From Candidatus Eremiobacterota bacterium (GTDB lineage: Bacteria > Vulcanimicrobiota > CADAWZ01 > Ess09-12): a stretch of DNA of 64,000 bases. How positions within the stretch are numbered: the first letter of the stretch is position 1; each line of letters begins with the position of its first letter. The notes under the pieces are model-generated. The model worked only from the letters and a program-made list of their open reading frames with translations, was not told the origin of the DNA and ran no database searches. A program made the position numbers and the translations under genes. The stretch lies in NCBI GenBank assembly GCA_031082125.1, contig JAVHLM010000006.1, positions 188,026 through 252,025 on the forward strand, written 5' to 3'. This document shows positions 1 through 64,000 of the stretch, one piece after another.

Positions 1-164
1 AGGACAAGGACAAGGAGCCTCCTCCCGAGCAGCCTCCCGAAAAAGAGGATATCAGCAAGGAGCAGGCCCTCAGGATCCTGAAGGCCTTCCAGAAAGAGGA
101 GGAAAAGCAGCTCAAGCAGCTGCGGGCACGCTATCAGGTAAGGAAAACCGACAAGGACTGGTAA
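1..164 (+). CDS. BatC-like TPR protein, C-terminal end only (partial)
   Basis: An open frame enters from the left edge (first full codon at base 3) and stops with TAA at 162-164, two bases before the batD start. The 53 visible residues are a Pro/Glu/Lys-rich linker followed by an amphipathic charged helix (ISKEQALRILKAF, then KEEEKQLKQ). That is how the cytoplasmic tail of Bat-operon TPR proteins (BatC, or the BatB-BatC fusion) usually looks. The identity rests mainly on the position immediately before batD and batE. The rest of the gene lies outside the window. Confidence 0.6.
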   Translation, partial: DKDKEPPPEQPPEKEDISKEQALRILKAFQKEEEKQLKQLRARYQVRKTDKDW

Positions 165-166
165 CC

Positions 167-2026
167 ATGGCAAGACCTGCACACAGACTTCTCTTCATCT
201 GCCTCGCTTTCATGGCGCTCTGTGCCGCGGCGCTCCACGCCCAGGGGATTGAGCTCTCGGCAGATGTGGACAGGACCTCCCTTTCCCTGGGTGAACAGCT
301 CACCCTCTCGGTGACAGTGCGGGGTGAGAACGCCCCCCCTCCGGTACTCCCTTCTCTTGCAGATTTCACCATCCTCTCGCAGTTCCAGTCACAGAACATA
401 GAAATCATCAACTTCCAGACTTCCGCCTCCATTACCTATCAGTATGTGCTCCAGCCCAGGAGGGCCGGCACCCTTACCATCAAGCCTGTGACCCTCCAGG
501 CGGGCGGCACCACCTATGCCACAGACCCCATTGTCATTGAAGTGACAAGAGGAGGGGGCGGAGGTGCAGGCCTTCCTTTCGCCACACCGATCCGCCCCAC
601 CATCCCTGCGCCTCCCTCCATTCCCTCCCTGCATCCCCACGGGGCGCCGCCGGCTCTTTCGACGCCCTTTCCCAATTTTCCCTTCATGGACGAGGAGCCC
701 CAGGGGCAGGTCTTCGCCGTGGCGGCCCTCAACAAAAAGAAAGCTTACGTGAATGAACAGCTGATCCTCACCGTCAACTTCTGCTATCCCGCAGAGGTCT
801 CCCTGGACCACCGGCTCCTGCCTCCCTCCTCCCAGGGATTCCTTATCGAGGAGATCAAATCGCCAAGAAGCTACTATACGACGCTCCAGGGGCAGAAATA
901 CGCCGTCATTGAGCAGAAATATATCCTTTACCCCATCTCGTCAGGCTCGCTCACCGTCGAGAGCGTCACCGCCAACTACCAGGTCATGAGCTTTTTTGGC
1001 GGCGCCATGGAGACCGTGAAGACCGATCCCCTCCCCGTGGAGGTCATGGAGCTCCCGAAAGGAGCGCCCTCCCATTTTACCCATGCCGTGGGGGAGTTCA
1101 AGGTCGAGGCGGAAGTCGATCCCGGAGAGACGCCCATGGACGAGCCTGTGACCTTTACCATAAGGATTAGCGGTGAAGGGAACCCTTCCACCATAGAGCT
1201 GCCGAAGCTCCCCGACCTGGCGGGATTCAAGAAATTTGATACCACTGAGTCCCAGCGCACCACCCCCCAGGGCGCAAAGGTGACTGGTGAAAAATCGTTC
1301 AGCACCACCCTCATTCCCCGGAAGGAGGGCACCCTTGTCATTCCCGCCATCACCCTCTCTTACTTTGACCCTGCCTTGAAGGCCTACCGCACTGTCGCCA
1401 CATCACCTCTGGAAGTGAAGGTGACGGCACCGAAGAACCCGTCGGCAGGGGGGCCGTCTCCCGAGGTATCAGGAGCTCAGCCCCTCGAGGTAAAGAAGAC
1501 TGATATCCGCTACATCAAGTCTTTCATGAGGAAATGCGCCCCTGAGGACCTCCCCCTCTATAAAAACCTCTATTTCCTTGCTGCCGGGGCTCTGCCTCTT
1601 GTGCTGCTGGGAGGCTTTGCCTTCACCTTGAGAAGAAAAGAGCATCTTGAGAAGAATACGGCCCTCATGAGAAAGTCCCAGGCTTACCGCCAGTTCAGGA
1701 CCCACCTGAAAAGCGCAAGATCGCTTGCGAAAGACCCCCAGACCTTTTACGCGGCGGTCCAGAAAGGCATCTACGAGTACCTCAGGAACCGTTTTGACAT
1801 GGCAGGCTCCGGCCTCACCATCTCGCAGATAAAGGAATCTCTTGGTGACAGGGGTCTTGACGAGGCCGCCCTGAGGTCCTTTGAAGAGTTCCTCACAAAG
1901 TGCGATCTCGCCCGCTTCGCTTCAAAGGACAGCAAAGACAGCGATCCGTCAAAGGACCTGGAGCGCTGCGAAAAACTCGTGACTGCCATTGAAAAAGCCA
2001 CGCGCACCGCAAGGAGCTCCCAATGA
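167..2026 (+). CDS. batD: BatD family protein (Bat operon, periplasmic, membrane anchored)
   Basis: A 619-residue protein of BatD type, part of the Bacteroides aerotolerance (Bat) operon whose products assemble at the inner membrane with vWA proteins; the biochemical role is not settled. The sequence shows a signal peptide (residues 1-25, ending near ALHAQG), a long beta-rich extracytoplasmic region with repeated transglutaminase-flanking or Ig-like segments (LSLGEQLTLSVTV near 40, EPVTFTIRISGEGN near 325), a Gly/Pro-rich linker near 127-165, one transmembrane helix around 468-487, and a helical cytoplasmic tail. The length fits the family. It follows the batC end by two bases and overlaps batE by ATGA, so the three are probably co-translated. 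Confidence 0.88.
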   Translation: MARPAHRLLFICLAFMALCAAALHAQGIELSADVDRTSLSLGEQLTLSVTVRGENAPPPVLPSLADFTILSQFQSQNIEIINFQTSASITYQYVLQPRRAGTLTIKPVTLQAGGTTYATDPIVIEVTRGGGGGAGLPFATPIRPTIPAPPSIPSLHPHGAPPALSTPFPNFPFMDEEPQGQVFAVAALNKKKAYVNEQLILTVNFCYPAEVSLDHRLLPPSSQGFLIEEIKSPRSYYTTLQGQKYAVIEQKYILYPISSGSLTVESVTANYQVMSFFGGAMETVKTDPLPVEVMELPKGAPSHFTHAVGEFKVEAEVDPGETPMDEPVTFTIRISGEGNPSTIELPKLPDLAGFKKFDTTESQRTTPQGAKVTGEKSFSTTLIPRKEGTLVIPAITLSYFDPALKAYRTVATSPLEVKVTAPKNPSAGGPSPEVSGAQPLEVKKTDIRYIKSFMRKCAPEDLPLYKNLYFLAAGALPLVLLGGFAFTLRRKEHLEKNTALMRKSQAYRQFRTHLKSARSLAKDPQTFYAAVQKGIYEYLRNRFDMAGSGLTISQIKESLGDRGLDEAALRSFEEFLTKCDLARFASKDSKDSDPSKDLERCEKLVTAIEKATRTARSSQ

Positions 2027-2790
2027 AAAAAGCGCTTCTCACCGCATTGCTTGTCCTGATTCTGTCTTCGCAGGCCTTCGCCGGCGCAGGCGAAGCGGAC
2101 AGGCTCTTCCAGGAAGGGAACGAGGCTTACAGGAACGGCACCTACCAGAAAGCCATCGAGTGCTACCTGAAGATAACGGCCATCCAGCAAGTGGCAAGCC
2201 CCCAGCTCTATTACAACCTCGGGAATGCCTACTTCAGGGACAACAAGCTCGGCTATGCCATTCTTTACTATGAGAAGGCCCACCGCCTTCTTCCCAGGGA
2301 CCGTGACATTGCCTTCAACCTGGAATTTGCAAGGGAGGCGGCGCAGAAAGCCGGGGCCCCCGAGGGGAAAGAGGGAGCATCCATCCTCTCCCTCGCCTCC
2401 ATAAACGAGGTCACCGTGGCGGTATTTCTTCTCTGGTGGGGCCTTGTGGCCCTTATCATCCTCTATGTGTTCCTCAAGAAGGAGCAGTACCTCTGGGCAC
2501 TCTGCACCGTGGCCATCCTCTTTCTCATGGGAACGGCCCTCATGGCCACTGCGATCTATCAGAGGGAATATCAGCAGAGCGGCATCATCACCGCACCGTC
2601 GGCAGAGGTCCATTCAAGCCCAAGCCTCCAGGAAGCCATCTCCGTGATCATCCCCGAGGGCACGAAGGTGCGCATCCTGAGGACCGAGGAAGACTGGGTG
2701 GAAGTGGCGGTGCAGGGCCAGAAAGACAATGCCTCCACAGGAGGGCCTATACAGGGCTGGATTCCTGCCAAGGATATAAAATCCCTCTAG
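2023..2790 (+). CDS. batE: BatE-like TPR and SH3 membrane protein
   Basis: A 255-residue protein with a signal peptide (1-20), two TPR-like helical repeats (about 25-100; GNEAYRNGTYQKAIECYLKI and YYNLGNAYF), two adjacent transmembrane helices (about 124-170) and a C-terminal bacterial SH3-like domain (about 185-255, motif GTKVRILRTEEDWVEV). This is the BatE layout, a predicted assembly or scaffold subunit of the Bat complex. The start codon overlaps the batD stop (ATGA). The stop shares the palindrome CTAG with the stop of the convergent HAD phosphatase gene, so the operon ends here with no room for a conventional terminator. Confidence 0.85.
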   Translation: MKKALLTALLVLILSSQAFAGAGEADRLFQEGNEAYRNGTYQKAIECYLKITAIQQVASPQLYYNLGNAYFRDNKLGYAILYYEKAHRLLPRDRDIAFNLEFAREAAQKAGAPEGKEGASILSLASINEVTVAVFLLWWGLVALIILYVFLKKEQYLWALCTVAILFLMGTALMATAIYQREYQQSGIITAPSAEVHSSPSLQEAISVIIPEGTKVRILRTEEDWVEVAVQGQKDNASTGGPIQGWIPAKDIKSL

Positions 2791-3440
2791 GGGATGACGG
2801 TGAGAATCTTCCTGAGATCCTTCTCGTAGATTACCACATTACAAACGCGTGCAAGTCTCTCGGACTTGCAGTTGAAGGCAATGGAAAAACCGGCCGTCTC
2901 CGCTATGGAAAGATCATTTTCATTGTCGCCCACAAAAAAACAGCGGTCCAGCGGGATTCCTTCCCTGGAGGCAATCACCTTGAGGCCCTCGCCCTTCTTC
3001 TCCACGTCGTAGGGGGTGGCTTTCCCCCCCGAGATGACGCCATGGTCGTCGAAATAGACCTCGTTGATAAGGACATCGGAAAAGGGGTGGTCAGGAAAAA
3101 GCTCGTCAAGCACCATGCTGAGGCTTCCAGAAATGAGTGCAAGCTTGTATCCACGGCTCAAGAGCTCGTCAAGTGTTTCGCGGGCCCCTTTCATGAGCTT
3201 CAGCGAGCGGATGGAGGCGCGCATCTTCTCTTCGGTGACGCCGTGGTCCCTGAAGATCTCCAGATCGTGGAGGAACCACTCCTCGTAAGTGATCCTCTTG
3301 GCATAATAGTCTTCGGTGATTTTCTTCTTGAGGCTCTCATCCTTTACATAGGTTTCATAGAGGGTCTGCCAGATATAGACAGTGCCGTCAATGAGAGTGC
3401 CGTCCAGGTCGAAACAGACAAGCCTTCGATGGTTTTCCAT
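2787..3440 (-). CDS. HAD-IB type phosphatase (SerB-like)
   Basis: A 217-residue haloacid dehalogenase superfamily hydrolase. Motif I is CFDLDGTLIDGT (nucleophile D11, acid D13), motif II is LISGS near 105, and motif III/IV is FFVGDNENDLSIAET near 169-183. The helical cap between motifs I and II and the order of motifs fit the HAD-IB group (phosphoserine phosphatase and relatives). The substrate cannot be read from sequence. It lies 13 bp downstream of the alpha-2-macroglobulin-like gene on the same strand and may be cotranscribed with it. Its stop overlaps the batE stop in a CTAG. Confidence 0.85.
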   Translation of the reverse strand: MENHRRLVCFDLDGTLIDGTVYIWQTLYETYVKDESLKKKITEDYYAKRITYEEWFLHDLEIFRDHGVTEEKMRASIRSLKLMKGARETLDELLSRGYKLALISGSLSMVLDELFPDHPFSDVLINEVYFDDHGVISGGKATPYDVEKKGEGLKVIASREGIPLDRCFFVGDNENDLSIAETAGFSIAFNCKSERLARVCNVVIYEKDLRKILTVIP

Positions 3441-3453
3441 GAGCGGTTCTCCT

Positions 3454-6400
3454 TTATTCTATTTCAAGGGGAGCAAAAGGACTTGCGCCTCCCACGCGGG
3501 GAGACTCATATCCCCTCACCTCGGCGGGAGCCACAGTGATGCGGCAGGGGAGGGCCGCCGTAAAGGGAATTGAGAGACGCCCCCCCTTCCCCTGCATCAC
3601 TATACTGAGGGTATGGCCCGTCATGGCATAGTCAAGAATGTCGCCCTTCCCCTTGAGGGCTTCAAGGGCCTCACGCTTGACCTCAAGGCTCCAGGGAACC
3701 GGTATGGTCACCGTGACGGGCCCCTGGACAGCACTTTTCCAGGTGACGGTATATTCGACATCCTGCCCCCTTTTTACCCGCGAAGGCGTCACCACTCTTG
3801 CCACCTCGACTCCTTTTGACGCAGGCGCCTCGCTGTAGTACCGCCCGCGCAGGCGGTAGTAGAGGGGAAAATCGACGCGGGGCCGCAGCGTCACCACCCC
3901 TTGCGGCGCGGAAAATGCCGGGATGCTCCTCCTGAGAGGGCCTTCCCCACGGGGAAAGCTGAGGGTCTCTGCCTTCCTCCCGCTTACCTGTACCTCCAGG
4001 CTCCCGGAGGCGCACCTCCCCTCCTCAAGGCGCGAAAGAGCGGCAGCGACAAGCCACGTGGTGAATGGTGTGCCCCATGTGCCGTCAGGAAGCCTGTTGC
4101 CGACAAAGAAGGCCGTCACCGATACGGCGCGCTCATGACCGAGAAGGGAAGGCTCAAGAGCCATGACCGCCAGAGCCGTGGCCTCGAGGTCGGCGGCAGT
4201 GCCTTCTGCACCCGAAAAAAGTGACCTGCTCCCCTGCCAGAAAAAAAAGCCGCCCCGGGACAGGGCCGAGCGCAGAAGCGCTTCCTCTGCATCCTTTGCC
4301 TTCTCAGATGCACTGCGGCGGAGAATACCGGCCAGGAGAGCCATGGTGAGGCTTTCACTGGAACGGTCTGCCTTGTCAGCGAGGTATGCCAGGGATTCCT
4401 TCAATTCGTCAGAGGGTACCCCGCACTGAAGAAGTGCCCACGTCACCATGGCCGTGCAAAGCTCCGGCGCCGGGCCCCTCCCCTTCTCCTCGACCCAGCT
4501 CCCGTCAGGCCTGCGCACAGAGAAGAGCCACTTCACATGCCGCGCCGCCATTTTTTCATCGCCCACTGAAAGCTTCGCCCCCTCTTTAAGGGCCATCACC
4601 ACGAAGGCCGTGAGGGCCGCTCCGGAGGTCTCATCGCCGGCATAACGGGAAAACCCGCCGCCCTTCTTTTCAAACCGGAGAAGACTGCCGTAATCCTGCT
4701 GGAATGATTCCCGCAGCTTCTGACCCTGCTCGCCGCCCTGCGGCACCGCTGCCCCTGCGAGAAAAGCGTTCTCGAGCATCCTGGCAGCGAATTCATCGGC
4801 AGTCACAAAGAGGCTCTTTTTTGAAGATTCCGCTCCCTCTGCGAGAAGAGAGGCGGCACTGTTGTAAATATCCAGAAAAACCTCCCGTCCCTCTTCCCTG
4901 GCACCTCCCGGAAATTCAAAGGAGAGGGCGCACTCTTTTTCAAGCCTCCCCTCCCTGGCCTGCTCATGCCCGTATGCCTTCGGCAGAACAGTACAGTCAG
5001 CGCGGACCTCCTGGTAAGCACCGCCGCTGCGGGCGGCCACTGCAAGCTTGTAGGGGCCGCCGGGACGGCTTATGGTGAGGGGGAACCATTGGAAAGCCTC
5101 GCCGTAGGGAGGGACTGTCACTTTCTTTTCACGGTCACCCGAAAGCAGAAACCAGTCCCTTTTCGATATCTCCACTAGAAGCTCCCGGGGAGCACCGAGG
5201 TAATTCACCAGCCTCACGGGAAGGGAGATGCTGTCGCCTTCCACGAGGCAGGGCTCCAGAAACCGGGGAATCTCGCAGAGAAACTCCTGGAATATGGTGA
5301 CCTTCTGGGTGATCTCCCAGTTCTCGTCGAGGGACCCCGCGAAGAGCTCTCCCTGCAGGTTGCGGGCAGGGAGGAGAATATCCCGTGCAAGGGTCGAACG
5401 GGGAGCCACCTTGCTCGAGGGATCAAAATAATAGACGGCAGGAAGAGTGTTCCTCCGGGAGCCGTCAAAGGGCAGGGCTATGGGGACTGCAGGCGGCGCC
5501 TGGCGCCCCTCTTTCTTCTCGTCCCCGGGCCACGCTTCTTTGCGGTAAAAGGAAGACATCCTCTCTGCGAGGCCGTAGCGGGCTCCCTCCGGGAAGTGCT
5601 CCCCGTCCGGCCTGCTCCCGGTGAGGAGCATCACGGTCCTTCTCTCGAGCACCTGCGAGAGCTCATCGCTTTCAGGGGGCTCCTCCCCGCCGCTCTCAAA
5701 GGTGAAGGCCTCTTCCCCCGGGGAAAGCTGAAGAAAAAGGGCAGCTCCAAAAAACTGCCTTAAGCCTTCAAGCTTGATGGCGTCACTGAAGACGGCCCTC
5801 TCAAGGGCCCGGCACATGTCAGGGGAGCCGTCAAGGGGGAGAGGGTCCACAAGGGAGATCCAGTTGGATCTCCTGTAGCTCACCGGGCCGGTGGAGCCAG
5901 CCCTTCTCCTGAGGCCCACCTCCAGGAACCGCTCCCTTGAGGCCTCAACCTTGATGGCGAGGGGAAGCACCTCGCCCGGAACATAGACGCCCTTCATGGC
6001 GCCCATATTTATCTGCAGGCTCTCATGGGGCGAGACATATAGCCACTGGATGTCTCTGGGCCCATCTTTTACGCCCAGGGAGGCCCTTACCTCAATAAGC
6101 CCTTCAAGGCGCTCATCCAGGGGCAGCACAAGCCTTCCATGGCCTTCGGTCATGGCGAGCGACGCCGTGGCGCAGAGCTGGCCAGCCGAGTACAAATCAA
6201 GATAGACCAGTGCGCGGGCCTCTGTAGAGAGCACGGTAAAGGCGGGACTCTCGCCTTTCAGGAGCATGCTCCTGTCGGCACGCACAAGGAGGCTGTCGCT
6301 CCCTTTTTCCACGGGAAGCGTATACTCCTCATCAACGGTGAGGCCTTTTCCGTCCGAGCCCTTGACGCGGATATGCAGGGGCGCAGACGAAGGGGGCGTC

Positions 6401-7614
6401 ACCTCGAAAGTGGCCCATCCCTTCACCTGCGTCGCAAGGGGCTGGGAGAGCCCTTCTCCCGCCACCGTCACCGAGAGGGGATAGGGCCCATACTCACGGT
6501 CGGTGACCAGAAGGGTCACCTTGTTGGCAAGGCCTCGTTTCAGCTCCCTGCGCTCGGGAAGGAGATTGACAAAAAAGGGGCGGGAAAAGACCGGGAGCTC
6601 CCGGGAGACTTCTGCGGTAAGCCCTCCCCTTGAGGCTTTCAAGGTAAAGGCAAGAGCCTTCATCTTTCCGCCTTCGCCCTGAGATGGCACGAGTGACTTG
6701 AAGCGGTAGAGGCCTTCCCCGTCGGCAGTCCGCTCAAGGTGGGCCAGAAGCTTCTCAAAAGCGCCGCGCGAGGTGATGGAAAGGTCAATGGCTGCCTGCG
6801 GCACGGGGCGCCCGTCAGGGCGGAGCACCTTCACCGTGCCCTGGATGGTGTCGCCTGAGACGGCTGCTTCACGATCAAACTCAAGCACCGCAATGAGAGG
6901 CTGAAGGGGTGCTCTCGTGAGCCTGAATTTCCTTGCGGACTTCGCTTCACCTGCAAGGGCGCTCATCTCATATTCCCCGCCGGCAAACCCCCTGGTGAGG
7001 GGGAACCGGGCAAGGGCCACTCCTCCTTCCCCCAGGGGGGTCTCAGTCTTAAAAAGAGTCTTCTTTTCCGGATCGACAAGAAGGAAAGTCACCATGCCTT
7101 CCCTGGCGGGAACGCCGCCGGGCACCTTGAGCACCCGTGCCCGGGCCAGAAGAAAAGAGCCCTCGGCGGTGCGGGTTTCAAAGAGCGAGAGCTGAATCTT
7201 CTTCCGCTCCTCTATGGTGACGGGGAAAGAATACTCCCGCCTTGCGCCGCCGCTGCCAAGAGCCACGAGAAGCTCACCTTTCCCTGAAATGCCGCTGACG
7301 GCAAGGGCGGGCGACACAGTACCGTTCCTGTCGGTGGAGAGCGACGAGGAGGCCTTTGTCCCGCCGCGATCGTCCCTGAGGGAGATCTCCACAGGGACCT
7401 CCTGGAGGGGCTTCCCGTCCGAGGGATCACGGACGATGACCCTCACGGAGAAAAGGCTTCCCTCAATGAGCACCTTGGTGAACGAGATGGCCGCGAGGTA
7501 CGGCGGGGGGACTCCACCCCCTGCAGGGGAAGGGAAAAGGGGCTCTGCCGCCGCACACAGTCCGGCCATGATAAAGAGCATTGCCACAAGGCATATTCCG
7601 CCGCGGTACATCAC
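3454..7614 (-). CDS. Alpha-2-macroglobulin-like secreted protein without thioester motif
   Basis: A 1386-residue secreted protein. It has a signal peptide (1-22), many macroglobulin-type beta domains (MG2-like GDTIQGTVKVLRPDGRPV near 255), and a C-terminal alpha/alpha toroid with thioester-domain features (ETSGAALTAFVVMALKEG, WLFSVRRPDGSW) followed by a receptor-like beta domain. Bacterial alpha-2-macroglobulins act as periplasmic protease traps, often next to pbpC. Where the CGEQ or CVEQ thioester would lie, just before the toroid, the sequence reads SLFVTADEFAARM, so no internal thioester can form. No pbpC is adjacent. ATG at 7611 is an equally good start to GTG at 7614. A sigma70-type promoter lies upstream. 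Confidence 0.8.
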   Translation of the reverse strand: MMYRGGICLVAMLFIMAGLCAAAEPLFPSPAGGGVPPPYLAAISFTKVLIEGSLFSVRVIVRDPSDGKPLQEVPVEISLRDDRGGTKASSSLSTDRNGTVSPALAVSGISGKGELLVALGSGGARREYSFPVTIEERKKIQLSLFETRTAEGSFLLARARVLKVPGGVPAREGMVTFLLVDPEKKTLFKTETPLGEGGVALARFPLTRGFAGGEYEMSALAGEAKSARKFRLTRAPLQPLIAVLEFDREAAVSGDTIQGTVKVLRPDGRPVPQAAIDLSITSRGAFEKLLAHLERTADGEGLYRFKSLVPSQGEGGKMKALAFTLKASRGGLTAEVSRELPVFSRPFFVNLLPERRELKRGLANKVTLLVTDREYGPYPLSVTVAGEGLSQPLATQVKGWATFEVTPPSSAPLHIRVKGSDGKGLTVDEEYTLPVEKGSDSLLVRADRSMLLKGESPAFTVLSTEARALVYLDLYSAGQLCATASLAMTEGHGRLVLPLDERLEGLIEVRASLGVKDGPRDIQWLYVSPHESLQINMGAMKGVYVPGEVLPLAIKVEASRERFLEVGLRRRAGSTGPVSYRRSNWISLVDPLPLDGSPDMCRALERAVFSDAIKLEGLRQFFGAALFLQLSPGEEAFTFESGGEEPPESDELSQVLERRTVMLLTGSRPDGEHFPEGARYGLAERMSSFYRKEAWPGDEKKEGRQAPPAVPIALPFDGSRRNTLPAVYYFDPSSKVAPRSTLARDILLPARNLQGELFAGSLDENWEITQKVTIFQEFLCEIPRFLEPCLVEGDSISLPVRLVNYLGAPRELLVEISKRDWFLLSGDREKKVTVPPYGEAFQWFPLTISRPGGPYKLAVAARSGGAYQEVRADCTVLPKAYGHEQAREGRLEKECALSFEFPGGAREEGREVFLDIYNSAASLLAEGAESSKKSLFVTADEFAARMLENAFLAGAAVPQGGEQGQKLRESFQQDYGSLLRFEKKGGGFSRYAGDETSGAALTAFVVMALKEGAKLSVGDEKMAARHVKWLFSVRRPDGSWVEEKGRGPAPELCTAMVTWALLQCGVPSDELKESLAYLADKADRSSESLTMALLAGILRRSASEKAKDAEEALLRSALSRGGFFFWQGSRSLFSGAEGTAADLEATALAVMALEPSLLGHERAVSVTAFFVGNRLPDGTWGTPFTTWLVAAALSRLEEGRCASGSLEVQVSGRKAETLSFPRGEGPLRRSIPAFSAPQGVVTLRPRVDFPLYYRLRGRYYSEAPASKGVEVARVVTPSRVKRGQDVEYTVTWKSAVQGPVTVTIPVPWSLEVKREALEALKGKGDILDYAMTGHTLSIVMQGKGGRLSIPFTAALPCRITVAPAEVRGYESPRVGGASPFAPLEIE

Positions 7615-7644
7615 AGTTCACTCTCTCCCTGTATAGTGACGCAC

Positions 7645-7674
7645 AGTATACTCTCAAATAGTTCTCCATCACAA
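7645..7674 (-). promoter_or_regulatory. Sigma70-type promoter of the macroglobulin-like gene
   Basis: On the minus strand TTGTGA (7669-7674), an 18-base spacer and TATACT (7645-7650) lie about 30 bases before the macroglobulin-like start. -35 matches 4/6 and -10 matches 5/6 of the consensus. Confidence 0.5.
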
Positions 7675-7710
7675 GCCCTCATTCCTCAAGGGGGAGAATT
7701 TTTCTGGAAA

Positions 7711-7734
7711 TAAAAAGACCCCGGGGGGGTCTTT
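7711..7734 (-). terminator. Rho-independent terminator
   Basis: On the minus strand a 9-bp perfect stem (AAAGACCCC, loop of three C, GGGGTCTTT; 7714-7734) is followed by TTTTTATTT. It lies just after the stop of the 117-residue gene at 7759-8112 and ends that transcript before the macroglobulin promoter. Confidence 0.85.
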
Positions 7735-7758
7735 CTGGCCACTCTCAGGGGAAAAGGC

Positions 7759-8112
7759 CTACCTGTTGTGATAGACCATGCGGTAGCAGCCTGTAGGCTC
7801 TATCTTGATAAAAATGCCCGGCCGCACGGGAAGGATGGAAATCCTGTTCGTATATCCCAGATCAGCCAGCGTGAGGCGGTAATTGGCCCTCATCTCCATC
7901 ATGGCAATCTGCGCCTCAAGGCTCAGGCTCACCCTGTCACGCAGCCATGGACTCTTGAAATCCACTCCCAGGATATTTGAATCGGGGGTAAGGCTCGGGG
8001 CTGCTATAGGCGCAACAAGCGAGGCCTCCATGGGGTTGATGCCCACCTGGACCGTGTCTCTCCCTCTCTGGGCCCTGATCTGATCGATCCTGTCTCTTGG
8101 ATCTCTGTCCAT
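7759..8112 (-). CDS. Small protein of unknown function, repeat-box promoter
   Basis: A 117-residue protein I do not recognise. The N-terminus is charged (MDRDPRDRIDQIRAQRGRD), the middle is Pro/Ala-rich, and the rest looks like a helix (SLSLEAQIAMMEMRANYRLTLADLG) followed by a beta-rich end (ISILPVRPGIFIKI). It has no signal peptide or transmembrane segment. It is a single-gene transcript: its own extended -10 promoter with two TTAACA-like boxes lies upstream (8161-8203) and a strong terminator lies downstream (7711-7734). The shared box type with the flagellar operons suggests joint control. A role as flagellar accessory or export substrate is only inference. Confidence 0.6.
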   Translation of the reverse strand: MDRDPRDRIDQIRAQRGRDTVQVGINPMEASLVAPIAAPSLTPDSNILGVDFKSPWLRDRVSLSLEAQIAMMEMRANYRLTLADLGYTNRISILPVRPGIFIKIEPTGCYRMVYHNR

Positions 8113-8160
8113 ATACTGCTCCTCCTTATCGCTTCCGGATGACCACAGGTATCCAATTTT

Positions 8161-8203
8161 ATTATAGCATACCCTGGGGCCTTTTGTGTTGCGAAAATGT
8201 TAA
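8161..8203 (-). promoter_or_regulatory. Promoter with two 11-bp-spaced TTAACA-like boxes
   Basis: Read on the minus strand: TTAACA (8198-8203), five bases, GCAACA (8187-8192), then exactly 20 bases to an extended -10, TGCTATAAT (hexamer at 8161-8166). No good -35 hexamer is present, as expected when an activator site replaces it. It precedes the 117-residue gene. The box spacing and the 20-bp gap to -10 match the site at 52510-52563. Confidence 0.55.
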
Positions 8204-8261
8204 TCTTTTCCGGCGCCTTCCCCTCTATCATAGCGTTATTTCCGGAAAAAAGCAAGCCATG

Positions 8262-8288
8262 ACAAAAAAAGAAGGAGGCGGTGCCTCC
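8262..8288 (-). terminator. Rho-independent terminator
   Basis: On the minus strand GGAGGC, loop ACC, GCCTCC (8274-8288) is followed by TTC and seven T (8264-8270). It lies 30 bases after the stop of the gene at 8318-9190. Confidence 0.85.
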
Positions 8289-8317
8289 CTCTTGGATCCT
8301 TTCTGCTGCCTGCGGGC

Positions 8318-9190
8318 CTACTGGCCGTTGATGAGCTTGTTCACGCCGCCCATCATGGGGTTGAAGGCCTGGTTCCCAGTCTGGCTCTGCTGGGTGTCAG
8401 TCACACCCGACATGGTAAGGGCTGTCTTCACGAGCATCTGAGTCTCGGGGCTTACCTGGGCGCCGTCCTGCTGGCACTGCTGCCAGTCGGAGGTCAGCTG
8501 CTGCACTGCAGGGCTTGTTCCTTGGCCTGCGCCCCCGAAGCCTCCGTCTATGCCGCCCATTCCCTGGGGTCCGCCTCCCCCGATCTGCTGCGTCTGGCCC
8601 ACGTTGCCCACGCCGCCCACGCTCTGGGTGGCATTGAGGCCCTGGGCCTGGCCCGCCTGAGGCACGCCGCCCTGGGCGGCGTTCTGGGCACCGGCAATGC
8701 CCTGCATTTTCTCGTTGATGACATTCATCACGTCATCCTTGAGCTTTGATTCCCAGTCCTGGCCACCCTGGCCTGCCTGCTGGGCGGGAGCGGCCTGCTG
8801 GGCAGGAGCTGCCTGCTGGGCTTCCTTGGGAGCGGCCTTGTCCTCGGCCTTCTTGTCATCCTTCTTATTGGCAAGCGATTCGACCATCTTCTTGAGGTCT
8901 TCTATCTGCTTCTTGAGGTCATCTATCTCCTTCTGCTTCTTCTCTTCGGCTTCCTTTTCTTTCTTTTCTTTTTCCGCGTCGGTTTCCTTGGTATCTTCCT
9001 TTTCGTCGGTCTTATCTACTTTGTCTGTGGTATCGGTCTTGGTTTCCTTGGTTTCCTCGGTTTTCCCCGCTTCCTCGCCCTTCCCCGTATCCTTGGCTGC
9101 CGCCGTGTCATACTTGGAAGTGGTCTCCTGAGTCTTGCTGGTGCCTCCGCCTACCTCGCCAATTTTGCCAATCGCATCATCTTCCGCCAT
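8318..9190 (-). CDS. Low-complexity coiled-coil protein of unknown function
   Basis: About 290 residues, not recognised. The layout is a Thr/Lys/Glu/Asp repeat-like tail at the N-terminus (about 10-80), a coiled coil (KEIDDLKKQIEDLKKMVESL, about 85-110), Ala/Gln repeats (AQQAAPAQQAAPAQQ), and a Gly/Gln-rich half with repeated GG turns. No signal peptide or membrane segment is seen. I chose ATG at 9190 because GGGAG lies 8 bases before it; the ATG at 9208 has no ribosome binding site. Upstream lies a promoter with 10-11-bp-spaced boxes, downstream a terminator, so it is a single-gene transcript. Polar, low-complexity, coiled-coil composition would suit an exported or scaffold protein, but that is inference. 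Confidence 0.65.
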   Translation of the reverse strand: MAEDDAIGKIGEVGGGTSKTQETTSKYDTAAAKDTGKGEEAGKTEETKETKTDTTDKVDKTDEKEDTKETDAEKEKKEKEAEEKKQKEIDDLKKQIEDLKKMVESLANKKDDKKAEDKAAPKEAQQAAPAQQAAPAQQAGQGGQDWESKLKDDVMNVINEKMQGIAGAQNAAQGGVPQAGQAQGLNATQSVGGVGNVGQTQQIGGGGPQGMGGIDGGFGGAGQGTSPAVQQLTSDWQQCQQDGAQVSPETQMLVKTALTMSGVTDTQQSQTGNQAFNPMMGGVNKLINGQ

Positions 9191-9287
9191 TTCATTTTCT
9201 CCCTTCATTTATAATTTTTTATCACTCTTTCCTTCAAGGCTCCCTCGATCTACCTTGCCGGGAAGCTGATAGTTCCTTGTCTTATAT

Positions 9288-9362
9288 GTTATCACATCTT
9301 TCCTTCTGGCAGTTAAGAGATCCCATGTTAACATTTTGTCACAAATATGAACGAAATGTAAG
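9288..9362 (-). promoter_or_regulatory. Promoter with four TTAACA-like boxes
   Basis: Minus-strand boxes CTTACA (9357-9362), GTTCAT (9347-9352), GTGACA (9337-9342) and TTAACA (9326-9331) are spaced 10, 10 and 11 bp. They are followed by -35 TTAACT (9311-9316), a 17-base spacer and extended -10 TGTGATAAC (hexamer 9288-9293). Only the last two boxes are convincing. The box-to--10 gap is 32 bases, one more than at the 43.5 kb site. It serves the gene at 8318-9190. Confidence 0.45.
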
Positions 9363-9392
9363 CAGATTGTTGACGAAATACTCGCTGCCCCG

Positions 9393-9851
9393 TCAGGACT
9401 CCTTGTCGCCTCCCATGAACCTGTCCTTCAGAAACTGCATGATTTCCTTATTGCTGTAATTCCCCTCGAGGATCTTGTTCATTTCCTCCTGCTCGCTCAC
9501 TTCGCTCACTTCACTCTCTTCGCCGTCTTCGAACTCCCCGCCGAATTCCTTGTCAAAGGCCTCTTCGTCAAAATCCTCAAAGGCCACAATGCCTTCTTCC
9601 CATACGGTGACCACCGAAGCGCCCTTCGCGGACCGGTCCCTTTTGTCCTCATGGGCTTCCTCGGAAAAGAACACGTCATCATCGCATTCTATGGGACGGG
9701 ATTCATCGAGAGGAACGCCAGCCTGCACCTGGGCGACTCCCGGGGCCTTCTTCGCCTGCTGGGCAGCCTGCTGGGCCCGCTTTTTCATCATGGCCCGGTA
9801 TTTCGCGTACTTGGCCCTCATCTTGTTGCCTGAGCTTTTTCCCCGCGCCAT
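9393..9851 (-). CDS. Small charged protein of unknown function
   Basis: A 152-residue protein, not recognised. The first 40 residues are basic and Ala/Gln-rich (MRAKYAKYRAMMKKRAQQAAQQAKK). Residues 55-130 are very acidic (DFDEEAFDKEFGGEFEDGEE, then SEVSEVSEQEE). The C-terminus is a short helical segment (NKEIMQFLKDRFMGG). The split of charge suggests a partly disordered protein that binds nucleic acid or a partner. A GAGAGGGG ribosome binding site lies before the ATG. It sits upstream of 8318-9190 on the same strand but that gene has its own promoter. Confidence 0.55.
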   Translation of the reverse strand: MARGKSSGNKMRAKYAKYRAMMKKRAQQAAQQAKKAPGVAQVQAGVPLDESRPIECDDDVFFSEEAHEDKRDRSAKGASVVTVWEEGIVAFEDFDEEAFDKEFGGEFEDGEESEVSEVSEQEEMNKILEGNYSNKEIMQFLKDRFMGGDKES

Positions 9852-9951
9852 GGCACTATCCCCTCTCTAAATATTTCTTTCTGGTGCTTCTCTTAAGACT
9901 GTCTTCTTCATAATAGCAATTTTCAAAAGAGGAGTCAACGGGAGGCCTGCC

Positions 9952-10608
9952 TCACCGATCTCCGTGGTAGCCGAACCTTCCTATGAGCGGCACAAAACGG
10001 CACTCGCAGAGCCTTACCACATCGTACTGGTCTGCCTTTCGCGTCACAAGCATCAGTACCTCACAAAAATCGGACTCGAGGGGGAGAATGAGCCGCCCTC
10101 CCTGCGCCATCTGCTCTTTCAGCGGCTCCGGTATCACCGGAGAGGCTGCCGTCACCATAATGGCGTCATAGGGTGCATGGTCCGGCCATCCCTCGGTCCC
10201 GTCACCGACAGTGAGATAAATATTGCCGTATCCAAGGGCTCCATAGATCTTCCCGGCCCCGGCGGAGAGCTCCGGGAGCCTCTCAATGGAATAGACCTCT
10301 TTCACTATCCTGCTGAGAACGGCGCCCTGGTACCCTGATCCTGTTCCCACCTCGAGAACCCTGTCGTGAGGTTCCAGTGCCAGGGCCTGGGTCATGTAGG
10401 CAACAATCCATGGCTGCGAAATGGTCTGGCCAAGGCCCACGGAGAGAGCCCTGTCTTCATAAGAAGACTCGCACTGCTCAGGAGGCACGAAAACCTCTCT
10501 GGGAACGGAGGCCATGGCGGAGAGGACTGCCTCATCGGTGATGCCTCTCGCCCTGAGCTGGATCGCCACCATGTGCTCCCGCTGCTCTTCAAAGATGTGC
10601 CTTCTCAC
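9952..10608 (-). CDS. pcm: Protein-L-isoaspartate O-methyltransferase
   Basis: Repairs isoaspartyl residues in damaged proteins by SAM-dependent methylation, in the cytoplasm. The N-terminal helix MVAIQLRARGITDEAVLSAM, the FVPP segment, the ALSVGLGQTISQP substrate loop and SAM motif I VLEVGTGSGYQGAVL are all typical. I chose GTG at 10608: it lies one base after the TAG of the upstream gene with GGAAGGAA just before it, giving about 218 residues, the usual family length. A longer frame to ATG 10665 would overlap the previous gene by 56 bases. It is the last gene of the operon that starts near 15512. Confidence 0.92.
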   Translation of the reverse strand: MRRHIFEEQREHMVAIQLRARGITDEAVLSAMASVPREVFVPPEQCESSYEDRALSVGLGQTISQPWIVAYMTQALALEPHDRVLEVGTGSGYQGAVLSRIVKEVYSIERLPELSAGAGKIYGALGYGNIYLTVGDGTEGWPDHAPYDAIMVTAASPVIPEPLKEQMAQGGRLILPLESDFCEVLMLVTRKADQYDVVRLCECRFVPLIGRFGYHGDR

Positions 10609-10609
10609 G

Positions 10610-13600
10610 CTAATAATTCCTTCCCCCGGCGTTGCGGGTTTCCATGAGTCTTTCGTTGGCTTCACGGAGGCGCCCTGAGAGGACCTTGCAGACCTCTATG
10701 GCAATCTCAGGCTTCTCATAGATTATGTTGTAAAACTTCTCGCGGGTGAGCACCGAGAGCACTGAAGGCTCCAGAGCCACTGCCGACGCCGAGCGGGGTG
10801 CCTCGTCAAGCATGGCCATCTCACCGAAATAGTCTTCCGTTTTGAGCTCGGCAAGCACGATTTCGTCGTTCCTGCCGCCCCGCTTCCATATCTTCACCTT
10901 GCCCGAGTAAATAAGAAACATTTCGTCGCCAGGCTCTCCCTCACGGAACACCACATCGCCGGCCCTGTAGCTCCTCTCTTCGGAAAGCTCGCTTATGGCG
11001 GCGAGAAGCTCAAGCGTGAGATTCATAAAGAGGGGTATCTTCCTGAGAATGCTTATTTCCTCCAAAACTCTCACTCCCCTTTCGTCGCATTCGCTGAGGA
11101 CCTCTTCATCAAGCAGTTCACGGCGGTCGCGCCTGACAAGGAAATAGCATGTGGCACGTCTGATCCACTTGTCAGGGTGGTGGAGATAATCTTCCCAGAG
11201 TGCATCCTCCGGTGCCGCCATCTCCTTCGGGAGCCGGAGCCTTCCTCCCGCGCTGTTGTCCAGGAGCGCCGCGGCAAAGGCTCCCGTTTTCTTTTTCAGA
11301 GCAATGAGCTGCGGGCCTCCAGGCCCCCTGGCGGGGGGGGGAAGGCTCCGGCTCACAATCATGATATGTCTCAACGCCTTCTGGTTGTAATCATAAAGCG
11401 CCTTGGCCAAAAGATCCTTTTCGGCGCCGTATTTCTTGAGCACCTCAAGGTAATGAAGGTTTCTCTGGGCGATATGAAACTCCACTTCCAGGAAACGGTA
11501 CACGCAATCGAGGGAGATAAGGGTCGATCCCCCTGAGATAAGGGCAAGGGATGATTCCACTACCCTCTCGTCGCTGTGGTAGAGAAAGCTTCTCAGGTCA
11601 TCAAGCAGGTCGTCGCGATGCCGGGACAGGGTGGCGATTGCCTCCCTGCGCACATCGCTGTGCCTGTCACCGAGAAGAGAGGCCACAAGGGGCAGAAGGC
11701 CCTCGGCGCCAAACTTCGCACATATCCTGAGGGCAGTAAGGCGGAGGGCCGGCAGGCTGTCCTGGAGAGCCTTTATGAACATAGTGCGGAAATCCCGCTC
11801 CCTGTAATCAATGAGGCGCTCCATGGCCTCCATGACCCGGAGCCTCACCGCGGGGCTCTCCGACGAGAGAAGGGGGGCAAGATAATAGAAGAAGGACCGG
11901 TCCAGGGATCGTCCCGCCGCATAGGCACCCCAGCAGATCTCGGATTCCTCGCGGCTTGCGAGCAATGAGTGTATAATCTGGCAGGAGCGCTCTTTCATGA
12001 AGCCGAACTGGCCTGCATGGAGGGCGGCAACGGCGCGAACCTCGGGGGAGCTGTCATCGAGGTGCTCCAGGATGAGGGGGATGTTCTTCTGGAGGTCCAG
12101 ATCGCCAAGAACCTTGATGCAATGGGCTCTGAGATGGGCGTTCTCCGAGGAGAGAAGCTTCACGATGGGCTCATAGGCCTCCTGGACATCCATCTCCCCG
12201 AGAATGCTTATAATCTCGCTCTGGACCATAGGCTTCTTTTCGGGAAGAAGCTCGATGAGGGACTCGACAAGCTCCCTGTTCTGAAGTTCGCGGAGTGAGC
12301 GGAGGAAAAAAAGGCAGGGAAGGTCATCATAAGCCTTCACCCCTTCAAGTATGGCCTTTACATCGGGAATACCAAGAGGGCCCAGGTGATCCGCCAGGGA
12401 CACCACATCAATATTTCTCTCCCTGAAACGCATCAGAAGGTTCTGAATATATTCCCGGCAGCCCCAGATAAGCACAGGAAGGGAGACAAGCGCGGCGCCT
12501 CCCCCCAGGAAGACAGTCCCCATCAGAAACCATGAGGACGCCGCGTCAAAGCCCATGAGTATCACGCCGCAGAATATTGTCGCTCCCGCCACAATCTCGG
12601 GCTCCACGAGGCTCTGAAAGACCTTTCTCGCCGTGAGGGGAAGGCCGTCACAGAACAGCACCTCCACCTCCCGCGCCACAGGGCCTCCCAGTGCGTATCT
12701 GGTCACGATGAAGGCCCAGAGGAGCACAGCCCCCCCCACGGGCACCAGGGCGGCGATGATAAAAATCACCAGGGCAAAGAGAGGGTAAAGCCCGTAAAGG
12801 GTACGGACGCCAATATGAGTTTTCAGAGCGGGAACCACAAAGAGAAGGCACAGCACGGTGGCCGTTCCCCCACTCATCATAAAGATCCCTCCGAGAAAGG
12901 CGGCCTCGCCGAAGCTCTGAAAGGATCGGGCCGAGAAAAAAAGCACAAGCATGTCCTGGGCCACCGTGATGATCGTGGTAAAAAACATGGCCAAGGTAAG
13001 AGCCATGGCGAGCCCCCCTTTTTTTCCCCGGAAGAACCCCCGCAGGAATCCCGTGGTCCCGGCAAGAGAGATCTGCACCGGGAGCTCCCCGGAAAAAAGC
13101 GCCGCAGCGGGGAGGGCACCGCCAATGGCAAGGAACACCGATGAGAAAAGGAGCACAGCGACCTCTCCGGTCCCGCAGGCAGAAAATACCACGAGGCCAC
13201 TCACCACAGATCCCGCAGCAACGCTGAGAGCAAGGAGGCCTCGGGTTTCGAGTCCTCCTTCCTGTCCTGCGTAGTAAAGAGAAACATACCGGTACAGGAT
13301 GCTCCAGAGGGCTCCGAAAGCGCCTGCCATCACCGCAAAGAAAAGGCCATGAGCACGGGGAGCCAGCAGGAGCACCAGGGCCTGCGCCACGAGGGCCCCA
13401 TAGAAAAAGAGCCGGGAGGGGCGCCTTACCATAAGCCATAGAATGGCCTGGAACACACCGCATGCCAGAAGGGCGGGAGAGAGCAATGCGAGGTTTCCAT
13501 GAGGTGCAAGCTGAAAGAGAAGGGAAAAACCGCCCGTAAAAGCGCTTGCGGTGAGGAAAACCATGGGCATGGCTTGGCCAGAGGTGTGGCGGGGCTCTCC

Positions 13601-13657
13601 AGGCAAGGATCCCTGGTGCAGGGTAAGAGAAGAAGGAGAACTCATAGATGTCATCAT
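10610..13657 (-). CDS. Transporter-like membrane domain fused to HEAT repeats and a cNMP-binding domain
   Basis: A 1015-residue three-part protein. Residues about 30-415 hold some 10-12 hydrophobic helices resembling the MFS-like NTP/NDP exchange (ATP:ADP translocase) group. Residues about 440-800 are HEAT-like helical repeats (VQSEIISILGEMDVQEAYEPIVKLL, AHLRAHCIKVLGDLD, DVRREAIATLSRH). Residues about 880-995 form a cyclic-nucleotide-binding domain with the phosphate-cassette pattern YFGEMAMLDEAPRSASAVA, including the Arg that contacts the phosphate. The pattern suggests a membrane protein gated or scaffolded by a cyclic nucleotide; transported substrate and ligand are unknown. It starts 3 bases after the TAA of the upstream gene and ends one base before pcm. 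Confidence 0.8.
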   Translation of the reverse strand: MMTSMSSPSSLTLHQGSLPGEPRHTSGQAMPMVFLTASAFTGGFSLLFQLAPHGNLALLSPALLACGVFQAILWLMVRRPSRLFFYGALVAQALVLLLAPRAHGLFFAVMAGAFGALWSILYRYVSLYYAGQEGGLETRGLLALSVAAGSVVSGLVVFSACGTGEVAVLLFSSVFLAIGGALPAAALFSGELPVQISLAGTTGFLRGFFRGKKGGLAMALTLAMFFTTIITVAQDMLVLFFSARSFQSFGEAAFLGGIFMMSGGTATVLCLLFVVPALKTHIGVRTLYGLYPLFALVIFIIAALVPVGGAVLLWAFIVTRYALGGPVAREVEVLFCDGLPLTARKVFQSLVEPEIVAGATIFCGVILMGFDAASSWFLMGTVFLGGGAALVSLPVLIWGCREYIQNLLMRFRERNIDVVSLADHLGPLGIPDVKAILEGVKAYDDLPCLFFLRSLRELQNRELVESLIELLPEKKPMVQSEIISILGEMDVQEAYEPIVKLLSSENAHLRAHCIKVLGDLDLQKNIPLILEHLDDSSPEVRAVAALHAGQFGFMKERSCQIIHSLLASREESEICWGAYAAGRSLDRSFFYYLAPLLSSESPAVRLRVMEAMERLIDYRERDFRTMFIKALQDSLPALRLTALRICAKFGAEGLLPLVASLLGDRHSDVRREAIATLSRHRDDLLDDLRSFLYHSDERVVESSLALISGGSTLISLDCVYRFLEVEFHIAQRNLHYLEVLKKYGAEKDLLAKALYDYNQKALRHIMIVSRSLPPPARGPGGPQLIALKKKTGAFAAALLDNSAGGRLRLPKEMAAPEDALWEDYLHHPDKWIRRATCYFLVRRDRRELLDEEVLSECDERGVRVLEEISILRKIPLFMNLTLELLAAISELSEERSYRAGDVVFREGEPGDEMFLIYSGKVKIWKRGGRNDEIVLAELKTEDYFGEMAMLDEAPRSASAVALEPSVLSVLTREKFYNIIYEKPEIAIEVCKVLSGRLREANERLMETRNAGGRNY

Positions 13658-13660
13658 TCC

Positions 13661-14719
13661 TTACGGCTCCCCTTGATTCCTGTGGGGGGGGAATAATATA
13701 TCGCCCCGCCGGGCCATGAACTGCTGCCGGCTCGCGAAGAATGCCTCCAGGATTCCTTCAGGTCCCTGGGGGGCCTGGCCCTCTGAAAGGGCTTCAATGA
13801 AAGCCGAGAGCGCGGCAAAGAACCCGGAAGCTTCAGACACTTCAACACCCCGGGAGACATCGTCCATGCGCTCATCCAGGGCAATCCCAAGCCCGTCAAG
13901 CTCTTCAATGAGCTGTTCCGCCTGGCGGCAGATTCTCTCGTGGGCCTCGAGCATTGCACAGTAGGGAGAAAGTGCATGGCGGTAAGGCGACAGGACATCC
14001 TTGCCCGGCCTTGAGAGAAAGGCGTACATCGCTTCCCGTTCCACCCCGTGCTCCCCCTCCCTTGCGAGACATTCTGAAAGGCCGCGCAAATGGGCCATCG
14101 CCACGGTACGCTTCTTCCACAGCTCTTTTTTCGAGGGATGGGCAAGAAGTGCGCCACGCCGTTCAAGCTCCCACTGGCTCCTCACCTCGTCAAGGGCGCG
14201 GAGTACCTCCTTTATGGCCTTTTCCTTCTCATCTATCCTTATCTTCAAAAGAAGGGAGGCCTTCAGCGAAAAAAGAGGGCGCATGGCGGAATACCTGGCC
14301 CTGAGGGTGAAAAGCTCTCTGTTAAGGACATCTCTTCTGAGGCGGAGGGATTCCTCCCTTTCCTTCAGGGCGCTGTTCACCAGGGCGGAAGCATCAAGGT
14401 AATCCAGTTTCTCCTCATACCCGGTAAGATCCCGCTCCATAGCATGTGCCCTCTCCATAAAAGAGGAGCCAAGGGCTTTCCTCCTCTGCCGTGCAGAATC
14501 CTGGAGCCTGTCCCAGAGCTCCCTCTGTTCCGCCTGAAAAGACTCCCTGCCTGTGCGGTATTCCCCCAGGGCCCCGTCTATGAGATCTCTTGCAGGAGAG
14601 AGGACTTCCCGCCAGTAAAAATGGCGGAACCCTGAATAAGCGGCCTCCACGGCGAGACGCCTCTCGTTAAGAAGCTTCTGAAGGCGGCCTCCCTCGGCCA
14701 TGGTTTCTTCTTTATGCAT
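13661..14719 (-). CDS. Coiled-coil protein of unknown function
   Basis: A 352-residue, almost wholly alpha-helical, Arg/Glu/Leu-rich protein with long coiled-coil stretches (about 10-60, 85-130, 150-190) and no signal peptide or membrane helix. No known family is recognised. Its ATG overlaps the end of the upstream membrane-protein gene by eight bases, and the transporter-HEAT-cNMP gene follows after three bases, so all are in one operon. A cytoplasmic partner of the two membrane proteins around it is a reasonable guess and no more. A second possible start is ATG 14701. Confidence 0.6.
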   Translation of the reverse strand: MHKEETMAEGGRLQKLLNERRLAVEAAYSGFRHFYWREVLSPARDLIDGALGEYRTGRESFQAEQRELWDRLQDSARQRRKALGSSFMERAHAMERDLTGYEEKLDYLDASALVNSALKEREESLRLRRDVLNRELFTLRARYSAMRPLFSLKASLLLKIRIDEKEKAIKEVLRALDEVRSQWELERRGALLAHPSKKELWKKRTVAMAHLRGLSECLAREGEHGVEREAMYAFLSRPGKDVLSPYRHALSPYCAMLEAHERICRQAEQLIEELDGLGIALDERMDDVSRGVEVSEASGFFAALSAFIEALSEGQAPQGPEGILEAFFASRQQFMARRGDILFPPHRNQGEP

Positions 14720-15512
14720 CGCCTTCTTCTTTCATGGCACTCTGGTGGCCCTCAAAAGGGCCACTCTGGTGGCCCTCAAAAGTGAGGGTCATGTCCTGAT
14801 AGAGGGAGAAGAGAGCTCCCGAGAGAGCCTCAAGCCGGGCACCCGGGGCACCTTCAGGGGGAAGGGCGCCTTCGGGGAGAAGCCCGCTCCTTATGGAAAT
14901 CCCCTCGAGGCCGTCAAAAAAAAGGGCCCAGAGGAGATCTGAAGGCCTGGAGATCTCCCCCCTTGCCTTAAGCTCTTCCTTCTTCAGCAGCACCATATCG
15001 TCGTAATATCTTCTGAGCATGGTCTTGTCGGAAAACCATGTCTTCATGATAAGCCCGTCGGCAAGTGCCTCGAAAAAAGGATGGCAGTCTCTTTCCGTGA
15101 AAGCTCCGTCCCCTTCGGACACCATTGAGAGAAAGATCTCCTCGGGAAGCCCTGGAGGAACGCCGGCCTCTCCCCTCCTGACGGTGAGGGGTTTGAGACT
15201 TGAGACCGACAGCACTTTGTCCATAAGGAGCGACACAAGGGCAACAAGCATCACCGTGTGCGAGTTCCTGATAAAAAGGGCCGCCTCCAGAGGGGTAAGG
15301 ACCGGCAGAATTTTCTCACGGTCCTCGGCAGATGTGGCAGCCTGAAGGTAACGCCTCCTGAAAAAGGGAAGGCGGCTCAGAAAGAAAAGGGACAAAAGGA
15401 AAAAGAGCACTCCCAGAAGCCCTATGACAAGGTTCTTCTCGGCTCCGGGAGTGAGAGACAGCGCTGGCACCGCACCGCATGCTCCCACAAGAGTCTCCTT
15501 TCTTCCTTCCAA
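14712..15512 (-). CDS. Membrane protein of unknown function
   Basis: A 266-residue protein with one clear transmembrane helix at about 28-48 (NLVIGLLGVLFFLLSLFFLSR), a possible second weakly hydrophobic stretch near 85-98 (TVMLVALVSLLM), and a mostly helical cytoplasmic region. No family is recognised. The last residues contain an 8-residue tandem duplication (FEGHQSGP then FEGHQSA) encoded by a 24-bp DNA repeat. It is the first gene of the minus-strand operon 15512 to 9952 and is divergent from the methyltransferase gene at 15661. Confidence 0.6.
   Translation of the reverse strand: MEGRKETLVGACGAVPALSLTPGAEKNLVIGLLGVLFFLLSLFFLSRLPFFRRRYLQAATSAEDREKILPVLTPLEAALFIRNSHTVMLVALVSLLMDKVLSVSSLKPLTVRRGEAGVPPGLPEEIFLSMVSEGDGAFTERDCHPFFEALADGLIMKTWFSDKTMLRRYYDDMVLLKKEELKARGEISRPSDLLWALFFDGLEGISIRSGLLPEGALPPEGAPGARLEALSGALFSLYQDMTLTFEGHQSGPFEGHQSAMKEEGDA
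14738..14782 (-). repeat. 24-bp in-frame tandem duplication at a gene 3' end
   Basis: The same 21 bases occur at 14738-14758 and 14762-14782, an offset of 24 bp. They encode two copies of FEGHQS near the C-terminus of the membrane protein. It looks like a recent slippage or duplication. Confidence 0.8.
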
Positions 15513-15660
15513 CCCCTTGGATATCAGTGCTACTTTTCTGCCTTGCAGGCCTTTTCCCCTTCAGGGCTGGAAAGGGCGGAAGACGGCACCGCAGTGGAAG
15601 GAAAGGCCAGGAGGGGAGGGAGAACCTTCACCGCAGAGAACAAAAGAGAAAAGCACACCT

Positions 15661-16398
15661 ATGAAGAAGCATGCCATGAAACTGAAAGATCTTCTCTCAC
15701 TCTTTCCCATAGCGGCCGAGAACCTCATCCACGGGGCCTTTCTCAAGCTGCGCGAATTGGCGGTCCTCGGCACCAGCCCATGGTGGTGGAACCTCCAGTT
15801 CCTCCTCTTTCTTCATTATTTTTTTGATCCCCCTTACAGGATTATCACAAGGCAGGGAAGCGACGAAGGGAACCTCATTTACGGCGAGACGCCTCTCCTC
15901 ACCCTCAGGAGCATCCTGGCCCGCATCAGGCCTGGCAAAGATGATGTCTTCATGGACCTCGGGTGTGGAAGAGGCCTTCCCCTTGCAGCCGCCCACTATT
16001 TTGCAGACATCCCCGCTATCGGCATTGACTGTGTCGGCGAATTCATCAGGAGGGGCAGAAAAATTTTCGATGCCCTTGGCATCAAGGAGGTCTCCTTGCA
16101 GGAGGGATCTTTTCTGAACTGCGATCTGTCCAAGGGAACCATCTTTTTTCTCGCCGGCACCACTTTTGCGAGCGACACCCTCGCATCGCTCGTAGAGAAA
16201 CTGAAGCAGCTTGAGGGGAAGAGAACCGTCATCTCCCTTTCGCAGGAGCTGCCAGGCTTCAGGACCCTTCACCGGGGCTACTATGACTTCTCCTGGGGGA
16301 AAGGCTCTGCCTATATTCAGGAAAGGGAGGAGCGGGGGCCAGAGGAAGGAGCTTCCCAGGGCCCGGGAGAGCGGCGGGAGAGTCCCTCAGGATTTTGA
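15661..16398 (+). CDS. SAM-dependent methyltransferase
   Basis: About 245 residues from ATG 15661. It holds a class I methyltransferase fold with motif I DVFMDLGCGRGLPLAAAHYF and the acidic end of beta-2 in AIGIDCVGEFIRRGRK. Motif IV-like positions read GTIFFLAGTTFASDTL. The N-terminal 70 residues are helical with a Trp/Phe-rich stretch (SPWWWNLQFLLFLHYFF) that could sit at a membrane surface. Substrate unknown. The open frame continues upstream to 15424, but that part overlaps the divergent gene and has no family match. The last 12 bases overlap the convergent PilZ-like gene. Confidence 0.75.
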   Translation: MKKHAMKLKDLLSLFPIAAENLIHGAFLKLRELAVLGTSPWWWNLQFLLFLHYFFDPPYRIITRQGSDEGNLIYGETPLLTLRSILARIRPGKDDVFMDLGCGRGLPLAAAHYFADIPAIGIDCVGEFIRRGRKIFDALGIKEVSLQEGSFLNCDLSKGTIFFLAGTTFASDTLASLVEKLKQLEGKRTVISLSQELPGFRTLHRGYYDFSWGKGSAYIQEREERGPEEGASQGPGERRESPSGF

Positions 16399-17043
16399 AA
16401 GGAATGAGAGAAGAAGCTTATGGTCTTCCCCTTCCATGCGGGACAGATCGACAGAACTCACAAAATACCCTTCCTCGCTGTCCTGGCCGTTTTTGATGAC
16501 AGCCCCTTCAAAGGAGAGCAGCTTTTCGGTGGTGCCCAGTTCAATCACCACTACCTCGCCCTGAGGGAACTCACCCGGCGAGGAGAGTTCCAGAGATCTC
16601 GCCGTGACGGAGATCACCACTGCCTCGTAGAGAGCCTCTCCGCTTTTCACCGTGCAGGGAACCTGGACTGCCGGGTGAACTGTTGCCTTTGGCGCAAGCC
16701 TTGAGGGGACTATCTCCTCCCAGAGGACCTGCGAAGGCACCTTCACGGAAAAGAGAGGAGGCCTGTCTTCAGGCATCACGTCCATCACCTTTGCCTGAAA
16801 GCTTCCGAGGAAATTGTCCCTCCTGAAATGGATCGTCACCTCCATGCCGGGCACCAGGGCGCTTTTCTTGAGGACCGGCGGGGGGATCTGGATCTGGATC
16901 TTCTGGGGGGACTGGCTCTGGATCCTGGTGATAAATATCTGGGGGTAGGGCTCATCTCTCGGGGAAAGGATTATTTCAACCTCTTCCTCACGCAGAAAAG
17001 TGACAGGCCTTTTTTTCAGGAACCGGAAGACCAAGGGGCTCAC
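16387..17043 (-). CDS. PilZ-like protein, divergent second copy
   Basis: A 218-residue all-beta protein laid out like the YcgR/flagellar-brake family: an N-terminal PilZN-type barrel (about 15-105) and a C-terminal PilZ-type barrel (about 120-215). The c-di-GMP-binding RxxxR and (D/N)xSxxG motifs cannot be found; the region reads HPAVQVPCTVKSG and VVISVTARSLEL. It probably does not bind c-di-GMP, or works as a partner. It overlaps the upstream paralog by ATGA, so the two are translationally coupled. Confidence 0.6.
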   Translation of the reverse strand: MSPLVFRFLKKRPVTFLREEEVEIILSPRDEPYPQIFITRIQSQSPQKIQIQIPPPVLKKSALVPGMEVTIHFRRDNFLGSFQAKVMDVMPEDRPPLFSVKVPSQVLWEEIVPSRLAPKATVHPAVQVPCTVKSGEALYEAVVISVTARSLELSSPGEFPQGEVVVIELGTTEKLLSFEGAVIKNGQDSEEGYFVSSVDLSRMEGEDHKLLLSFLSKS

Positions 17044-17711
17044 CTCTGGGAAAGCTGTTTTCTCGCCCTTCGCTGCTGGTAAAGCATGGCATAGCGGAAT
17101 ATCATCTCGCGCTCCTTGGGGCCCACGTCATCAAATTCTATGTCGGTAACACTCTTGCGGGCATCGGAAGGGAGCTTCTGGCTTCCCACTACTTTTCCCT
17201 TCGCCTTGATTACCGGTGAGTCCGGGATTTCAAGTTCAAGGTAAAGAAGGGTCTCTTTGGGAATGGGGAGGTTGGTGATTACTTTTATGCCTGTGGCACT
17301 TATTTCCTTGGTGGTGGCCGTCTGGAGATGAGCCGTGCTGATTGCCCGGTATTCCACCGACACGGGGATCTCGACGGAAAAATCATTTTCCGTGAAGGGG
17401 CTCTTCTCCTCGGCAATATCAGAGGGAATGGTGAGGTCGATCTCCCTGTCGCGCTTCTCAAGTATCTTGGACTTGAAAGTGGAGACGTTGCTTGCGTCAA
17501 GAAAAGCTATCAGCACCTCATCTCCTATGGAACAGGGATAAACCTTGCTTCCTTTCTGCGGGGTCTTGAGGGTGAACCGCTTGCGGTCTATCTCGAGGAC
17601 CACGGTAAAAAAGCTTTCCGTCCCATCCTGGGTCACAAACTCAATCTCCACTTCCTGCTTTGCTTCGAGCTTCAGGCTTGGCTTGCTTTTTTTAAAAAAC
17701 CCGAAGACCAT
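17040..17711 (-). CDS. PilZ domain protein (YcgR-like)
   Basis: A 223-residue protein with a PilZN-like barrel (about 15-100) and a PilZ domain (about 110-215). PilZ proteins sense c-di-GMP and YcgR types slow flagellar motors. Here the RxxxR motif is reduced to one Arg (EYRAIS) and DxSxxG reads EISATG, with Ser and Gly kept but the first acid changed. Binding is therefore doubtful. It forms a two-gene unit with the divergent paralog downstream (4-base overlap). GGAGGGAAGGGT lies before the ATG. A link to the flagellar genes 27 kb away is inference. Confidence 0.65.
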   Translation of the reverse strand: MVFGFFKKSKPSLKLEAKQEVEIEFVTQDGTESFFTVVLEIDRKRFTLKTPQKGSKVYPCSIGDEVLIAFLDASNVSTFKSKILEKRDREIDLTIPSDIAEEKSPFTENDFSVEIPVSVEYRAISTAHLQTATTKEISATGIKVITNLPIPKETLLYLELEIPDSPVIKAKGKVVGSQKLPSDARKSVTDIEFDDVGPKEREMIFRYAMLYQQRRARKQLSQR

Positions 17712-18045
17712 ACCCTTCCCTCCTTGACATCAAAACACCGAAGACCTTGTTCACCCGTAGAAGAACTATTTTATCAGATGGAGATGAGGCCGCTTTTGAG
17801 AGGCACCATAGAGAGTGCCTGGCAAGAGCTTTTTCCGGGATTCCTGAATACATATTCTCTCTGCGAGGTAAATCTCCTTTTTCCCCTGCTCACGGTACCG
17901 GCTCCTGTGGCGCCCGGCGGGAAAGGCATCTTGTGGCAAAAGAGGAAATCAAGCAAGACCCTAGAATATCACTTTCTGGCAATGAGCGCCAGAAACCGCT
18001 CTTGAAGCGGGAATGGCGCGGATTTTTACGGAAAGAGGGAGCACC
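17712..18045. other. Divergent intergenic region of about 330 bp
   Basis: It lies between the PilZ pair (minus) and the small Cys-rich gene (plus). No RNA gene, repeat or strong hairpin is visible. A TTGACA at 17723 on the plus strand has no matching -10 at the right distance. Promoters for both directions must lie here but I could not place them with confidence. Confidence 0.4.
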
Positions 18046-18312
18046 ATGGTAGAATACAGCAGGGCTTATCTCAGGAAATATTACGATAACTTCAAGTTTT
18101 TCGACCACGAGTGCGCCGACAAAAGGATCAGGGAGATAAATCTCCGCATAAGGCGCTGCCTTAAATGCCCCGGGAAAGAGCAGTGCAGATGGCACCCTGA
18201 GTTCTGGCTCGAGGGCGAGCCTGAGCGCCTCGCAGAAGATGCAAGGCTCAGGACTCTTGAACCTGACGAGCCGGAGGAGCAGGAACCCGAGGAGGAAGAC
18301 CTCGCATCGTAG
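18046..18312 (+). CDS. Small Cys/His-motif acidic-tail protein
   Basis: An 88-residue protein from ATG 18046, preceded by GAGGGAG at 5 bases. Residues about 15-60 contain FFDHECADKR, then CLKCPGKEQC (CxxCxxxxxC) and a following His (RWHPEF), a layout that could hold zinc or a small Fe-S cluster. The C-terminus is very acidic (PDEPEEQEPEEED). No family is recognised. It ends 47 bases before the primase-helicase-like ATPase gene on the same strand and may share its transcript. Confidence 0.6.
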   Translation: MVEYSRAYLRKYYDNFKFFDHECADKRIREINLRIRRCLKCPGKEQCRWHPEFWLEGEPERLAEDARLRTLEPDEPEEQEPEEEDLAS

Positions 18313-18359
18313 GGTCTTCGGGGGGTGATGACGCGGTACTACCGGATGAAAGGCTGTAA

Positions 18360-19592
18360 GTGGCGTCAATGTCAAGAGAAGAGAGTCACGATGAGACGAA
18401 AAAGTCAGGATGGGAATCCTCAAAGCTCCGGAAGCTTAAAGTATACACCTATGTCCAGAACAAGCTGGAATCCCTCATAAAGAAAGATCCCATCCTGGCC
18501 GATACCTTCAGCGGCTCAAGGGTTGACCTCAAGAATCCCACGAAAGAGGACTACGACTTCGCCCTTTCCCTCTGCCTCGCGAGGAGCGGAAAGCTCTCCG
18601 ACGAAGAGACCAAGATTATCCTCAGGAACATCTTCTCCCATGGAATGGGGACTTCATCGCCTGACGAGTATTTTGAAAAGATCATCCAGAAAGCCCATGC
18701 CACCCTCCAGGGGACACCTTCCCATGAAAAGCCCGACAGGATGGACCACAAAAACCTTCTCACCGGCACTTCCCTCCACGAACTTTTCAAGGAAGAGATG
18801 ATGACAAGGCGTGAGCGCCACCGGGCCACAGGGAGATCCTTCCCCGGCCATGACACGGGATTTCCCTTTCTCAACGGGCATCTGGGGGGAATCCAGCCCG
18901 GGGCCCTCATAGGAATTGCCGGCACGCCGGGGAGCGGGAAGACAGGCTTTCTGCTGGCGCTTGCACGGGAGCTGGCAAAAAAGGATTCGGTGAAAAGCCT
19001 TTTTATAAGCTACCACCAGTCGATGGTCTCCCTCGGAATCGCGCTCCATGCGGCCCTCACGGAGATTCCTCACCAGGAACTCGCTTCAGGCTCATATAAC
19101 GAGGCGCACTATGAGAAGGCTATGAAAAAGGCACAAGGAGAGCTGGACGCCTGGGGCGAGCTGCTGGTCATCCAGGAGGCTGATGAAACCTTTCACCTCT
19201 CGGCCCTGAAGCTCCTTTGCGAGGAAATAAGGCCTTCAGTGCTTTTCCTTGACTCCTTCGAGCAGATTCCCACCGGGAGGTCCATGACCCAGGAGCATCG
19301 CTTTGAGGAGCTTTATCCCTCCCTGCGGGGAATGACGAGAGATCTTGGGATTGCCATTGTCTTTTCTGCAACGATTGAAAAGGATCAGGAGGTGGCCCGT
19401 TTTGCGTGCTGCGATGCCGTGCTCAGGCTTTACAGGACAACGAGAGCTCCCCACGAGGAGCCATCGAACCTCTCCCTCATCATAGAGAAAAACCGCTACG
19501 GGAGGAATGACTTAGTGGGAGTCTTTGAATTCGATGCCCCCACTTTCACTTTCAGGGAGCGGGGTGCCATAAGCGCCCTGGAGCTTCCCTGA
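18360..19592 (+). CDS. RecA-fold ATPase of the DnaB/primase-helicase type
   Basis: About 410 residues. An N-terminal helical region (about 45-115; PTKEDYDFALSLCLARSGKLSDEETKIIL) resembles the linker domain found between AEP primase and helicase domains. It is followed by a DnaB_C/RecA-like ATPase: P-loop GIAGTPGSGKTGFLLALA (near 190-205), Walker B VLFLDSFEQI, and a sensor-like FSATIEK. No primase catalytic part is present. It could be a helicase loader, a KaiC-like signalling ATPase or a relic of a mobile replicon. Start GTG 18360 has AAAGG before it; ATG 18369 is an alternative. A second DnaB-like ATPase lies at 24586. Confidence 0.7.
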   Translation: MASMSREESHDETKKSGWESSKLRKLKVYTYVQNKLESLIKKDPILADTFSGSRVDLKNPTKEDYDFALSLCLARSGKLSDEETKIILRNIFSHGMGTSSPDEYFEKIIQKAHATLQGTPSHEKPDRMDHKNLLTGTSLHELFKEEMMTRRERHRATGRSFPGHDTGFPFLNGHLGGIQPGALIGIAGTPGSGKTGFLLALARELAKKDSVKSLFISYHQSMVSLGIALHAALTEIPHQELASGSYNEAHYEKAMKKAQGELDAWGELLVIQEADETFHLSALKLLCEEIRPSVLFLDSFEQIPTGRSMTQEHRFEELYPSLRGMTRDLGIAIVFSATIEKDQEVARFACCDAVLRLYRTTRAPHEEPSNLSLIIEKNRYGRNDLVGVFEFDAPTFTFRERGAISALELP

Positions 19593-20723
19593 TCAGGCCT
19601 CCCGCACCGATTCGCCATCCAGATCGGCATAAAGCTTCTCAATACAGGAAGGGCAGAGGCTGTGGCTGAAATCAGCCTCGGAATGCTGCTGGAGGTAGAG
19701 CTCTATCTGCTGCCAGTATCCCTTGTCATCCCTTATTTTCTTGCATGACGAGCATATGGGGAGAAGACCGCTCAGAGTTTTCACGTTGACAAGAGCGTTT
19801 TGAAGCCTCAAGATGAGGCTCTCTCTCTCTTCATCATCCTTTTTCCTCTGGACCGCAAGCGCATAGAGCATGGAGAGCTTCTCCATCACCTCGAGATCCC
19901 ATTGACTATAGTCTCTCTTTGAGTGAGCCACCACAAGCTGCCCTACAAGCTCTTCGCCAACCACTGCAGGCATGGAGAGGACATTCCTTATCTCCTCCCT
20001 GCAGGGATCAAGCACGAGGGCGCCGCGCGGATCGGCTTTCGGCTCATTGGAGAGAAAGGGGGTTCCGTGGCCAATGACCCATTTCTGAAGCATTGCGGCC
20101 TCCTCGAAGACAGGGCCCGACATACCCTCTTCCCGGGAACCGTCTTCAATTGCGGGAATCCTTAACTGCGCATCACGGGAGGCCAGGTATCCGACAAAGC
20201 CATAGGTGCTCTCAGTGAGATGCCGTGCATAGGACAGCACCAAGAGCGATATCTCCTCCAGAGAGGCGAGTGAGAGAAGGGCTTTCGAGAGCTCTGCAAG
20301 GGCGGCGTTGATGGTGCCGGTCCTCTTGAGCTCATGTTCGAGGCTGTGCTTGTGAAGGGCCATCTCTATGGTGCTGTGGAGGAGGCGCTCTTCGAAGGGC
20401 TTGAGGATATAGCCGAAAGGCTCAGTGCACTTTGCCCGGGAGAGAGTGGCATTGTCTGAGAAAGCGGTGAGAAACACCACGGGCACATTGAAGCTGCTCT
20501 TGATCTGCTCTGAGGTCTCGATACCGTCGATGCCGTTCTTGAGCTGGATATCCATGAGGATCAGATCGGGCTTCAAGGCCTCGACCTTCTCGAGGGCCTT
20601 CTCACCTGATGTGGCTACGGCGCAGATTCGGTAGCCGAGCTTCTTGAGGGAGTCCTCTATATCCCGGGCCGTTATCACGTCATCTTCAACTATCAATATC
20701 CTGGCATCCTCCAAGTCCTTCAC
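19593..20723 (-). CDS. Response regulator with GAF domain and C-terminal Cys motif
   Basis: A 376-residue regulator without a DNA-binding domain. The receiver domain (1-125) has the acidic pair D14/D15, phosphoacceptor D58 (LILMDIQL), and K108 in LKPF. A GAF domain follows (about 145-300; [34 protein letters not shown]). The tail holds [19 protein letters not shown] and a second pair CPSC, the Cys-containing segment often seen at the end of such histidine-kinase-associated proteins and likely a metal or redox site. GTG start at 20723. Its stop abuts that of the convergent ATPase gene. A promoter lies at 20747-20776. Confidence 0.88.
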
Positions 20724-20746
20724 CCCTTTTTAAGAAGAGTAACTTC

Positions 20747-20776
20747 ATTATATAGGCAAGAGGGGTGCCCCATCAA
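20747..20776 (-). promoter_or_regulatory. Sigma70-type promoter of the REC-GAF gene
   Basis: Minus strand TTGATG (20771-20776), 18-base spacer, TATAAT (20747-20752), about 24 bases before the GTG start. Confidence 0.6.
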
Positions 20777-20805
20777 GGGTCTCTTCACAAGGCCATAAAA
20801 TAAAA

Positions 20806-20879
20806 TCGGGGCGAGAGGATTTGAACCTCCGACCCCAGCGTCCCGAACGCTGTGCGCTACCAGGCTGCGCTACGCCCCG
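20806..20879 (-). tRNA. tRNA-Pro, anticodon CGG
   Basis: The minus strand folds as a full cloverleaf: acceptor arms CGGGGCG (20873-20879) and CGCCCCG (20807-20813), D arm GCGCAGCCTGGTAGCGC, anticodon arm CAGCG-TTCGGGA-CGCTG with CGG at 34-36, and T arm GGAGG-TTCAAAT-CCTCT. The discriminator base is A (20806), and CCA is not encoded. A run of T follows at once. It reads the Pro codon CCG. Confidence 0.97.
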
Positions 20880-20953
20880 TTTTAGCTCCCTTCAGGAGCC
20901 CCATTGATTTTCTCCATTGTAGTATATTCTCTCCCAAATGTCAAATCTCTCTC

Positions 20954-21832
20954 TCACTCGTAGAGAGGGGTCCCCTCGCTCGCGGTGAGGGCACGGTAAT
21001 CCTCCAGGAGCGCCATGGTGACCTTCCCCGGGACGCCGTCACCGATTGTCCTCCCATCAAGAAGCACGACAGGAATAACCTCGGCTCCCGTGCCCGTGAC
21101 AAAGCACTCATCGGCCACATAGATATCGTGGGGAGTGAAGGGCTCCTCCCTGACGGCGATGCCCCTCCTCTGCGCACGCTCAATAATGGTATTCCTGGTG
21201 ATCCCCTCGAGGATTCCCACATAGACGGGAGGGGTGATAAGGGTGCCGCGGGTGAAGATGAAAATATTCTCCGTCGTGCACTCTGTCACGAAGCCTTCCC
21301 TGTTCACCATGAGGGCCTCGGCGGCACCTGCCTCGATGGCCTCTATCTTGGCCAGGATATTGTTAAGATAGTTGAGGGATTTAATCTGGGCGTTGAAGGC
21401 GGCGCTGATGTTCTTTCGCGTCGAGGCGGTGACGACCTTGAGGCCCACCTCGTACGTCTCCCTGGGATAAAGGGCTATCTTGTCAGCAATGATCACCACC
21501 GTGGGTCCTGCCGCTTTGCATTTGCGGGGATCGATGCCAAGGTCACCTACGCCGCGGGACACCACGAGCCGCACATAGGCATCGCGGAGATCGTTTTTCC
21601 TGCACGTCTCGACGACGGCTTTCTCCATCTCCTCCAGGGTGACGGGGATGGTGATCTTCAGCGATTTCGCCGATTTGTAGAGGCGCACAAGGTGGTCCCT
21701 GAGCTTGAATAGCTTCCCCCCGTAAGCCCTGATTCCCTCAAAGACTCCGTCTCCATAGAGAAACCCGTGATCCCATACGGAGATTTTTGCCTCCTCGCTT
21801 TTCACATACTGGCCGTTCATATAGACTACCAT
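20954..21832 (-). CDS. ilvE: Branched-chain amino acid aminotransferase (class IV PLP)
   Basis: A 292-residue class IV aminotransferase that interconverts Leu/Ile/Val and their 2-oxo acids with 2-oxoglutarate. Seen are the N-terminal WDHGFLYGDGVFEGIRAYGGKLF block, the PLP lysine in IKSLNYLNNILAKIEA, the ECTTENIF phosphate-binding block and VTGTGAEVIPV. The length is normal. GAGGAGGG lies ahead of the ATG. A D-amino-acid transaminase or aminodeoxychorismate lyase is less likely given the IRAYGGKLF and IKSLNYLN blocks. The tRNA-Pro gene lies downstream and rubrerythrin is divergent. Confidence 0.9.
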   Translation of the reverse strand: MVVYMNGQYVKSEEAKISVWDHGFLYGDGVFEGIRAYGGKLFKLRDHLVRLYKSAKSLKITIPVTLEEMEKAVVETCRKNDLRDAYVRLVVSRGVGDLGIDPRKCKAAGPTVVIIADKIALYPRETYEVGLKVVTASTRKNISAAFNAQIKSLNYLNNILAKIEAIEAGAAEALMVNREGFVTECTTENIFIFTRGTLITPPVYVGILEGITRNTIIERAQRRGIAVREEPFTPHDIYVADECFVTGTGAEVIPVVLLDGRTIGDGVPGKVTMALLEDYRALTASEGTPLYE

Positions 21833-21884
21833 GATGCAACCCCCTCCTCATATATATGGCGTATAACTTCTTTTTCTTTCCCAA

Positions 21885-21938
21885 GGTTCCTGCCTTGCGG
21901 GTTTCTATGAGGCCCGCGAGAAGGAACTTTCAGGAACC
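21885..21938 (+). promoter_or_regulatory. Nested hairpin in the rubrerythrin leader region
   Basis: Two nested perfect or near-perfect 8-bp stems: outer GGTTCCTG (21885-21892) with CAGGAACC (21931-21938), inner CTTGCGGG (21894-21901) with CCCGCGAG (21913-21920), with an 11-base loop. It lies 49 bases before the rubrerythrin ATG. It could be a structured mRNA leader or a two-site operator in the ilvE/rubrerythrin divergent region. No run of T follows, so it is not a plain terminator. Confidence 0.5.
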
Positions 21939-21986
21939 CAAAGAATTGTATCTCAAAAGAGTTCCCCTCAGGAAAGAGCACTTCCC

Positions 21987-22490
21987 ATGAAAAAAATAGC
22001 CGAGCAGAAAGTCCGCGAGGCACTCGCAAGCGAATGCCTCGATCATATGCGCTATCTCATCTTTGCCGAAAAGGCAAAAGAGGAGGGCTACCACAACATT
22101 GCCCGTCTCTTCCAGACTATTGCCTATGCGGAGCGCATCCATGCGAGGAAATACCTTCTCACCCTCCAGGATGTGGGCACCACGAAGGAGAACCTGCTTT
22201 CATCGCTCGCCGAGGAAAAATTTCAGTCCGAAGAGCTTTACCCCGCCCTTTTTGAAATCGCAGGGTTTTTCAAGGAAGTGGAGGCCCAGATAGGATTCCA
22301 CGGGGCGCAGCAGTCCGAGCAGGTGCACACCGCCCTCTTTCAGAAAGCCCTCGAGACCATAGAAGCGCAGAAAGACATCATTCTCGGGGAGATCCACATC
22401 TGCAGGAACTGCGGTTTCTCCCTCGAGGGCTCGCCCCCCCCTACATGCCCCGTATGCGGCATGGCAAAGGAAAAGTTCAAGCAGTTCTAA
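21987..22490 (+). CDS. rbr: Rubrerythrin
   Basis: A 167-residue non-haem iron protein that reduces hydrogen peroxide in anaerobes and microaerophiles. The four-helix di-iron domain carries the ligand pattern E in ALASECLDHMRY, ExxH in YAERIHARKY, E in EVEAQIGF and ExxH in SEQVHTALF. The C-terminal rubredoxin-like domain has both CxxC knuckles (CRNCG and CPVCG). Its stop overlaps the stop of the convergent DUF2723 gene in CTAA. It is the clearest sign that the organism deals with peroxide under low oxygen. A nested hairpin precedes it. Confidence 0.95.
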   Translation: MKKIAEQKVREALASECLDHMRYLIFAEKAKEEGYHNIARLFQTIAYAERIHARKYLLTLQDVGTTKENLLSSLAEEKFQSEELYPALFEIAGFFKEVEAQIGFHGAQQSEQVHTALFQKALETIEAQKDIILGEIHICRNCGFSLEGSPPPTCPVCGMAKEKFKQF

Positions 22491-24469
22491 GGATCTCCCC
22501 TGGCGCGGCGCAGAGCCTCCCTGGCCTTCTCCACCTGCCCCTGCCTCGCATAGAGTACCGCAAGGTTCATGAAGACCTCCCTGGAGCTTCCCCCTGAGGC
22601 AAGGCATTCGCCAAGAGTTTTTTCCGCCTCGCCGTACAGGGCAAGCTCAATCTCGGCCTGCCCTTTCTTCAGCAGCACGGCGGCGTTCCGGCCCTCGAAC
22701 CTGCAGGCCTCGGAAAAGCACCGGTAGGCCCTCCTTACCTGATCAAGCTGCGCCCATTCCAGGCCGAGGGAGTACCACGCAAGGCCATAGAGCCTGAGAA
22801 GCTCCCTGGAAAAGTAGTCGTGAAACTTCTTTTCATCATAGCAGCCGCGGTATTGATACTCATGGCCAAGGAGCCGCTCCGCGGCTTCGCACTGCTCCCT
22901 TGAAGGCCCTTCTCCGGGTTTCAGCACAAGGGAGACAAGGCCCTGCGAAACCACTGGAAAGGCACTGTCAGAGACGGGATGGTTGAAATAGACAGGCCCT
23001 TTTCCCTGCCGGCCTTCTATTACCTTCAGAATGAAGGCTCTCCCCCTGGTATCCGCCGGGATTCCTTCGGGAAGAATGCCCTTGTGCCTCCTCGCAAGCT
23101 GCCTCCTGTACCATGGCGAATCAAGAAGGCCCTCCACCAGGACGGTAACGTCGCCTCTCAGGCCTTCCACAGACTGACAGTAAAGGAGAGCTGAAGAGGG
23201 AACATCGCCTGAGACGAAGAGAATCCCGCCGTTCCCGACGCTTCTGAGGACATTCCTCCCGTAATCAATGGCCAGGTAATCGCTGCGCCTCGTCACCATG
23301 CCGAAATTCATCAGCAGGGCAGCGCAGGGCAGCACAAGGGCAGCACCCAGAGCAACGGTGCGGCAGTTCCGCAAGGCCGAGATCGCCATGAGGCCTTCCC
23401 CTGCCGCCAAAGCCGCCACAAGGTAAGAGGGGAGAAAAAACCTCTCGAGCACCGCCAGGTATCCCTCTTCTGCGGGAAGGCGGGCCCAGACGATAAAGGC
23501 CAGGCTGAAGACCAGAAAGAGAAAGAGTCCTCCCCAGAACAGTGTTCTCTCCCTCTTCCAGCACGACACGGCGCCAAGCGCCATGAAGGGGAGCGCCATG
23601 GGGGTGCACTGCACCGCAAGAAGTGAGAGATAATGCCCTGCCTCCTTGAGAAAGATCCCGAAGGACCACGATGAGCCTGACACCGTGGCAAGAGACAGGG
23701 AGCCGTACCCGGCCCGGGTCACTACTCGGACAAAGGCTTCCCAGTCGCGAGGGTTCCCCCAGTTCACCGGGGGATCGGACGCCGCGCGGAGCGGAAGGTA
23801 CAGATAGGGAAGGAGGCCTGCTGCAAAAAGGACCAGGGCGGCGGCAATGTTCCGGGGAGCCATGAGCCAGGTGAAGAGCCTCCCGCTGATGATGAAGTAC
23901 AGCAGCAGAGGCGCAAGGAGAAGCACCGTGTGGTGATGGGAGAGGGAAAGGCCTGCAGTGAAAAAGAAAAGATAGGGCTCCCAGGTGACGGCATGCCTCC
24001 CTGAAGCATCCTTCCAGCAGAGCATGAGATAAAGCAGAAGAACCACGAAAAGAAGGTGAAGGGAAAAGACCTCCGCCGATAATGAGATCCTGAAGAAGGC
24101 CCTTGAGAAGGCGAAAAGAAGGGCTGTAGAAGCGCTCACCAGGGGATTTGCGAAGAGCCTCAGGCAGAGAAAGAAGAGCACGAGGACCGCCATGGACGAA
24201 AAAAAGGCCGACATGAGATTTACCCTGAAGGCGCCGTCAAGGAAGGGAAGCTTTGAGAAAAGATGGCCTGTCATCGTGTAGAGGGGGTAGCCGGGAGGAT
24301 GGGCTATTCCTGCCGTGACGGCTGCCGTCACAAGCTCTCCGCTGTCGCTCTGAGAGGAAAGCGACGGCGAGAGCGCCATACCGTACACCACAAGGGAAAA
24401 AGCCCACAAAAGTCCTCCGTAGAGCCAGTTGATCCCCCTGGGTAAGCGGTGGCCTTCCTTCATGCTCAT
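22487..24469 (-). CDS. DUF2723 family membrane protein with C-terminal TPR
   Basis: About 660 residues. The N-terminus holds the DUF2723 signature (SDSGELVTAAVTAGIAHPPG), an acidic first loop as in GT-C glycosyltransferases, and about 11-12 transmembrane helices over the first 400 residues. The periplasmic part and a TPR-like C-terminus (about 555-655; AYRCFSEACRFEGRNAAVLLKKG) follow. The family is proposed to move sugars from polyprenyl lipids to proteins or glycans. I chose ATG 24469 because GGGGGAG lies 7 bases ahead; the open frame to 24580 adds only a low-complexity Glu/Lys/Arg stretch. Confidence 0.8.
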   Translation of the reverse strand: MSMKEGHRLPRGINWLYGGLLWAFSLVVYGMALSPSLSSQSDSGELVTAAVTAGIAHPPGYPLYTMTGHLFSKLPFLDGAFRVNLMSAFFSSMAVLVLFFLCLRLFANPLVSASTALLFAFSRAFFRISLSAEVFSLHLLFVVLLLYLMLCWKDASGRHAVTWEPYLFFFTAGLSLSHHHTVLLLAPLLLYFIISGRLFTWLMAPRNIAAALVLFAAGLLPYLYLPLRAASDPPVNWGNPRDWEAFVRVVTRAGYGSLSLATVSGSSWSFGIFLKEAGHYLSLLAVQCTPMALPFMALGAVSCWKRERTLFWGGLFLFLVFSLAFIVWARLPAEEGYLAVLERFFLPSYLVAALAAGEGLMAISALRNCRTVALGAALVLPCAALLMNFGMVTRRSDYLAIDYGRNVLRSVGNGGILFVSGDVPSSALLYCQSVEGLRGDVTVLVEGLLDSPWYRRQLARRHKGILPEGIPADTRGRAFILKVIEGRQGKGPVYFNHPVSDSAFPVVSQGLVSLVLKPGEGPSREQCEAAERLLGHEYQYRGCYDEKKFHDYFSRELLRLYGLAWYSLGLEWAQLDQVRRAYRCFSEACRFEGRNAAVLLKKGQAEIELALYGEAEKTLGECLASGGSSREVFMNLAVLYARQGQVEKAREALRRARGDP

Positions 24470-24585
24470 TTGTTCGCTCCCCCGGGTCCCGCCTCCTCTC
24501 TTCTTCTTTTCCTCCTCCCTCCCGCATTCTTCTTCCACCCCCTCCTGTTCCACCCCCACAGAGGATTCGCCCCGGGCCATGGAGA

Positions 24586-26118
24586 ATGACTCCGCAGGGG
24601 ACGCGCCACAAAATGAAACCTGTTCCGGAAAACCAGAGACTTCTCTCCCGTGAGCACCTGGAGCTTGTTCTGCTCAAGGCCCTTATCTGGAAGGATCCTC
24701 TCTATCCCGAGATCATTGCCGCGCTCTCGGCACAGGACTTCTCTGCCGATCACCGCCGCATTTACACTGCCCTGGTGAACATGGTGGACATCGGTATCGA
24801 GATCAAAAAGGATACCCTTGAAAACGCCATTGAAGTCCCCCTCACGACACCCCTTTTTGATGTGCCTCCCAGGGAAAAAGAGGTGGCTTCTGCCTTTGAG
24901 CTCTTCAGGCAGAAGCTCCACCACAGGAAAAAGGCCCTGGAAAAAATATCCACATGGAAGAAGACCATCGACAGCCTCACCGAGCTTGTCGAGGAGGGCA
25001 AGCTTGACCCCCGGATATGGGTCGAGCGCATGCAGAACCTGATTCCCTCCCCTAAGATAGACGAGAAAAAGAAGGCCGAGCCTCCCCGAGAGACTGCAGA
25101 GGAGAAGACGCCGAGGGAAATGCCCGGGGCTCTCGAGCCCGACTGGAGCAACCTCATCAGCCTCTTTGAAAAGGGAGAGCCCCGGGAGCTCTCGGGCCTG
25201 AAGACCGGCATTCAGGAGCTTGACAGGAAAAGCCTGGGGCTCAAGGGCCTCAATGTCCTCTCGGGCAGCCCCAAGATGGGAAAGACCACCCTGGCGCTTC
25301 AGCTCGCCACGGAGATCGCCCGCCACAACGACTGCCTCTCGGTGTTCTACTCCATGGAGATGGACCGCAAATCGCTGATGCTGCGCATCCTTTCCAGGAT
25401 ATCCCATATCCCCTACGAGCACTTTGTTCTCTGCAAAGGCAAAAACCTCGCCGATAAAGAGCGCGCCCGCTTCACCAAGAGCCGCGAGGTCTTCGATACC
25501 TTTCGGCAGAAGATGGTCATCCTTGACAGAACCTCTACAGAGCTTGACTCGGAGCAGATATTCTACCAGATAGACGCCCTGCTGAAAAGGGCGCAGAACG
25601 AGAAGGTCTTCATCGTCATTGACTCCCTGCCCAGCTTCTCCCTCACAGGAAAAGACATGGCAAAGCCCTCCTCCTTCGGCCCTGTCTTTCACCATATCCT
25701 GGGCAAATTCAGGCTCATCCAGCAGTACTTCGGTGCCATCATACTGCTTGTCTATCCCAAGCATTACGGAACCCACCAGGATCAGGAGGCCGACGACGGA
25801 GTCTACGATCTGGTCCACGTGGTGGACACCTTTTTTGAGCTCCTCAACAAGTCAAAGACCTCCACCGCCAGTGACTACTATAATGAATACACGACGGAGG
25901 CGGAGGAGATCGACCTCTGCGCCTCGAGCAGGGAAACGGGGCAGTGGTACATCCCCCTCACCTTCATGAAGAGCTTTTTTGACTTCACCCACAGGAAAAA
26001 GGGGTTCAAGGCCACAAAAATCACCTGGGGAGAGCAGGAGGAGCCAAAAGAGCCGGCTTCGCCCAAGGAGAAACCTCGAAAAGACGCAGCTTCAGAGCCA
26101 GAGGCGTCATCACAGTGA
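24586..26118 (+). CDS. DnaB-like replicative-helicase-type ATPase
   Basis: A 510-residue protein. An N-terminal helical domain (about 20-130) resembles DnaB_N (LLKALIWKDPLYPEIIAAL, HRRIYTALVNMVDIG). A charged linker is followed by a DnaB_C/RecA fold: P-loop LSGSPKMGKTTLALQLA (near 225-242), SMEMDRKSLMLR (the DnaB SMEM motif) and Walker B VFIVIDSLPSF. The C-terminus is a Glu/Lys/Pro tail. Compared with true DnaB it lacks a clear R-finger block and is shorter in motif 4, so it is likely an accessory paralog, not the cell's main helicase. ATG 24613 is an alternative start. It ends overlapping the convergent secreted-protein gene by 9 bases. Confidence 0.72.
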   Translation: MTPQGTRHKMKPVPENQRLLSREHLELVLLKALIWKDPLYPEIIAALSAQDFSADHRRIYTALVNMVDIGIEIKKDTLENAIEVPLTTPLFDVPPREKEVASAFELFRQKLHHRKKALEKISTWKKTIDSLTELVEEGKLDPRIWVERMQNLIPSPKIDEKKKAEPPRETAEEKTPREMPGALEPDWSNLISLFEKGEPRELSGLKTGIQELDRKSLGLKGLNVLSGSPKMGKTTLALQLATEIARHNDCLSVFYSMEMDRKSLMLRILSRISHIPYEHFVLCKGKNLADKERARFTKSREVFDTFRQKMVILDRTSTELDSEQIFYQIDALLKRAQNEKVFIVIDSLPSFSLTGKDMAKPSSFGPVFHHILGKFRLIQQYFGAIILLVYPKHYGTHQDQEADDGVYDLVHVVDTFFELLNKSKTSTASDYYNEYTTEAEEIDLCASSRETGQWYIPLTFMKSFFDFTHRKKGFKATKITWGEQEEPKEPASPKEKPRKDAASEPEASSQ

Positions 26119-26601
26119 CGGGGGTGCACCTCCGAGAGCGGCGCTGCCGGTAGCCCGGTAAAGCTGTATCTTGCACACTTCCCCGCCCCTGATATAAAAA
26201 GTGATTCCCTTCTCCACGTAATCAAGGGTATAGACATGTTTGGAGAACAGTGCCCTCCGGCAGGGGCCGTAAGCGCGCTCCACCTCGCAGGCAAAGCTTC
26301 CCACCGAGACACCGCAGGGAGTGACATAAGAGATATCGCCGAAAGAAGACTTCACGATAATAATCCGCTCTATGAGGTTCTCGGGGGCATAGAACTCAAG
26401 CCCCTTGTCTTTGTACCAGTAGAGAGAGCCCATGGTGTCCTTTGCCACGCCGAAGCGGGACACCACCTTTTCCATGGGTTCTCCTATGGCGATGGAGCCG
26501 AGCCCCCTGCCCGAAGTGATGAACCACTCCTCTGCCCTGAGGGGATTTCCTGAAAAGAGCGTCATGAAAAAAAGAAACCATCCTATGACCTGGTATCTCA
26601 T
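26110..26601 (-). CDS. Secreted protein of unknown function
   Basis: A 163-residue protein with a signal peptide (1-23, ending near PLRAEE). The mature part contains GLGSIAIGEPMEKVVSRFGVA, which resembles the first helix-loop of BamE/SmpA-like or BLIP-like folds, and LYWYKDKGLEFY typical of those beta sheets. Three Cys remain in the mature protein. It is the last gene of the operon that begins with the SpoIIM gene at 31957. Function unknown. Confidence 0.6.
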   Translation of the reverse strand: MRYQVIGWFLFFMTLFSGNPLRAEEWFITSGRGLGSIAIGEPMEKVVSRFGVAKDTMGSLYWYKDKGLEFYAPENLIERIIIVKSSFGDISYVTPCGVSVGSFACEVERAYGPCRRALFSKHVYTLDYVEKGITFYIRGGEVCKIQLYRATGSAALGGAPPSL

Positions 26602-26637
26602 ACGATTTCTCCTTGCTGCAATGCCCCCGGGGGGCCT

Positions 26638-27039
26638 TTATCTGTCGGCAGGCACCTCTGTGCTGGCGATCCTTCCCGGCACCACCGTCAAGGGCACCTC
26701 GAAACGCTCTTTTGGCGTGCCCTCAGCCGTCACTTCCACTATGGCGCAGTGCTCGATGGAAAAGGCATCATTTTTAAAAGACAGAGGCCCTTTCCTGGCA
26801 ATCTCCACCTCCCACTCAAGGCGTACCGGCGAACCGCCGGGAAGATCCCCGCCAGAAAACCTTTTTTCGGCAAGGAGGTACTGCTCCTTCACTCTGCCGC
26901 CCGCCATGAGGCGGCACTCGGCAGAGAGGGCCACTTCCTTCATCGATACCGGGGCTGAGGACCCGACAGCGACCTGCAGCTTGTTCCGGTAATGTGTCAT
27001 GAGCTCCCGGGGGGAGATCTCTACGGTGAACTGCCCCAT
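26638..27039 (-). CDS. Beta-sandwich protein, possibly arrestin-like
   Basis: A 133-residue protein with alternating hydrophobic and polar strands and no signal peptide or membrane helix. The segment LEWEVEIARKGPLSFKNDAFSI and the closing strands EVPLTVVP look like half of an arrestin or Spo0M-type beta sandwich. The assignment is by pattern only. It starts 3 bases after the stop of the larger membrane-anchored gene at 27043, which has the same kind of domain, so the two may form a pair. Confidence 0.5.
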   Translation of the reverse strand: MGQFTVEISPRELMTHYRNKLQVAVGSSAPVSMKEVALSAECRLMAGGRVKEQYLLAEKRFSGGDLPGGSPVRLEWEVEIARKGPLSFKNDAFSIEHCAIVEVTAEGTPKERFEVPLTVVPGRIASTEVPADR

Positions 27040-27042
27040 GGA

Positions 27043-27579
27043 TTACCACCCCACAGTGACGGGATAGACCACCAGAGGGTGCGTCATCTCGATTTTTTCC
27101 ACAGATTCGGCAATCCTCATGGTATATCCTGCTCTCCAGATGACGCCATAGTCGCCCTTAAGACTTGTGAACGACCCGGGGAGATAGGAGTCCTTGTCTT
27201 TTTCAGGGATCTTCAGAGCGTGGGACTCGCTGAAGCTGCACCGGGGATAAAGAGGTACGGCACTTGCCACGACCTTCTTGGAAAAAAAGAAGCTCTTCGT
27301 CTTCTGGGTCCCTTTTTCGGGGTATCTCACAAGGCACTCAACGAATAAAGCGAGCTCCTCGATGGTGATCTTTCTCTTCGCAACGACCTCTATGGAAACC
27401 AGAAACTCTTCCTCGAAAAATAGCTTGTGGGCCGCCACCTTGAGGGTTGCCAGGGCAGGCTTCCCTCCCGGTAATGCCATTCTCATGACCATGAGCAGCA
27501 CAAGGGCGGCAGCGCAGACTTCCAGAGTGAGGAGATAGCCTTTCTCTACAAGCACCTCATAGAATATCGCAAAATCCAT
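27043..27579 (-). CDS. Membrane-anchored beta-sandwich protein, possibly arrestin-like
   Basis: A 178-residue protein. A transmembrane helix lies at about 15-35 (LLTLEVCAAALVLLMVMRMAL). After it come strands typical of an arrestin-like fold (LFFEEEFLVSIEVVAKRKITIEELALFVEC, KIPEKDKDSYLPGSFTSLKGDYGVIWRAGYTM). Similar halves occur in Spo0M-like proteins. No known family can be named with confidence. It sits between the YtxH-like gene and the shorter beta-sandwich gene in the vertex-protein operon. Confidence 0.5.
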   Translation of the reverse strand: MDFAIFYEVLVEKGYLLTLEVCAAALVLLMVMRMALPGGKPALATLKVAAHKLFFEEEFLVSIEVVAKRKITIEELALFVECLVRYPEKGTQKTKSFFFSKKVVASAVPLYPRCSFSESHALKIPEKDKDSYLPGSFTSLKGDYGVIWRAGYTMRIAESVEKIEMTHPLVVYPVTVGW

Positions 27580-27590
27580 ACCTTCCCGCC

Positions 27591-27761
27591 TCAGCGCTCG
27601 CCCGGCGGCATAAGGAGCACCCGGGCCATCCTTGTGTATTCCGTGACCACTTCCCCTATGAACTCCCTGGTCCTGTAGCCGGACTCAGGCGCCACAAGAA
27701 TCCCAAAAGCAAGACCTGCGAAAAAACCCAGGCCGGCCCATAACAAAGGGCACCGTTTCAT
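27591..27761 (-). CDS. YtxH-like small membrane protein
   Basis: A 56-residue protein from ATG 27761, preceded by GAGGTGA at 5 bases. Residues 5-24 form one membrane helix of the Gly-rich YtxH kind (LLWAGLGFFAGLAFGILVAP) followed by the usual ESGYRTRE. The longer frame from GTG 27779 overlaps the PP-loop gene and lacks a ribosome binding site. YtxH proteins are small, often stress-linked membrane proteins of unclear role. Confidence 0.65.
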   Translation of the reverse strand: MKRCPLLWAGLGFFAGLAFGILVAPESGYRTREFIGEVVTEYTRMARVLLMPPGER

Positions 27762-27775
27762 TGCACTCACCTCTC

Positions 27776-28531
27776 TCACAGCTCTATCACGTCATCACCA
27801 TGGTCCTGTATATAACGCTCTGAAATGAGCTCCCTGTCACGCCTGAATTCCAGCGCAGAGGCCAGAGGAAGCCCATGGGAGCGGGTAAACTCCTTGAGGA
27901 TCGGCATGTTCCTGAGCCCCGAGGTGAAGCAGAAGCTTGGGATGGCGCCAAAACAGAAGCATTGCTTGAAGAAATGGGAAGAGACGCCAAGCGAGTTCAG
28001 CATATCGCTTCCCCTGTCCAGGCCGTACTCGGCAAGCTTTGCCATTCTTTCCTCGCGGGTCTCGAAGGCAAGCACCGGGTTTCGATGGGTGATGCCGTGC
28101 CGCCCGAAAAATTCCTTCACAGCCTCGAGGTATTCCCCCTGCTGGATAAAAATCTGATCCTGGGCAAGGCTGTTCCCGTCTGCCGAGGAGGAGATGCCCC
28201 TCTGATGGCAGTAAATGATGGTCATGGTTTCCATCATCAGGCGGCATACCAGATCGACAAGAAGGGGGCTCCTGTATTTTCTGTACTGCTCGTCAAAATC
28301 GTCCCTCATGAGCCTGAAAAGCTCCCTGCCGTCCAGAACCCGGTGGGGGAAGCGGTGCCTGCCGAATTTCCGCTGGAGCTCCTTTGCCACGAGGCCCGGG
28401 CGGTAGGTGAAAAGACAGAAGCCCTGGACCACCGTCACCAGGTGCACCCGTTCATAATGCTCCTTGAGGACCAGGGCGGCCACCGTGGTATCAAGCCCCC
28501 CCGAAAACATCAGAGCCACCTCTTTTTCCAT
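27776..28531 (-). CDS. PP-loop ATPase (ATP pyrophosphatase) of unknown target
   Basis: A 251-residue adenine-nucleotide alpha hydrolase. The PP-loop is MFSGGLDTTVAALVL (residues 8-22). Later parts include IIYCHQRGISSSADGNSLAQDQ and FKQCFCFGAIPSFCF with three close Cys, which could hold a metal or a thiol intermediate. The family includes QueC, TilS, ThiI and NifS-like partners that activate a substrate by adenylation. The target is unknown. It lies 12 bases after the three microcompartment vertex genes and looks co-expressed with them. Confidence 0.7.
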   Translation of the reverse strand: MEKEVALMFSGGLDTTVAALVLKEHYERVHLVTVVQGFCLFTYRPGLVAKELQRKFGRHRFPHRVLDGRELFRLMRDDFDEQYRKYRSPLLVDLVCRLMMETMTIIYCHQRGISSSADGNSLAQDQIFIQQGEYLEAVKEFFGRHGITHRNPVLAFETREERMAKLAEYGLDRGSDMLNSLGVSSHFFKQCFCFGAIPSFCFTSGLRNMPILKEFTRSHGLPLASALEFRRDRELISERYIQDHGDDVIEL

Positions 28532-28543
28532 GGTAACCTCTCT

Positions 28544-28840
28544 TCAGTGAAATTTTGTCACTTTCGGCCCCAGGGCCACCTCGTCAACTATCCCCGCCAC
28601 GACGGTTCTTATGGGGGCCTTGGAGTCATCAAGGATCTGCCGGGCCGAGGTCCCTTCGTCAATAATGAGGACCGTGTCGCCGACACCTGCATCCATCGAG
28701 CCGTCAACGGCCATCTGGATCTTTCCCGTGAGCTTTCCCGTGAGCACATCCAGGGGCCTTACCAGGAGCAGCCTGCGGCCCTCAAGGCTTTTCACCTTCA
28801 CCGTGGCCCACGTGACACCGACGACTTTTGCGACAAACAT
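28544..28840 (-). CDS. EutN/CcmL-type microcompartment vertex protein, copy 3
   Basis: A 98-residue BMC-P (pentameric vertex) family protein. The barrel core reads FVAKVVGVTWATVKVKSLEG, RRLLLVRPLD, and GDTVLIIDEGTSARQIL, with the TVVAGIVDEV closing strand. Five copies normally cap each corner of a polyhedral shell. It is the last of three tandem paralogs, 3 bases after the second. No hexameric BMC-H gene is found in the window. Confidence 0.88.
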   Translation of the reverse strand: MFVAKVVGVTWATVKVKSLEGRRLLLVRPLDVLTGKLTGKIQMAVDGSMDAGVGDTVLIIDEGTSARQILDDSKAPIRTVVAGIVDEVALGPKVTKFH

Positions 28841-28843
28841 CTC

Positions 28844-29116
28844 TCACCCTTCTTTTTCAAGCTCCACTCCGTCAATGATGCCCACTATGGCGGCATCGAC
28901 GGGAGGCACGGCATCAACGGCAACAGCGGCCTCCCTGGCGCTCACGTAGAAGATGAACTCCTCGGAGCCTGAGCCCACGGCATCGATTGCCACAAAGGGA
29001 TCGCCCTGGGGTTTCCCCTCCCAGTCCGTGGGCTGTACAAGCAGGAGCCTCACTCCCTCAAGGGTGGAAGTCTTCTTTGTTGCCACGACCCTTCCGATGA
29101 CTCTTCCCGGCTGCAT
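28844..29116 (-). CDS. EutN/CcmL-type microcompartment vertex protein, copy 2
   Basis: A 90-residue BMC-P protein: GRVIGRVVATKKTSTLEGVRL, LLVQPTDWEG, FVAIDAVGSGSEEFIFYVS, then AAIVGIIDGVE. The usual GSSAR loop is replaced by AREAAVAVD, so this copy differs at the pentamer pore. It sits between the two other copies. Confidence 0.9.
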   Translation of the reverse strand: MQPGRVIGRVVATKKTSTLEGVRLLLVQPTDWEGKPQGDPFVAIDAVGSGSEEFIFYVSAREAAVAVDAVPPVDAAIVGIIDGVELEKEG

Positions 29117-29188
29117 CTTTCTTCCTTTCGCTGCTTTATGGCCCTCTCAGGAGCTTTCAGCGTCTCACCCCGCCGCCTTGCCTCTTTA

Positions 29189-29500
29189 TCAGCTCTCAGG
29201 GTATCGGTCTTCACTCTTCTTAAAGATAATCTCGCCCATTTTCTCCACCGTGTCCACAATGGCCATGATGACGAGATCACAGGGCTTGTTCTGAGTCGTT
29301 TCAGTCTGCCGCGCCGATGAACCGCTCACCAGCAGCACGAGCTCGCCCTCGCCGGCGCCTACGGCATCAATTGCCACCTGGGGGCCCTCGGCAGGCTGAA
29401 AATGGATATCCACGGGCTGCACGAGGAGGAACTTCCTTCCCTCTATCTTTTCATCCTTTCTTGTTGCCACCACCGTTCCGATGACCCTTGCGAACTTCAT
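29189..29500 (-). CDS. EutN/CcmL-type microcompartment vertex protein, copy 1
   Basis: A 103-residue BMC-P protein and the most typical of the three: ARVIGTVVATRKDEKIEGRKF, LLVQPVDIHFQ, VAIDAVGAGEGELVLLVSGSSARQTE and DLVIMAIVDTVE. It has a short Lys/Glu/Ser C-terminal tail that the others lack. It lies 13 bases after the Ig-like membrane-protein gene. A 72-base gap without a gene separates it from copy 2. Confidence 0.93.
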   Translation of the reverse strand: MKFARVIGTVVATRKDEKIEGRKFLLVQPVDIHFQPAEGPQVAIDAVGAGEGELVLLVSGSSARQTETTQNKPCDLVIMAIVDTVEKMGEIIFKKSEDRYPES

Positions 29501-29513
29501 AGTGCCACCTTCC

Positions 29514-30929
29514 TTATGCGCTTACAAGCTCGAATTCCAGCATCTGGTATATCTCGGGGGCCGAGGCAGACTCGCCCCTGACCACCACTTTCCCCGGGGA
29601 GCCACCGGGCCAGAATACGGCCTCGCCGGTGCCCTGGTTGTTCATCTTCACGGCAGGCGTAATCCTCCCGTCACCTTCAAGAACCCTGAACCTCACGATT
29701 TCATCAACGGCGCCATTCTCATCGGAATAAAGAAGGGTAGCCTTGACCTTGAGGCCTTTCTTATCATTGGCTTCCACCTTGGGCTTCTCGGCCTCGAGGC
29801 GCAGTTTCTCAATCTTCACCAGCTGGATCTCAAGGGCCTCGCCCACGTAGGCATTTTCCTCGAGGGTGACCATAACGGTCTGCTTGCCCACCTCGGTGCC
29901 TGCCGTGTAGAAATTCAGGAACTCCCCCTTCCTCGTGGCAGCCGTTTCACTGGTAAGCCTCCCGTTCTGCTCGGCGAGGGAGAAGACCAGTTTTTTCCCG
30001 TCAAGAGGCTCACCGGAAAAATCGGTAACCCTCACCTTGATCATGCTCTTGCTCTTCCCGTCGGCCAGCATGGTCTTCACATCAGTGGTGACGATTATTT
30101 TCACGTTGGCCTTCTGATCCTCCGACATCAGCGCATTGGAGAGCTTTCCGATCACGCCGTCAAGGCCCTTGCTCGACGAAATATCCTGTTCCAGGGCCGC
30201 CGGCGAGACGGGAACAGGGGAGGCAGCCCGGGGCGCCGCTGCCTTGCTCCTGTAATAGAGCACCATCCCGAAAAGGAGCACGACGACACAGACGCCGCCG
30301 ATAAGAAGCTTGTCCTGGGGAATCCCTCCTCCCCCGGAAGGGGATGCCGAGGGTTGCGGGGAAGGCGCCGCCATGTCATTGATGGCTATCTTGTCAAAGT
30401 ACTGAAGGGCTGCCACCTTGACAGAACTGTAAGTAGAGGTGGCGTTTTTCAGCAAGATCAGCTTGACTTTCCTGGAATCAAGGATCCTGATGCCGGCAAA
30501 GACGGTGTACTGTTCTCCTCCAAGCTCGTAAAAAGTGCCGGCCTGCCCTCCGAACTCCGATCCTGACCGCATTCTCCTGTCGCTTACCGCCGAGGTGCGC
30601 ACCCAAGACTCCATGAAGGCGAGGAGCTCAGTCTGGGCCCTCAGGGCATCATCGGGCTTCGGGAGCACCCCCAGCTCAAAAAAGAGCTCTCCGTCGGCGC
30701 CCTGCATGGCATGGTAGTATTCCAGATCCGACGAACGCGCATTATAGCCGGCAAATATCTCGTCAACACGGCTCAGGCCGGGAAGGCTCTTGATATAGGT
30801 GAAGCTCCCTATGGTGGTCTCCGTGGGATAGGCCACAGTGACGCCCCCGCCCTGGGAAAAGGCTCCACGGCAGAGGCAGAGAAGGGCCGCGAATAGTAGT
30901 AAGCCTGGAAAGCCTGCCCTTTGTTTCAC
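29514..30929 (-). CDS. Membrane protein with periplasmic domain and Ig-like (invasin-type) domains
   Basis: A 471-residue protein: signal peptide (1-25), a periplasmic part (about 30-185; IGSFTYIKSLPGLSRVDEIFAGYN), a Pro/Ser linker, one transmembrane helix at about 208-226 (LLIGGVCVVVLLFGMVLYY), then two Ig-like or Big_1-type domains on the other side (about 280-375 ADGKSKSMIKVRVTDFSGEPLDGKK; about 385-471). Having Ig-like repeats after an inner-membrane helix is unusual. It overlaps the SpoIIM gene by four bases and leads the vertex-protein genes. Function unknown. Confidence 0.65.
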   Translation of the reverse strand: MKQRAGFPGLLLFAALLCLCRGAFSQGGGVTVAYPTETTIGSFTYIKSLPGLSRVDEIFAGYNARSSDLEYYHAMQGADGELFFELGVLPKPDDALRAQTELLAFMESWVRTSAVSDRRMRSGSEFGGQAGTFYELGGEQYTVFAGIRILDSRKVKLILLKNATSTYSSVKVAALQYFDKIAINDMAAPSPQPSASPSGGGGIPQDKLLIGGVCVVVLLFGMVLYYRSKAAAPRAASPVPVSPAALEQDISSSKGLDGVIGKLSNALMSEDQKANVKIIVTTDVKTMLADGKSKSMIKVRVTDFSGEPLDGKKLVFSLAEQNGRLTSETAATRKGEFLNFYTAGTEVGKQTVMVTLEENAYVGEALEIQLVKIEKLRLEAEKPKVEANDKKGLKVKATLLYSDENGAVDEIVRFRVLEGDGRITPAVKMNNQGTGEAVFWPGGSPGKVVVRGESASAPEIYQMLEFELVSA

Positions 30930-31957
30930 TGACTTGTCACCCCGCTTGGATGCTTTCCAGAACTCTTCGAGAAACTCATGGCTTTTCCTCTCTCCCCTTC
31001 AGGAAGGCCTGCCTTCCCTCCCACGTACCGGAAGAGAAGAAGAGCCACAAGAAGGGAAAAGACCAGCTTTGCCGAGGGTGTGATGGCCATGGGAGTCACA
31101 AAACCCTCCACCACCGCTGCCACCGCAAAAAGCATCAGCACCCCCACCATGAGGCGGGCCGCTTCGCGGCCGCGGAGCTTCAGGGCATCGGCCCGGCTTC
31201 GCATGCCGGGGCTCACAAGGGCCAGGGCCAGCAGGAAGCCTGCACCGCCGGCGATGAAAATGGCAAGAAACTCTATGACACCGTGGGGAAGTATCAGAGA
31301 CCAGAACATGAGGCTCCTGTGATAGTGGAGAGCAAGGGCCGCCAAAGCCCCCAGGAGCGCCCCGTTCGTGACAAGAAGCCAGATGGTGCCCGCTCCGAGG
31401 AAGATGCCGCTCGCGAAGGCCTTGATTCCCACGCCGATGTTATTGGTCATGATCTGGTGTGAGATCATTGATTTCTCCTCAAGGGAGAGGCTCTCGCAGG
31501 CGGGCTTCTCACCCTGGCGCTCCATGGAGGAGACCATGCGCTGGTCCAGAAAGAGGGAAGCGCGGTCAGGGCGGCTGTAGACGACAAGAAAAGCCACAAG
31601 CATGCCCAGCAGAAAGAGGAGAGCTGACGCCAGGATCGCTCCCCCGTTCTCCCTAATGGCACGGGGAAAGCCTGAAAGGTAAAAATCCCTCACCGAGTGG
31701 AGGGAAAAAGGCTCCTCCCGGTAAATCTCCCCGTAGGCCCTGGTGACACAGCCGTTCAGGTAGCTGACAAGCGCGGGGTCATAGCGGCACGATGTGGCAA
31801 AGGCAAGGTCGGAGCTCGCCTCGCGGTAAAGAGCGCCGAGGGCCTTGAGCTCACCTTCGTCAAGGCTCTTAAAGCCGCCTTGGCGAATCTTTGCCACAAG
31901 CCCGTCAAGGGAGTCCCACCGGGGTTTTCTCACGCGTACAAAAGAATCCTGATCCAC
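30926..31957 (-). CDS. Stage II sporulation protein M (SpoIIM) domain protein
   Basis: About 343 residues. The N-terminal helical part (DQDSFVRVRKPRWDSLDGLV) and the following 5-6 transmembrane helices (ENGGAILASALLFLLGMLVAFLVV, ASGIFLGAGTIWLLVTNGALLGAL, LILPHGVIEFLAIFIAGGAG) match the wider SpoIIM family that occurs in many non-sporulating bacteria next to RDD, MoxR and DUF58 genes. I chose GTG 31957 with GAGAGG 5-6 bases ahead. The frame to 32053 would overlap the divergent RDD gene. It opens the long minus-strand operon that ends at 26110. Confidence 0.85.
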   Translation of the reverse strand: MDQDSFVRVRKPRWDSLDGLVAKIRQGGFKSLDEGELKALGALYREASSDLAFATSCRYDPALVSYLNGCVTRAYGEIYREEPFSLHSVRDFYLSGFPRAIRENGGAILASALLFLLGMLVAFLVVYSRPDRASLFLDQRMVSSMERQGEKPACESLSLEEKSMISHQIMTNNIGVGIKAFASGIFLGAGTIWLLVTNGALLGALAALALHYHRSLMFWSLILPHGVIEFLAIFIAGGAGFLLALALVSPGMRSRADALKLRGREAARLMVGVLMLFAVAAVVEGFVTPMAITPSAKLVFSLLVALLLFRYVGGKAGLPEGERGKAMSFSKSSGKHPSGVTSQ

Positions 31958-32009
31958 TGCCGCCTCTCTTCCAAAAAGGATCGGAGCCCCCGCCCGTGAA
32001 TATCTCTTT

Positions 32010-32798
32010 ATGGAGACCATCACCATAAGAACACCGGAGCAGGTGGAGCTCACCTACGAGCTCGCCGGTGCCGGGTCGCGCTTTTTCGCTCTGGCAATAG
32101 ACATGGCCATACGAACCCTTGCCCTGATCCTCGTCTATAAGGCCCTTGCCCTGGTAATCCGCTCGGTGAACCTCATGCCACTTCATGGCGCCCTCTCCTC
32201 GCCGGCAGTCTTTTCCCTCTTCGTGCTGGGCACCCTGGGAGGCTTTATCACGCTTGGCTATTCCATGTTCTTTGAAACGCTCTGGAACGGCCAGACCCCT
32301 GGCAAGCGCGCCGCAGGGCTCAGGGTGATCAAGGAGAACGGGACGCCGATCACGGTTTTTGATGCCGCCCTCAGGAACTTCATGAGGGCCGTCGATATCC
32401 TGCCCCTCTTTTACGGCATCGGGTGCCTCACCATGCTCATATCAAGGAAAAGAAAACGCCTGGGTGATTATGTGGCAGGAACCCTCGTGGTAAAAATCCC
32501 CGCCGAGGGGAGCCCCGTGCTCCTTCCCGAGATAGAGGTGGAGGCACCTGCCGATGCTCCCGATATCTCACCCCTCGACGAGAGGCACTTCCACCTTGCG
32601 CGTAACTTCATCATAAGGCGCGGCGGCCTTTCAAGCACCATTCGCGGCAGCCTGGCAAGGGAGGTATGCGGTGCCCTCCTCTCGACGATTGGCCTTGAAA
32701 GCCACTCCTTCCCAAGCGACGAGGAGTTCCTGGAATGGGTGGTCATCTCGTATGGAAAGGCTCAGGCTTCCGCAAAGCTGGGATCGAAAAGGCTGTGA
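32010..32798 (+). CDS. RDD family membrane protein
   Basis: A 262-residue protein with the RDD signature (GAGSRFFALAIDMAIRTLAL) in the first helix, two more hydrophobic helices, and the PGKRAAGLRVI segment followed by a third block (RNFMRAVDILPLFYGIGCLT, KRLGDYVAGTLVV). The C-terminal 90 residues are cytoplasmic. RDD proteins are often paired with SpoIIM-domain proteins, and here the SpoIIM gene is divergent 52 bp away. Its 3' end overlaps that of the convergent tubulin-like gene by 37 bases. Confidence 0.88.
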   Translation: METITIRTPEQVELTYELAGAGSRFFALAIDMAIRTLALILVYKALALVIRSVNLMPLHGALSSPAVFSLFVLGTLGGFITLGYSMFFETLWNGQTPGKRAAGLRVIKENGTPITVFDAALRNFMRAVDILPLFYGIGCLTMLISRKRKRLGDYVAGTLVVKIPAEGSPVLLPEIEVEAPADAPDISPLDERHFHLARNFIIRRGGLSSTIRGSLAREVCGALLSTIGLESHSFPSDEEFLEWVVISYGKAQASAKLGSKRL

Positions 32799-35728
32799 TC
32801 CTCGATGGTGGAGCTGAATACCTCGGCAAATCCCCTTTCCGCGATATACTGCTTGTCCCTTGCGTTGATAAACTCCTCGCGGTAATCGACAATAGCCTTC
32901 CAGATATCCTTCTTTTTGGCAAGATCCTTGCCGCAGGAGCTGAGCCTTTTTACCACGTCGCTGTGGATGATCTCCCGGAGCTCTTTGTTGCTGCGTGCAA
33001 GGATTGACTCCAGGATCTTCTCCTCCATGCCTTTCTTGCCCACAGGCTTGTATTCCTTGAGGCCTGTCCTCTTGTCCATGTAGCTGTAGACCATGGTCTG
33101 GGGATCGTCCTTGTCGGGGGCGATGACACCGATGGCAATGCCGATGAGGATCGCCACACGGGCCTTGCGCTGCTCTTCCTGGGAGGGCATGGTGACCTCG
33201 ATCAGGTAGTCCTGCTCGCCCTTGCGCAGGTGGAGAGGAGTCTGGTAACCCTCGGAGAGCTGGTCATATTTTCCCTCCCACTTGTCTATCTCGTTGATCA
33301 TCCTGAGGGGGAAGGCGCCCTCCTCGGTGGTGAAGAGGATCTCGTTCTTCCCCCTGATAGGCTGGATGCCCCTGAGCTGCCCCGGCTCGGAGCAGCATTT
33401 TTCAAGCAGCGGGATGAGATCGCGGAACTCGGGGAGAGTCCCCTCGCGACCGCCGAAGGTGCCAATGAGGGAGACCTTGCTGTTGGGGAGCCTCACGAAA
33501 TCAGGAATCTGCTTGAAAGTGAGGAAGACCTCCGAGGAGGCGAATATGTTGCGCAGGGCCATCAGGGCTTGCTGCTCGTTGGGATACTTGTCAAAGAACT
33601 TCTTTGCCACCGAGATCTCCTTGACGCCATCAAAGAATGGCTTTGACACCGAGATGAGCTTTCCCATGATGTCCTTGTCACGGAAGTCATCTTTGCGCAG
33701 ATCAAAGAGATTCTCGGCCTTGAGGGCCCTGAGCACCTCCGAGGACACCAGCGAGATGGAGTCCCGCTCATGGAGCTTGTCCTGATCCTCTACAAACTGG
33801 CGGTAATACGTTTCGATATCGGAAGGGTCATAGAGGAGCTCGCCGTTCATTACGAGCCCCGACGTGTCGTCAATGAGGTTTTTCTCGTTTTCCGTGAGGC
33901 GGCGCAGGATATTCTCCATCTTGGTCTTGAGCCGGTCCATCTCAAGCTCGAGAGCCTTGAGATACTCCAGGACCTTCGTGGAGAAGTCTATGGAGAGCTC
34001 AAGGACCTTCTTGTCAATCTTGCGCTTGAAGAAGGAGTTGGAGGCGCCGCTCGTCGCGTTGGTGATCTTGTCCTGGACCTGCTTGAGCATCACTTCCTTC
34101 TTGTTGAGGGAGAAGCGGTCGGCAAGCTTCTTGAGGGACTCGACCTCCTGAACCTTGCGCGTGGCGAACTGCGATTCCACCTTGGAAAGCTCATCATATT
34201 TCTTGACGAAGTAATCCTTGTAGCGGCTCATGGCGCTCTCGAGGGCATCCATGAACTGCTTGGCAAAGGCAAGCCCTTCCCCTTCTTTGGTGATCATCTT
34301 GGCGATATCGATTTCCAGCTTGGCGATGGTTGCCGAGAGCTTCTTTTCCTTGTTCTTGAAGATCCCCCGTGCGAACTCGCCCCACCTCGTGGGGTCCTTG
34401 TCGCCATCGTAGAATTTCTGCACAAACTGCTCGTCGCGCTTCAAGAGCGACTCGCCCCACTTCTTCTCATCGAGCTTCTGCAGGCTCGCGTAGCCTGCAT
34501 TCATCTCTTCATCCACTCGGCTGTAATAGGTCTTGTTCCCCTCGCCGAGGGAGAGCTCGTCGCGTATCTGGTTTTTCTTGGCCGAGTCCACATCCACAAA
34601 CATTTTGTTGATATCAAGGTAATGGGCAAGGTACTCGTCCATGCGCTCTGACTGCCCGCCGGCAAAGAGCCACCCGTTCACCACATTCTTTGCCATCCGG
34701 TAGGAGCAGGCATTGATGACGCGCTCCTTGGGGAAATAGATGGTGGCAAGCCCCAGGCTCATGAAGTTGAGGGGGCACCCCAGCTTGTCCAGGCCCCCGG
34801 CGACGGCAGAGACGTTGTCCTTGAGGGATGCTTTGTACTGGCCGAACTCATGGGCGAACTCCAGGTAGATGTTGTGGGCCACCATCTCGAAGAGGTCGGA
34901 GCTCTTGGAGAAGGTGACGCGTGAATTCCTGTTGTCGATGAGGTAGCAGAAGTCAAAGGGCGGCGGCTGAATCTTCTTGCCCACACGCTCCTTCTCCCAG
35001 TTGGCCTCGAAATCATGGGAGAGGTTGTAGTGGTTGAGCTCCCTGAGAGCGGCGTAGCCAGCACCATAGGGCATATCGGAATTGAAGACTCCCGGGAGTA
35101 TGAAATAGCCGATCCGTGAGTGCTCTGTCCCCTCAAGCCAGCTCTTCACTGAAAAGGCAAGGTCCAGGAAGATTCCGCTTCCTGTCCCGCCGCAGAGCGA
35201 AGAGACAATATAGACATTCAGCCCCGATTCCACCTGGATGTTGTGGGTCTTGAGCATGTAGTCCATGTTGGACTTGTCGGTGACCTTGGAACGGATGCTG
35301 TTGAAGCTGCTCTTGATCTTCGAGTAGTTGAGGAAATAGGCGAGCCTCCCGACAGCCCTTATGCCCTTGGCGCCGACAGTCACGTCACCTAGCTCCAGGA
35401 TCTTTCTGTCAAGCCACTCGGCAAGCTCGGGAAAGCTCCTTATCTCGTCCTTGAGGCGCTGCGTGCCCGTGACGGTGCAGTGGAGGAACTCCGAGGGATT
35501 CAGGGATATCTGCGAGAGCAGGACCTCGTCCACATCGGGCATGATGGGCTTCTCGGGGTCAGTGTCTATGATGAAAAAGCCCACTATGGGGAGCCTGTCG
35601 AGGCTGTCATAAGCCTCGACAATCTTGCGCCGCACGTTCATGATTATTCTCTGGCCCGTGCCGCCGACACCTATGAGAATGCTGGGACGGATGGGCCGAA
35701 GCTGTGTTACTTTCTTGGAGCTGTCCAT
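32762..35728 (-). CDS. Tubulin/FtsZ-like GTPase (tubulin-like domain protein)
   Basis: About 988 residues. The N-terminal domain has the Rossmann start of the tubulin family (SILIGVGGTGQRIIMNVRR, 16-34) and the tubulin signature SSLCGGTGSGIFLDLA (G180-G185) that binds the GTP phosphates. The middle part (about 390-640) is Lys/Glu-rich and helical, with a coiled coil; the C-terminus is mixed. Proteins of this type form a filament-family branch distant from FtsZ that is often encoded near vWA proteins. Start ATG 35728 has AAGGAGG 5 bases ahead. A terminator separates it from the vWA gene upstream. Filament formation here is inference. Confidence 0.82.
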   Translation of the reverse strand: MDSSKKVTQLRPIRPSILIGVGGTGQRIIMNVRRKIVEAYDSLDRLPIVGFFIIDTDPEKPIMPDVDEVLLSQISLNPSEFLHCTVTGTQRLKDEIRSFPELAEWLDRKILELGDVTVGAKGIRAVGRLAYFLNYSKIKSSFNSIRSKVTDKSNMDYMLKTHNIQVESGLNVYIVSSLCGGTGSGIFLDLAFSVKSWLEGTEHSRIGYFILPGVFNSDMPYGAGYAALRELNHYNLSHDFEANWEKERVGKKIQPPPFDFCYLIDNRNSRVTFSKSSDLFEMVAHNIYLEFAHEFGQYKASLKDNVSAVAGGLDKLGCPLNFMSLGLATIYFPKERVINACSYRMAKNVVNGWLFAGGQSERMDEYLAHYLDINKMFVDVDSAKKNQIRDELSLGEGNKTYYSRVDEEMNAGYASLQKLDEKKWGESLLKRDEQFVQKFYDGDKDPTRWGEFARGIFKNKEKKLSATIAKLEIDIAKMITKEGEGLAFAKQFMDALESAMSRYKDYFVKKYDELSKVESQFATRKVQEVESLKKLADRFSLNKKEVMLKQVQDKITNATSGASNSFFKRKIDKKVLELSIDFSTKVLEYLKALELEMDRLKTKMENILRRLTENEKNLIDDTSGLVMNGELLYDPSDIETYYRQFVEDQDKLHERDSISLVSSEVLRALKAENLFDLRKDDFRDKDIMGKLISVSKPFFDGVKEISVAKKFFDKYPNEQQALMALRNIFASSEVFLTFKQIPDFVRLPNSKVSLIGTFGGREGTLPEFRDLIPLLEKCCSEPGQLRGIQPIRGKNEILFTTEEGAFPLRMINEIDKWEGKYDQLSEGYQTPLHLRKGEQDYLIEVTMPSQEEQRKARVAILIGIAIGVIAPDKDDPQTMVYSYMDKRTGLKEYKPVGKKGMEEKILESILARSNKELREIIHSDVVKRLSSCGKDLAKKKDIWKAIVDYREEFINARDKQYIAERGFAEVFSSTIEDHSLFDPSFAEA

Positions 35729-35775
35729 GGGAACCTCCTTGTAATAATCGCATACCAATTGATGCGAGGGAAGTC

Positions 35776-35807
35776 TGAAAAAGAAAAGAAACCCCTGTTA
35801 AGGTTTC
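35776..35807 (-). terminator. Rho-independent terminator after the vWA gene
   Basis: Minus strand GAAACC, 8-base loop, GGTTTC (35788-35807) followed by TTTTCTTTTTC. It separates the vWA gene from the tubulin-like gene, at least in part. Confidence 0.7.
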
Positions 35808-35846
35808 TCATGTATCGCGGTATTTCCTGCAAAGACGACGCCCCAA

Positions 35847-37538
35847 TTAGAAGCTGAAGTTCCCGCCCTCTTCATCAGAAGGGGGAGGCGCTGCCTGAGC
35901 TTCCTCCTGGGGGACGCCGTACTCCTGATCGCCTTCCAGGAGCTGGATGGCGTGATAGGTGCCGTCAATGGTGAGGGTGAAGCTGCCGCCATAGGCGAGC
36001 TCCCGCTCTATCCCTGCCTGGGGTGCATCGGAGAGGACTCCCTCTTTTTTGGAGGTCAGGATAAACTTCCTGTCCCTTCTCGTGATGATGGCCACAAGCT
36101 CCTGGCAGCCCTCTATCTCGAAATCGGCGCCGCCGCCGAGCGTGATGCTCTCGCCATTTTTCAGTCTGAAGGCCCTTCCCTTCTCCTCCGTCTTGAGCGT
36201 CACCGTGAGGGGCATCATCTTCCTGTATACCACAAAGCCGAAGCCCCCGACAGCGCCCAGCCCGAGGGCCGTGACAAGGACGAAGAGCTCTGTGCATGGC
36301 GGGAGCTTTCCTGCCATGGGAATGGTCTCCCTTTTTGAGATAAAGGGATAGTTGTAGGCCATGGCAGGAGCTGCCGGCGAAGGCGAGGCCGACGCCTCTT
36401 TCGAAGAGGGGGGCTCGGCCTCCATGATGCCCGTCACTTCAACGTCCAAGACTCCCTGAAACTCCCTGGGGCTGAAGCTCCAGTTCTTGGGAAAGTTCAC
36501 TTCGCTCACGAAGGAGAGTGATTTTCCCGGGGCAAGCACAGGAGCGGGAAGGTTTGAGTCCTTGGCCCTGCCTTCGCCGGTGCCGTTGTAAAAGCTTCTC
36601 ACGGTGAGATTCTTCACGGCGAGCTTCTGGAAAGCGGAGAGCAGCTCAAACTGTACGGCTCTCTGGTAAGGGTTCTTGGTGGTCTTTCCAGTCTTTTTCA
36701 GGGTGAGCCTGTCGGAAAGCCATTCGACATAGAACCTGAAGGGAGCGAAGGCCACCTTCTCTTTGTCTTCTTTTATCTCATAGTCTCTTTCAAAGACTTC
36801 CTTGAGCTTCTCGGTGAAGGACTTCAATTCGCTTGAGATCTTCTCGTTGACAGGCGTCTTCGACTCCTCCTTGACCGACTTGAACCTGGGCTCGTACCCC
36901 TCGAACTTCATGCCGATGGGGATAATATCGATCCGCCTGGTCTTTTTCGCCTCGTCCATAAGCTCGGAAAGCTCGACGGACTCTTTGCTCCCCGGGTTCC
37001 TGAAGGGGCTCGCGCTGGGCGGCATGTCATCGCCGTCGGAGATGAAGACCACACGCTGGATCCTCAGGGGCTCACGCCTTTTTACCCTTCCCTCGTCAAA
37101 TTCCTTCAGCGTCTTGAGGGTTGTCCAGTAAGCCTTGCGGATGTCGGTGCCGAAGCCCTTGGTGGTGGTGGTTTTTCTTATCTCCATGCCTTTGAAGAGC
37201 TCTTTCTGGCGGTCGTTGTCAATCTGCTTTATCTGTGCAGGTTTGGTGTCCTCGTCGAACTTGATGAGCACAAGGGTGTCGCCGATCCTGGAAAGGTCAA
37301 CGACGCTCTCGGCCATGAGCTTCCACTCGGGGAGCACGGCCTTCATGCTGTCCGACACGTCGATGACAAAGACTATGTCATAGTTGGGATTTTCCAGGGC
37401 GGAGAGCAGGCGGATGATGTTGGCATCCTTTTTCGTGATGGTCTCGCCTGCAGGGGGAACCTGTGCCTCCACCGTGAAGGCGAAGACTAGCAAGAAAAAA
37501 GCAAAGGCAAGACTCACCGCTTTCAACAAATTCCGCAT
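35847..37538 (-). CDS. Secreted vWA (MIDAS) protein with membrane anchor and C-terminal beta domain
   Basis: About 563 residues: signal peptide (1-25), vWA domain (about 52-260) with a full MIDAS start DVSDS (D60-S62-S64), the TDIRKAY threonine and the VVFISDGDD strand, a beta-rich segment, one transmembrane helix at about 420-440 (LFVLVTALGLGAVGGFGFVVY), and a C-terminal part that looks FHA-like or beta-sandwich (GESITLGGGADFEIEGCQEL). It may display a metal-bridged adhesion or assembly surface outside and a sensor inside. I chose ATG 37538 with GAGGAG 5 bases ahead. It stands between the tubulin-like and propeller genes. Confidence 0.8.
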   Translation of the reverse strand: MRNLLKAVSLAFAFFLLVFAFTVEAQVPPAGETITKKDANIIRLLSALENPNYDIVFVIDVSDSMKAVLPEWKLMAESVVDLSRIGDTLVLIKFDEDTKPAQIKQIDNDRQKELFKGMEIRKTTTTKGFGTDIRKAYWTTLKTLKEFDEGRVKRREPLRIQRVVFISDGDDMPPSASPFRNPGSKESVELSELMDEAKKTRRIDIIPIGMKFEGYEPRFKSVKEESKTPVNEKISSELKSFTEKLKEVFERDYEIKEDKEKVAFAPFRFYVEWLSDRLTLKKTGKTTKNPYQRAVQFELLSAFQKLAVKNLTVRSFYNGTGEGRAKDSNLPAPVLAPGKSLSFVSEVNFPKNWSFSPREFQGVLDVEVTGIMEAEPPSSKEASASPSPAAPAMAYNYPFISKRETIPMAGKLPPCTELFVLVTALGLGAVGGFGFVVYRKMMPLTVTLKTEEKGRAFRLKNGESITLGGGADFEIEGCQELVAIITRRDRKFILTSKKEGVLSDAPQAGIERELAYGGSFTLTIDGTYHAIQLLEGDQEYGVPQEEAQAAPPPSDEEGGNFSF

Positions 37539-37584
37539 GGCCACTCCTCGTTGTGCGATTCCCGGGGGGTGCCGGGATTTCTTT

Positions 37585-39342
37585 CTATTCGACCTTGAGG
37601 AGATCTTCTCCTTTTTGGGGGCGCCTCGCGGTGAAGGCATAGCAGATGCCGTCGCAGCCCGCCACGTAAAGATGGCCGTCAGAGACAAGCGGGGAGGCCA
37701 TTATCTCCTGTTCCAGGCGGTAACTCCACAGGTCGCGGCCTTCCATATCCAGGGCATAGACATAACCCGACTGCGAGCAGAAGAGCACCGCACCGCTCCC
37801 GAGGATCAGGGGCGGTGAAGTGATTGCATCGTTCACCATGATCTTCTCATTGCGGAAACGCCAGTTCACGCCGCCCGAGAGCTTTCCGAGGGCATAGAGG
37901 TACTGGGCCCAGGTGCCCGCAAAGAGCAGATCAGCCCCCACCGCGAGGGAAGCATTGATCCCCCCCTCGACCTGCGTGTAGAGATGCCACGTATCCTGCC
38001 CGGTCTCAATACTGAGGGCATAGACATTCCCGGCACCGTCGCCTATGAAGACGATTCCCTCACTTATGGCCGGAGCCCCGGCCACACGGGCACCCATGGG
38101 CTTGTCCTCTGGAAACCGCCATTTGACGGCGCCTGTCTTCCCGTCGAGGCCCCAGACATACCCCACGCGGGAGATCACGACAAGGATGCCCTTTGACAGG
38201 GCAGGGGAGACGATAAAGCCGTGCTCTTCGCCCTGGAAGTCATTGTCACTGAAGCGCCAACGGGGAGAGCCCGTGGCCTTGTCCAGGGCAAGGACCTCGC
38301 CGCCTGACGTGGCGACATAGACCAGGTCGTCCTCCACGAGCATATCGGCCTGGATGGGCGCAAGAGTCTCGTTCCGCAGCTGGGGATAAACCCAGAGGAA
38401 TCCGCCGCTTGAGGCGTCAAGCTTGAAGACCTTCCCTTCCATGGTGGCAATATATACCCTTCCGAGAGAAGGGGCTCCCTCCTCATCGGGTGCAGGGCGC
38501 TCCTCGTCAATGGCCGGCGTCGCCACGAGAGCGCTTGAAGTGGGGCGGACCCATATCTTTTCACCGTTATACTGGTTAAGGGCATAAAGACTCCCCCCAT
38601 GGGTGGCGATAAAGAGCACACCGCGCCATGCAAGAGGCGATGCGGTGATCCTTACCGCCTCCTTGAGATCGGGGAATGTCCACTTCAGGTAGAGAGGAAA
38701 GGAAATGCGCTCCCTCGAGAGGCCCGTGCGCCCGTTATCACCCTGGAACGTGAGCCACTGCCCCGGCACCACGGGGAGAGGCGACTGGCACTCCCTGCAC
38801 TTCTCAGACTCCACCCTGTTTGACTGCCTGCAGTTGAGGCAGTACACCACTTTCTTCAGGCACTTGGGGCAGAAGAGAGCTTTCCCGCCCAGGATGCTCT
38901 TGCATTCCTCGTATGGGCAGATACCCTTCATATCCCCGCCGCAGCAGGGGCAGAACCGTGCTTCGACCCTGCGCAGCACCACCTCCTTGCCGCAGAGCGG
39001 GCAGGCTCTCCTGAAGAGCTCGCGGCCCGTGGTGCTGCAGAACCGGGCAGCCTTCCTGTGAAATCCCTGGCAGAGGGGGCACCGCTCCGAAGCATCCCTC
39101 CCGGGGGGCACCGGCGGCGGCTCCGTTGGGGGAGGGGCCTTGATGTCCAGGGTCTCAAAGCCCGCGGGAGCCATCTGGATAGGCTGCGTGAGGCTCTCTG
39201 AGGGAATTACGACGGTGGGCTGCCGAAGGGCTGCCTTGCTGAGCTTTTTTGCGCCCGTGAGGGCATGCCCCGTGACAGGGCAGAACTTGGCATTCTCACT
39301 ATGCGGTTTTCCGCAATGGGCGCATTGCTTTCGGGCGTTCAT
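37585..39342 (-). CDS. Zinc-ribbon and PQQ-like beta-propeller protein
   Basis: A 585-residue protein. The first 190 residues carry many CxxC pairs (CAHCGKPH, CPLCQGF, CPLCGKE, CPCCGG, CPKC, CLNC, CREC) typical of zinc ribbons. From about 195 a beta-propeller of BamB/PQQ type follows, with about seven blades (GSLYALNQYNGEKIWV, GEVLALDKATGSPRWRF, GNVYALSIETGQDTWHL, GYVYALDMEGRDLWSY). No signal peptide is seen, so the propeller is probably cytoplasmic and the zinc part may bind a protein or nucleic acid. ATG with AAGGA 6 bases ahead. It lies 47 bases before the vWA gene start on the same strand and probably shares its transcript. Confidence 0.8.
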   Translation of the reverse strand: MNARKQCAHCGKPHSENAKFCPVTGHALTGAKKLSKAALRQPTVVIPSESLTQPIQMAPAGFETLDIKAPPPTEPPPVPPGRDASERCPLCQGFHRKAARFCSTTGRELFRRACPLCGKEVVLRRVEARFCPCCGGDMKGICPYEECKSILGGKALFCPKCLKKVVYCLNCRQSNRVESEKCRECQSPLPVVPGQWLTFQGDNGRTGLSRERISFPLYLKWTFPDLKEAVRITASPLAWRGVLFIATHGGSLYALNQYNGEKIWVRPTSSALVATPAIDEERPAPDEEGAPSLGRVYIATMEGKVFKLDASSGGFLWVYPQLRNETLAPIQADMLVEDDLVYVATSGGEVLALDKATGSPRWRFSDNDFQGEEHGFIVSPALSKGILVVISRVGYVWGLDGKTGAVKWRFPEDKPMGARVAGAPAISEGIVFIGDGAGNVYALSIETGQDTWHLYTQVEGGINASLAVGADLLFAGTWAQYLYALGKLSGGVNWRFRNEKIMVNDAITSPPLILGSGAVLFCSQSGYVYALDMEGRDLWSYRLEQEIMASPLVSDGHLYVAGCDGICYAFTARRPQKGEDLLKVE

Positions 39343-39496
39343 TGAAAATCCTTGACGGTGAGTATTTCTTTCTCCCTCTATAATTATTCAGAATGAAGCA
39401 ACCCTCCTGCAATCTCCCTGGGGAATAAGATAAAGGGAGGAGCACGGCGCAAAGGCTCGAATGAGTAATAGAGAAAGCTCTCGAGGAGGTACGCCG

Positions 39497-40798
39497 GTGC
39501 TCGCTATGCTCGCCATCACGAAAAAGATGCTCATGGAACAGTGGGATATCCCCTCCCTCCTTGTGGAAAGGGCCGAAAAATCCCTTGAGGCGACCGAGAA
39601 ACGCCGGCAGGAGCTCCGTGCCATCACCGGATACACCATGCTGAAGGTCCTGACGGCCTTCAGGAACCATCAGGTTTCAGACAGCCACTTCTGGGGAAGC
39701 ACGGGCTATGGATTTCATGACGCCGGAAGGGAGGTCCTTGACGGCATCTTCGCAGAAATCTTCGGCACCGAGAAAGCCCTGGTGCGATGGCAGTTCGTCT
39801 CGGGCACCCATGCGCTTGCCTCGATCCTCTTCGGTGCACTTCGCCCCGGCGACCGCTGGATATCCCTCGTAGGGCCTCCCTACGACACGCTCTGGCCCCT
39901 CATCGATGGATCGGGCCGCTGGAAGGGCTCTCTTGCCGAGTGGGGCATCACCTACGACGAGGTCCCTCTCGCCAGGGACTGCTCCTTTGACAGGGAGGCA
40001 ATAAGGAAAGCCCTGGATCATCCGGCAAAACTGGTATACCTGCAGCGCTCCCTCGGCTACACATGGCGCCCCTCGATCACGCTCTCCGCCATGGAGGAGC
40101 TGATCGCCTTTGTCAAATCCCTTGCCCCCGCGGTAATCGTGATGGTTGACAACTGCTACGGCGAGTTTGTCGAAGAGAGGGAACCGACCCATATCGGCGC
40201 CGACATCATGGGAGGGTCTCTCATCAAGAACGCCGGCGGAGGCCTTGCCCCGGCGGGAGGCTATATCGCAGGGAAAAGTGACCTCGTGGAGAGGGCTTCA
40301 ATATACCTCACCTCACCCGGCATCGGCCCCGACGAGGGGGCCACCGTGGGGCTGAACCGCCTCCTCTTCCAGGGCTGCTTCATGGCGCCTTCAGTGGTAG
40401 GCGGGGCCCTTGAGGGCGCCGTGTGGGCTTCCCATCTTCTGGAGAGCCTGGGTTTCAAGGTGCTCCCCGGCCCCTTCGACGGCAGGACCGACATTATCCA
40501 GGCCATCGGCCTGGGAACCCCTGAGGCTCTCAAGACCTTCTGCAGGGGCATCCAGGAAAGCTCACCCGTTGACCACTTTGCCTTACCCGAGGCGGTGAGC
40601 ATGCCGGGATACCGGGACCCCATCATCATGGCAGGGGGAACCTTCATACAGGGCTCATCGATAGAGCTCTCCTGCGACGGCCCCCTCAGGGAGCCCTATG
40701 CCGCCTATCTCCAGGGGGGGCTTTCATTCCACCATGTGACCATAGGTGTGATGAAAGCCCTCGCAAGGCTCGCCCGCGAGGGCCTCGTAACACTCTGA
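39497..40798 (+). CDS. Methionine gamma-lyase family PLP protein (aluminium-resistance type)
   Basis: About 433 residues of the Met_gamma_lyase family (YnbB/aluminium resistance proteins), a fold type I PLP enzyme group whose real substrate is not certain. Seen are the SHFWGSTGYGFHDAGRE block, QFVSGTHALASILFGALRPGD, VMVDNCYGEF (PLP Asp) and SLIKNAGGG with the PLP lysine. Start GTG 39497 has AGGAGG 7 bases ahead; ATG 39461 has no clear ribosome binding site. It lies divergent from the propeller gene. Confidence 0.85.
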   Translation: MLAMLAITKKMLMEQWDIPSLLVERAEKSLEATEKRRQELRAITGYTMLKVLTAFRNHQVSDSHFWGSTGYGFHDAGREVLDGIFAEIFGTEKALVRWQFVSGTHALASILFGALRPGDRWISLVGPPYDTLWPLIDGSGRWKGSLAEWGITYDEVPLARDCSFDREAIRKALDHPAKLVYLQRSLGYTWRPSITLSAMEELIAFVKSLAPAVIVMVDNCYGEFVEEREPTHIGADIMGGSLIKNAGGGLAPAGGYIAGKSDLVERASIYLTSPGIGPDEGATVGLNRLLFQGCFMAPSVVGGALEGAVWASHLLESLGFKVLPGPFDGRTDIIQAIGLGTPEALKTFCRGIQESSPVDHFALPEAVSMPGYRDPIIMAGGTFIQGSSIELSCDGPLREPYAAYLQGGLSFHHVTIGVMKALARLAREGLVTL

Positions 40799-40800
40799 AC

Positions 40801-40829
40801 AAAAGGAAAAGGACCTACCTTTCCTCGTT
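40801..40829 (-). terminator. Probable terminator of the secreted-protein gene
   Basis: On the minus strand AGGAAAGG, loop TAGGT, CCTTTTCCT with a bulge is followed by TTTGTT. It lies 40 bases after the stop of the gene at 40869-41351 and just past the end of the PLP gene. The stem is imperfect. Confidence 0.4.
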
Positions 40830-40868
40830 GTGGTAAGCCCTTTATCGCTTTTCCTATTTTTCTGCTGC

Positions 40869-41351
40869 TTAGCAGTCCTTGGCGGGCGGTATAGGTACGC
40901 CCTTGACGGGTTCCTTGGGATCAAATATGACGAATTTGAAATCCTTGTTGTGACCTGAGTAATTCCTGATCTTCACCTTGATGTTGTCGTAAAGAAGCGT
41001 ATTGTTGGTGTGAGGCACGCAGAATGACTTGTAAGCCTGGCGCACTCTCACCTTCCCGAAAAGGGTATTGTTGGGAGTATAGAAGTAAATTTCAAGGTTG
41101 ATGAGGGGGTCGCAGAAGAACTCGTTGTACTCGATCTGGAAGAATTTCCCGTTGTTGCTGTCAAACTTGGTCTCAAACTCGTGAGGAAGGTAGAAATAGC
41201 TCTGACCCGTGGGATAGTGGTACACATTATAGCGGTGTGTGTCCGCTGGTGTGTGGAAGAGCTTCTCGTCCTGGGCCCATGCCTGCCCGGCAAACATGAC
41301 GATAAAGGCACAGACTGCAAGAAGCGCTATCGCCGTAAATCTTTTTGTCAC
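40869..41351 (-). CDS. Secreted protein of unknown function
   Basis: A 160-residue protein with a clear signal peptide (1-26, ending FAGQAWAQD). The mature part is rich in Phe/Tyr/Asn/Lys and likely beta (FLPHEFETKFDSNNGKFFQIE, FYTPNNTLFGKVRVR, NTLLYDNIKVKIRNY), with a lone Cys near the middle, a second further on, and one at the end. No family is recognised. Start is GTG with GGAG 8 bases ahead. Codon use looks richer in AT at third positions than its neighbours, a weak sign of different origin. Confidence 0.6.
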   Translation of the reverse strand: MTKRFTAIALLAVCAFIVMFAGQAWAQDEKLFHTPADTHRYNVYHYPTGQSYFYLPHEFETKFDSNNGKFFQIEYNEFFCDPLINLEIYFYTPNNTLFGKVRVRQAYKSFCVPHTNNTLLYDNIKVKIRNYSGHNKDFKFVIFDPKEPVKGVPIPPAKDC

Positions 41352-41515
41352 CTTTCAAACTCCTTTCTTATCCAAAATAACACGATTTTTCCTTGGTGGC
41401 GGTCACCTCCCCTCATTGAAGCTTTCGTCTCAAACCTTGTAGGAATAGTGGTTTCCCAGATTTTGACTATAATTCGCGCAGAGCAGAGAAATTCCTTCCG
41501 GGAAAAATAAATTTC

Positions 41516-42817
41516 TCACCGCCATACCCGAAGGTACGCGTCGCCGCTTATGGCCTGCCCTCCCGATACGATGCATCTGTTATCGGCCGTCAAGGGTATG
41601 GCCATGACGGCGCCGGTGTGGCCCACACACCTCCTGAGCTCCCTGCCGCTCTCAAAATCCCAGACCCTTACCATCTTGTCGCTGCTTCCGGTGATCACAT
41701 GCTTTCCATCGGCACTCATTGTAATGGAGTTCACCCACCCGCTGTGACCGCGGAGATCCCTCAGGCGGGCTCCTGTGGCAGTCTCCCACACGCATGCCAC
41801 GGTATCATAGCCTCCCGAGAGGCACCAGCGGCCGCATTGCGAGAAAGCCAGGGCCGAGACATCGCTGCCATGGCCCTCGAGGCGCCTCACCACCTTGCCG
41901 CTTACAGGATCAATCACCCATATGACCTTCTCCCCGCCGCCGGCGAGAAGAAAAGTGTGGGAGAGGGCCAGGGCAAGGATTCTCTGGGATGAGAGATCAA
42001 GGAGCCTCACCTCCCTGCCGGTTTCTCCTTCGAGGAAGCGCACCGTGCCATCATTTCCTGCCGAGAGAAGAAATGCACCGTCGCCGGTAAAGGCGTTCTG
42101 GCAGGCAAGCGCCAGGGTCCTGCCGTCAGGGGAGAGCGCCATGGCCTGCACCTGGAGAGAGGATGGGCCTTCCCTCCCATCAAAGGAGCGCAGCTCCGCC
42201 ATGGGATCACCGCCATAAATCCGCACTACCCCTGCGGCGTCTGAGACCGCCAGGTGGCTGCCACAGGGCATGGCCACAGGGCCTATCACCTCTTTCGAAG
42301 GATAGGGCATAGCACCAAGACTTCCCCATTCACTCCAGGAAGGATCTGGCCCGCCTTCCTCTCTCTCCGGCAGCCTTCCAGTGACGGTGGCCTGGAGCTT
42401 CGCGCGGAGCTCCGGGCTTTCCTCCTTCGGCGCCATTTTGCTCCAGACCCTGAGCGGCGTCTTGTCACCGGAAGCCGCTGAGATCATGAAGCTGAAATCA
42501 TGGAGCATGACCAGGGAGTGGATTATGCCCATGTGGCCAAGGAGTCTCCTGAGCTCCCTGCCGGTGGCATGCTCCCATATGCGCAGGAGCCTGTCGCCGC
42601 TCCCCGAGACGAGATAGCTCCCGCAGGGCGAGAAGGCAAGACGGAAAACACCGTTCAGGCACCCGGGCATGGATCTCACTTTCCGGCCTGAGGCAGGATC
42701 CCATATATGGATCATGGTGTCAAAGCCTCCCGAGGCAAGCTCCTTCTCATCAGGGGAGAGCGCTATCGCCGCCACAGGGCCTGAATGGCCTTCGAGAGTC
42801 TTTACGAGCGCTCCCAC
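41516..42817 (-). CDS. WD40 repeat protein
   Basis: About 433 residues forming a WD40 propeller of seven or more blades. Typical blades are LEGHSGPVAAIALSPDEKEL, WDPASGRKVRS, LEGHGSDVSALAFSQCG, LRGHSGWVNSITMSADGK with GSSDKMVRVWDFESG. It probably is a protein-interaction platform. The GTG start at 42817 has no ribosome binding site and lies inside a reading frame that upstream encodes part of a protein kinase, so this is probably the C-terminal half of a broken kinase-WD40 gene, or is translated by coupling to that fragment. Confidence 0.75.
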   Translation of the reverse strand: MGALVKTLEGHSGPVAAIALSPDEKELASGGFDTMIHIWDPASGRKVRSMPGCLNGVFRLAFSPCGSYLVSGSGDRLLRIWEHATGRELRRLLGHMGIIHSLVMLHDFSFMISAASGDKTPLRVWSKMAPKEESPELRAKLQATVTGRLPEREEGGPDPSWSEWGSLGAMPYPSKEVIGPVAMPCGSHLAVSDAAGVVRIYGGDPMAELRSFDGREGPSSLQVQAMALSPDGRTLALACQNAFTGDGAFLLSAGNDGTVRFLEGETGREVRLLDLSSQRILALALSHTFLLAGGGEKVIWVIDPVSGKVVRRLEGHGSDVSALAFSQCGRWCLSGGYDTVACVWETATGARLRDLRGHSGWVNSITMSADGKHVITGSSDKMVRVWDFESGRELRRCVGHTGAVMAIPLTADNRCIVSGGQAISGDAYLRVWR

Positions 42818-43122
42818 TCCTGCGGGAGCTGTTTCTCATCTATGGCCTTCCTCAAAGGTATTCCATTGAGAAGCTCCATCTGGATATAAAAGTTCAGGGC
42901 CCTGCCGTCGCCGCCCACCTCTTCCACATGGACCACGTGGGGATCGTGAATCCCTTTCAGGATAGCGCCCTCGCGGAGAAACCTGGTCACGATCACCTGG
43001 TCGCTGCGGTACTCCTCCTTGAAACGCTGAATAAATAAGTTCCCCCTGAGGGTGCAGCTTGTTTTTCCTCTCATTTCAGCGGGAGTGCGCTCTTTCCCTC
43101 TCGGAACGATGACCGGGCGCAC
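42802..43122 (-). pseudogene. Degenerate Ser/Thr kinase N-lobe fragment ahead of the WD40 gene
   Basis: 106 codons. The part RFLREGAILKGIHDPHVVHV then YIQMELLNGIPLRKAI matches the alphaC to beta5 region of Hanks-type kinases (ExxIL, HPxIV, MEL). The Gly-loop is absent, the ATP lysine position reads FIQRF in place of VAIK-R, and the HRD and DFG segments that should follow are missing. The next thing in the DNA, in a different frame, is the WD40 protein. The likely history is a kinase-WD40 protein that lost its C-lobe and frame. The first GTG lies directly beside a terminator and has no ribosome binding site. Confidence 0.6.
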
Positions 43123-43124
43123 GT

Positions 43125-43147
43125 AAAAAAAGGCGCTTGATGGCGCC
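43125..43147 (-). terminator. Second of two tandem terminators
   Basis: Minus strand GGCGC, loop CATCAA, GCGCC (43132-43147) followed by seven T (43125-43131). Confidence 0.75.
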
Positions 43148-43156
43148 TTCGGTACA

Positions 43157-43186
43157 AATCAAAAGGGGCGTGTCGCCACGCCCCTT
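43157..43186 (-). terminator. First of two tandem terminators
   Basis: Minus strand AAGGGGCGTG, loop of four, CACGCCCCTT (43163-43186), a perfect 10-bp stem, then TTGATTTG. It closes the transcript of the gene at 43201-43455. With the second hairpin it isolates that short gene from the kinase remnant. Confidence 0.85.
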
Positions 43187-43200
43187 CGAGAGCCGACTTT

Positions 43201-43455
43201 TTAACCCTTTATGTATTCATCCCACTTGTTGAACATCTTGTCCTGCGTCTTGGCCCTGTTGAGCGTCACATCCTGCTGGATTTCATAGATCTTGGTCTGC
43301 GTATCCTGCAGAATCTTCCACTTGGTCCATTCATGCTTCTGCTTCTCAGCAGCCATCTGCATGGCGGTCTGCTCACCCTGCAGCGAGTCGGTCTGCTGCA
43401 TCTGAGCCATGGTCATCATACTAGAGGATCCACCTCCGCCTACTCCTCCGAACAT
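43201..43455 (-). CDS. Small helical protein with strong repeat-box promoter
   Basis: An 84-residue protein, not recognised. A Gly/Ser-rich start (MFGGVGGGGSSSMMTMAQMQQ) is followed by one long polar helix (AMQMAAEKQKHEWTKWKILQ, then TKIYEIQQDVTLNRAKTQD) with no Cys and no signal peptide. The small size, flexible N-terminus and single coiled-coil helix are similar to exported substrates or components of type III systems, but sequence alone does not show it. AGGAGGTG precedes the ATG. It has the best promoter in the window with four TTAACA-like boxes, and two terminators follow, so it is probably made in quantity as a single-gene message. Confidence 0.75.
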   Translation of the reverse strand: MFGGVGGGGSSSMMTMAQMQQTDSLQGEQTAMQMAAEKQKHEWTKWKILQDTQTKIYEIQQDVTLNRAKTQDKMFNKWDEYIKG

Positions 43456-43493
43456 ACGAGCACCTCCTGTAGGTTAGTATTTTTCTTATCTTT

Positions 43494-43569
43494 ATTATGC
43501 CATTTCCTCTGAGAAATGTAAAGCGCCTTTTGTTAAAATCATGTTAAGATATCTTTAAAATAATGTTAA
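43494..43569 (-). promoter_or_regulatory. Strong promoter with four 11-bp-spaced TTAACA-like boxes
   Basis: Minus-strand boxes TTAACA (43564-43569), TTAAAG (43553-43558), TTAACA (43542-43547) and TTAACA (43531-43536) are each offset by exactly 11 bp. They are followed by -35 TTTACA (43517-43522), a 17-base spacer and -10 CATAAT (43494-43499). The last box ends 31 bases before -10. It serves the 84-residue gene. Direct repeats at a helical period are typical for OmpR/PhoB-type response regulators. Confidence 0.7.
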
Positions 43570-43680
43570 CATCCATGCAGAGAAAGGATTTGTACCATGT
43601 GTTCGCGTCAAGAGAACACAAAAAACGGCAAAAACAGCGGGCCATGTACTCTGGAATCTACCGCGGCGCATCAGAGAAAT

Positions 43681-43717
43681 AAAAAACTACAGGAAATATA
43701 TGTCCTTTCCTGCAGTT
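43681..43717 (-). terminator. Rho-independent terminator
   Basis: Minus strand AACTGCAGGAAA and TTTCCTGTAGTT pair over 12 bp (one G-T pair, 43685-43717) with a 9-base loop, followed by TTTTATTTC. It ends the transcript of the gene at 43745-44017. Confidence 0.85.
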
Positions 43718-43744
43718 CTTTATCGTCTTGCGAGAGAGGAAGCC

Positions 43745-44017
43745 TCAGAAGCCCTGTTCCGCTGCAGGAGCGCCGGCGACAAGCCCCATCTGCTGCAGAT
43801 CGTGGTGTATCTTCTCGTTGTTCTCATACATGGTGATGATGGCGCCGTCGCGGGCAGCCGTTATCACCACTTCCAGGACCTCCATGAGGGTTTTCTGGGA
43901 TACGCGGCCGTCCTCATCCCAGTTGATCTTCTCCTTGGACTTTTCCCAGACATCGAGGTACATCCTGTTGAACATGTAAATCATTTCCTCGGGAGTGAGA
44001 CCAATATGTGTCTCCAT
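43745..44017 (-). CDS. Small soluble protein of unknown function
   Basis: A 90-residue, mainly helical protein (LTPEEMIYMFNRMYLDVWEKSKE, then TLMEVLEVVITAARDGAIITMYENNEKIHHDLQQMG), acidic in the centre, with no signal peptide. I do not recognise a family. The ATG has a perfect GGAGGTGA. It lies directly after flhA on the same strand (126 bp gap) and has its own terminator. It could be an export chaperone by size and charge, which is speculation. Confidence 0.7.
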   Translation of the reverse strand: METHIGLTPEEMIYMFNRMYLDVWEKSKEKINWDEDGRVSQKTLMEVLEVVITAARDGAIITMYENNEKIHHDLQQMGLVAGAPAAEQGF

Positions 44018-44143
44018 GCTATCACCTCCGTAAAAAATACGCCCTCACCCTGGACATTACCCGATTTTCATAAAGAATTCTCTCTCTTCATCGCAATTCC
44101 TTTTTCTCTGCCATGAGATCCGGGAATTCCCGCAGAAAGGCCT

Positions 44144-46258
44144 CTAGCCGAGGGAGACCATACCCACGGAGTTCACATTCACCTTCGGAGCTATCTCGTT
44201 CCACGAGAGGACCACAAGGTTGGGGAAAGAGCGGTCCGTGAGCCTCTTGAGGGCAGGCCTGATCTGGGGAGCGCAGAGAATGATGGGCTGGAGGCCGCGC
44301 TCCTGGAGCTTGCCCACCTCCTGCCCGATGGACATCAGAATCTCCTGGCCCATGTTGGGATCGAGGGCCAGGAAGGAGCCCATCTCGGTGCGCTGGATCG
44401 ACTGGGCGATAAGCTGCTCAATCTGGGGATCGAGGGTGATCACGTTGATGACCCCTTCATTGTTCATGTACTCCTTGCAGATGACGCGTGAGAGGGCCAC
44501 GCGGACGCACTCGGTGAGCACCTCGGGGTCTTTGGACATGTGGACGTTGTCGGCCAGGGTCTCAAGGATGGTCACGAGGTCGCGGACCGAGACGCGCTCG
44601 CGCACGAGGTTCTGGAGGACCTTCTGCACCTCGCCGAGGGAGAGCTGATCAGGCACAAGCTCCTTGACGACGGCAGGGTGGGTCTTCTTGATGGTGTCCA
44701 CCAGGGCCTGGACTTCCTGGCGGCCCAGGAGGTCTGATGCATGGGCCCTCACCACCTCGGTGAGCTGCGTGGCGATCACCGACACGGGGTCGAAGATCAT
44801 GCACCCCAGGCGCTCGGCGTCTCCGCGCTGCTCGGGAGAGATCCACACGCCGGGCATTCCGTAGGTGGGATCGACCGTCTTCGTGCCTCTCAGGTTCTTC
44901 AGCTTGTCCTCGGGGCCGATGGCCAGGAACTGGTTCACCATGACCTCGCCGGTGGCCACCTCGATCTCCTTGATCTTCACCACGTAGGCATTGGGCTTGA
45001 GCTGCAGGTTGTCCCTGAAGCGGACGCCGGGCACGACTATGCCGAGCTCGAGAGCCACGTGGCGGCGGATGGAGGTGACGCGCTCCAGAAGCTTTGCGCC
45101 CTGGTTGGGATCAACGAGGGAGAGGAGGCCGCGGCCCACCTCCAGCGAGATGGGATCAACCTGCATGAGCTGCACGACGCTCTCGGGCTTCTTGGTGGCC
45201 TCCTTCTTGCTCTCCTGCTGCACCTGCGCCGTCTGGATCTCCACCTTCTTGTTGCCCTTCTCAATATATCTGGCAAGGATATAAAGCACCACGGCGAGTA
45301 TGAAAAAGGGAATCTGGGGCAGGGCGAAAAGGCCGACCATGCCCAGAAACCCCAGGATGGCCATGAAGACCGCGGCGATGTTGAGGGCCTTGGGCTGCGC
45401 CGTGACCTGTTTCACGACATCCTCACCGAGGTTCGCTTCCGAGGCGGCGCGGGAGACGACCATACCCATTGAAGTGGACATCAGGAAGGCGGGAAGGGTG
45501 GTCACCAGGCCGTTTCCTATGGAGAGGATGGCATAGGTGCTCACGGCGTCACCGGCCTTCATGTGCTTCTGCACCACGCCGATGAGGAGGCCTCCGACGA
45601 TGTTCACGATCATGATCACCACGGCCGCCATGGCATCACCTTTCACAAACTTGCCGGCGCCATCCATGGCCCCGTAGAAATCCGCTTCCTTTTCAATCTC
45701 CTTGCGCCTTTTCTTGGCTCCCTCGGCATCGATGAGGCCCGAGTGAAGATCGGCGTCGATGGCCATCTGCTTGCCCGGCATGGCGTCGAGGGTGAACCTC
45801 GCGGCCACCTGGGCGATACGCTCGGCGCCGCTTGTGATAACCATGAACTGGATGATGATGAGAATGATGAACATGATGAAGCCCACGACAAGGTTGCCTC
45901 CCACGACGACCTGCCCGAAGGCGGGAATCACTTCACCGGCACCGATAGGCACCCCCTCGGCATTTTTCACATCACCATGGAGAAGGATCATACGGGTGGC
46001 TGACACGTCAAGCGCCAGGCGATACAGGGTGGCCACAAGAAGCATCGTGGGAAAGACGGCAAATTCCAGGGGGTTTGCAATGTAAATGGAGATAAGGATG
46101 ATGATGACGGAGAAACAGACATTGATCACCAGGAGAATGTCCAGGATTTCCGCAGGCAGGGGAATGATGAGCATCATCACGATGCCCACGACGACAACGG
46201 CGATGCCGATATCGGAATGCTTGATGAGTTTCATGCCTGGCGCATCAGTTAATCCCAT
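44144..46258 (-). CDS. flhA: Flagellar export gate protein FlhA
   Basis: 704 residues of the FlhA/SctV family, the large gate of the flagellar type III export apparatus. Seven or eight transmembrane helices over the first 330 residues (IGIAVVVVGIVMMLIIPLP; LLVATLYRLALDVSATRMIL), the cytoplasmic FHIPEP-type loop MAIDADLHSGLIDAEGAKKRRKE, and a large C-terminal cytoplasmic domain (PGVRFRDNLQLKPNAYVVKIK; CKEYMNNEGVINVITLDPQ). Length is normal. GGAGG lies about ten bases ahead of the ATG. Last gene of the flagellar operon; preceded by flhB with a 63-bp gap. Confidence 0.95.
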   Translation of the reverse strand: MGLTDAPGMKLIKHSDIGIAVVVVGIVMMLIIPLPAEILDILLVINVCFSVIIILISIYIANPLEFAVFPTMLLVATLYRLALDVSATRMILLHGDVKNAEGVPIGAGEVIPAFGQVVVGGNLVVGFIMFIILIIIQFMVITSGAERIAQVAARFTLDAMPGKQMAIDADLHSGLIDAEGAKKRRKEIEKEADFYGAMDGAGKFVKGDAMAAVVIMIVNIVGGLLIGVVQKHMKAGDAVSTYAILSIGNGLVTTLPAFLMSTSMGMVVSRAASEANLGEDVVKQVTAQPKALNIAAVFMAILGFLGMVGLFALPQIPFFILAVVLYILARYIEKGNKKVEIQTAQVQQESKKEATKKPESVVQLMQVDPISLEVGRGLLSLVDPNQGAKLLERVTSIRRHVALELGIVVPGVRFRDNLQLKPNAYVVKIKEIEVATGEVMVNQFLAIGPEDKLKNLRGTKTVDPTYGMPGVWISPEQRGDAERLGCMIFDPVSVIATQLTEVVRAHASDLLGRQEVQALVDTIKKTHPAVVKELVPDQLSLGEVQKVLQNLVRERVSVRDLVTILETLADNVHMSKDPEVLTECVRVALSRVICKEYMNNEGVINVITLDPQIEQLIAQSIQRTEMGSFLALDPNMGQEILMSIGQEVGKLQERGLQPIILCAPQIRPALKRLTDRSFPNLVVLSWNEIAPKVNVNSVGMVSLG

Positions 46259-46321
46259 AAGGCTTCTTCCTCCTGTGGTCCAGCTTTGTAGAGAGAGCTT
46301 TTTCTCACTATGGCGGTGCCG

Positions 46322-47434
46322 CTAGCCTGCACGCCTCGATGCCCTGCGGGCCATCTTCTTCTTCATCTCGCGCTTCTTCTTGAGCTTGAACACGTATGCC
46401 AGCACCTCGGCCGTCGCCTTGTAAAGCTCGGGGGGGATGCCCGAGCCCACCTCGCAGGCGCCGAAAAGGGCTCTCGCAAGCTCCACGTTCTCTACGATGG
46501 GTATCTCGTTTTCCTCTGCAATCACCTTGATCTGCACGGCAATGAGGCGCTCGCCCTTTGCCACCACGACGGGCGCCTTGTCCTCGCCCTGGCGGTACCT
46601 TACCGCCACTGCAAGGTGGGTGGGGTTGGTAATCACCGCCGAGGCGCCGGCGGCATCACCCATCATCCTTCCCATGGAGGCCTGGCGCATGAGCTGCTTC
46701 ATCTTGCCCTTGACCTGGGGGTTTCCTTCAGTGTCCTTATACTCGTCCTTGAGCTCCTGGATGGACATCTTCATCTGCTTCATGAACTGCTGCCGCTGGA
46801 TAATGTAGTCGATGATGGAGAGGGCCGTCATGCCCACGAGGACGTTCATGATGATGCGCTTCACGACAGACTTCAGGAACGTGGTGGTCTGGTAGATATC
46901 CCACTGGATGGCCATCGAGAGGTTCATGATCTCCGATTTCACAATCTTGTAGACTATATAGCCGATAACGACCAGCTTCGCTATCTGTTTGAACATCTCG
47001 ATGAGACTCTTTACGGAGAATATCTTCTTGAAGCCCTCGATGGGGCTTATCTTTGAGAGCTTGGGCTGGAGGGGCTCGGTGGAGAAAATGAACTTGACCT
47101 GCGCGAGGTTCCCGAAGATGGCCACTACAAAGGCGGCGGCGAAGAGAGGGGTCAGGTTCTTGAAGAAGACGATAAGGAGCTGCAGGCCGTCGGCGAAATT
47201 GTTCCTCTCGTTGATGGGATTCTGAGGGATCGTGGGGATAATGCTCCAGACCCATCTCATATAATCGCCGAGGGACCAGAAAAGCTTGGCGCCCATGGAG
47301 CCAAGGATCGCTGCCGTCACCAGCAGAAGCAGGGTGGAAGTGATGTCCTGGCTCTTAAAAACCTGGCCCTTTTTCTTTGCCTCCTGAAGCTTGTGCTCAG
47401 TCGGCTCTTCAGTTTTATCACTGTCTTCGCCCAT
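46322..47434 (-). CDS. flhB: Flagellar export switch protein FlhB
   Basis: 370 residues. Starts with the typical EEPTEHKLQEAKKKGQVFKSQ, has four transmembrane helices (about 30-55, 88-112, 150-168, 185-210) and the autocleavage site NPTH at 270-273 (VITNPTHLAVAVRY). The self-cleaving domain switches export specificity from hook to filament type with FliK. The C-terminal tail is Lys/Arg-rich (KKKREMKKKMARRASRR). Between fliR and flhA, 21 bp after fliR. Confidence 0.96.
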   Translation of the reverse strand: MGEDSDKTEEPTEHKLQEAKKKGQVFKSQDITSTLLLLVTAAILGSMGAKLFWSLGDYMRWVWSIIPTIPQNPINERNNFADGLQLLIVFFKNLTPLFAAAFVVAIFGNLAQVKFIFSTEPLQPKLSKISPIEGFKKIFSVKSLIEMFKQIAKLVVIGYIVYKIVKSEIMNLSMAIQWDIYQTTTFLKSVVKRIIMNVLVGMTALSIIDYIIQRQQFMKQMKMSIQELKDEYKDTEGNPQVKGKMKQLMRQASMGRMMGDAAGASAVITNPTHLAVAVRYRQGEDKAPVVVAKGERLIAVQIKVIAEENEIPIVENVELARALFGACEVGSGIPPELYKATAEVLAYVFKLKKKREMKKKMARRASRRAG

Positions 47435-47455
47435 GAGATCTCCCCCTTTATGGGA

Positions 47456-48250
47456 TCATTTTGGCACCATGACCTTCACGGTATTCATGACCCACTCGTT
47501 GTCCATCATGAAGAAAATCTGGTACGTCTTGATAAGGATATAGAGCGACGCGCATATGAGCGTAAGCCCTACGGCGATGTTGAGCGGGAAGGAGAGCATG
47601 AAGACGTTCATCTGGGGCGCCACGCGGGCCAGGAGGCCCAGGCCTATCTGGGTGATGAAAAGGGCCGCGAGCGACGGCGCCGCTATCTGTATCCCAAGGT
47701 AGAAAATCTGCCCCGTCATCTTCACGAGCTGCGTTATCAGATCCCTGCTGAAGTTGCACCCCGTGACGGGCACGAGCTCAAAGCTCTTGAACATGGCCCT
47801 TATCAGAAAGTGGTGGCCGTCAAGGCAGAGATAGATGATCATGGCAAGGTAGAACTTCATGCGGCGCATCATGTTCACCGAGCTTCCGCTTGCAGGGTCA
47901 AAGCTCGCTGCCACCGAGAGACCCATCTGCGTATCCAGCAGCTCGCCGCCGAACTGGGCGGCAGCCATTATCATGAAGGAGGCGAAGCCTATGACAATCC
48001 CCACGACAAGCTGCGTGACCAGCATGAGCATGAAGGGGAAGACGTTGAAATCAAAGTACTCGGGCACCGGGAGCTCCGGGAACACGATGATGGTCATGGC
48101 GGCGGCGGCGGCGACAAGCACCTTCTTGTCAAAGTGATGGCTGCCCCAGATGGGCGCCTGCACGAAGAAGCCGACGAACCTCACCAGGGCGAAGAGCCAG
48201 AGGGCGAAGAGCGTTAATATTTCCCGTGTAGATGAATCCATCTCCACCAC
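47456..48250 (-). CDS. fliR: Flagellar export protein FliR
   Basis: 264 residues of the FliR/SctT family, an inner-membrane part of the export gate with six helices (LTLFALWLFALVRFVGFFVQAP; VVGIVIGFASFMIMAAAQFGGELLDTQMG; PSLAALFITQIGLGLLARVAPQMNVFMLSFPL). The GELLDTQMG and APQMN blocks are the family signature. GTG 48250 and ATG 48241 are both possible starts. Confidence 0.95.
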   Translation of the reverse strand: MVEMDSSTREILTLFALWLFALVRFVGFFVQAPIWGSHHFDKKVLVAAAAAMTIIVFPELPVPEYFDFNVFPFMLMLVTQLVVGIVIGFASFMIMAAAQFGGELLDTQMGLSVAASFDPASGSSVNMMRRMKFYLAMIIYLCLDGHHFLIRAMFKSFELVPVTGCNFSRDLITQLVKMTGQIFYLGIQIAAPSLAALFITQIGLGLLARVAPQMNVFMLSFPLNIAVGLTLICASLYILIKTYQIFFMMDNEWVMNTVKVMVPK

Positions 48251-48269
48251 CCGACAGTATTTTGTAGAG

Positions 48270-48545
48270 CTACTGATTATTTATAATGGCGGGAAACCCG
48301 CTGAAAATCTCAATGGCAAAGGACGAAATCATTGACGATATCCACGTGGCGCATATCACCACGGCCGCGAAGGTGGCGACAATCTTGGGTACAAAGGAGA
48401 TGGTCTGCTCCTGGATCTGCGTCGTCGCCTGCAGGATGCTGATTACAAGGCCCGTCCCGAGGGCGGCCAGAAGCATAGGCGCCGAGAGGAGCAGCGTGAG
48501 ATAAAGGGCTCTGCTCGTGATGTGAAGCACAAAATCTTCGGTCAT
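48270..48545 (-). CDS. fliQ: Flagellar export protein FliQ
   Basis: 91 residues from ATG 48545 with AAGGAGGG 5-6 bases ahead; the longer frame to 48587 has no need. Two transmembrane helices (LYLTLLLSAPMLLAALGTGLVISI and IVATFAAVVICATWISSMI) with the QATTQIQEQTISFVPK loop between them, the hallmark of the FliQ/SctS family. Ends 20 bases before fliR. Confidence 0.95.
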   Translation of the reverse strand: MTEDFVLHITSRALYLTLLLSAPMLLAALGTGLVISILQATTQIQEQTISFVPKIVATFAAVVICATWISSMISSFAIEIFSGFPAIINNQ

Positions 48546-48596
48546 CCCATCCCTCCTTGCTGCAGAAGTGGCAGCTCCTGCTTTCATGATACACTT

Positions 48597-49388
48597 TTAT
48601 TTGAAACTTCGCAATAACCCTTCCACTACGAGATCCCACCCATCGATGAGCACGAAGAGCAGCAGCTTGAATGGCATACTGATGGACATGGGCGAGAGCA
48701 TGAACATACCCATGGCCATGAGGATGCATGACACTACCATATCCACGACAAGAAAGGGCAGGTAGATGAGAAAGCCAATCTCAAAGGAGGTCTTGATCTC
48801 TGAGAGCACAAAGGCGGGGATAAGGACCCAGAGAGGCGTGGCCTCCTTGTTCTTGAGCTTCTTGATGCGCGCCATCTTCACGAAAAGCACAAGGTCCTTG
48901 TCCCGGCAGTTGCGGAGCATGAATTTCTTCAAGGGTGTTGACGCCTTGTCTATGAACTCATTCCAGCTTATCTCCTTCTTGCTGAAGGGCTTGACGGCCT
49001 TCTCGTTGATCTCCTGGCCCACAGGCGCCATGATATAGAAGGTGATGAAAAGGGCAAGACCCATGAGGACCTGCGTGGGAGGCACCTGCTGCGTTCCCAT
49101 TGCCGTCCTCAGGAAGGAGAGCACCATGGTCACCCTGATAAAAGACGTGGTCATCACAAGAATGTAAGGCGCAAGCGAAAGGAGCGTCATAAGGAGGAGC
49201 ATCTGGAAAGGAAGTATCATTGAGTCGGGGTCGGTGGTCTTGGCGGACCCGATGGTGATGTCGGGGAGCTTTATCTCGGGCATGGGGGCTCCTTGAGCCT
49301 CCTGGGCTTTCACCATGAGAAAGCCGGCCATGAGGCACAGGGAGATTCCAAGGAGAAGCCTGCTCCTTGTGGTTCTGTTACCAGCCAT
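48597..49388 (-). CDS. fliP: Flagellar export protein FliP
   Basis: About 263 residues from ATG 49388 (GAGGTGA about six bases ahead). It begins with a signal-like segment (LLLGISLCLMAGFLMVKA), as in other FliP. The four core helices and the blocks MLLLMTLLSLAPYILVMTTSF, RTAMGTQQVPPTQVLMGLALFITFYIM, AFVLSEIKTSFEIGFLIYLPFLVVDMVV and MLSPMSISMPFKLLLFVLIDGW are the family signature. Confidence 0.96.
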   Translation of the reverse strand: MAGNRTTRSRLLLGISLCLMAGFLMVKAQEAQGAPMPEIKLPDITIGSAKTTDPDSMILPFQMLLLMTLLSLAPYILVMTTSFIRVTMVLSFLRTAMGTQQVPPTQVLMGLALFITFYIMAPVGQEINEKAVKPFSKKEISWNEFIDKASTPLKKFMLRNCRDKDLVLFVKMARIKKLKNKEATPLWVLIPAFVLSEIKTSFEIGFLIYLPFLVVDMVVSCILMAMGMFMLSPMSISMPFKLLLFVLIDGWDLVVEGLLRSFK

Positions 49389-49405
49389 TGCCTTCACCTC
49401 GCATT

Positions 49406-50080
49406 CTAAGACGCCTCTTCCTTGTTTTTCTTGTCAAGCATCAGCTTGTTGAGAAAGGAAAGAGCCGGGGGGAGCACAAAATTCCCCGCGGGCGGCTGCG
49501 CCGCGTCCCTTTCGATCTCCTTCTGCCGCTCACTCACCATTGACGGCTCCAGGTCCGTCAGGTATTCCACCTGGTTATCGGTGACGGCGATGAGCACGAA
49601 CTTGCCCGCCACATCCACAAGGTAAAGGGCCTTCTGGGGCTGCAGCAGGTGGCGCTCCACCACCTTGATCATCTTTGTCTGGATCCCTATCGAGGGGATA
49701 GATATTCTTCTCATGGAAACAAGGCGCAGAAAGAGATAGATGACGATGCTCACGACGACGAGGGCGAAAATGGTGAGCCCTATCCTGTGGTAGAAGCTTC
49801 CCTGGATCTCCCTGTCGCGGGGTGTCCCTTTCTCGGCCTCGTCGAGCCAGTTCACTTCGGTTGCCTCTCCGGAGGGAGTCGCATGGGGCGAGGAGGGCTC
49901 TGCGGAGGGAGTCTCCGGCGAGGCTGCCGGGAGCGATGATACGGGAGCCTGGGGTGAGGGACCGGCCGCTTCCTGCGTCGGCGATGAGGCGAGGGCAAAG
50001 GTAAAGGAAAGCAGCACCAGGGCCACTGCAACAGCCCAGTGGAGGACAAAGGCGCGATGGCTCATCATCTGGCTCTTCAA
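49406..50080 (-). CDS. fliO: Flagellar biosynthesis protein FliO
   Basis: 224 residues. A signal-like N-terminus (12-32), a Pro/Ser/Ala-rich periplasmic linker, one membrane helix at about 105-124 (LTIFALVVVSIVIYLFLRLVS), and the FliO domain (ISIPSIGIQTKMIKVVERHLLQPQKALYLVDVAGKFVLIAVTDNQVEYL). It assists FliP assembly. The length of the linker is more than in most FliO. It lies between fliN and fliP as expected. Confidence 0.92.
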   Translation of the reverse strand: MKSQMMSHRAFVLHWAVAVALVLLSFTFALASSPTQEAAGPSPQAPVSSLPAASPETPSAEPSSPHATPSGEATEVNWLDEAEKGTPRDREIQGSFYHRIGLTIFALVVVSIVIYLFLRLVSMRRISIPSIGIQTKMIKVVERHLLQPQKALYLVDVAGKFVLIAVTDNQVEYLTDLEPSMVSERQKEIERDAAQPPAGNFVLPPALSFLNKLMLDKKNKEEAS

Positions 50081-50121
50081 GGCACCTCACACTTCATTGG
50101 AATAGGCAGGGAACGCTCCTG

Positions 50122-50466
50122 CTACCGGTTAAGGATCTCGGTGATCCTCACGCCGAAGTTTCCGTCAATCTCAACGACCTCGCCGCGGGCAATCATCTTG
50201 TTATTGACAAGGACATCGACAGGCTCGCCCGCCTCCTTTTCAAGCTCTATCACCGAGTTGACGCCGAGCTTCAGGATCTCCTTCACGAGCATCTTGGTTC
50301 TGCCCAGCTCGGCCTGCACCACGAGAGGCACATCCTTGAGGAGGTCGATGCTGCTCGGTGCCCCGCCCGGGGCGCCCCCTCCCTCAATCTGCCCGAACTG
50401 CACTGACCGCACTGTCGGCTGGCCGCCGTTTTTCCCATATACGCCCTCGCTACTCAAATTCTTCAT
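50122..50466 (-). CDS. fliN: Flagellar switch protein FliN
   Basis: About 114 residues. The C-terminal SpoA domain (DVPLVVQAELGRTKMLVKEILKLGVNSVIELEKEAGEPVDVLVNNKMIARGEVVEIDGNFGVRITEIL) is complete. The start is uncertain: ATG 50466 overlaps the fliM end by 17 bases and has GAAGGAG directly before it, TTG 50481 is an alternative. FliN forms the lower C-ring with FliM. Confidence 0.93.
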   Translation of the reverse strand: MKNLSSEGVYGKNGGQPTVRSVQFGQIEGGGAPGGAPSSIDLLKDVPLVVQAELGRTKMLVKEILKLGVNSVIELEKEAGEPVDVLVNNKMIARGEVVEIDGNFGVRITEILNR

Positions 50467-51430
50467 CTCCTTCGCCAACAACTTTGGTTATCTGCACTGA
50501 CATCCTGTTGTCCTTCGTGCCGGGACGGCCAAGAAACTTTGTTTTCTCGTTGATCTTCACCTTGAGGGGCGAAGTGACCTCCACGTCGAGCTTGATGCAG
50601 TCCCCCACCTCCAGGTAGAGGAGATCCTGGAACATGAGCTCGGCCTTTCCGAGTTCCACTACGACGGGGACTTTCGCCGCCTCGATTCCCCGGGCGAAGA
50701 TGGGTGTCACCGAGGGGGAGGAAGCCTGCGTCGTGGTGGTGGGCTTGGATATAAGGAACTCATCAAAGCTGGAACGGGGAATGCTGTCCTTGAGGTGGCG
50801 GAAGGGGACGCAGAGATCGATGGCCCCCCTTGCCTGGGCGATATAGGCCTGGAAGCTGATCACCACCATCATTTCGCTGGGCGTCACGATATGGACTGCC
50901 ATGGGGTTAAAGTCCATCTCCAGGAACTGCGGGATAAACTCCCTCACATCCTTCCATGCTGCCGTGTAGCCCTCGAGTATCTTGGAGATAGGCTTCAGTA
51001 TCACCGCCTTTTCAAGGTCAGTAAAGGAGCGCACCTCCTCGAGGGGGACGCCTCTTCCCCCCATGAGCCTGTCTAAAAGGGCAAAGCTCAGGGAGAAATC
51101 AAGGCACAGGAGTCCCCGTGTCTCAGGATCTATCCTGAACACGTAAATCGCCGTCGGATCGGGCAGGGAATTGATAAAGGACTGGTAATTTCTCTGCCTG
51201 ACACTTACAAGCTCAACCTGGACACGGGCCTGAAGGAGCGTGCCCAGGTGAATCATCATGTTTTCCGCAAAGGTTCCAAATATCTGCTTGGCAAACCGCT
51301 CCTGGTCATTGGTGAGCTTCTCACCTTTTTTAAAATCGTAACGGTCTGCCTTCCCGTACTGCCCTGGCCTGGAGGCCCCCCCTGTGGCGCGCATGACGTC
51401 ATCAAAGGAGGCCGGATCCTTGTCTCGCAA
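50450..51430 (-). CDS. fliM: Flagellar switch protein FliM
   Basis: 326 residues. The CheC-like middle domain (FAKQIFGTFAENMMIHLGTLL; DFSLSFALLDRLMGGRG; MDFNPMAVHIVTPSEMMVVISFQ) and the C-terminal SpoA domain (VPVVVELGKAELMFQDLLYLEVGDCIKLD) are clear. The start is TTG 51430 with GGAGG 8 bases ahead, the only usable initiation codon. The usual N-terminal CheY-P-binding motif (LSQxEIDALL) is missing: the protein begins MRDKDPASFDDVMRATGG. A strong promoter lies 50-80 bases upstream. Confidence 0.92.
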   Translation of the reverse strand: MRDKDPASFDDVMRATGGASRPGQYGKADRYDFKKGEKLTNDQERFAKQIFGTFAENMMIHLGTLLQARVQVELVSVRQRNYQSFINSLPDPTAIYVFRIDPETRGLLCLDFSLSFALLDRLMGGRGVPLEEVRSFTDLEKAVILKPISKILEGYTAAWKDVREFIPQFLEMDFNPMAVHIVTPSEMMVVISFQAYIAQARGAIDLCVPFRHLKDSIPRSSFDEFLISKPTTTTQASSPSVTPIFARGIEAAKVPVVVELGKAELMFQDLLYLEVGDCIKLDVEVTSPLKVKINEKTKFLGRPGTKDNRMSVQITKVVGEGDEEFE

Positions 51431-51482
51431 GAGGCGTTCCTCCTCTCGGCCGCATGGGACCGTATCTCGCTTTTATCGTGCT

Positions 51483-51511
51483 ATTATACCACAGTTTGTC
51501 CCATTTGTCCA
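51483..51511 (-). promoter_or_regulatory. Sigma70-type promoter of the fliM operon
   Basis: Minus strand TGGACA (51506-51511), 17-base spacer, extended -10 TGGTATAAT (hexamer 51483-51488). It would start transcription about 45 bases before the fliM TTG and serves fliM to flhA. No TTAACA-type boxes are next to it. Confidence 0.75.
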
Positions 51512-51536
51512 TTGAGAGAAAAGAAGCGCCGACCCC

Positions 51537-52361
51537 TTATTTCACAAGCTGGATGGCCTGTTCCAGCAGTTTGTCCATCGCCCTGAAAGCGGCGAAATTG
51601 GCGTTGTAATTGATCTTGGCCATACCGATCGCCGCTGCCTGCTGGGCATAATCCACATTGGCAAGCTCGACGCTGTTCGGTACCACCTGTCCCAGGGCTC
51701 CCTGGCCCGACACGCCCTGCACGGCCTTGCCGGAGGTCTCCGACTCGGAGAAGGTGGTGGTGCCGGAGCGGGTAAGGCCCGAAGGGTTGGCGAAGCTTGA
51801 GAGGGCCATCTGGTAGATGGGCACTGTCTCCTTCACCTGCTGGCCCGTGACGGGATCGCTGATGGTGCGCTCGCCGTACATCTTGCCCGAGCTGTCAAAG
51901 CTGAAGTTGTCGTACTGGCCCATGAACTTCTGCGTGGCGGGGTCAAGGCTCATGTCGATGTCGGTGAGGCCGCCCGAGATATTCCCCTGGGCATCGAGCT
52001 TGAAGGCTTTCGCTTTCATTCCTGAAGCCTCGTGGACAAGCTTGCCCTCTGCCGAGGGCACGAAGCGGCCGTCGCGGCTGAAATGGGTGTTCACGCCGTC
52101 AGACAGGTTGAAGAAACCGCTCCCGTTGATGGCGAGGTCATACATGCGGCCTGTCTGGGAGATGGCGCCCTGGGTAAAGATGATGCTGTTCTGTTTCTTC
52201 TTGGCCTTGCCCGAGCTCCCGGTGGATCCCATCAGATCGTTGAAATTGACGGCCTCGGCCTTGAAGCCGGGGGTGAACTGGTTCTGCAGATTGTTGAAAT
52301 AGGTATTCATCATCTGCTGGTTGTTCATGATATTGCTGGCCTGGTTGTTCATGTCAAACAT
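51537..52361 (-). CDS. Flagellar hook/rod family protein (FlgE/FlgG-like)
   Basis: 274 residues. Central hook-basal-body domain (AISQTGRMYDLAINGSGFFNLSDG, FSRDGRFVPSAEGKLVH) and C-terminal helix (NSVELANVDYAQQAAAIGMAKINYNANFAAFRAMDKLLEQAIQLV) are typical of rod/hook proteins, short as in FlgF/FlgG. The usual N-terminal pattern NNIANVNTxGFK is only partly kept (MNNQQMMNTYFNNLQNQFTPGFKAE), rich in Asn/Gln/Met. Which of FlgE, FlgF or FlgG it is cannot be fixed; position between fliK and fliM fits hook protein. It has its own promoter with three boxes. Confidence 0.8.
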   Translation of the reverse strand: MFDMNNQASNIMNNQQMMNTYFNNLQNQFTPGFKAEAVNFNDLMGSTGSSGKAKKKQNSIIFTQGAISQTGRMYDLAINGSGFFNLSDGVNTHFSRDGRFVPSAEGKLVHEASGMKAKAFKLDAQGNISGGLTDIDMSLDPATQKFMGQYDNFSFDSSGKMYGERTISDPVTGQQVKETVPIYQMALSSFANPSGLTRSGTTTFSESETSGKAVQGVSGQGALGQVVPNSVELANVDYAQQAAAIGMAKINYNANFAAFRAMDKLLEQAIQLVK

Positions 52362-52509
52362 GGTATGCTCCTCCTTCTGAAGTCATGCTTTTTTCTCTGC
52401 CGCGGGGCTGCCATCCCCGTTTCACCCCCTTGTGAATTCCGTTATCATCAAATATTTCTTTTCGTTTTCCTCTCTTTTGCGACTGAAATCGCTCAGTGGT
52501 GCCATTTTT

Positions 52510-52563
52510 ATTGTATCAGTCCCATATTGCCAAAATGTTAACACTTTGTATCCAGATTGTAAA
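52510..52563 (-). promoter_or_regulatory. Promoter with three 11-bp-spaced TTAACA-like boxes
   Basis: Minus-strand boxes TTTACA (52558-52563), GATACA (52547-52552) and TTAACA (52536-52541) are offset by exactly 11 bp. The last is followed by 20 bases and extended -10 TGATACAAT (hexamer 52510-52515). No good -35 is present. It serves the FlgE/FlgG-like gene 150 bases downstream. Confidence 0.65.
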
Positions 52564-52576
52564 CTCTCACTCCCTC

Positions 52577-53491
52577 TCAGGAAAGCTCTTCCACGAGATT
52601 GATCTTCACTTTCCCCACCTTGATCCCGTTCTTTTCGAGGGCCCCCGTGAGCTCCTCCTGGGACTCCTCGAGGGCCTGGCGCACGAGCTTGGACTCGGTG
52701 TGAAACTCCGCCGAGACCTTCTCGCCGTCAAGCGAGAGCTTGAGCCTGAGAGCGCCCAGGAACTGGGGGTTCATCTTGATGGTGAGCTCTGTCCTGTTCC
52801 CTATATTCCTGAGCTCGACATGCTCGATGATCTGCTTTATCACCTCTTCGCGCTTCACGCTCCGCTCGGCGGCATCTGATTCCTCCGTTTTCGCGGCAAC
52901 CCCGGTGCCGGCCTCAGTGGCCTCTCTCGGGCCCTCCTGAGTGACAGGGGCTCCTGGAGCGCCCGTCTTTGCCCCCTCGCGGGAAACCTTCCCCTTTTCC
53001 TTCACAAGGGTGTCAAGGAATTTCTCCACCTCGCCCCTGGAGCCCTTGGAGGCAAGGGAGGCGCGGTCCGAGGGGGAGAGGTCATCCATCTTCATATGCC
53101 GGGAGGACATCAGGCTGCTGAACTCGTCGGCTGCCATCCCCTTGGGCAGCCCCTCGGAAGAGAGGCCCATGGCACTCTTCTGGGAGAGCGAGAGGGTCGA
53201 GCGGTCCGTTGACGCCAGGTGGTAGAGGGCCTCCTTCGAAGCGGAGAGCTTCCCCGCTTTCCCCTGGGCTTTTTTCAGCTCCTCGCTGGCATCGGCCTTC
53301 TCCTTCTCGCGCTTGTCGGAATATATCTCCTCCTGCGAGGGCTCCTTGACGTCGCGGTCAATCTTCTGCGTGCGCTCCTCGAGAAGCTGCGAGAAAAGCT
53401 CCACGTCCTCGTCGGTTCCCCCGTCACGGGTCTTGCCTTTGGCCTCCCGCGCCTTTGTATTGTGGATTGAGCCGATCATGTTGTTATCCAT
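52577..53491 (-). CDS. fliK: Flagellar hook-length control protein FliK
   Basis: 304 residues. The C-terminal Flg_hook domain is clear (RTELTIKMNPQFLGALRLKLSLDGEKVSAEFHTESKLVRQALEESQEELTGALEKNGIKV). The N-terminal two thirds are Glu/Lys/Ser-rich and disordered-looking, as in other FliK. It measures hook length and triggers the FlhB switch. GGAGG lies 7 bases before the ATG. Last gene of the flgB-led operon; no flgD gene follows it. Confidence 0.88.
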   Translation of the reverse strand: MDNNMIGSIHNTKAREAKGKTRDGGTDEDVELFSQLLEERTQKIDRDVKEPSQEEIYSDKREKEKADASEELKKAQGKAGKLSASKEALYHLASTDRSTLSLSQKSAMGLSSEGLPKGMAADEFSSLMSSRHMKMDDLSPSDRASLASKGSRGEVEKFLDTLVKEKGKVSREGAKTGAPGAPVTQEGPREATEAGTGVAAKTEESDAAERSVKREEVIKQIIEHVELRNIGNRTELTIKMNPQFLGALRLKLSLDGEKVSAEFHTESKLVRQALEESQEELTGALEKNGIKVGKVKINLVEELS

Positions 53492-53537
53492 CGCCGTTCC
53501 TCCTCATCTTTTGAATGGGCTTCATGCGTGAAGGCCC

Positions 53538-54164
53538 TTAGCTCTTCTTCTTATACTCCCCGTACATGGAGAGAATGTTCTCGACATAATGCTGCGTCTC
53601 CTGGAAGGGAGGCACGCCGCCGTAGTGGTCAACATTCCCCGGCCCCGCGTTGTAAGCGGCGAGCGCCTTGGTCGTATTGCCGTCATAACGGTCCAGCAGC
53701 TGCTTCAGGTACTTGACACCGCCGAAGACGTTCTCCCTCGCGTCCATCGCATTGGCGACGCCCAGATCCTTCGCCGTCTCGGGCATGAGCTGCATGAGCC
53801 CCATGGCACCCGCCTTGGAGCGTACGCCAGGGTTGAAGCCCGACTCCTGGCGGATGACGGCCCTTATGAGGTCCTCATCGACGCCAAACTGCGAGGAAGC
53901 GTCCTTCACGATGCCTTCAAAATCCTTCTCGGAGCCGCTGTAAGGCGCCTGTGAAGGCCCGGTGCACCCGGCAGTACCCCCCATCTTTGAGGCCAGGATC
54001 TGCTCAAAAGTGAGCGTTGAGGGGGGATTCAGGCAGGGCGGCCCTCCCTGGAGATTCCCCACGCCTCCCAGGTTCGGCACGGAGTTCAGGTTCATGGTGC
54101 CGAAATGGGACTGAATTGCCTGCATCCTCAGATTGATCGATGACATCCGTTCATAGATTGACAT
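53538..54164 (-). CDS. Lytic transglycosylase (SLT domain)
   Basis: About 208 residues from ATG 54164 (GGAGG six bases ahead). The C-terminal SLT domain has catalytic Glu in AVIRQESGFNPGVRS, then AGAMGLMQLMPETAKDLG and ALAAYNAGPGNVDHYGG. No signal peptide is seen, so it may be exported by the flagellar apparatus itself, as with rod-specific muramidases such as FlgJ. It would open the peptidoglycan for the rod. Lies between fliJ and fliK. Confidence 0.9.
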   Translation of the reverse strand: MSIYERMSSINLRMQAIQSHFGTMNLNSVPNLGGVGNLQGGPPCLNPPSTLTFEQILASKMGGTAGCTGPSQAPYSGSEKDFEGIVKDASSQFGVDEDLIRAVIRQESGFNPGVRSKAGAMGLMQLMPETAKDLGVANAMDARENVFGGVKYLKQLLDRYDGNTTKALAAYNAGPGNVDHYGGVPPFQETQHYVENILSMYGEYKKKS

Positions 54165-54197
54165 AGTCATCCTCCTTTCTAGGTGACACGCTCATCT

Positions 54198-54653
54198 TCA
54201 TATCTTCTCACGGGCAAATTTTATCGTCGCAAGCTCGTCAATGAGCTTTTTCTCCTCGTATTCCTCCTCGTCGGTGAAGACCTGCTGCTGCTTTTCCTTG
54301 AGCTTCTCATATATCTTCTTCTCCTGCGTGGCCTTGATGAGGGCCTGGCGCTGCTCCTCGACCTTGATGGCAATCTCCCTCAGGCGGAGCTGCTGGTTGA
54401 TGATGTCGTTCTTGAGCTTCTCGATGGTGTAAGCGTACATCTGGAGCTCCGTCACGTCGATTCCCCCCGTGCCCTGCTTCTCCTTGAATTCCAGTATTCT
54501 CTGCTGCCTTGTGTGCTGGAGGTGCTGGAGGACCTGCTCCTCACGGGCCTGGAGCTGCACGAGGTCGGCGAGCTTTTTCTTTTCCTCGTCCTCCATTTTC
54601 ACCTTGATCTCCAGCACGCTCTGGAGCTTGAACCTGAACCTTTTTCTCCCCAT
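54198..54653 (-). CDS. fliJ: Flagellar export chaperone FliJ
   Basis: 151 residues, one long coiled coil. The start FRFKLQSVLEIKVKMEDEEKKKLADL is the typical FliJ N-terminus. It acts as the central stalk of the export ATPase ring. Follows fliI by 19 bases. Confidence 0.9.
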   Translation of the reverse strand: MGRKRFRFKLQSVLEIKVKMEDEEKKKLADLVQLQAREEQVLQHLQHTRQQRILEFKEKQGTGGIDVTELQMYAYTIEKLKNDIINQQLRLREIAIKVEEQRQALIKATQEKKIYEKLKEKQQQVFTDEEEYEEKKLIDELATIKFAREKI

Positions 54654-54672
54654 ATCTGAGAGATCTCCTCCT

Positions 54673-56004
54673 TTACTCCACGCCCATCAGGTGCTTCATC
54701 GTGTTGATGGTGTCTTCGTAATTCGCAGGCTCATCAACTCCCTGCTTCAGGAACGCATACACCCTGTCTATCATGGCTTTTGCGTAGTCCACCTTGGGAT
54801 TTGAGCCGTCCTTGTAAGCGCCGATATTGATGAGATCCTCATTATCCTTGTAAGTGGAAAGCACATCGCGGAGCCTCCCCGCCGCTTCCCGGTGATCCTT
54901 CTTCGCAACGGCCGTGAAAAGACGGGATACGCTCTGCAGCACGTCAATGGCGGGATATCTGTTCTCATGGGCAATTTTCCTGGAGAGCACGATGTGGCCG
55001 TCCAGGATGGAGCGCACCGTGTCGGCGATGGGCTCATTCATGTCGTCGCCTTCGACGAGGACCGTGTAGATTGCCGTAATGGACCCGTCCTTCGAGGTGC
55101 CTGTCCGCTCAAGGAGCTTCGGCAGGAGGGCAAACACCGAGGGCGTGTAGCCCTTCGTGGCGGGAGGCTCGCCGATTGCGAGACCGACCTCGCGCTGCGC
55201 CATGGCAAAGCGTGTCACGGAGTCCATCATCAGCATCACGTCGCGCCCTTTGTCGCGGAAATACTCGGCTACGGTGGTCCCCACGAAGGCTCCCTTCATA
55301 CGGACAAGTGCCGGCAGGTCTGAAGTGGCCACCACGACGACGGAGCGCGCGAGGCCCTTCTCACCCAGGTCTTTCTCAATAAAGTCGCGGAGCTCTCTTC
55401 CGCGCTCACCCACAAGGGCGAGCACGTTGATATCGGCGGTGGTGTTTCTTGCAATCATGCCGAGGGTTGTGGACTTTCCCACGCCGGAGCCTGCAAAGAT
55501 ACCGACACGCTGGCCCTTGCCGAAGGTGAGAAGTGAGTCAATGGCCCTCACTCCCAGGGAGAGAGGGTCTTTGATAGAGGGTCTCGTGAAGGGATTTGGC
55601 GGGTTGTTGTAGATTGAGTACTCCTCTTCATACTCAATGGGCCCCTTACTGTCGATGGGGTTCCCCAGGCCGTCCAGAATGCGCCCCAGGAGCTTGGGTC
55701 CCACCTTGACGGTGAGGGAGCGCCCCGTGGCCCTCACCTCGCAGCCGGGGCCGATGCCGGCCATGTCGTCGATGGGCATCAGAAGGACCTTATTGGCCTT
55801 GAATCCCACCACTTCAGACCTTACCGGGTCAAGAGTCCCCTTTTTGAAAATATGGCAGAGCTCACCGACCTGCACCTGGGGCCCCTCTGACTCGATGGTG
55901 AGGCCGATGACCTGCGTCACCTTCCCGTGCATCTTCACGAGGGGCGTCGTGTCGAGCGCATTGTAATAAGGCGCGAAATCAATTTTGAACTGGTCCAGCT
56001 GCTG
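54673..56004 (-). CDS. fliI: Flagellum-specific ATPase FliI
   Basis: 443 residues from ATG 56004 (AAGGA 8 bases ahead). F1-beta-like ATPase: P-loop GIFAGSGVGKSTTLGMIA, Walker B DVMLMMDSVTRFAMAQREV and the GEPPATKGYTPSVFA block. It energises substrate unfolding at the export gate. The open frame to 56076 overlaps fliH more and is not needed. It overlaps the fliH end by 26 bases. Confidence 0.95.
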   Translation of the reverse strand, partial: QQLDQFKIDFAPYYNALDTTPLVKMHGKVTQVIGLTIESEGPQVQVGELCHIFKKGTLDPVRSEVVGFKANKVLLMPIDDMAGIGPGCEVRATGRSLTVKVGPKLLGRILDGLGNPIDSKGPIEYEEEYSIYNNPPNPFTRPSIKDPLSLGVRAIDSLLTFGKGQRVGIFAGSGVGKSTTLGMIARNTTADINVLALVGERGRELRDFIEKDLGEKGLARSVVVVATSDLPALVRMKGAFVGTTVAEYFRDKGRDVMLMMDSVTRFAMAQREVGLAIGEPPATKGYTPSVFALLPKLLERTGTSKDGSITAIYTVLVEGDDMNEPIADTVRSILDGHIVLSRKIAHENRYPAIDVLQSVSRLFTAVAKKDHREAAGRLRDVLSTYKDNEDLINIGAYKDGSNPKVDYAKAMIDRVYAFLKQGVDEPANYEDTINTMKHLMGVE

Positions 56005-56935
56005 CATCGTTCTTGTCCTTTTCCACCTTTTCAAAGGCAAGCTCAAGGGTATGGATCTGCGTGACAATCCTTGCATCGGCGTTCCCCAGGTTGGTCTCGA
56101 TGATGCAGCCGCCGCGGTCCACGCCGGGATCGACGATTATGTCAAGGGTCTTCAGGCCTTCCACCATGCAGGCAAAGATGTCTTTCTTGCCCTTGGCGTA
56201 CTCGTAATCCTCCTGGTTCACCTTGATAATCACTTCGTCACGCTGCTTCACCGTCTCGAGGGCAGCCCGGATCATGCTCACCACGATCTCGGGGTCTGTC
56301 TCAAGCTGCAACTTGATGATCTTCTCGGCTATCCTTATGGCGAGCTTGGCCACTTCGGGCTCAATGGAGCGAAGGAGAAGCTCACGCTCCTTCATGGCCT
56401 GCTCCAGGACATTCTTTGCCTCCCTGATGAGGTTGCTCATCTCCTCGCGCCCCGCTTCAAAGCCGTCTTCCTTCCCCTTCTGGAGGCCGTCGCGCTCGGC
56501 CTGCGAGAAGGCCGACTGGCTGTAAAGCTTTGTCTCCTCGATGAGCTTCTTTGCCTCAGCACGGGCCTTCTTGATGATCTCCTCGGCCTTTTTCTCGGCC
56601 TCCTCGATGATGATCTTATCCATCTGGGGCTGGGGCGGAGGCGGCGGGGGAGGCTCCACGGGTGCCTCCTCGATAAGGGGCGTGGCTTCCTCGTCCTTGA
56701 CAGGCTCCCTGGCCTTCTGCGGCGCCTGGGGCTGGGCAACGGCGGGCTTGGGCTCCTCGATGCCGGCAGGCGATGCTGAAGAAGCGTCATCGGCAACGCC
56801 GGGGGGAGTAAAGGTTGAGTAAGTCCCTCCCTTGAGAATGCCTGATTTCGCTGGGGATAAGCCGGAAGGGGGGGCCTTGTCGGCGGCTCCCTCGGTGGTT
56901 ATCTTGTGTTGCTTGATAAGACCCACCTGGTTCAC
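55979..56935 (-). CDS. fliH: Flagellar assembly protein FliH
   Basis: 318 residues. A long Pro/Ala/Glu linker (about 40-110, with a run of Pro) precedes the coiled coil (IIIEEAEKKAEEIIKKARAEAKKLIEETK) and the C-terminal FliH/SctL domain (LAIRIAEKIIKLQLETDPEIVVSMIRAALETV; VDPGVDRGGCIIETNLGNADARI). It is the negative regulator and stator-like partner of FliI. The N-terminus is longer than usual. Confidence 0.9.
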   Translation of the reverse strand: MNQVGLIKQHKITTEGAADKAPPSGLSPAKSGILKGGTYSTFTPPGVADDASSASPAGIEEPKPAVAQPQAPQKAREPVKDEEATPLIEEAPVEPPPPPPPQPQMDKIIIEEAEKKAEEIIKKARAEAKKLIEETKLYSQSAFSQAERDGLQKGKEDGFEAGREEMSNLIREAKNVLEQAMKERELLLRSIEPEVAKLAIRIAEKIIKLQLETDPEIVVSMIRAALETVKQRDEVIIKVNQEDYEYAKGKKDIFACMVEGLKTLDIIVDPGVDRGGCIIETNLGNADARIVTQIHTLELAFEKVEKDKNDAAAGPVQN

Positions 56936-56959
56936 CTCATCGCATTGTACCTCAAAAAG

Positions 56960-57952
56960 CTAGCGGAATTTCACCTTGCCGAGGGTCACAAGCCCCCGCA
57001 GGATATTGCGGATCTGCTGCTGCGCCGCCTTGATTTCCTCCCAGGGCACCGAGCCCAGGGAATCCACGTCGTCGCGGAGGGCCTTGGACACTTCCGGCGT
57101 CATGCAGTTATATATCCTTTCTGAAAGCTCCCTGTTGGCACCCTTGAGGGCCAGCACAAGATCCCTTATATCGGTGAGGCGGAGGACCTGCTGGAGCGAG
57201 TTGTCGTCTATGTTGTTGAGATCCTCGAAATCGCAGAGCTTGTTTTTAATGTCGCTCGCAAGGTGCGGGCTCTTCTTGGTGAGGCCCGTGATGATCTTCT
57301 CCTCGGTGGAGCGGTCAGACTGGCTCAGGATCTCCACGAGGGCCTCTTTCCCGTCAGCATCACCGAAGGCCTCTCCCTCCACGATGGAGTAGAGGCGGCT
57401 CTCCAGCACCTTCTCCACCTCCTGGATCACTTCAGGGGCGATCCTCCCTATCTCGGCAAGCCGCCGCGCCACCTCGGTCTGCATGTGGGAAGGAAGCTCC
57501 GAGATGACGGCAGAGGCCTGGGACGCCTGCAGATGGGAGAGCACAAGGGCAATGGTCTGGGGATGCTCTTTCCTCACAAGGGCAAGCAGCTGCCTGGGGT
57601 CCACGTTCCTGAGAAAATCCAGAGGACGCTGCCTTGCTCCCCCCCTCGTGTCCCTCGTGGTGAATCCACCACCGACACGCCTTGTAGCCGCGGCAGGCAC
57701 TGCCTGGGTGGGGAAACTTCCCATCTGGGCCGCCTGCTCGCGAAGACCCGGTATGTCAGAGGTGGTGAGGAACTCCTCAATCACCTTCGCCCGCATATCC
57801 TGCGATATCTGGGGGAGCTTCGATATCTCGAGGCTTATTGCCTGAACTTCTTCCGGACCGAACTCCTTAAAAATCTGCGCCGATACATCTGGAGGCAGGG
57901 AGACAAGAAGTATTGCCGCCTTTTGTTTTGCCGAAAGACTGGAGGTGGTAAT
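56960..57952 (-). CDS. fliG: Flagellar motor switch protein FliG, ATT start
   Basis: 330 residues if begun at ATT 57950-57952. Upstream of the first ATG (57796) the frame stays open for 52 codons and encodes the conserved FliG N-terminus (SAKQKAAILLVSLPPDVSAQ, IFKEFGPEEVQAISLEI). Only a TAG stop precedes it, with no ATG, GTG or TTG. ATT lies 6 bases after the fliF stop, and GAGGTGA lies 6 bases ahead of it. The middle domain has VRKEHPQTIALVLSHLQASQAS and the C-terminal torque domain EALVEILSQSDRSTEEKIITGL, VLRLTDIRDLVLALKGANRE. FliG joins the MS-ring to FliM. Confidence 0.9.
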   Translation of the reverse strand: MTTSSLSAKQKAAILLVSLPPDVSAQIFKEFGPEEVQAISLEISKLPQISQDMRAKVIEEFLTTSDIPGLREQAAQMGSFPTQAVPAAATRRVGGGFTTRDTRGGARQRPLDFLRNVDPRQLLALVRKEHPQTIALVLSHLQASQASAVISELPSHMQTEVARRLAEIGRIAPEVIQEVEKVLESRLYSIVEGEAFGDADGKEALVEILSQSDRSTEEKIITGLTKKSPHLASDIKNKLCDFEDLNNIDDNSLQQVLRLTDIRDLVLALKGANRELSERIYNCMTPEVSKALRDDVDSLGSVPWEEIKAAQQQIRNILRGLVTLGKVKFR

Positions 57953-57958
57953 CGACTA

Positions 57959-59617
57959 TCACCTCTCTTTTTCAGCAAGCCACGTGCTCTTGAGGAGCTC
58001 CGCTACCTTGGTGGGCTTCTCCTTGGCAAGTTTCTCCAGCTGCTCCGTCGTGTTGATCTTGGTGTCGGGCGGGGCCGTCGAGCGTCCCACCTTGTCGCTT
58101 ATGAGATCGGAAATATCGCTGGCGGTGGCACCGGGGCCCGTGGCAAGGATAAGCTTGGACTTCTCCACCTGCACACTTCTCTGACGAAGCATATAGACAA
58201 GCACGGGGATAAGAAGGAGCACCATGAATCCGCCCGTGATATAGGGCAGATAAGCAGCGTTTACCGGGCTTGGCGCCTTGGATGCCGCAACGGGGCGGGC
58301 CATCATCTCCTGGCGGATGTCATCAAATATGGCATGGTTGAAAGGAAGGCTTGCCACCGTCACGGAGTCTCCGCGGGCATCGTCGATGCCGATGGCGTCC
58401 TTCACGACCTGCTGAATTTTTGCCACCTGCTCGGGCTTGAGGTTGTCAACCATCACGCTCGCCGTGATCCTCTCGACCCTTCCGGGAGGCGTGACGGTCC
58501 TCTTCTTCACCTGATCCGCCTTGTAGATGACGGTCTTGTCAACTTTCTTGTAATTGGCGCCGTCGCCGCCGCCTGTGGTGCCCTTGAAAGCCATCTGGGT
58601 GCCGCCGGTGGCCTTGTCACCAGGCGATGAAGTGAAGAGTTCGGTGTCAATCTTCTCCTTTTCCTTCACGACGCCCGAGGTGTTGCCGGGGCCGCCTACC
58701 TTGTAGGTCTCCGTCTCACTCGAGGAGAAGTCGAGGGTGGCGTTCACGACGACCTTTGCCTTGTTGGGGCCGAGGGTGTCATCAAGAAGGCCCTGGACCT
58801 TGCGCTGGAGCGTCTGCTCGAAGGCCACCTTCTTGTCCTGCTGCTGGGAGGTCATCACGGCGGGATCGGAGTCATTGCCGGCAATGGTGGGGTTCTCGTT
58901 CAGGATGAAGCCCTTGGTGTCAACGACCTTCACGTTCTTGGGATCAAGCCCCTCGACAGAGAAGGCCACGAGATGGACAATGCCCTTTATCTGGCTTGTG
59001 GTGAGCCGCGCGCCGGGCTGGAGCCTCACCATCACCGCGGCGGTGGTCTGCTTGTTCTCGTCGCCGAAGTAATCCTTGTTGGGCTTCACGATCTTGACAT
59101 ACGAATCGGCCACGCCCTCGATCTGGCGTATGGACTCGGTGAGATCGGCCTCAAGAGTCATCTGGCGGTCATACTCTTTGTCGGCAGCCGTTTTGGGTGT
59201 CATGCCTCCCTCTTCGGGTGTCTTGAGAGGGCGGAGCGGCAGGCCGTAGCTTGCAAGCTGCATCTTGGCCTTGTTCCTTATTCCGGGGGGGACGAGGATC
59301 TCGACGCCGCCCTCGGCAACGGAGTAATCTATTCCCATCTCGGTGAGCTTCATGGTAATCTGCTTCACGTCGGTGGGCGACAGCTTTGTCTCGTAAAGGG
59401 GCACGAAGGCCGAGGCCTTGCTGTACACCGAGAACGAGATAACACCCACCACGATCAGCACGATTGCCACAATGCCTATGATCTTCTGCTGCGGGGTAAG
59501 CTTGTTCAGGATATCCATCGCTTTTTGAAGAGGCGAGCCGCCGGGGCCTCCCGGGCGCGCGCCAGTGGGAAGGGGAGCGGAACCCGTCTTAAGCCCTGTC
59601 TGTATTCCCGTCGCCAT
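57959..59617 (-). CDS. fliF: Flagellar MS-ring protein FliF
   Basis: About 552 residues from ATG 59617 (GAGAGGTG six bases ahead). Two transmembrane helices (about 45-66 IIGIVAIVLIVVGVISFSVYS and about 475-495 ITGGFMVLLLIPVLVYML) flank the ring-building motif domains (VPLYETKLSPTDVKQITMKL, VEILVPPGIRNKAKMQLASYGLP, ARVRL-type VMVRLQPGARLTTSQIKGI). The C-terminal tail binds FliG. The N-terminus is Gly/Pro-rich and longer than most. Confidence 0.95.
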   Translation of the reverse strand: MATGIQTGLKTGSAPLPTGARPGGPGGSPLQKAMDILNKLTPQQKIIGIVAIVLIVVGVISFSVYSKASAFVPLYETKLSPTDVKQITMKLTEMGIDYSVAEGGVEILVPPGIRNKAKMQLASYGLPLRPLKTPEEGGMTPKTAADKEYDRQMTLEADLTESIRQIEGVADSYVKIVKPNKDYFGDENKQTTAAVMVRLQPGARLTTSQIKGIVHLVAFSVEGLDPKNVKVVDTKGFILNENPTIAGNDSDPAVMTSQQQDKKVAFEQTLQRKVQGLLDDTLGPNKAKVVVNATLDFSSSETETYKVGGPGNTSGVVKEKEKIDTELFTSSPGDKATGGTQMAFKGTTGGGDGANYKKVDKTVIYKADQVKKRTVTPPGRVERITASVMVDNLKPEQVAKIQQVVKDAIGIDDARGDSVTVASLPFNHAIFDDIRQEMMARPVAASKAPSPVNAAYLPYITGGFMVLLLIPVLVYMLRQRSVQVEKSKLILATGPGATASDISDLISDKVGRSTAPPDTKINTTEQLEKLAKEKPTKVAELLKSTWLAEKER

Positions 59618-59677
59618 ATGAAGCACCTCTCTTTCAGATATTCGCCTTTATCGGGCGGTCTGCTTTCCTGTTTCTCT

Positions 59678-60004
59678 TTACATCTGCATCTGGAACAAGG
59701 TCGTCGTTGCAGAAGAAAGCTTTGCCGCTATCTGTGTCGTAAGCTTGAGCATTATCTCGGCTTTCATGCCGGCCACTGACAGCTTGTGTATGCTTCCCAG
59801 GTCGCCGGTGGCCACCTTGTCGCCAAGGTCCTTGGCCTTATTGAGTGTCGCGTTTGCCGTATTCATGTAATTGGCGAAAAGGTTCTCGAACTTGGAGCCT
59901 TCCTCTTCCTTTGCGAAAAGTGATTTTCCGACCTGCATCCCCGTTGACATGGGAGACATGCTGGCGGTGTTTATGGGGGCTATTCCTTCAAAAGGAACGG
60001 ACAT
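59678..60004 (-). CDS. fliE: Flagellar hook-basal body protein FliE
   Basis: 108 residues with the FliE core: FENLFANYMNTANATLNKAKDLGDKVATGDLGSIHKLSVAGMKAEIMLKLTTQIAAKLSSATTTLFQMQM. It joins the MS-ring to the rod. It begins 29 bases after flgC and ends 60 bases before fliF. Confidence 0.92.
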   Translation of the reverse strand: MSVPFEGIAPINTASMSPMSTGMQVGKSLFAKEEEGSKFENLFANYMNTANATLNKAKDLGDKVATGDLGSIHKLSVAGMKAEIMLKLTTQIAAKLSSATTTLFQMQM

Positions 60005-60033
60005 CTCTCTCTCCTCCCTTCACGATAGAATGG

Positions 60034-60501
60034 TTATCCCTTACCCATCTGGAGTGCTTTCATCGCCATTGATTTTGCCGACTCTATGATGGTGGAGTTG
60101 GCCTCAAAGGCCCTCGTGGCCTTCATCATTTCCGTCATCTCCGTGATGATGTTGATATTGGGCATGGCTATGTAGCCTTTGTACTTCCCTTCCTTGATCG
60201 CGTCGGGATGGCTCGGGTCGTAGACGTACCTGAGGCCGTTCTCAGAGGCGTCCACCTGGAATCCTGCCACCTCGACACCGGAAGCCGGCGCGGTGGGCTC
60301 GTCATCGCCAAGGCCGCAGGGAAGAGTGAACTCGGGGGCATCCTTGGGCGTAATCACTGCCATCTTTCTCAGATAGGGAGTCCCGTCCTTGGTCTTGGTG
60401 GTGTTCACGTTCGCAATGTTGTCCGAGATGAGATCGAGCTTGAAGCGCTCTGCAGACATCCCGGTGGCGGCAACATCCATCGCCTTGAAAAGATTATCCA
60501 T
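60034..60501 (-). CDS. flgC: Flagellar rod protein FlgC
   Basis: 155 residues. N-terminal rod motif (LFKAMDVAATGMSAERFKLDLISDNIANVNTTKT) and C-terminal motif (YIAMPNINIITEMTEMMKATRAFEANSTIIESAKSMAMKAL) are both complete. Follows flgB by 25 bases. Confidence 0.95.
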   Translation of the reverse strand: MDNLFKAMDVAATGMSAERFKLDLISDNIANVNTTKTKDGTPYLRKMAVITPKDAPEFTLPCGLGDDEPTAPASGVEVAGFQVDASENGLRYVYDPSHPDAIKEGKYKGYIAMPNINIITEMTEMMKATRAFEANSTIIESAKSMAMKALQMGKG

Positions 60502-60526
60502 GGGGTCTTCCTCCTCTCCTTGTCAC

Positions 60527-60928
60527 TTAACGGCCGAAGTTCTCTATGATGTACTTGAAGCCGGAATACCTTCCTGAAGCCTGCGACGTGAGGGCTTCGA
60601 ATATCACGCCGTTCTTCGCGAGATCGACCATCTCCTGGTTGATGTCCACCGAGGAGCCGCTCTTCATCACTGCGGGCTGCACCTTACTCTCATCGGTGGG
60701 CATTCCCTTCACCCCCAGGTCGTCGTCGGAGAAGTCGCAGACCACCTGGAAGCCGTCCTTGTCTTCCTTGGCAGTCATACACTTCTTGAGCTCGTCCTCA
60801 AAGCAGACCTTTGAGGGAGCAAAGCCCGGGGTGTTGACGTTTGAAATGTTGTTCGCAATGACCTGCTGCCTCAAGGCGGCTACATCCATTGCTTTCTCAA
60901 AATGCGGGGTGATATTCAAAATATCCAT
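60527..60928 (-). CDS. flgB: Flagellar rod protein FlgB
   Basis: 133 residues. The N-terminal rod motif reads MDVAALRQQVIANNISNVNTPGFAPSKVCFEDEL; the C-terminus holds VDINQEMVDLAKNGVIFEALTSQASGRYSGFKYII. First gene of the flagellar operon, GGAGGG about nine bases ahead of the ATG. Its promoter region with tandem boxes (60961-61041) is shared with the divergent gene at 61305. Confidence 0.95.
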   Translation of the reverse strand: MDILNITPHFEKAMDVAALRQQVIANNISNVNTPGFAPSKVCFEDELKKCMTAKEDKDGFQVVCDFSDDDLGVKGMPTDESKVQPAVMKSGSSVDINQEMVDLAKNGVIFEALTSQASGRYSGFKYIIENFGR

Positions 60929-60960
60929 CTGTTTCTTACCCTCCCTATAAGAGAATATCC

Positions 60961-61041
60961 CTTATATGATAAGGATTTCCTGATTCAATCATACTTAACG
61001 GATATTACAGTTTTATTAGCAAAATGTTAACAATGTGTTAA
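60961..61041 (-). promoter_or_regulatory. flgB promoter region with four or five 11-bp-spaced boxes
   Basis: On the minus strand TTAACA (61036-61041), TTAACA (61025-61030), CTAATA (61014-61019) and GTAATA (61003-61008) are offset by exactly 11 bp. A -10 TATCAT (60966-60971) lies 31 bases further, the same distance as at the 43.5 kb site; a sigma70-like alternative is TTGAAT (60983-60988), 16 bases, TATAAG (60961-60966). Because GTTAAC is a palindrome the array also reads on the plus strand (TTACAG, TTAGCA, TTAACA, TTAACT) toward the gene at 61305. Confidence 0.65.
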
Positions 61042-61304
61042 CTTTTGATCCATTTCGATAATCTTTGTAACAAATTTTTCATATTTCACGGCATTTCCGG
61101 GCCTTGGCCCCTTTACTTTTCAAAATGACGTCGTGATATATTCCATAGAAGCCTGCGGGGCTTTCGCTGTGTTTGCCAGGGACTCCGGCACTCCGCGGCG
61201 ATCATGCCAAGCAGGTGAAGAGACAGCATGTCCAGAACTATTATACCCCATGGGTATGACCCGTTCAAGGACTGGGGAGGAAAAAGCCCAAGGAGGTCTC
61301 ATAA
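61042..61304. other. Intergenic region upstream of the divergent gene
   Basis: About 260 bp between the flgB box array and the gene at 61305. A plus-strand -10 candidate GATAAT lies at 61057-61062, 13 bases after the last plus-oriented box, and an inverted repeat TACCC-CAT-GGGTA lies near 61243-61255. No RNA gene or other ORF can be supported. Confidence 0.35.
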
Positions 61305-61751
61305 ATGGATCCCATTGATCCGGCCAGCCTGCAGGCCAAGCCCGGCGGAATGGCTCCTCTCACCGAAGAATTCTACCTCCAGCAGAAAAAGCAGCTCAAA
61401 CAGGCCAAGATGGAGACGACGGCGCCCATGGATGCCCACGACGTCTTCTCTCTGTCACCGGAAGCAGCGACACAGCTTCCCAAGGACAAGTTTGAGAGCT
61501 TCCTGGAAACGGCGAAAAACAACATCCTGAAAATGGATCCCAACTCCAAGAACTTTCTCCCCGACGCCACATCCCGGCTGGTGTCCTCAGCGCTCGAGCA
61601 GGAGTTCGGCGAGGGCATCATCCAGAACCCCGGCTACCCCCAGATGAAAGCGAAGCTCACCAAGCGCATCCTCAGCGATCCGAAGTACCGCGACATCATG
61701 GAAGAGTTCCTGACGCTTCTCAACCTTTCGGAGCAATCATCGAACAGGTAA
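61305..61751 (+). CDS. Protein of unknown function divergent from flgB
   Basis: A 148-residue, mainly helical protein with no signal peptide, not recognised. Residues about 15-40 are polar (TEEFYLQQKKQLKQAKME), then ATQLPKDKFESFLETAKNNILKMD and LVSSALEQEFGEGIIQNPGYPQMKAKLTKRILSDPKYRDIMEEFLTLLN. The GGAGG lies 8 bases ahead of the ATG. Its regulatory region is the flgB box array, so it may belong to the flagellar regulon. The 3' end overlaps the convergent M16 gene by 32 bases. Confidence 0.7.
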   Translation: MDPIDPASLQAKPGGMAPLTEEFYLQQKKQLKQAKMETTAPMDAHDVFSLSPEAATQLPKDKFESFLETAKNNILKMDPNSKNFLPDATSRLVSSALEQEFGEGIIQNPGYPQMKAKLTKRILSDPKYRDIMEEFLTLLNLSEQSSNR

Positions 61752-62979
61752 AGCGCTCCGTATCGAGGAACTTCTGCGCCACCTGCCTTATCTGCTCCCC
61801 TTTCACCCGCCTCACCCTCCGGGGATAGCGCTCCACAAAGTCATGGCCAAGGCCGGCAAGCTCGTAAAAAGCACGAAGCGATGCCTGGGAGGATTTTCTC
61901 TGCAGCGATATCTCATGGAGCCCTATCATGTAGTGCTTTACTCTCTCGACTTCCTCGGGAGAGGGCGCCTCCTCGGTGAGGGCCTTGAGCTCACGGAGAA
62001 GGCCTGCGAGAGCCCTGTCCTTCTTCTCAAGGCTGGTGAGCATGTAAGCCTTGAAGCATCCGAAGTGGCGTCGGGCCGTGTAGGTGCTGCTCACCAGGTA
62101 GGCAAGCCCCTCGATGTCCCTGAGGGTGATAAAGAGCCTGCTCCCCATGCCCGACAGCAGATAATCAAGGACCTTGAAGGGGAAATAGTCATGGGAGAGA
62201 AGGGACGGGGCGGGAAAGCCCAGGCAGAGGGCAACCTGCCTCTTGTCGCGCTCCTCGCTCACATGCTTCATCACGCGCTCAGGGGGCATGATCCGCGGCT
62301 TCTCAAGGGAGCCGTGGTAGGTTCTGAAGCCTTTGAAGGCGTCGGCAATCTTTTTTATGGCATCGCGGGTCTTCACGTCACCCACGAGGGTGAAGACCAT
62401 CCTGCCGGGCGCATAGAACCTGCGGTGCCATTGTACCACGTCCCTGCGGGTGATGTGCTTGATGGAGCCGGGCTTTCCTATGATATCAAAGCCATAGGGG
62501 CTGTTATCAAAAAGGCGCTCCTCGCAGAGGTCCATGCAGTGGCTCAGGATATCATCCTTTTTGTTTTCAATCTCCAGGATCAGGTTGATTTTTTCCTTTT
62601 CAAGCTCCTCCTCGGGAAACCGGGGGTCCATCAGGCACTCGGCAAAAAGCTCAAGGGCATGGGAAAAATGCCGGGAGACGGCCTGCATGGACGCGCCGAA
62701 AGCCTCCTTGCCCGTAAAGGGATGGAGGGTCGCCCCCAGGTACTCTATCTCGCCAGCGATCTCCTCGGCGGTACGTTTCCTGGTGCCTTTGATCAGAAGG
62801 CGCTGCATCAGGTAGGTAATCCCCTGGTTTGAAGGATCCTCGTAAATGACGCCCCCGGGGAAATATACGCAGAAGCTCACAATGGGTGTTGAGTGGTTCT
62901 CCTGCGTCACGACGGTGCTGCCCGAGGGGGTCATGATCTTCATTGAATCCGGAGTCGCCAATTGTATCTTTGCAGTCAT
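61720..62979 (-). CDS. M16 family peptidase-like protein without zinc motif
   Basis: 419 residues of the M16 (insulinase-like) fold. The place of the HxxEH zinc site reads GITYLMQRLLIKGTRKRTAEEI, so His, Glu and His are all lost. The rest follows the family (VQWHRRFYAPGRMVFTLVGDV; YLVSSTYTARRHFGCFKAYML). It is the likely non-catalytic partner of the M16 protein encoded directly upstream (ATGA overlap), as in bacterial two-subunit M16B pairs. The role is unknown. Confidence 0.88.
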   Translation of the reverse strand: MTAKIQLATPDSMKIMTPSGSTVVTQENHSTPIVSFCVYFPGGVIYEDPSNQGITYLMQRLLIKGTRKRTAEEIAGEIEYLGATLHPFTGKEAFGASMQAVSRHFSHALELFAECLMDPRFPEEELEKEKINLILEIENKKDDILSHCMDLCEERLFDNSPYGFDIIGKPGSIKHITRRDVVQWHRRFYAPGRMVFTLVGDVKTRDAIKKIADAFKGFRTYHGSLEKPRIMPPERVMKHVSEERDKRQVALCLGFPAPSLLSHDYFPFKVLDYLLSGMGSRLFITLRDIEGLAYLVSSTYTARRHFGCFKAYMLTSLEKKDRALAGLLRELKALTEEAPSPEEVERVKHYMIGLHEISLQRKSSQASLRAFYELAGLGHDFVERYPRRVRRVKGEQIRQVAQKFLDTERFTCSMIAPKG

Positions 62980-64000
62980 TGCAGAGCCCCTTTCACCTGG
63001 GGAGCATAGAGAACGCAGGAGCTGTTTTCCTTCACAAGGTAGCGCTCCGCCACTCTTTTTATGTCATCCCTCGAGACGGCATAGAGCTTCTGGACATAAC
63101 GGTCGGCAAGGGTGTAATCGCCGAGCATCTCATAATAGCCGAGTTTCTTGCAGAGGCCCTCGACGGTCTCCTGGGAGAAGACATAGGAGCTCTCCACCAT
63201 GTTCTTTGCCTTGGCAAGCTCATGGCCCGTGACACCTTCGCGGCACACCATGGCAATCTGCTTCCACAGCTCATCAATGGTGGCCTCTGTTTTCTTCTCC
63301 TCCATGGTCGCCTCCACGATAAAGAGGCCGAGATCCCTCTCTGCGAGGATGCTTGCCCCGATGGTATTCACAAGGGCGAGCTTCTCTCTGAGGCCCTGGT
63401 GAAGCCTCGAGCTCCTCCCTTCGCCCAGAATGCTTGCGAGAAGGTCAAGGGCATAGGTGTCCTCTTCAAAAATACCTCCCACATGAAACCCTATATTGAG
63501 ATGGGAGCTCCCGATATCGCCGCGGTAGTGCTCCTCTCTTGCCTCACACTGTGGAGGCTCGGGCGGTGAGGGGTTCTCAGGCACATTGAGGGGCGCCATG
63601 TCCTCAAAGGCGTCCTTTACGGCGTTGAAAGCCCTCTTCGTGTCGATATCACCTACGACCACGCATGCCATGTTATTGGGCACGTAGTGGCTCCGGTAAT
63701 AATTCACCAGGTCATCGCGGGAAAGCGATGCCACCGCTGATTCAAGCCCTGCAACGGGGCGACGGTAGCGATGCTCCTTGAAGGCAGCAGCCATGAGCTT
63801 TTCAAAACAGAACATCTCGGGCCGGTCCTCGTACATCCTGATCTCTTCGATGATGACCTGGCTCTCCTTGGCAATTTCGCCCTCGTCAAAAAGGGTGTGC
63901 TTCGAGGCATCGGCCTGGATCTCGAGGGCGGTCTTAAAATACCTGCTCGGGAGCACAATCCAGTAACAGGTGCACTCATAGGCGGTGAAGCCGTTGATGT
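62976..64000 (-). CDS. M16 family peptidase, N-terminus beyond the window
   Basis: The frame is open to the right edge, so the first part of the gene is missing. Visible: INGFTAYECTCYWIVLPSRYFKTALEIQAD (the strand following the zinc helix), ESQVIIEEIRMYEDRPE (third zinc ligand region), YYRSHYVPNNMACVVVGDI and RSSRLHQGLREKLALVNTIGAS. The HxxEH motif, if present, lies outside, so activity cannot be judged, but it is the expected catalytic half of the pair with 61720-62979. Confidence 0.88.
   Translation of the reverse strand, partial: INGFTAYECTCYWIVLPSRYFKTALEIQADASKHTLFDEGEIAKESQVIIEEIRMYEDRPEMFCFEKLMAAAFKEHRYRRPVAGLESAVASLSRDDLVNYYRSHYVPNNMACVVVGDIDTKRAFNAVKDAFEDMAPLNVPENPSPPEPPQCEAREEHYRGDIGSSHLNIGFHVGGIFEEDTYALDLLASILGEGRSSRLHQGLREKLALVNTIGASILAERDLGLFIVEATMEEKKTEATIDELWKQIAMVCREGVTGHELAKAKNMVESSYVFSQETVEGLCKKLGYYEMLGDYTLADRYVQKLYAVSRDDIKRVAERYLVKENSSCVLYAPQVKGALQ

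What the first reader, a model, noticed from the sequence alone, without database searches (positions are those of the whole stretch)
43494..43569. Phased 11-bp tandem TTAACA boxes: the same promoter design at five loci
The boxes upstream of 8112, 9190, 43455, 52361 and 60928 share a TTAACA-like hexamer repeated at an 11-bp period (4 boxes at 43.5 kb, 3 at 52.5 kb, 4 at 61.0 kb, 2 at 8.2 kb, 2-4 at 9.3 kb with some 10-bp steps). The distance from the last box to -10 is 20, 20, 31 and 31 bases (8.2, 52.5, 43.5, 61.0 kb) and 32 at 9.3 kb, that is, whole helix turns apart. -35 elements are poor at several sites, as with activator-dependent promoters. The design is like PhoB/PhoP and other OmpR-type regulators, but here it sits on flagellar and orphan genes.
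Basis: partly seen in the sequence, partly recalled or inferred. Interest (0 to 1): 0.85.

Follow-up and report, generated by a model that had tools for sequence, protein, structure and literature searches.

The report
Phased TTAACA operator arrays, phylum-wide regulon
The five promoter arrays are real: they belong to a genome-wide regulatory code, shared by much of an uncultured bacterial phylum, in which a control protein of the OmpR/PhoB type probably switches on flagellar genes and many unstudied, possibly exported proteins.

Summary
In the 64-kb window, weight-matrix hits (score 11 or more) fall only in the five named promoters. In 2.46 Mb of the same genome, TTAACA pairs at exactly 11 bp occur 61 times in promoter-type intergenic DNA, 0 times in genes and 0 times between convergent genes; shuffles give about 1. 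About 9% of promoter-type intergenic regions (93 of 1,014) carry an array. The gap from the last box to the -10 clusters at about 9, 21, 32 and 42 bp (R=0.63; best of 500 null sets 0.34), which points to activation at sigma70-type promoters. Arrays with the 11-bp (not 12-bp) spacing are enriched in many families of the phylum. They lie upstream of flgB in six families. Most targets are not flagellar: they are orphan or hydrolase proteins lacking signal peptides, several with effector-like domains. Spacing, sequence and tandem design match the operator class of OmpR/PhoB-family response regulators (WalR, PhoP, PhoB). By elimination the best candidate is the conserved regulator at G000:C32:24657, but one family has that gene without arrays, and binding was not tested. 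The mechanism is of a known kind; the regulon and its gene content are new.

The parts
43531..43569 (-). Four TTAACA-type boxes (43564-43569 TTAACA, 43553-43558 TTAAAG, 43542-43547 TTAACA, 43531-43536 TTAACA) at exact 11-bp steps, upstream of the 84-aa gene 43455-43201
   Evidence: scores 22.5, 16.2, 19.0
43494..43499 (-). -10 (CATAAT), 31 bp from the last box; a -35-like TTTACA lies at 43517-43522 with a 17-bp spacer
   Evidence: sequence
43201..43455 (-). 84-aa small helical protein downstream of flhA; family in 18 of 38 genomes of the phylum, often several copies
61014..61041 (-). Array upstream of flgB: TTAACA 61036-61041, TTAACA 61025-61030, CTAATA 61014-61019; further weak boxes at 61065-61081
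   Evidence: scores 25.0 and 22.0; conserved upstream of flgB in relatives
60988..60993 (-). -10 (TATGAT) of the flgB promoter
   Evidence: sequence
60527..60928 (-). flgB, first gene of the flagellar cluster that runs to flhA (44144)
   Evidence: Flg_bb_rod; cluster
61305..61751 (+). Divergent orphan gene sharing the flgB array; N-terminal AHDVFSLS motif (the overlapping ORF 61228-61530 is in another frame)
52525..52563 (-). Array TTTACA-N5-GATACA-N5-TTAACA-N5-GCAATA upstream of the hook-type gene
   Evidence: scores 19.6, 16.4, 13.1
52510..52515 (-). -10 (TACAAT), 20 bp from TTAACA and 9 bp from GCAATA
51537..52361 (-). FlgE/F/G-type hook protein gene
   Evidence: LlgE_F_G_D1
8187..8203 (-). 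Two boxes, TTAACA-N5-GCAACA (weak, 14.0)
8161..8166 (-). -10 (TATAAT), 20 bp from GCAACA and 31 bp from TTAACA
7759..8112 (-). 117-aa orphan with N-terminal RDTVQVG and DRVSLS motifs
   Evidence: no Pfam match
9326..9362 (-). Irregular array (CTTACA-N5-TTCATA, then GTGACA-N5-TTAACA) with 9-11-bp steps
   Evidence: scores 19.7, 11.3
9288..9293 (-). Probable -10 (GATAAC), 32 bp from the last box
   Evidence: sequence
8318..9208 (-). 296-aa orphan (290 aa from the ATG at 9190) with a disordered, charged N-terminal half
   Evidence: no Pfam match

Best explanation
The arrays are operators of a global response regulator of the OmpR/PhoB family. Its winged-helix domains bind head-to-tail on successive TTAACA boxes, one subunit per 11-bp repeat (inferred). 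Bound on the face of the helix fixed relative to the -10, the protein recruits RNA polymerase at sigma70-type promoters: close arrays (about 9 or 21 bp) replace or overlap the -35, and distant arrays (about 32 or 42 bp) assist a normal one. The regulon (about 280 promoter regions if the sampled third is typical) includes the flgB and hook operons, a lone second fliF and many orphan or hydrolase proteins without signal peptides. Shown: promoter specificity, 11-bp period, helical phasing, conservation upstream of flgB. Inferred: the protein family that binds, activation rather than repression, and the identity of the regulator, best guess G000:C32:24657 with the histidine kinase next to it.
For: Promoter-specific, exact 11-bp direct repeats. 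Matrix score of 14 or more: 45/713 tandem, 48/301 divergent and 1/99 convergent regions; reversed-sequence control 13, 4 and 0. Helical phasing of last box to -10: 64 promoters, R=0.63 at 11 bp, best of 500 null sets 0.34. -35 strength rises with box distance: -0.41, 1.10, 1.88, 2.65 against 1.65 for other promoters. Spacing N5 against N6 in whole genomes: G000 139/13, G006 73/1, G016 63/7, G026 120/14, G028 37/1, G015 24/0, G018 36/5, G012 213/68. flgB arrays in families f1, f2, f4, f8, f10, f12; of 44 flgB/flgC loci of other phyla only one scored 16 or more. WalR consensus TGTWAH-N5-TGTWAH, whose reverse complement reads DTWACA-N5-DTWACA, and 11-nt PHO-box units (PMC4168254; PMC4415409). Regulator by elimination: the C32 regulator is 71-91% identical in the array-bearing genomes in which a full-length copy was found and at most 56% in families f9, f14 and f16, which have no arrays; the C2 regulator has no clear orthologue in G006, G008, G010, G013, G016 or G026; the C28 regulator has close relatives only in G007 and G012. 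G002 and G003 hold only three OmpR-type regulators, and only the C32 and C2 types are shared with G000.
Against: Family f13 keeps the C32 regulator (71-85%) but shows no array enrichment. No array was found within 1.5 kb of the C32 regulator itself, whereas the C28 regulator has four boxes upstream of its own gene in G000. G005 has enriched arrays but its best C32-type match is only about 49%, in a 62%-complete genome. G002 and G003 keep the flgB array but show no genome-wide enrichment. f9, f14 and f16 may be GC-rich, so their lack of arrays may reflect composition. No expression or binding data exist.
Confidence: 0.72

Rival explanations
1. The regulator in this genome is the C28 response regulator (G000:C28:20914-21633), which has an OmpR-like recognition helix and controls its own gene through the same boxes.
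For: Four boxes lie about 93 bp upstream of its own gene (GTTACTTTTTGTTACAATTTTTTAACACTTGTTAAC), score 21. Its recognition-helix region ERSIDIQISRLRRKL resembles that of E. coli OmpR (from memory).
Against: Close relatives only in G007 and G012 (49-50%); genomes with conserved flgB arrays (G001-G003, G006, G010, G013) lack one. No array was found upstream of the G007 and G012 relatives.
Confidence: 0.18
2. The boxes are bound by a protein that is not an OmpR-type response regulator, for example a nucleoid protein or a factor that reads the palindrome TGTTAACA.
For: TGTTAACA is its own reverse complement, so many hits score on both strands, and arrays are very numerous for one two-component system.
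Against: Boxes are head-to-tail at 11 bp; many are not palindromic (TTTACA, GTAACA, TTAAAG); sense orientation wins 36 to 14 in tandem promoters. Arrays are phased to the -10 and nearly absent between convergent genes.
Confidence: 0.1
3. The arrays are repressor operators.
For: In the closest class the boxes cover the -35 region. CtrA sites can activate or repress according to position (PMC11264516).
Against: A repressor needs no helical phasing to the -10, yet the phasing extends to 32 and 42 bp upstream. Promoters with close boxes have poor -35 elements, as expected if they depend on an activator.
Confidence: 0.1
4. Chance from AT-rich intergenic DNA.
For: Intergenic DNA is richer in A+T than genes.
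Against: 59 pairs observed against 1.1 in dinucleotide shuffles; a single sharp peak at 11 bp; conservation upstream of flgB across families.
Confidence: 0.01

Closest known systems
WalR/YycF (VicR) operator of Firmicutes, TGTWAH-N5-TGTWAH
   Same: Two hexamers with a 5-bp spacer, 11-bp period; read on the other strand the consensus becomes DTWACA-N5-DTWACA, which covers TTAACA and TTTACA (PMC4168254).
   Different: Target genes are flagellar, orphan and hydrolase genes; WalR regulates cell-envelope genes (PMC9210968). Some arrays have 3-5 boxes and they lie at several helical registers. WalR membership of the candidate was not shown: its nearest solved full-length relatives are MtrA and RegX3.
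PHO boxes of PhoB/PhoP
   Same: Tandem 11-nt direct-repeat units, head-to-tail binding, contact with sigma70 (PMC4415409).
   Different: E. coli CTGTCAT and Streptomyces GTTCACC differ in sequence. No PhoU gene was found in this genome and targets do not look phosphate-related as a group.
CtrA of Alphaproteobacteria, TTAA-N7-TTAA
   Same: Response regulator with an 11-bp repeat period and about 100 activated genes (PMC11264516), flagellar control in some species (PMC3692519).
   Different: Most CtrA promoters have one site at -35; here sites also lie two to four turns from the -10. No CtrA orthologue was looked for, and the phylum is different.
PmrA and CpxR control of Icm/Dot effectors in Legionella
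   Same: One response regulator marks many effector genes, so its operator can be used to find them (PMC2701608).
   Different: Different secretion machine and phylum; that the targets here are effectors is a hypothesis.

Membership tests
OmpR/PhoB-family direct-repeat operator | Head-to-tail repeats at about 10-11 bp in promoters | tested here: met
   11-bp peak in promoter DNA only
OmpR/PhoB-family direct-repeat operator | Fixed helical face relative to the promoter | tested here: met
   R=0.63
OmpR/PhoB-family direct-repeat operator | Binding by an OmpR-type response regulator | not testable with these tools
   needs a footprint or ChIP; nine clear OmpR-type regulators plus three weak matches in long proteins
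WalR/YycF operator | Match to TGTWAH-N5-TGTWAH or its reverse complement | tested here: met
   TTAACA-N5-TTAACA fits DTWACA-N5-DTWACA
WalR/YycF operator | Regulator orthologous to WalR with the walK operon context | tested here: inconclusive
   C32 regulator is followed by two genes that look like a PAS-type histidine kinase and a GGDEF protein by eye; best full-length PDB relatives are MtrA and RegX3, YycF receiver lower; no tree was built
Pho regulon | Arrays at pst/phoU genes | tested here: not met
   no PhoU match in the genome; pstS was not searched
CtrA regulon | TTAA-N7-TTAA spacing | tested here: met
   TTAACA at 11 bp contains TTAA-N7-TTAA
CtrA regulon | CtrA orthologue in the genome | not tested
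   no CtrA sequence compared
FlgM-like type III export substrates (targets) | Match to a FlgM profile | tested here: not met
   no FlgM match at E up to 1 in 20 targets; only a short D-x-V-x-L-S/G resemblance

The most novel reading that the evidence does not exclude
The array is the transcriptional mark of a phylum-wide export regulon: one response regulator switches on the flagellar export apparatus together with a large set of proteins that lack signal peptides (clostripain-like peptidases, nucleases, 5'-nucleotidase, amylase, deamidase/deiminase, metalloprotease with ankyrin repeats) that leave the cell through it, so the motif would list an undiscovered effector repertoire.
Probability: 0.22. 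Interest if true: 0.85.

Novelty: new member of a known kind. Interest (0 to 1): 0.62.

Why it matters
It gives a readable regulatory code for a phylum in which, to my knowledge, no transcription regulon has been mapped, and ties flagellar genes to scores of orphan genes of unknown function. The four-step ladder of box-to--10 distances is a clean natural test of how an OmpR-type activator can work from one, two, three or four helical turns. If the targets are exported, the motif becomes a finder for them.

Tried and rejected
Chance. Pho regulon (no PhoU). The C2 response regulator as the regulator (lacks clear orthologues in most array-bearing families). Uniformly weak -35 elements (not supported overall). 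Conserved autoregulation of C28 (no array at its G007 and G012 relatives). FlgM membership of targets (no profile match). N-terminal motif search: only modest enrichment in held-out targets ([DN][ST].[STQE], 12/40 against 99/905, p=0.001). Arrays upstream of the 84-aa gene family are not conserved across the phylum: clear in G000, G001, G026 and G028, weak or absent in f13 and others. Structure of the 84-aa protein: one long helix of moderate confidence, not searched further. A viral-contig search for it found nothing.

Full report
What was checked. The window is G000:C6:188026-252025 of a 7.43-Mb genome in 69 contigs. It holds one flagellar cluster on the minus strand, from flgB (60928) to flhA (44144). 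The five arrays were read base by base and all stated distances hold. A 22-column matrix, built from a third of the genome including the window, gives hits of 11 or more in the whole window only at these five promoters.

Is it more than chance? I fetched 2.46 Mb, a third of the genome (most contigs were taken as long runs, a few stretches were chosen near hits, so the density estimate is slightly biased upwards) and called genes with a simple codon-usage caller. Pairs of TTAACA (one exact, one with up to one mismatch) were counted at every distance from 7 to 49 bp: at 11 bp there are 61 in promoter-type intergenic DNA, none in 2.2 Mb of genes and none between convergent genes; other distances give 0-8 in promoters, apart from a harmonic of 23 at 22 bp. 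Dinucleotide shuffles of the promoter DNA give 1.1 on average. The nearest rival among anagrams is TAACAT, a shifted reading of the same box. At matrix score 14 or more, 45 of 713 tandem, 48 of 301 divergent and 1 of 99 convergent intergenic regions have an array; reversed sequences give 13, 4 and 0. Scaled to the genome this is about 280 regions (my extrapolation), with a false-positive share of roughly 15-20% by that control. Most arrays have two boxes, 26 have three to five. The promoters are not copies of each other: one similar pair among 125.

Phasing. For 64 array promoters with a good -10 (score 6.5 or more), the gap from last box to -10 clusters at 7-11, 19-22, 30-34 and 41-43 bp; Rayleigh R is 0.63 at 11 bp, nominal p about 7e-12. 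Promoters without arrays, given box positions drawn from the real ones, reach at most R=0.34 in 500 trials. Tandem promoters alone give 0.60 (n=27). The -35 score rises with distance, -0.41, 1.10, 1.88 and 2.65, against 1.65 in promoters without arrays. This is what an activator that contacts polymerase from one face of the helix would leave, taking over the -35 when close. It also means that 'poor -35' applies to the close classes only. Caveat: part of the ladder may reflect one continuous array whose box nearest the -10 is degenerate; the flgB promoter looks like that. The conclusion of a fixed helical face is the same.

Conservation. TTAACA-N5-TTAACA against the N6 spacing control, up to one mismatch, both strands: G000 139/13, G006 73/1, G015 24/0, G016 63/7, G018 36/5, G026 120/14, G028 37/1, G012 213/68, G008 59/22, G001 44/25; no excess in G002 and G003, essentially nothing in families f9, f14 and f16, and no excess in f13. 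Upstream of flgB the array is present in G000, G001, G002, G003, G006, G010, G012, G013, G016 and G026, that is, six families. In nine of these, which were aligned, the layout is the same: box, box, a further AT-rich box, a GTAA-type box, then a TATGAT/TATTAT-like -10. Of 44 flagellar loci from other phyla only one exceeded score 16.

What the arrays control. Flagellar targets are flgB, the hook-type gene at 52361 and a lone second fliF at C13:96827. Most others are proteins without Pfam matches or with hydrolase domains: clostripain (three), 5'-nucleotidase, metallophosphatase, non-specific endonuclease, DNase-I-like, alpha-amylase, M48 peptidase, glutamine deamidase, peptidyl-arginine deiminase, an LF-like metalloprotease with ankyrin repeats, and PQQ propellers. 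Signal-peptide-like N-termini are rare: 5 of 80 targets against 512 of 1,811 other genes (p=2e-6; a crude hydrophobicity rule). Several start with a disordered-looking stretch ending in a D-x-V-x-L-S/G-like motif, also in the window (8112 and 61305 genes). It resembles the N-terminus of FlgM, from memory, but no FlgM profile matched. Export through the flagellar apparatus is a hypothesis only. Housekeeping genes also appear, mostly as the divergent partner of such a gene.

Which protein binds. Known operators of this form belong to OmpR/PhoB-family regulators: WalR TGTWAH-N5-TGTWAH (PMC4168254), 11-nt PHO-box units bound head to tail (PMC4415409) and CtrA TTAA-N7-TTAA (PMC11264516). The genome has nine clear OmpR-type regulators plus three weak matches in long proteins. 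The one at C32:24657 has 71-91% identical orthologues in the array-bearing genomes, with two weak points: G004 has only a partial match (84%) and G005 only about 49%, both in incomplete genomes. Families f9, f14 and f16 have at most 56%, and no arrays. The recognition-helix region GDTRTVDVHMRRLRQKIE is nearly invariant in the copies read. The C2 and C28 regulators do not track the arrays. Against C32: f13 has the gene without arrays, and C32 does not carry the array while C28 does. I put about 0.55 on C32, 0.18 on C28, and the rest elsewhere.

Taxonomy. Genome sizes suggest Eremiobacterota/Vulcanimicrobiota, but this is my guess and was not tested. Verdict: a real, strong, phylum-level operator code; its mechanism is of a known kind, its regulon is new.

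Noticed in passing
window 43201-43455; G000:C2:95531-95782: The 84-aa protein has two identical copies in this genome and relatives in 18 of 38 phylum genomes, often several per genome and sometimes on flagellar contigs, with a nearly invariant C-terminal half (WKILQDTQTKIFEIQQDVTVNKAKTQDKMFNKWDEYIR). AlphaFold gives one long helix (pLDDT 78). No known family.
   Followed up: partly
L333-L347 upstream regions: Many promoters of that family share a strong core, CCCTTTACTT followed by TGATAATA, whether or not an array is present.
   Followed up: no
G000:C13:96827-98467: A lone second fliF, far from other flagellar genes, with an array about 407 bp upstream of its called start.
   Followed up: no
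G000:C28:20914-21633: OmpR-type regulator with four boxes (GTTACTTTTTGTTACAATTTTTTAACACTTGTTAAC) upstream of its own gene; the array is not seen at relatives in G007 and G012.
   Followed up: partly
G000:C4:12094-13515 (L183): Array target with a weak match to the ATLF metalloprotease domain plus ankyrin repeats and no signal peptide: effector-like in appearance.
   Followed up: no
families f13 (G020, G022, G024, G030, G034, G036): Most keep the C32 regulator and the 84-aa family but show no array enrichment: either the operator changed or the regulator lost this role.
   Followed up: no
array targets such as C8:166779, C1:127767, and L349: A second shared N-terminal pattern (xYFQNASHVGM / DYLRNAYQVGA / DFVRNAQHVGM) before the disordered stretch.
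   Followed up: no
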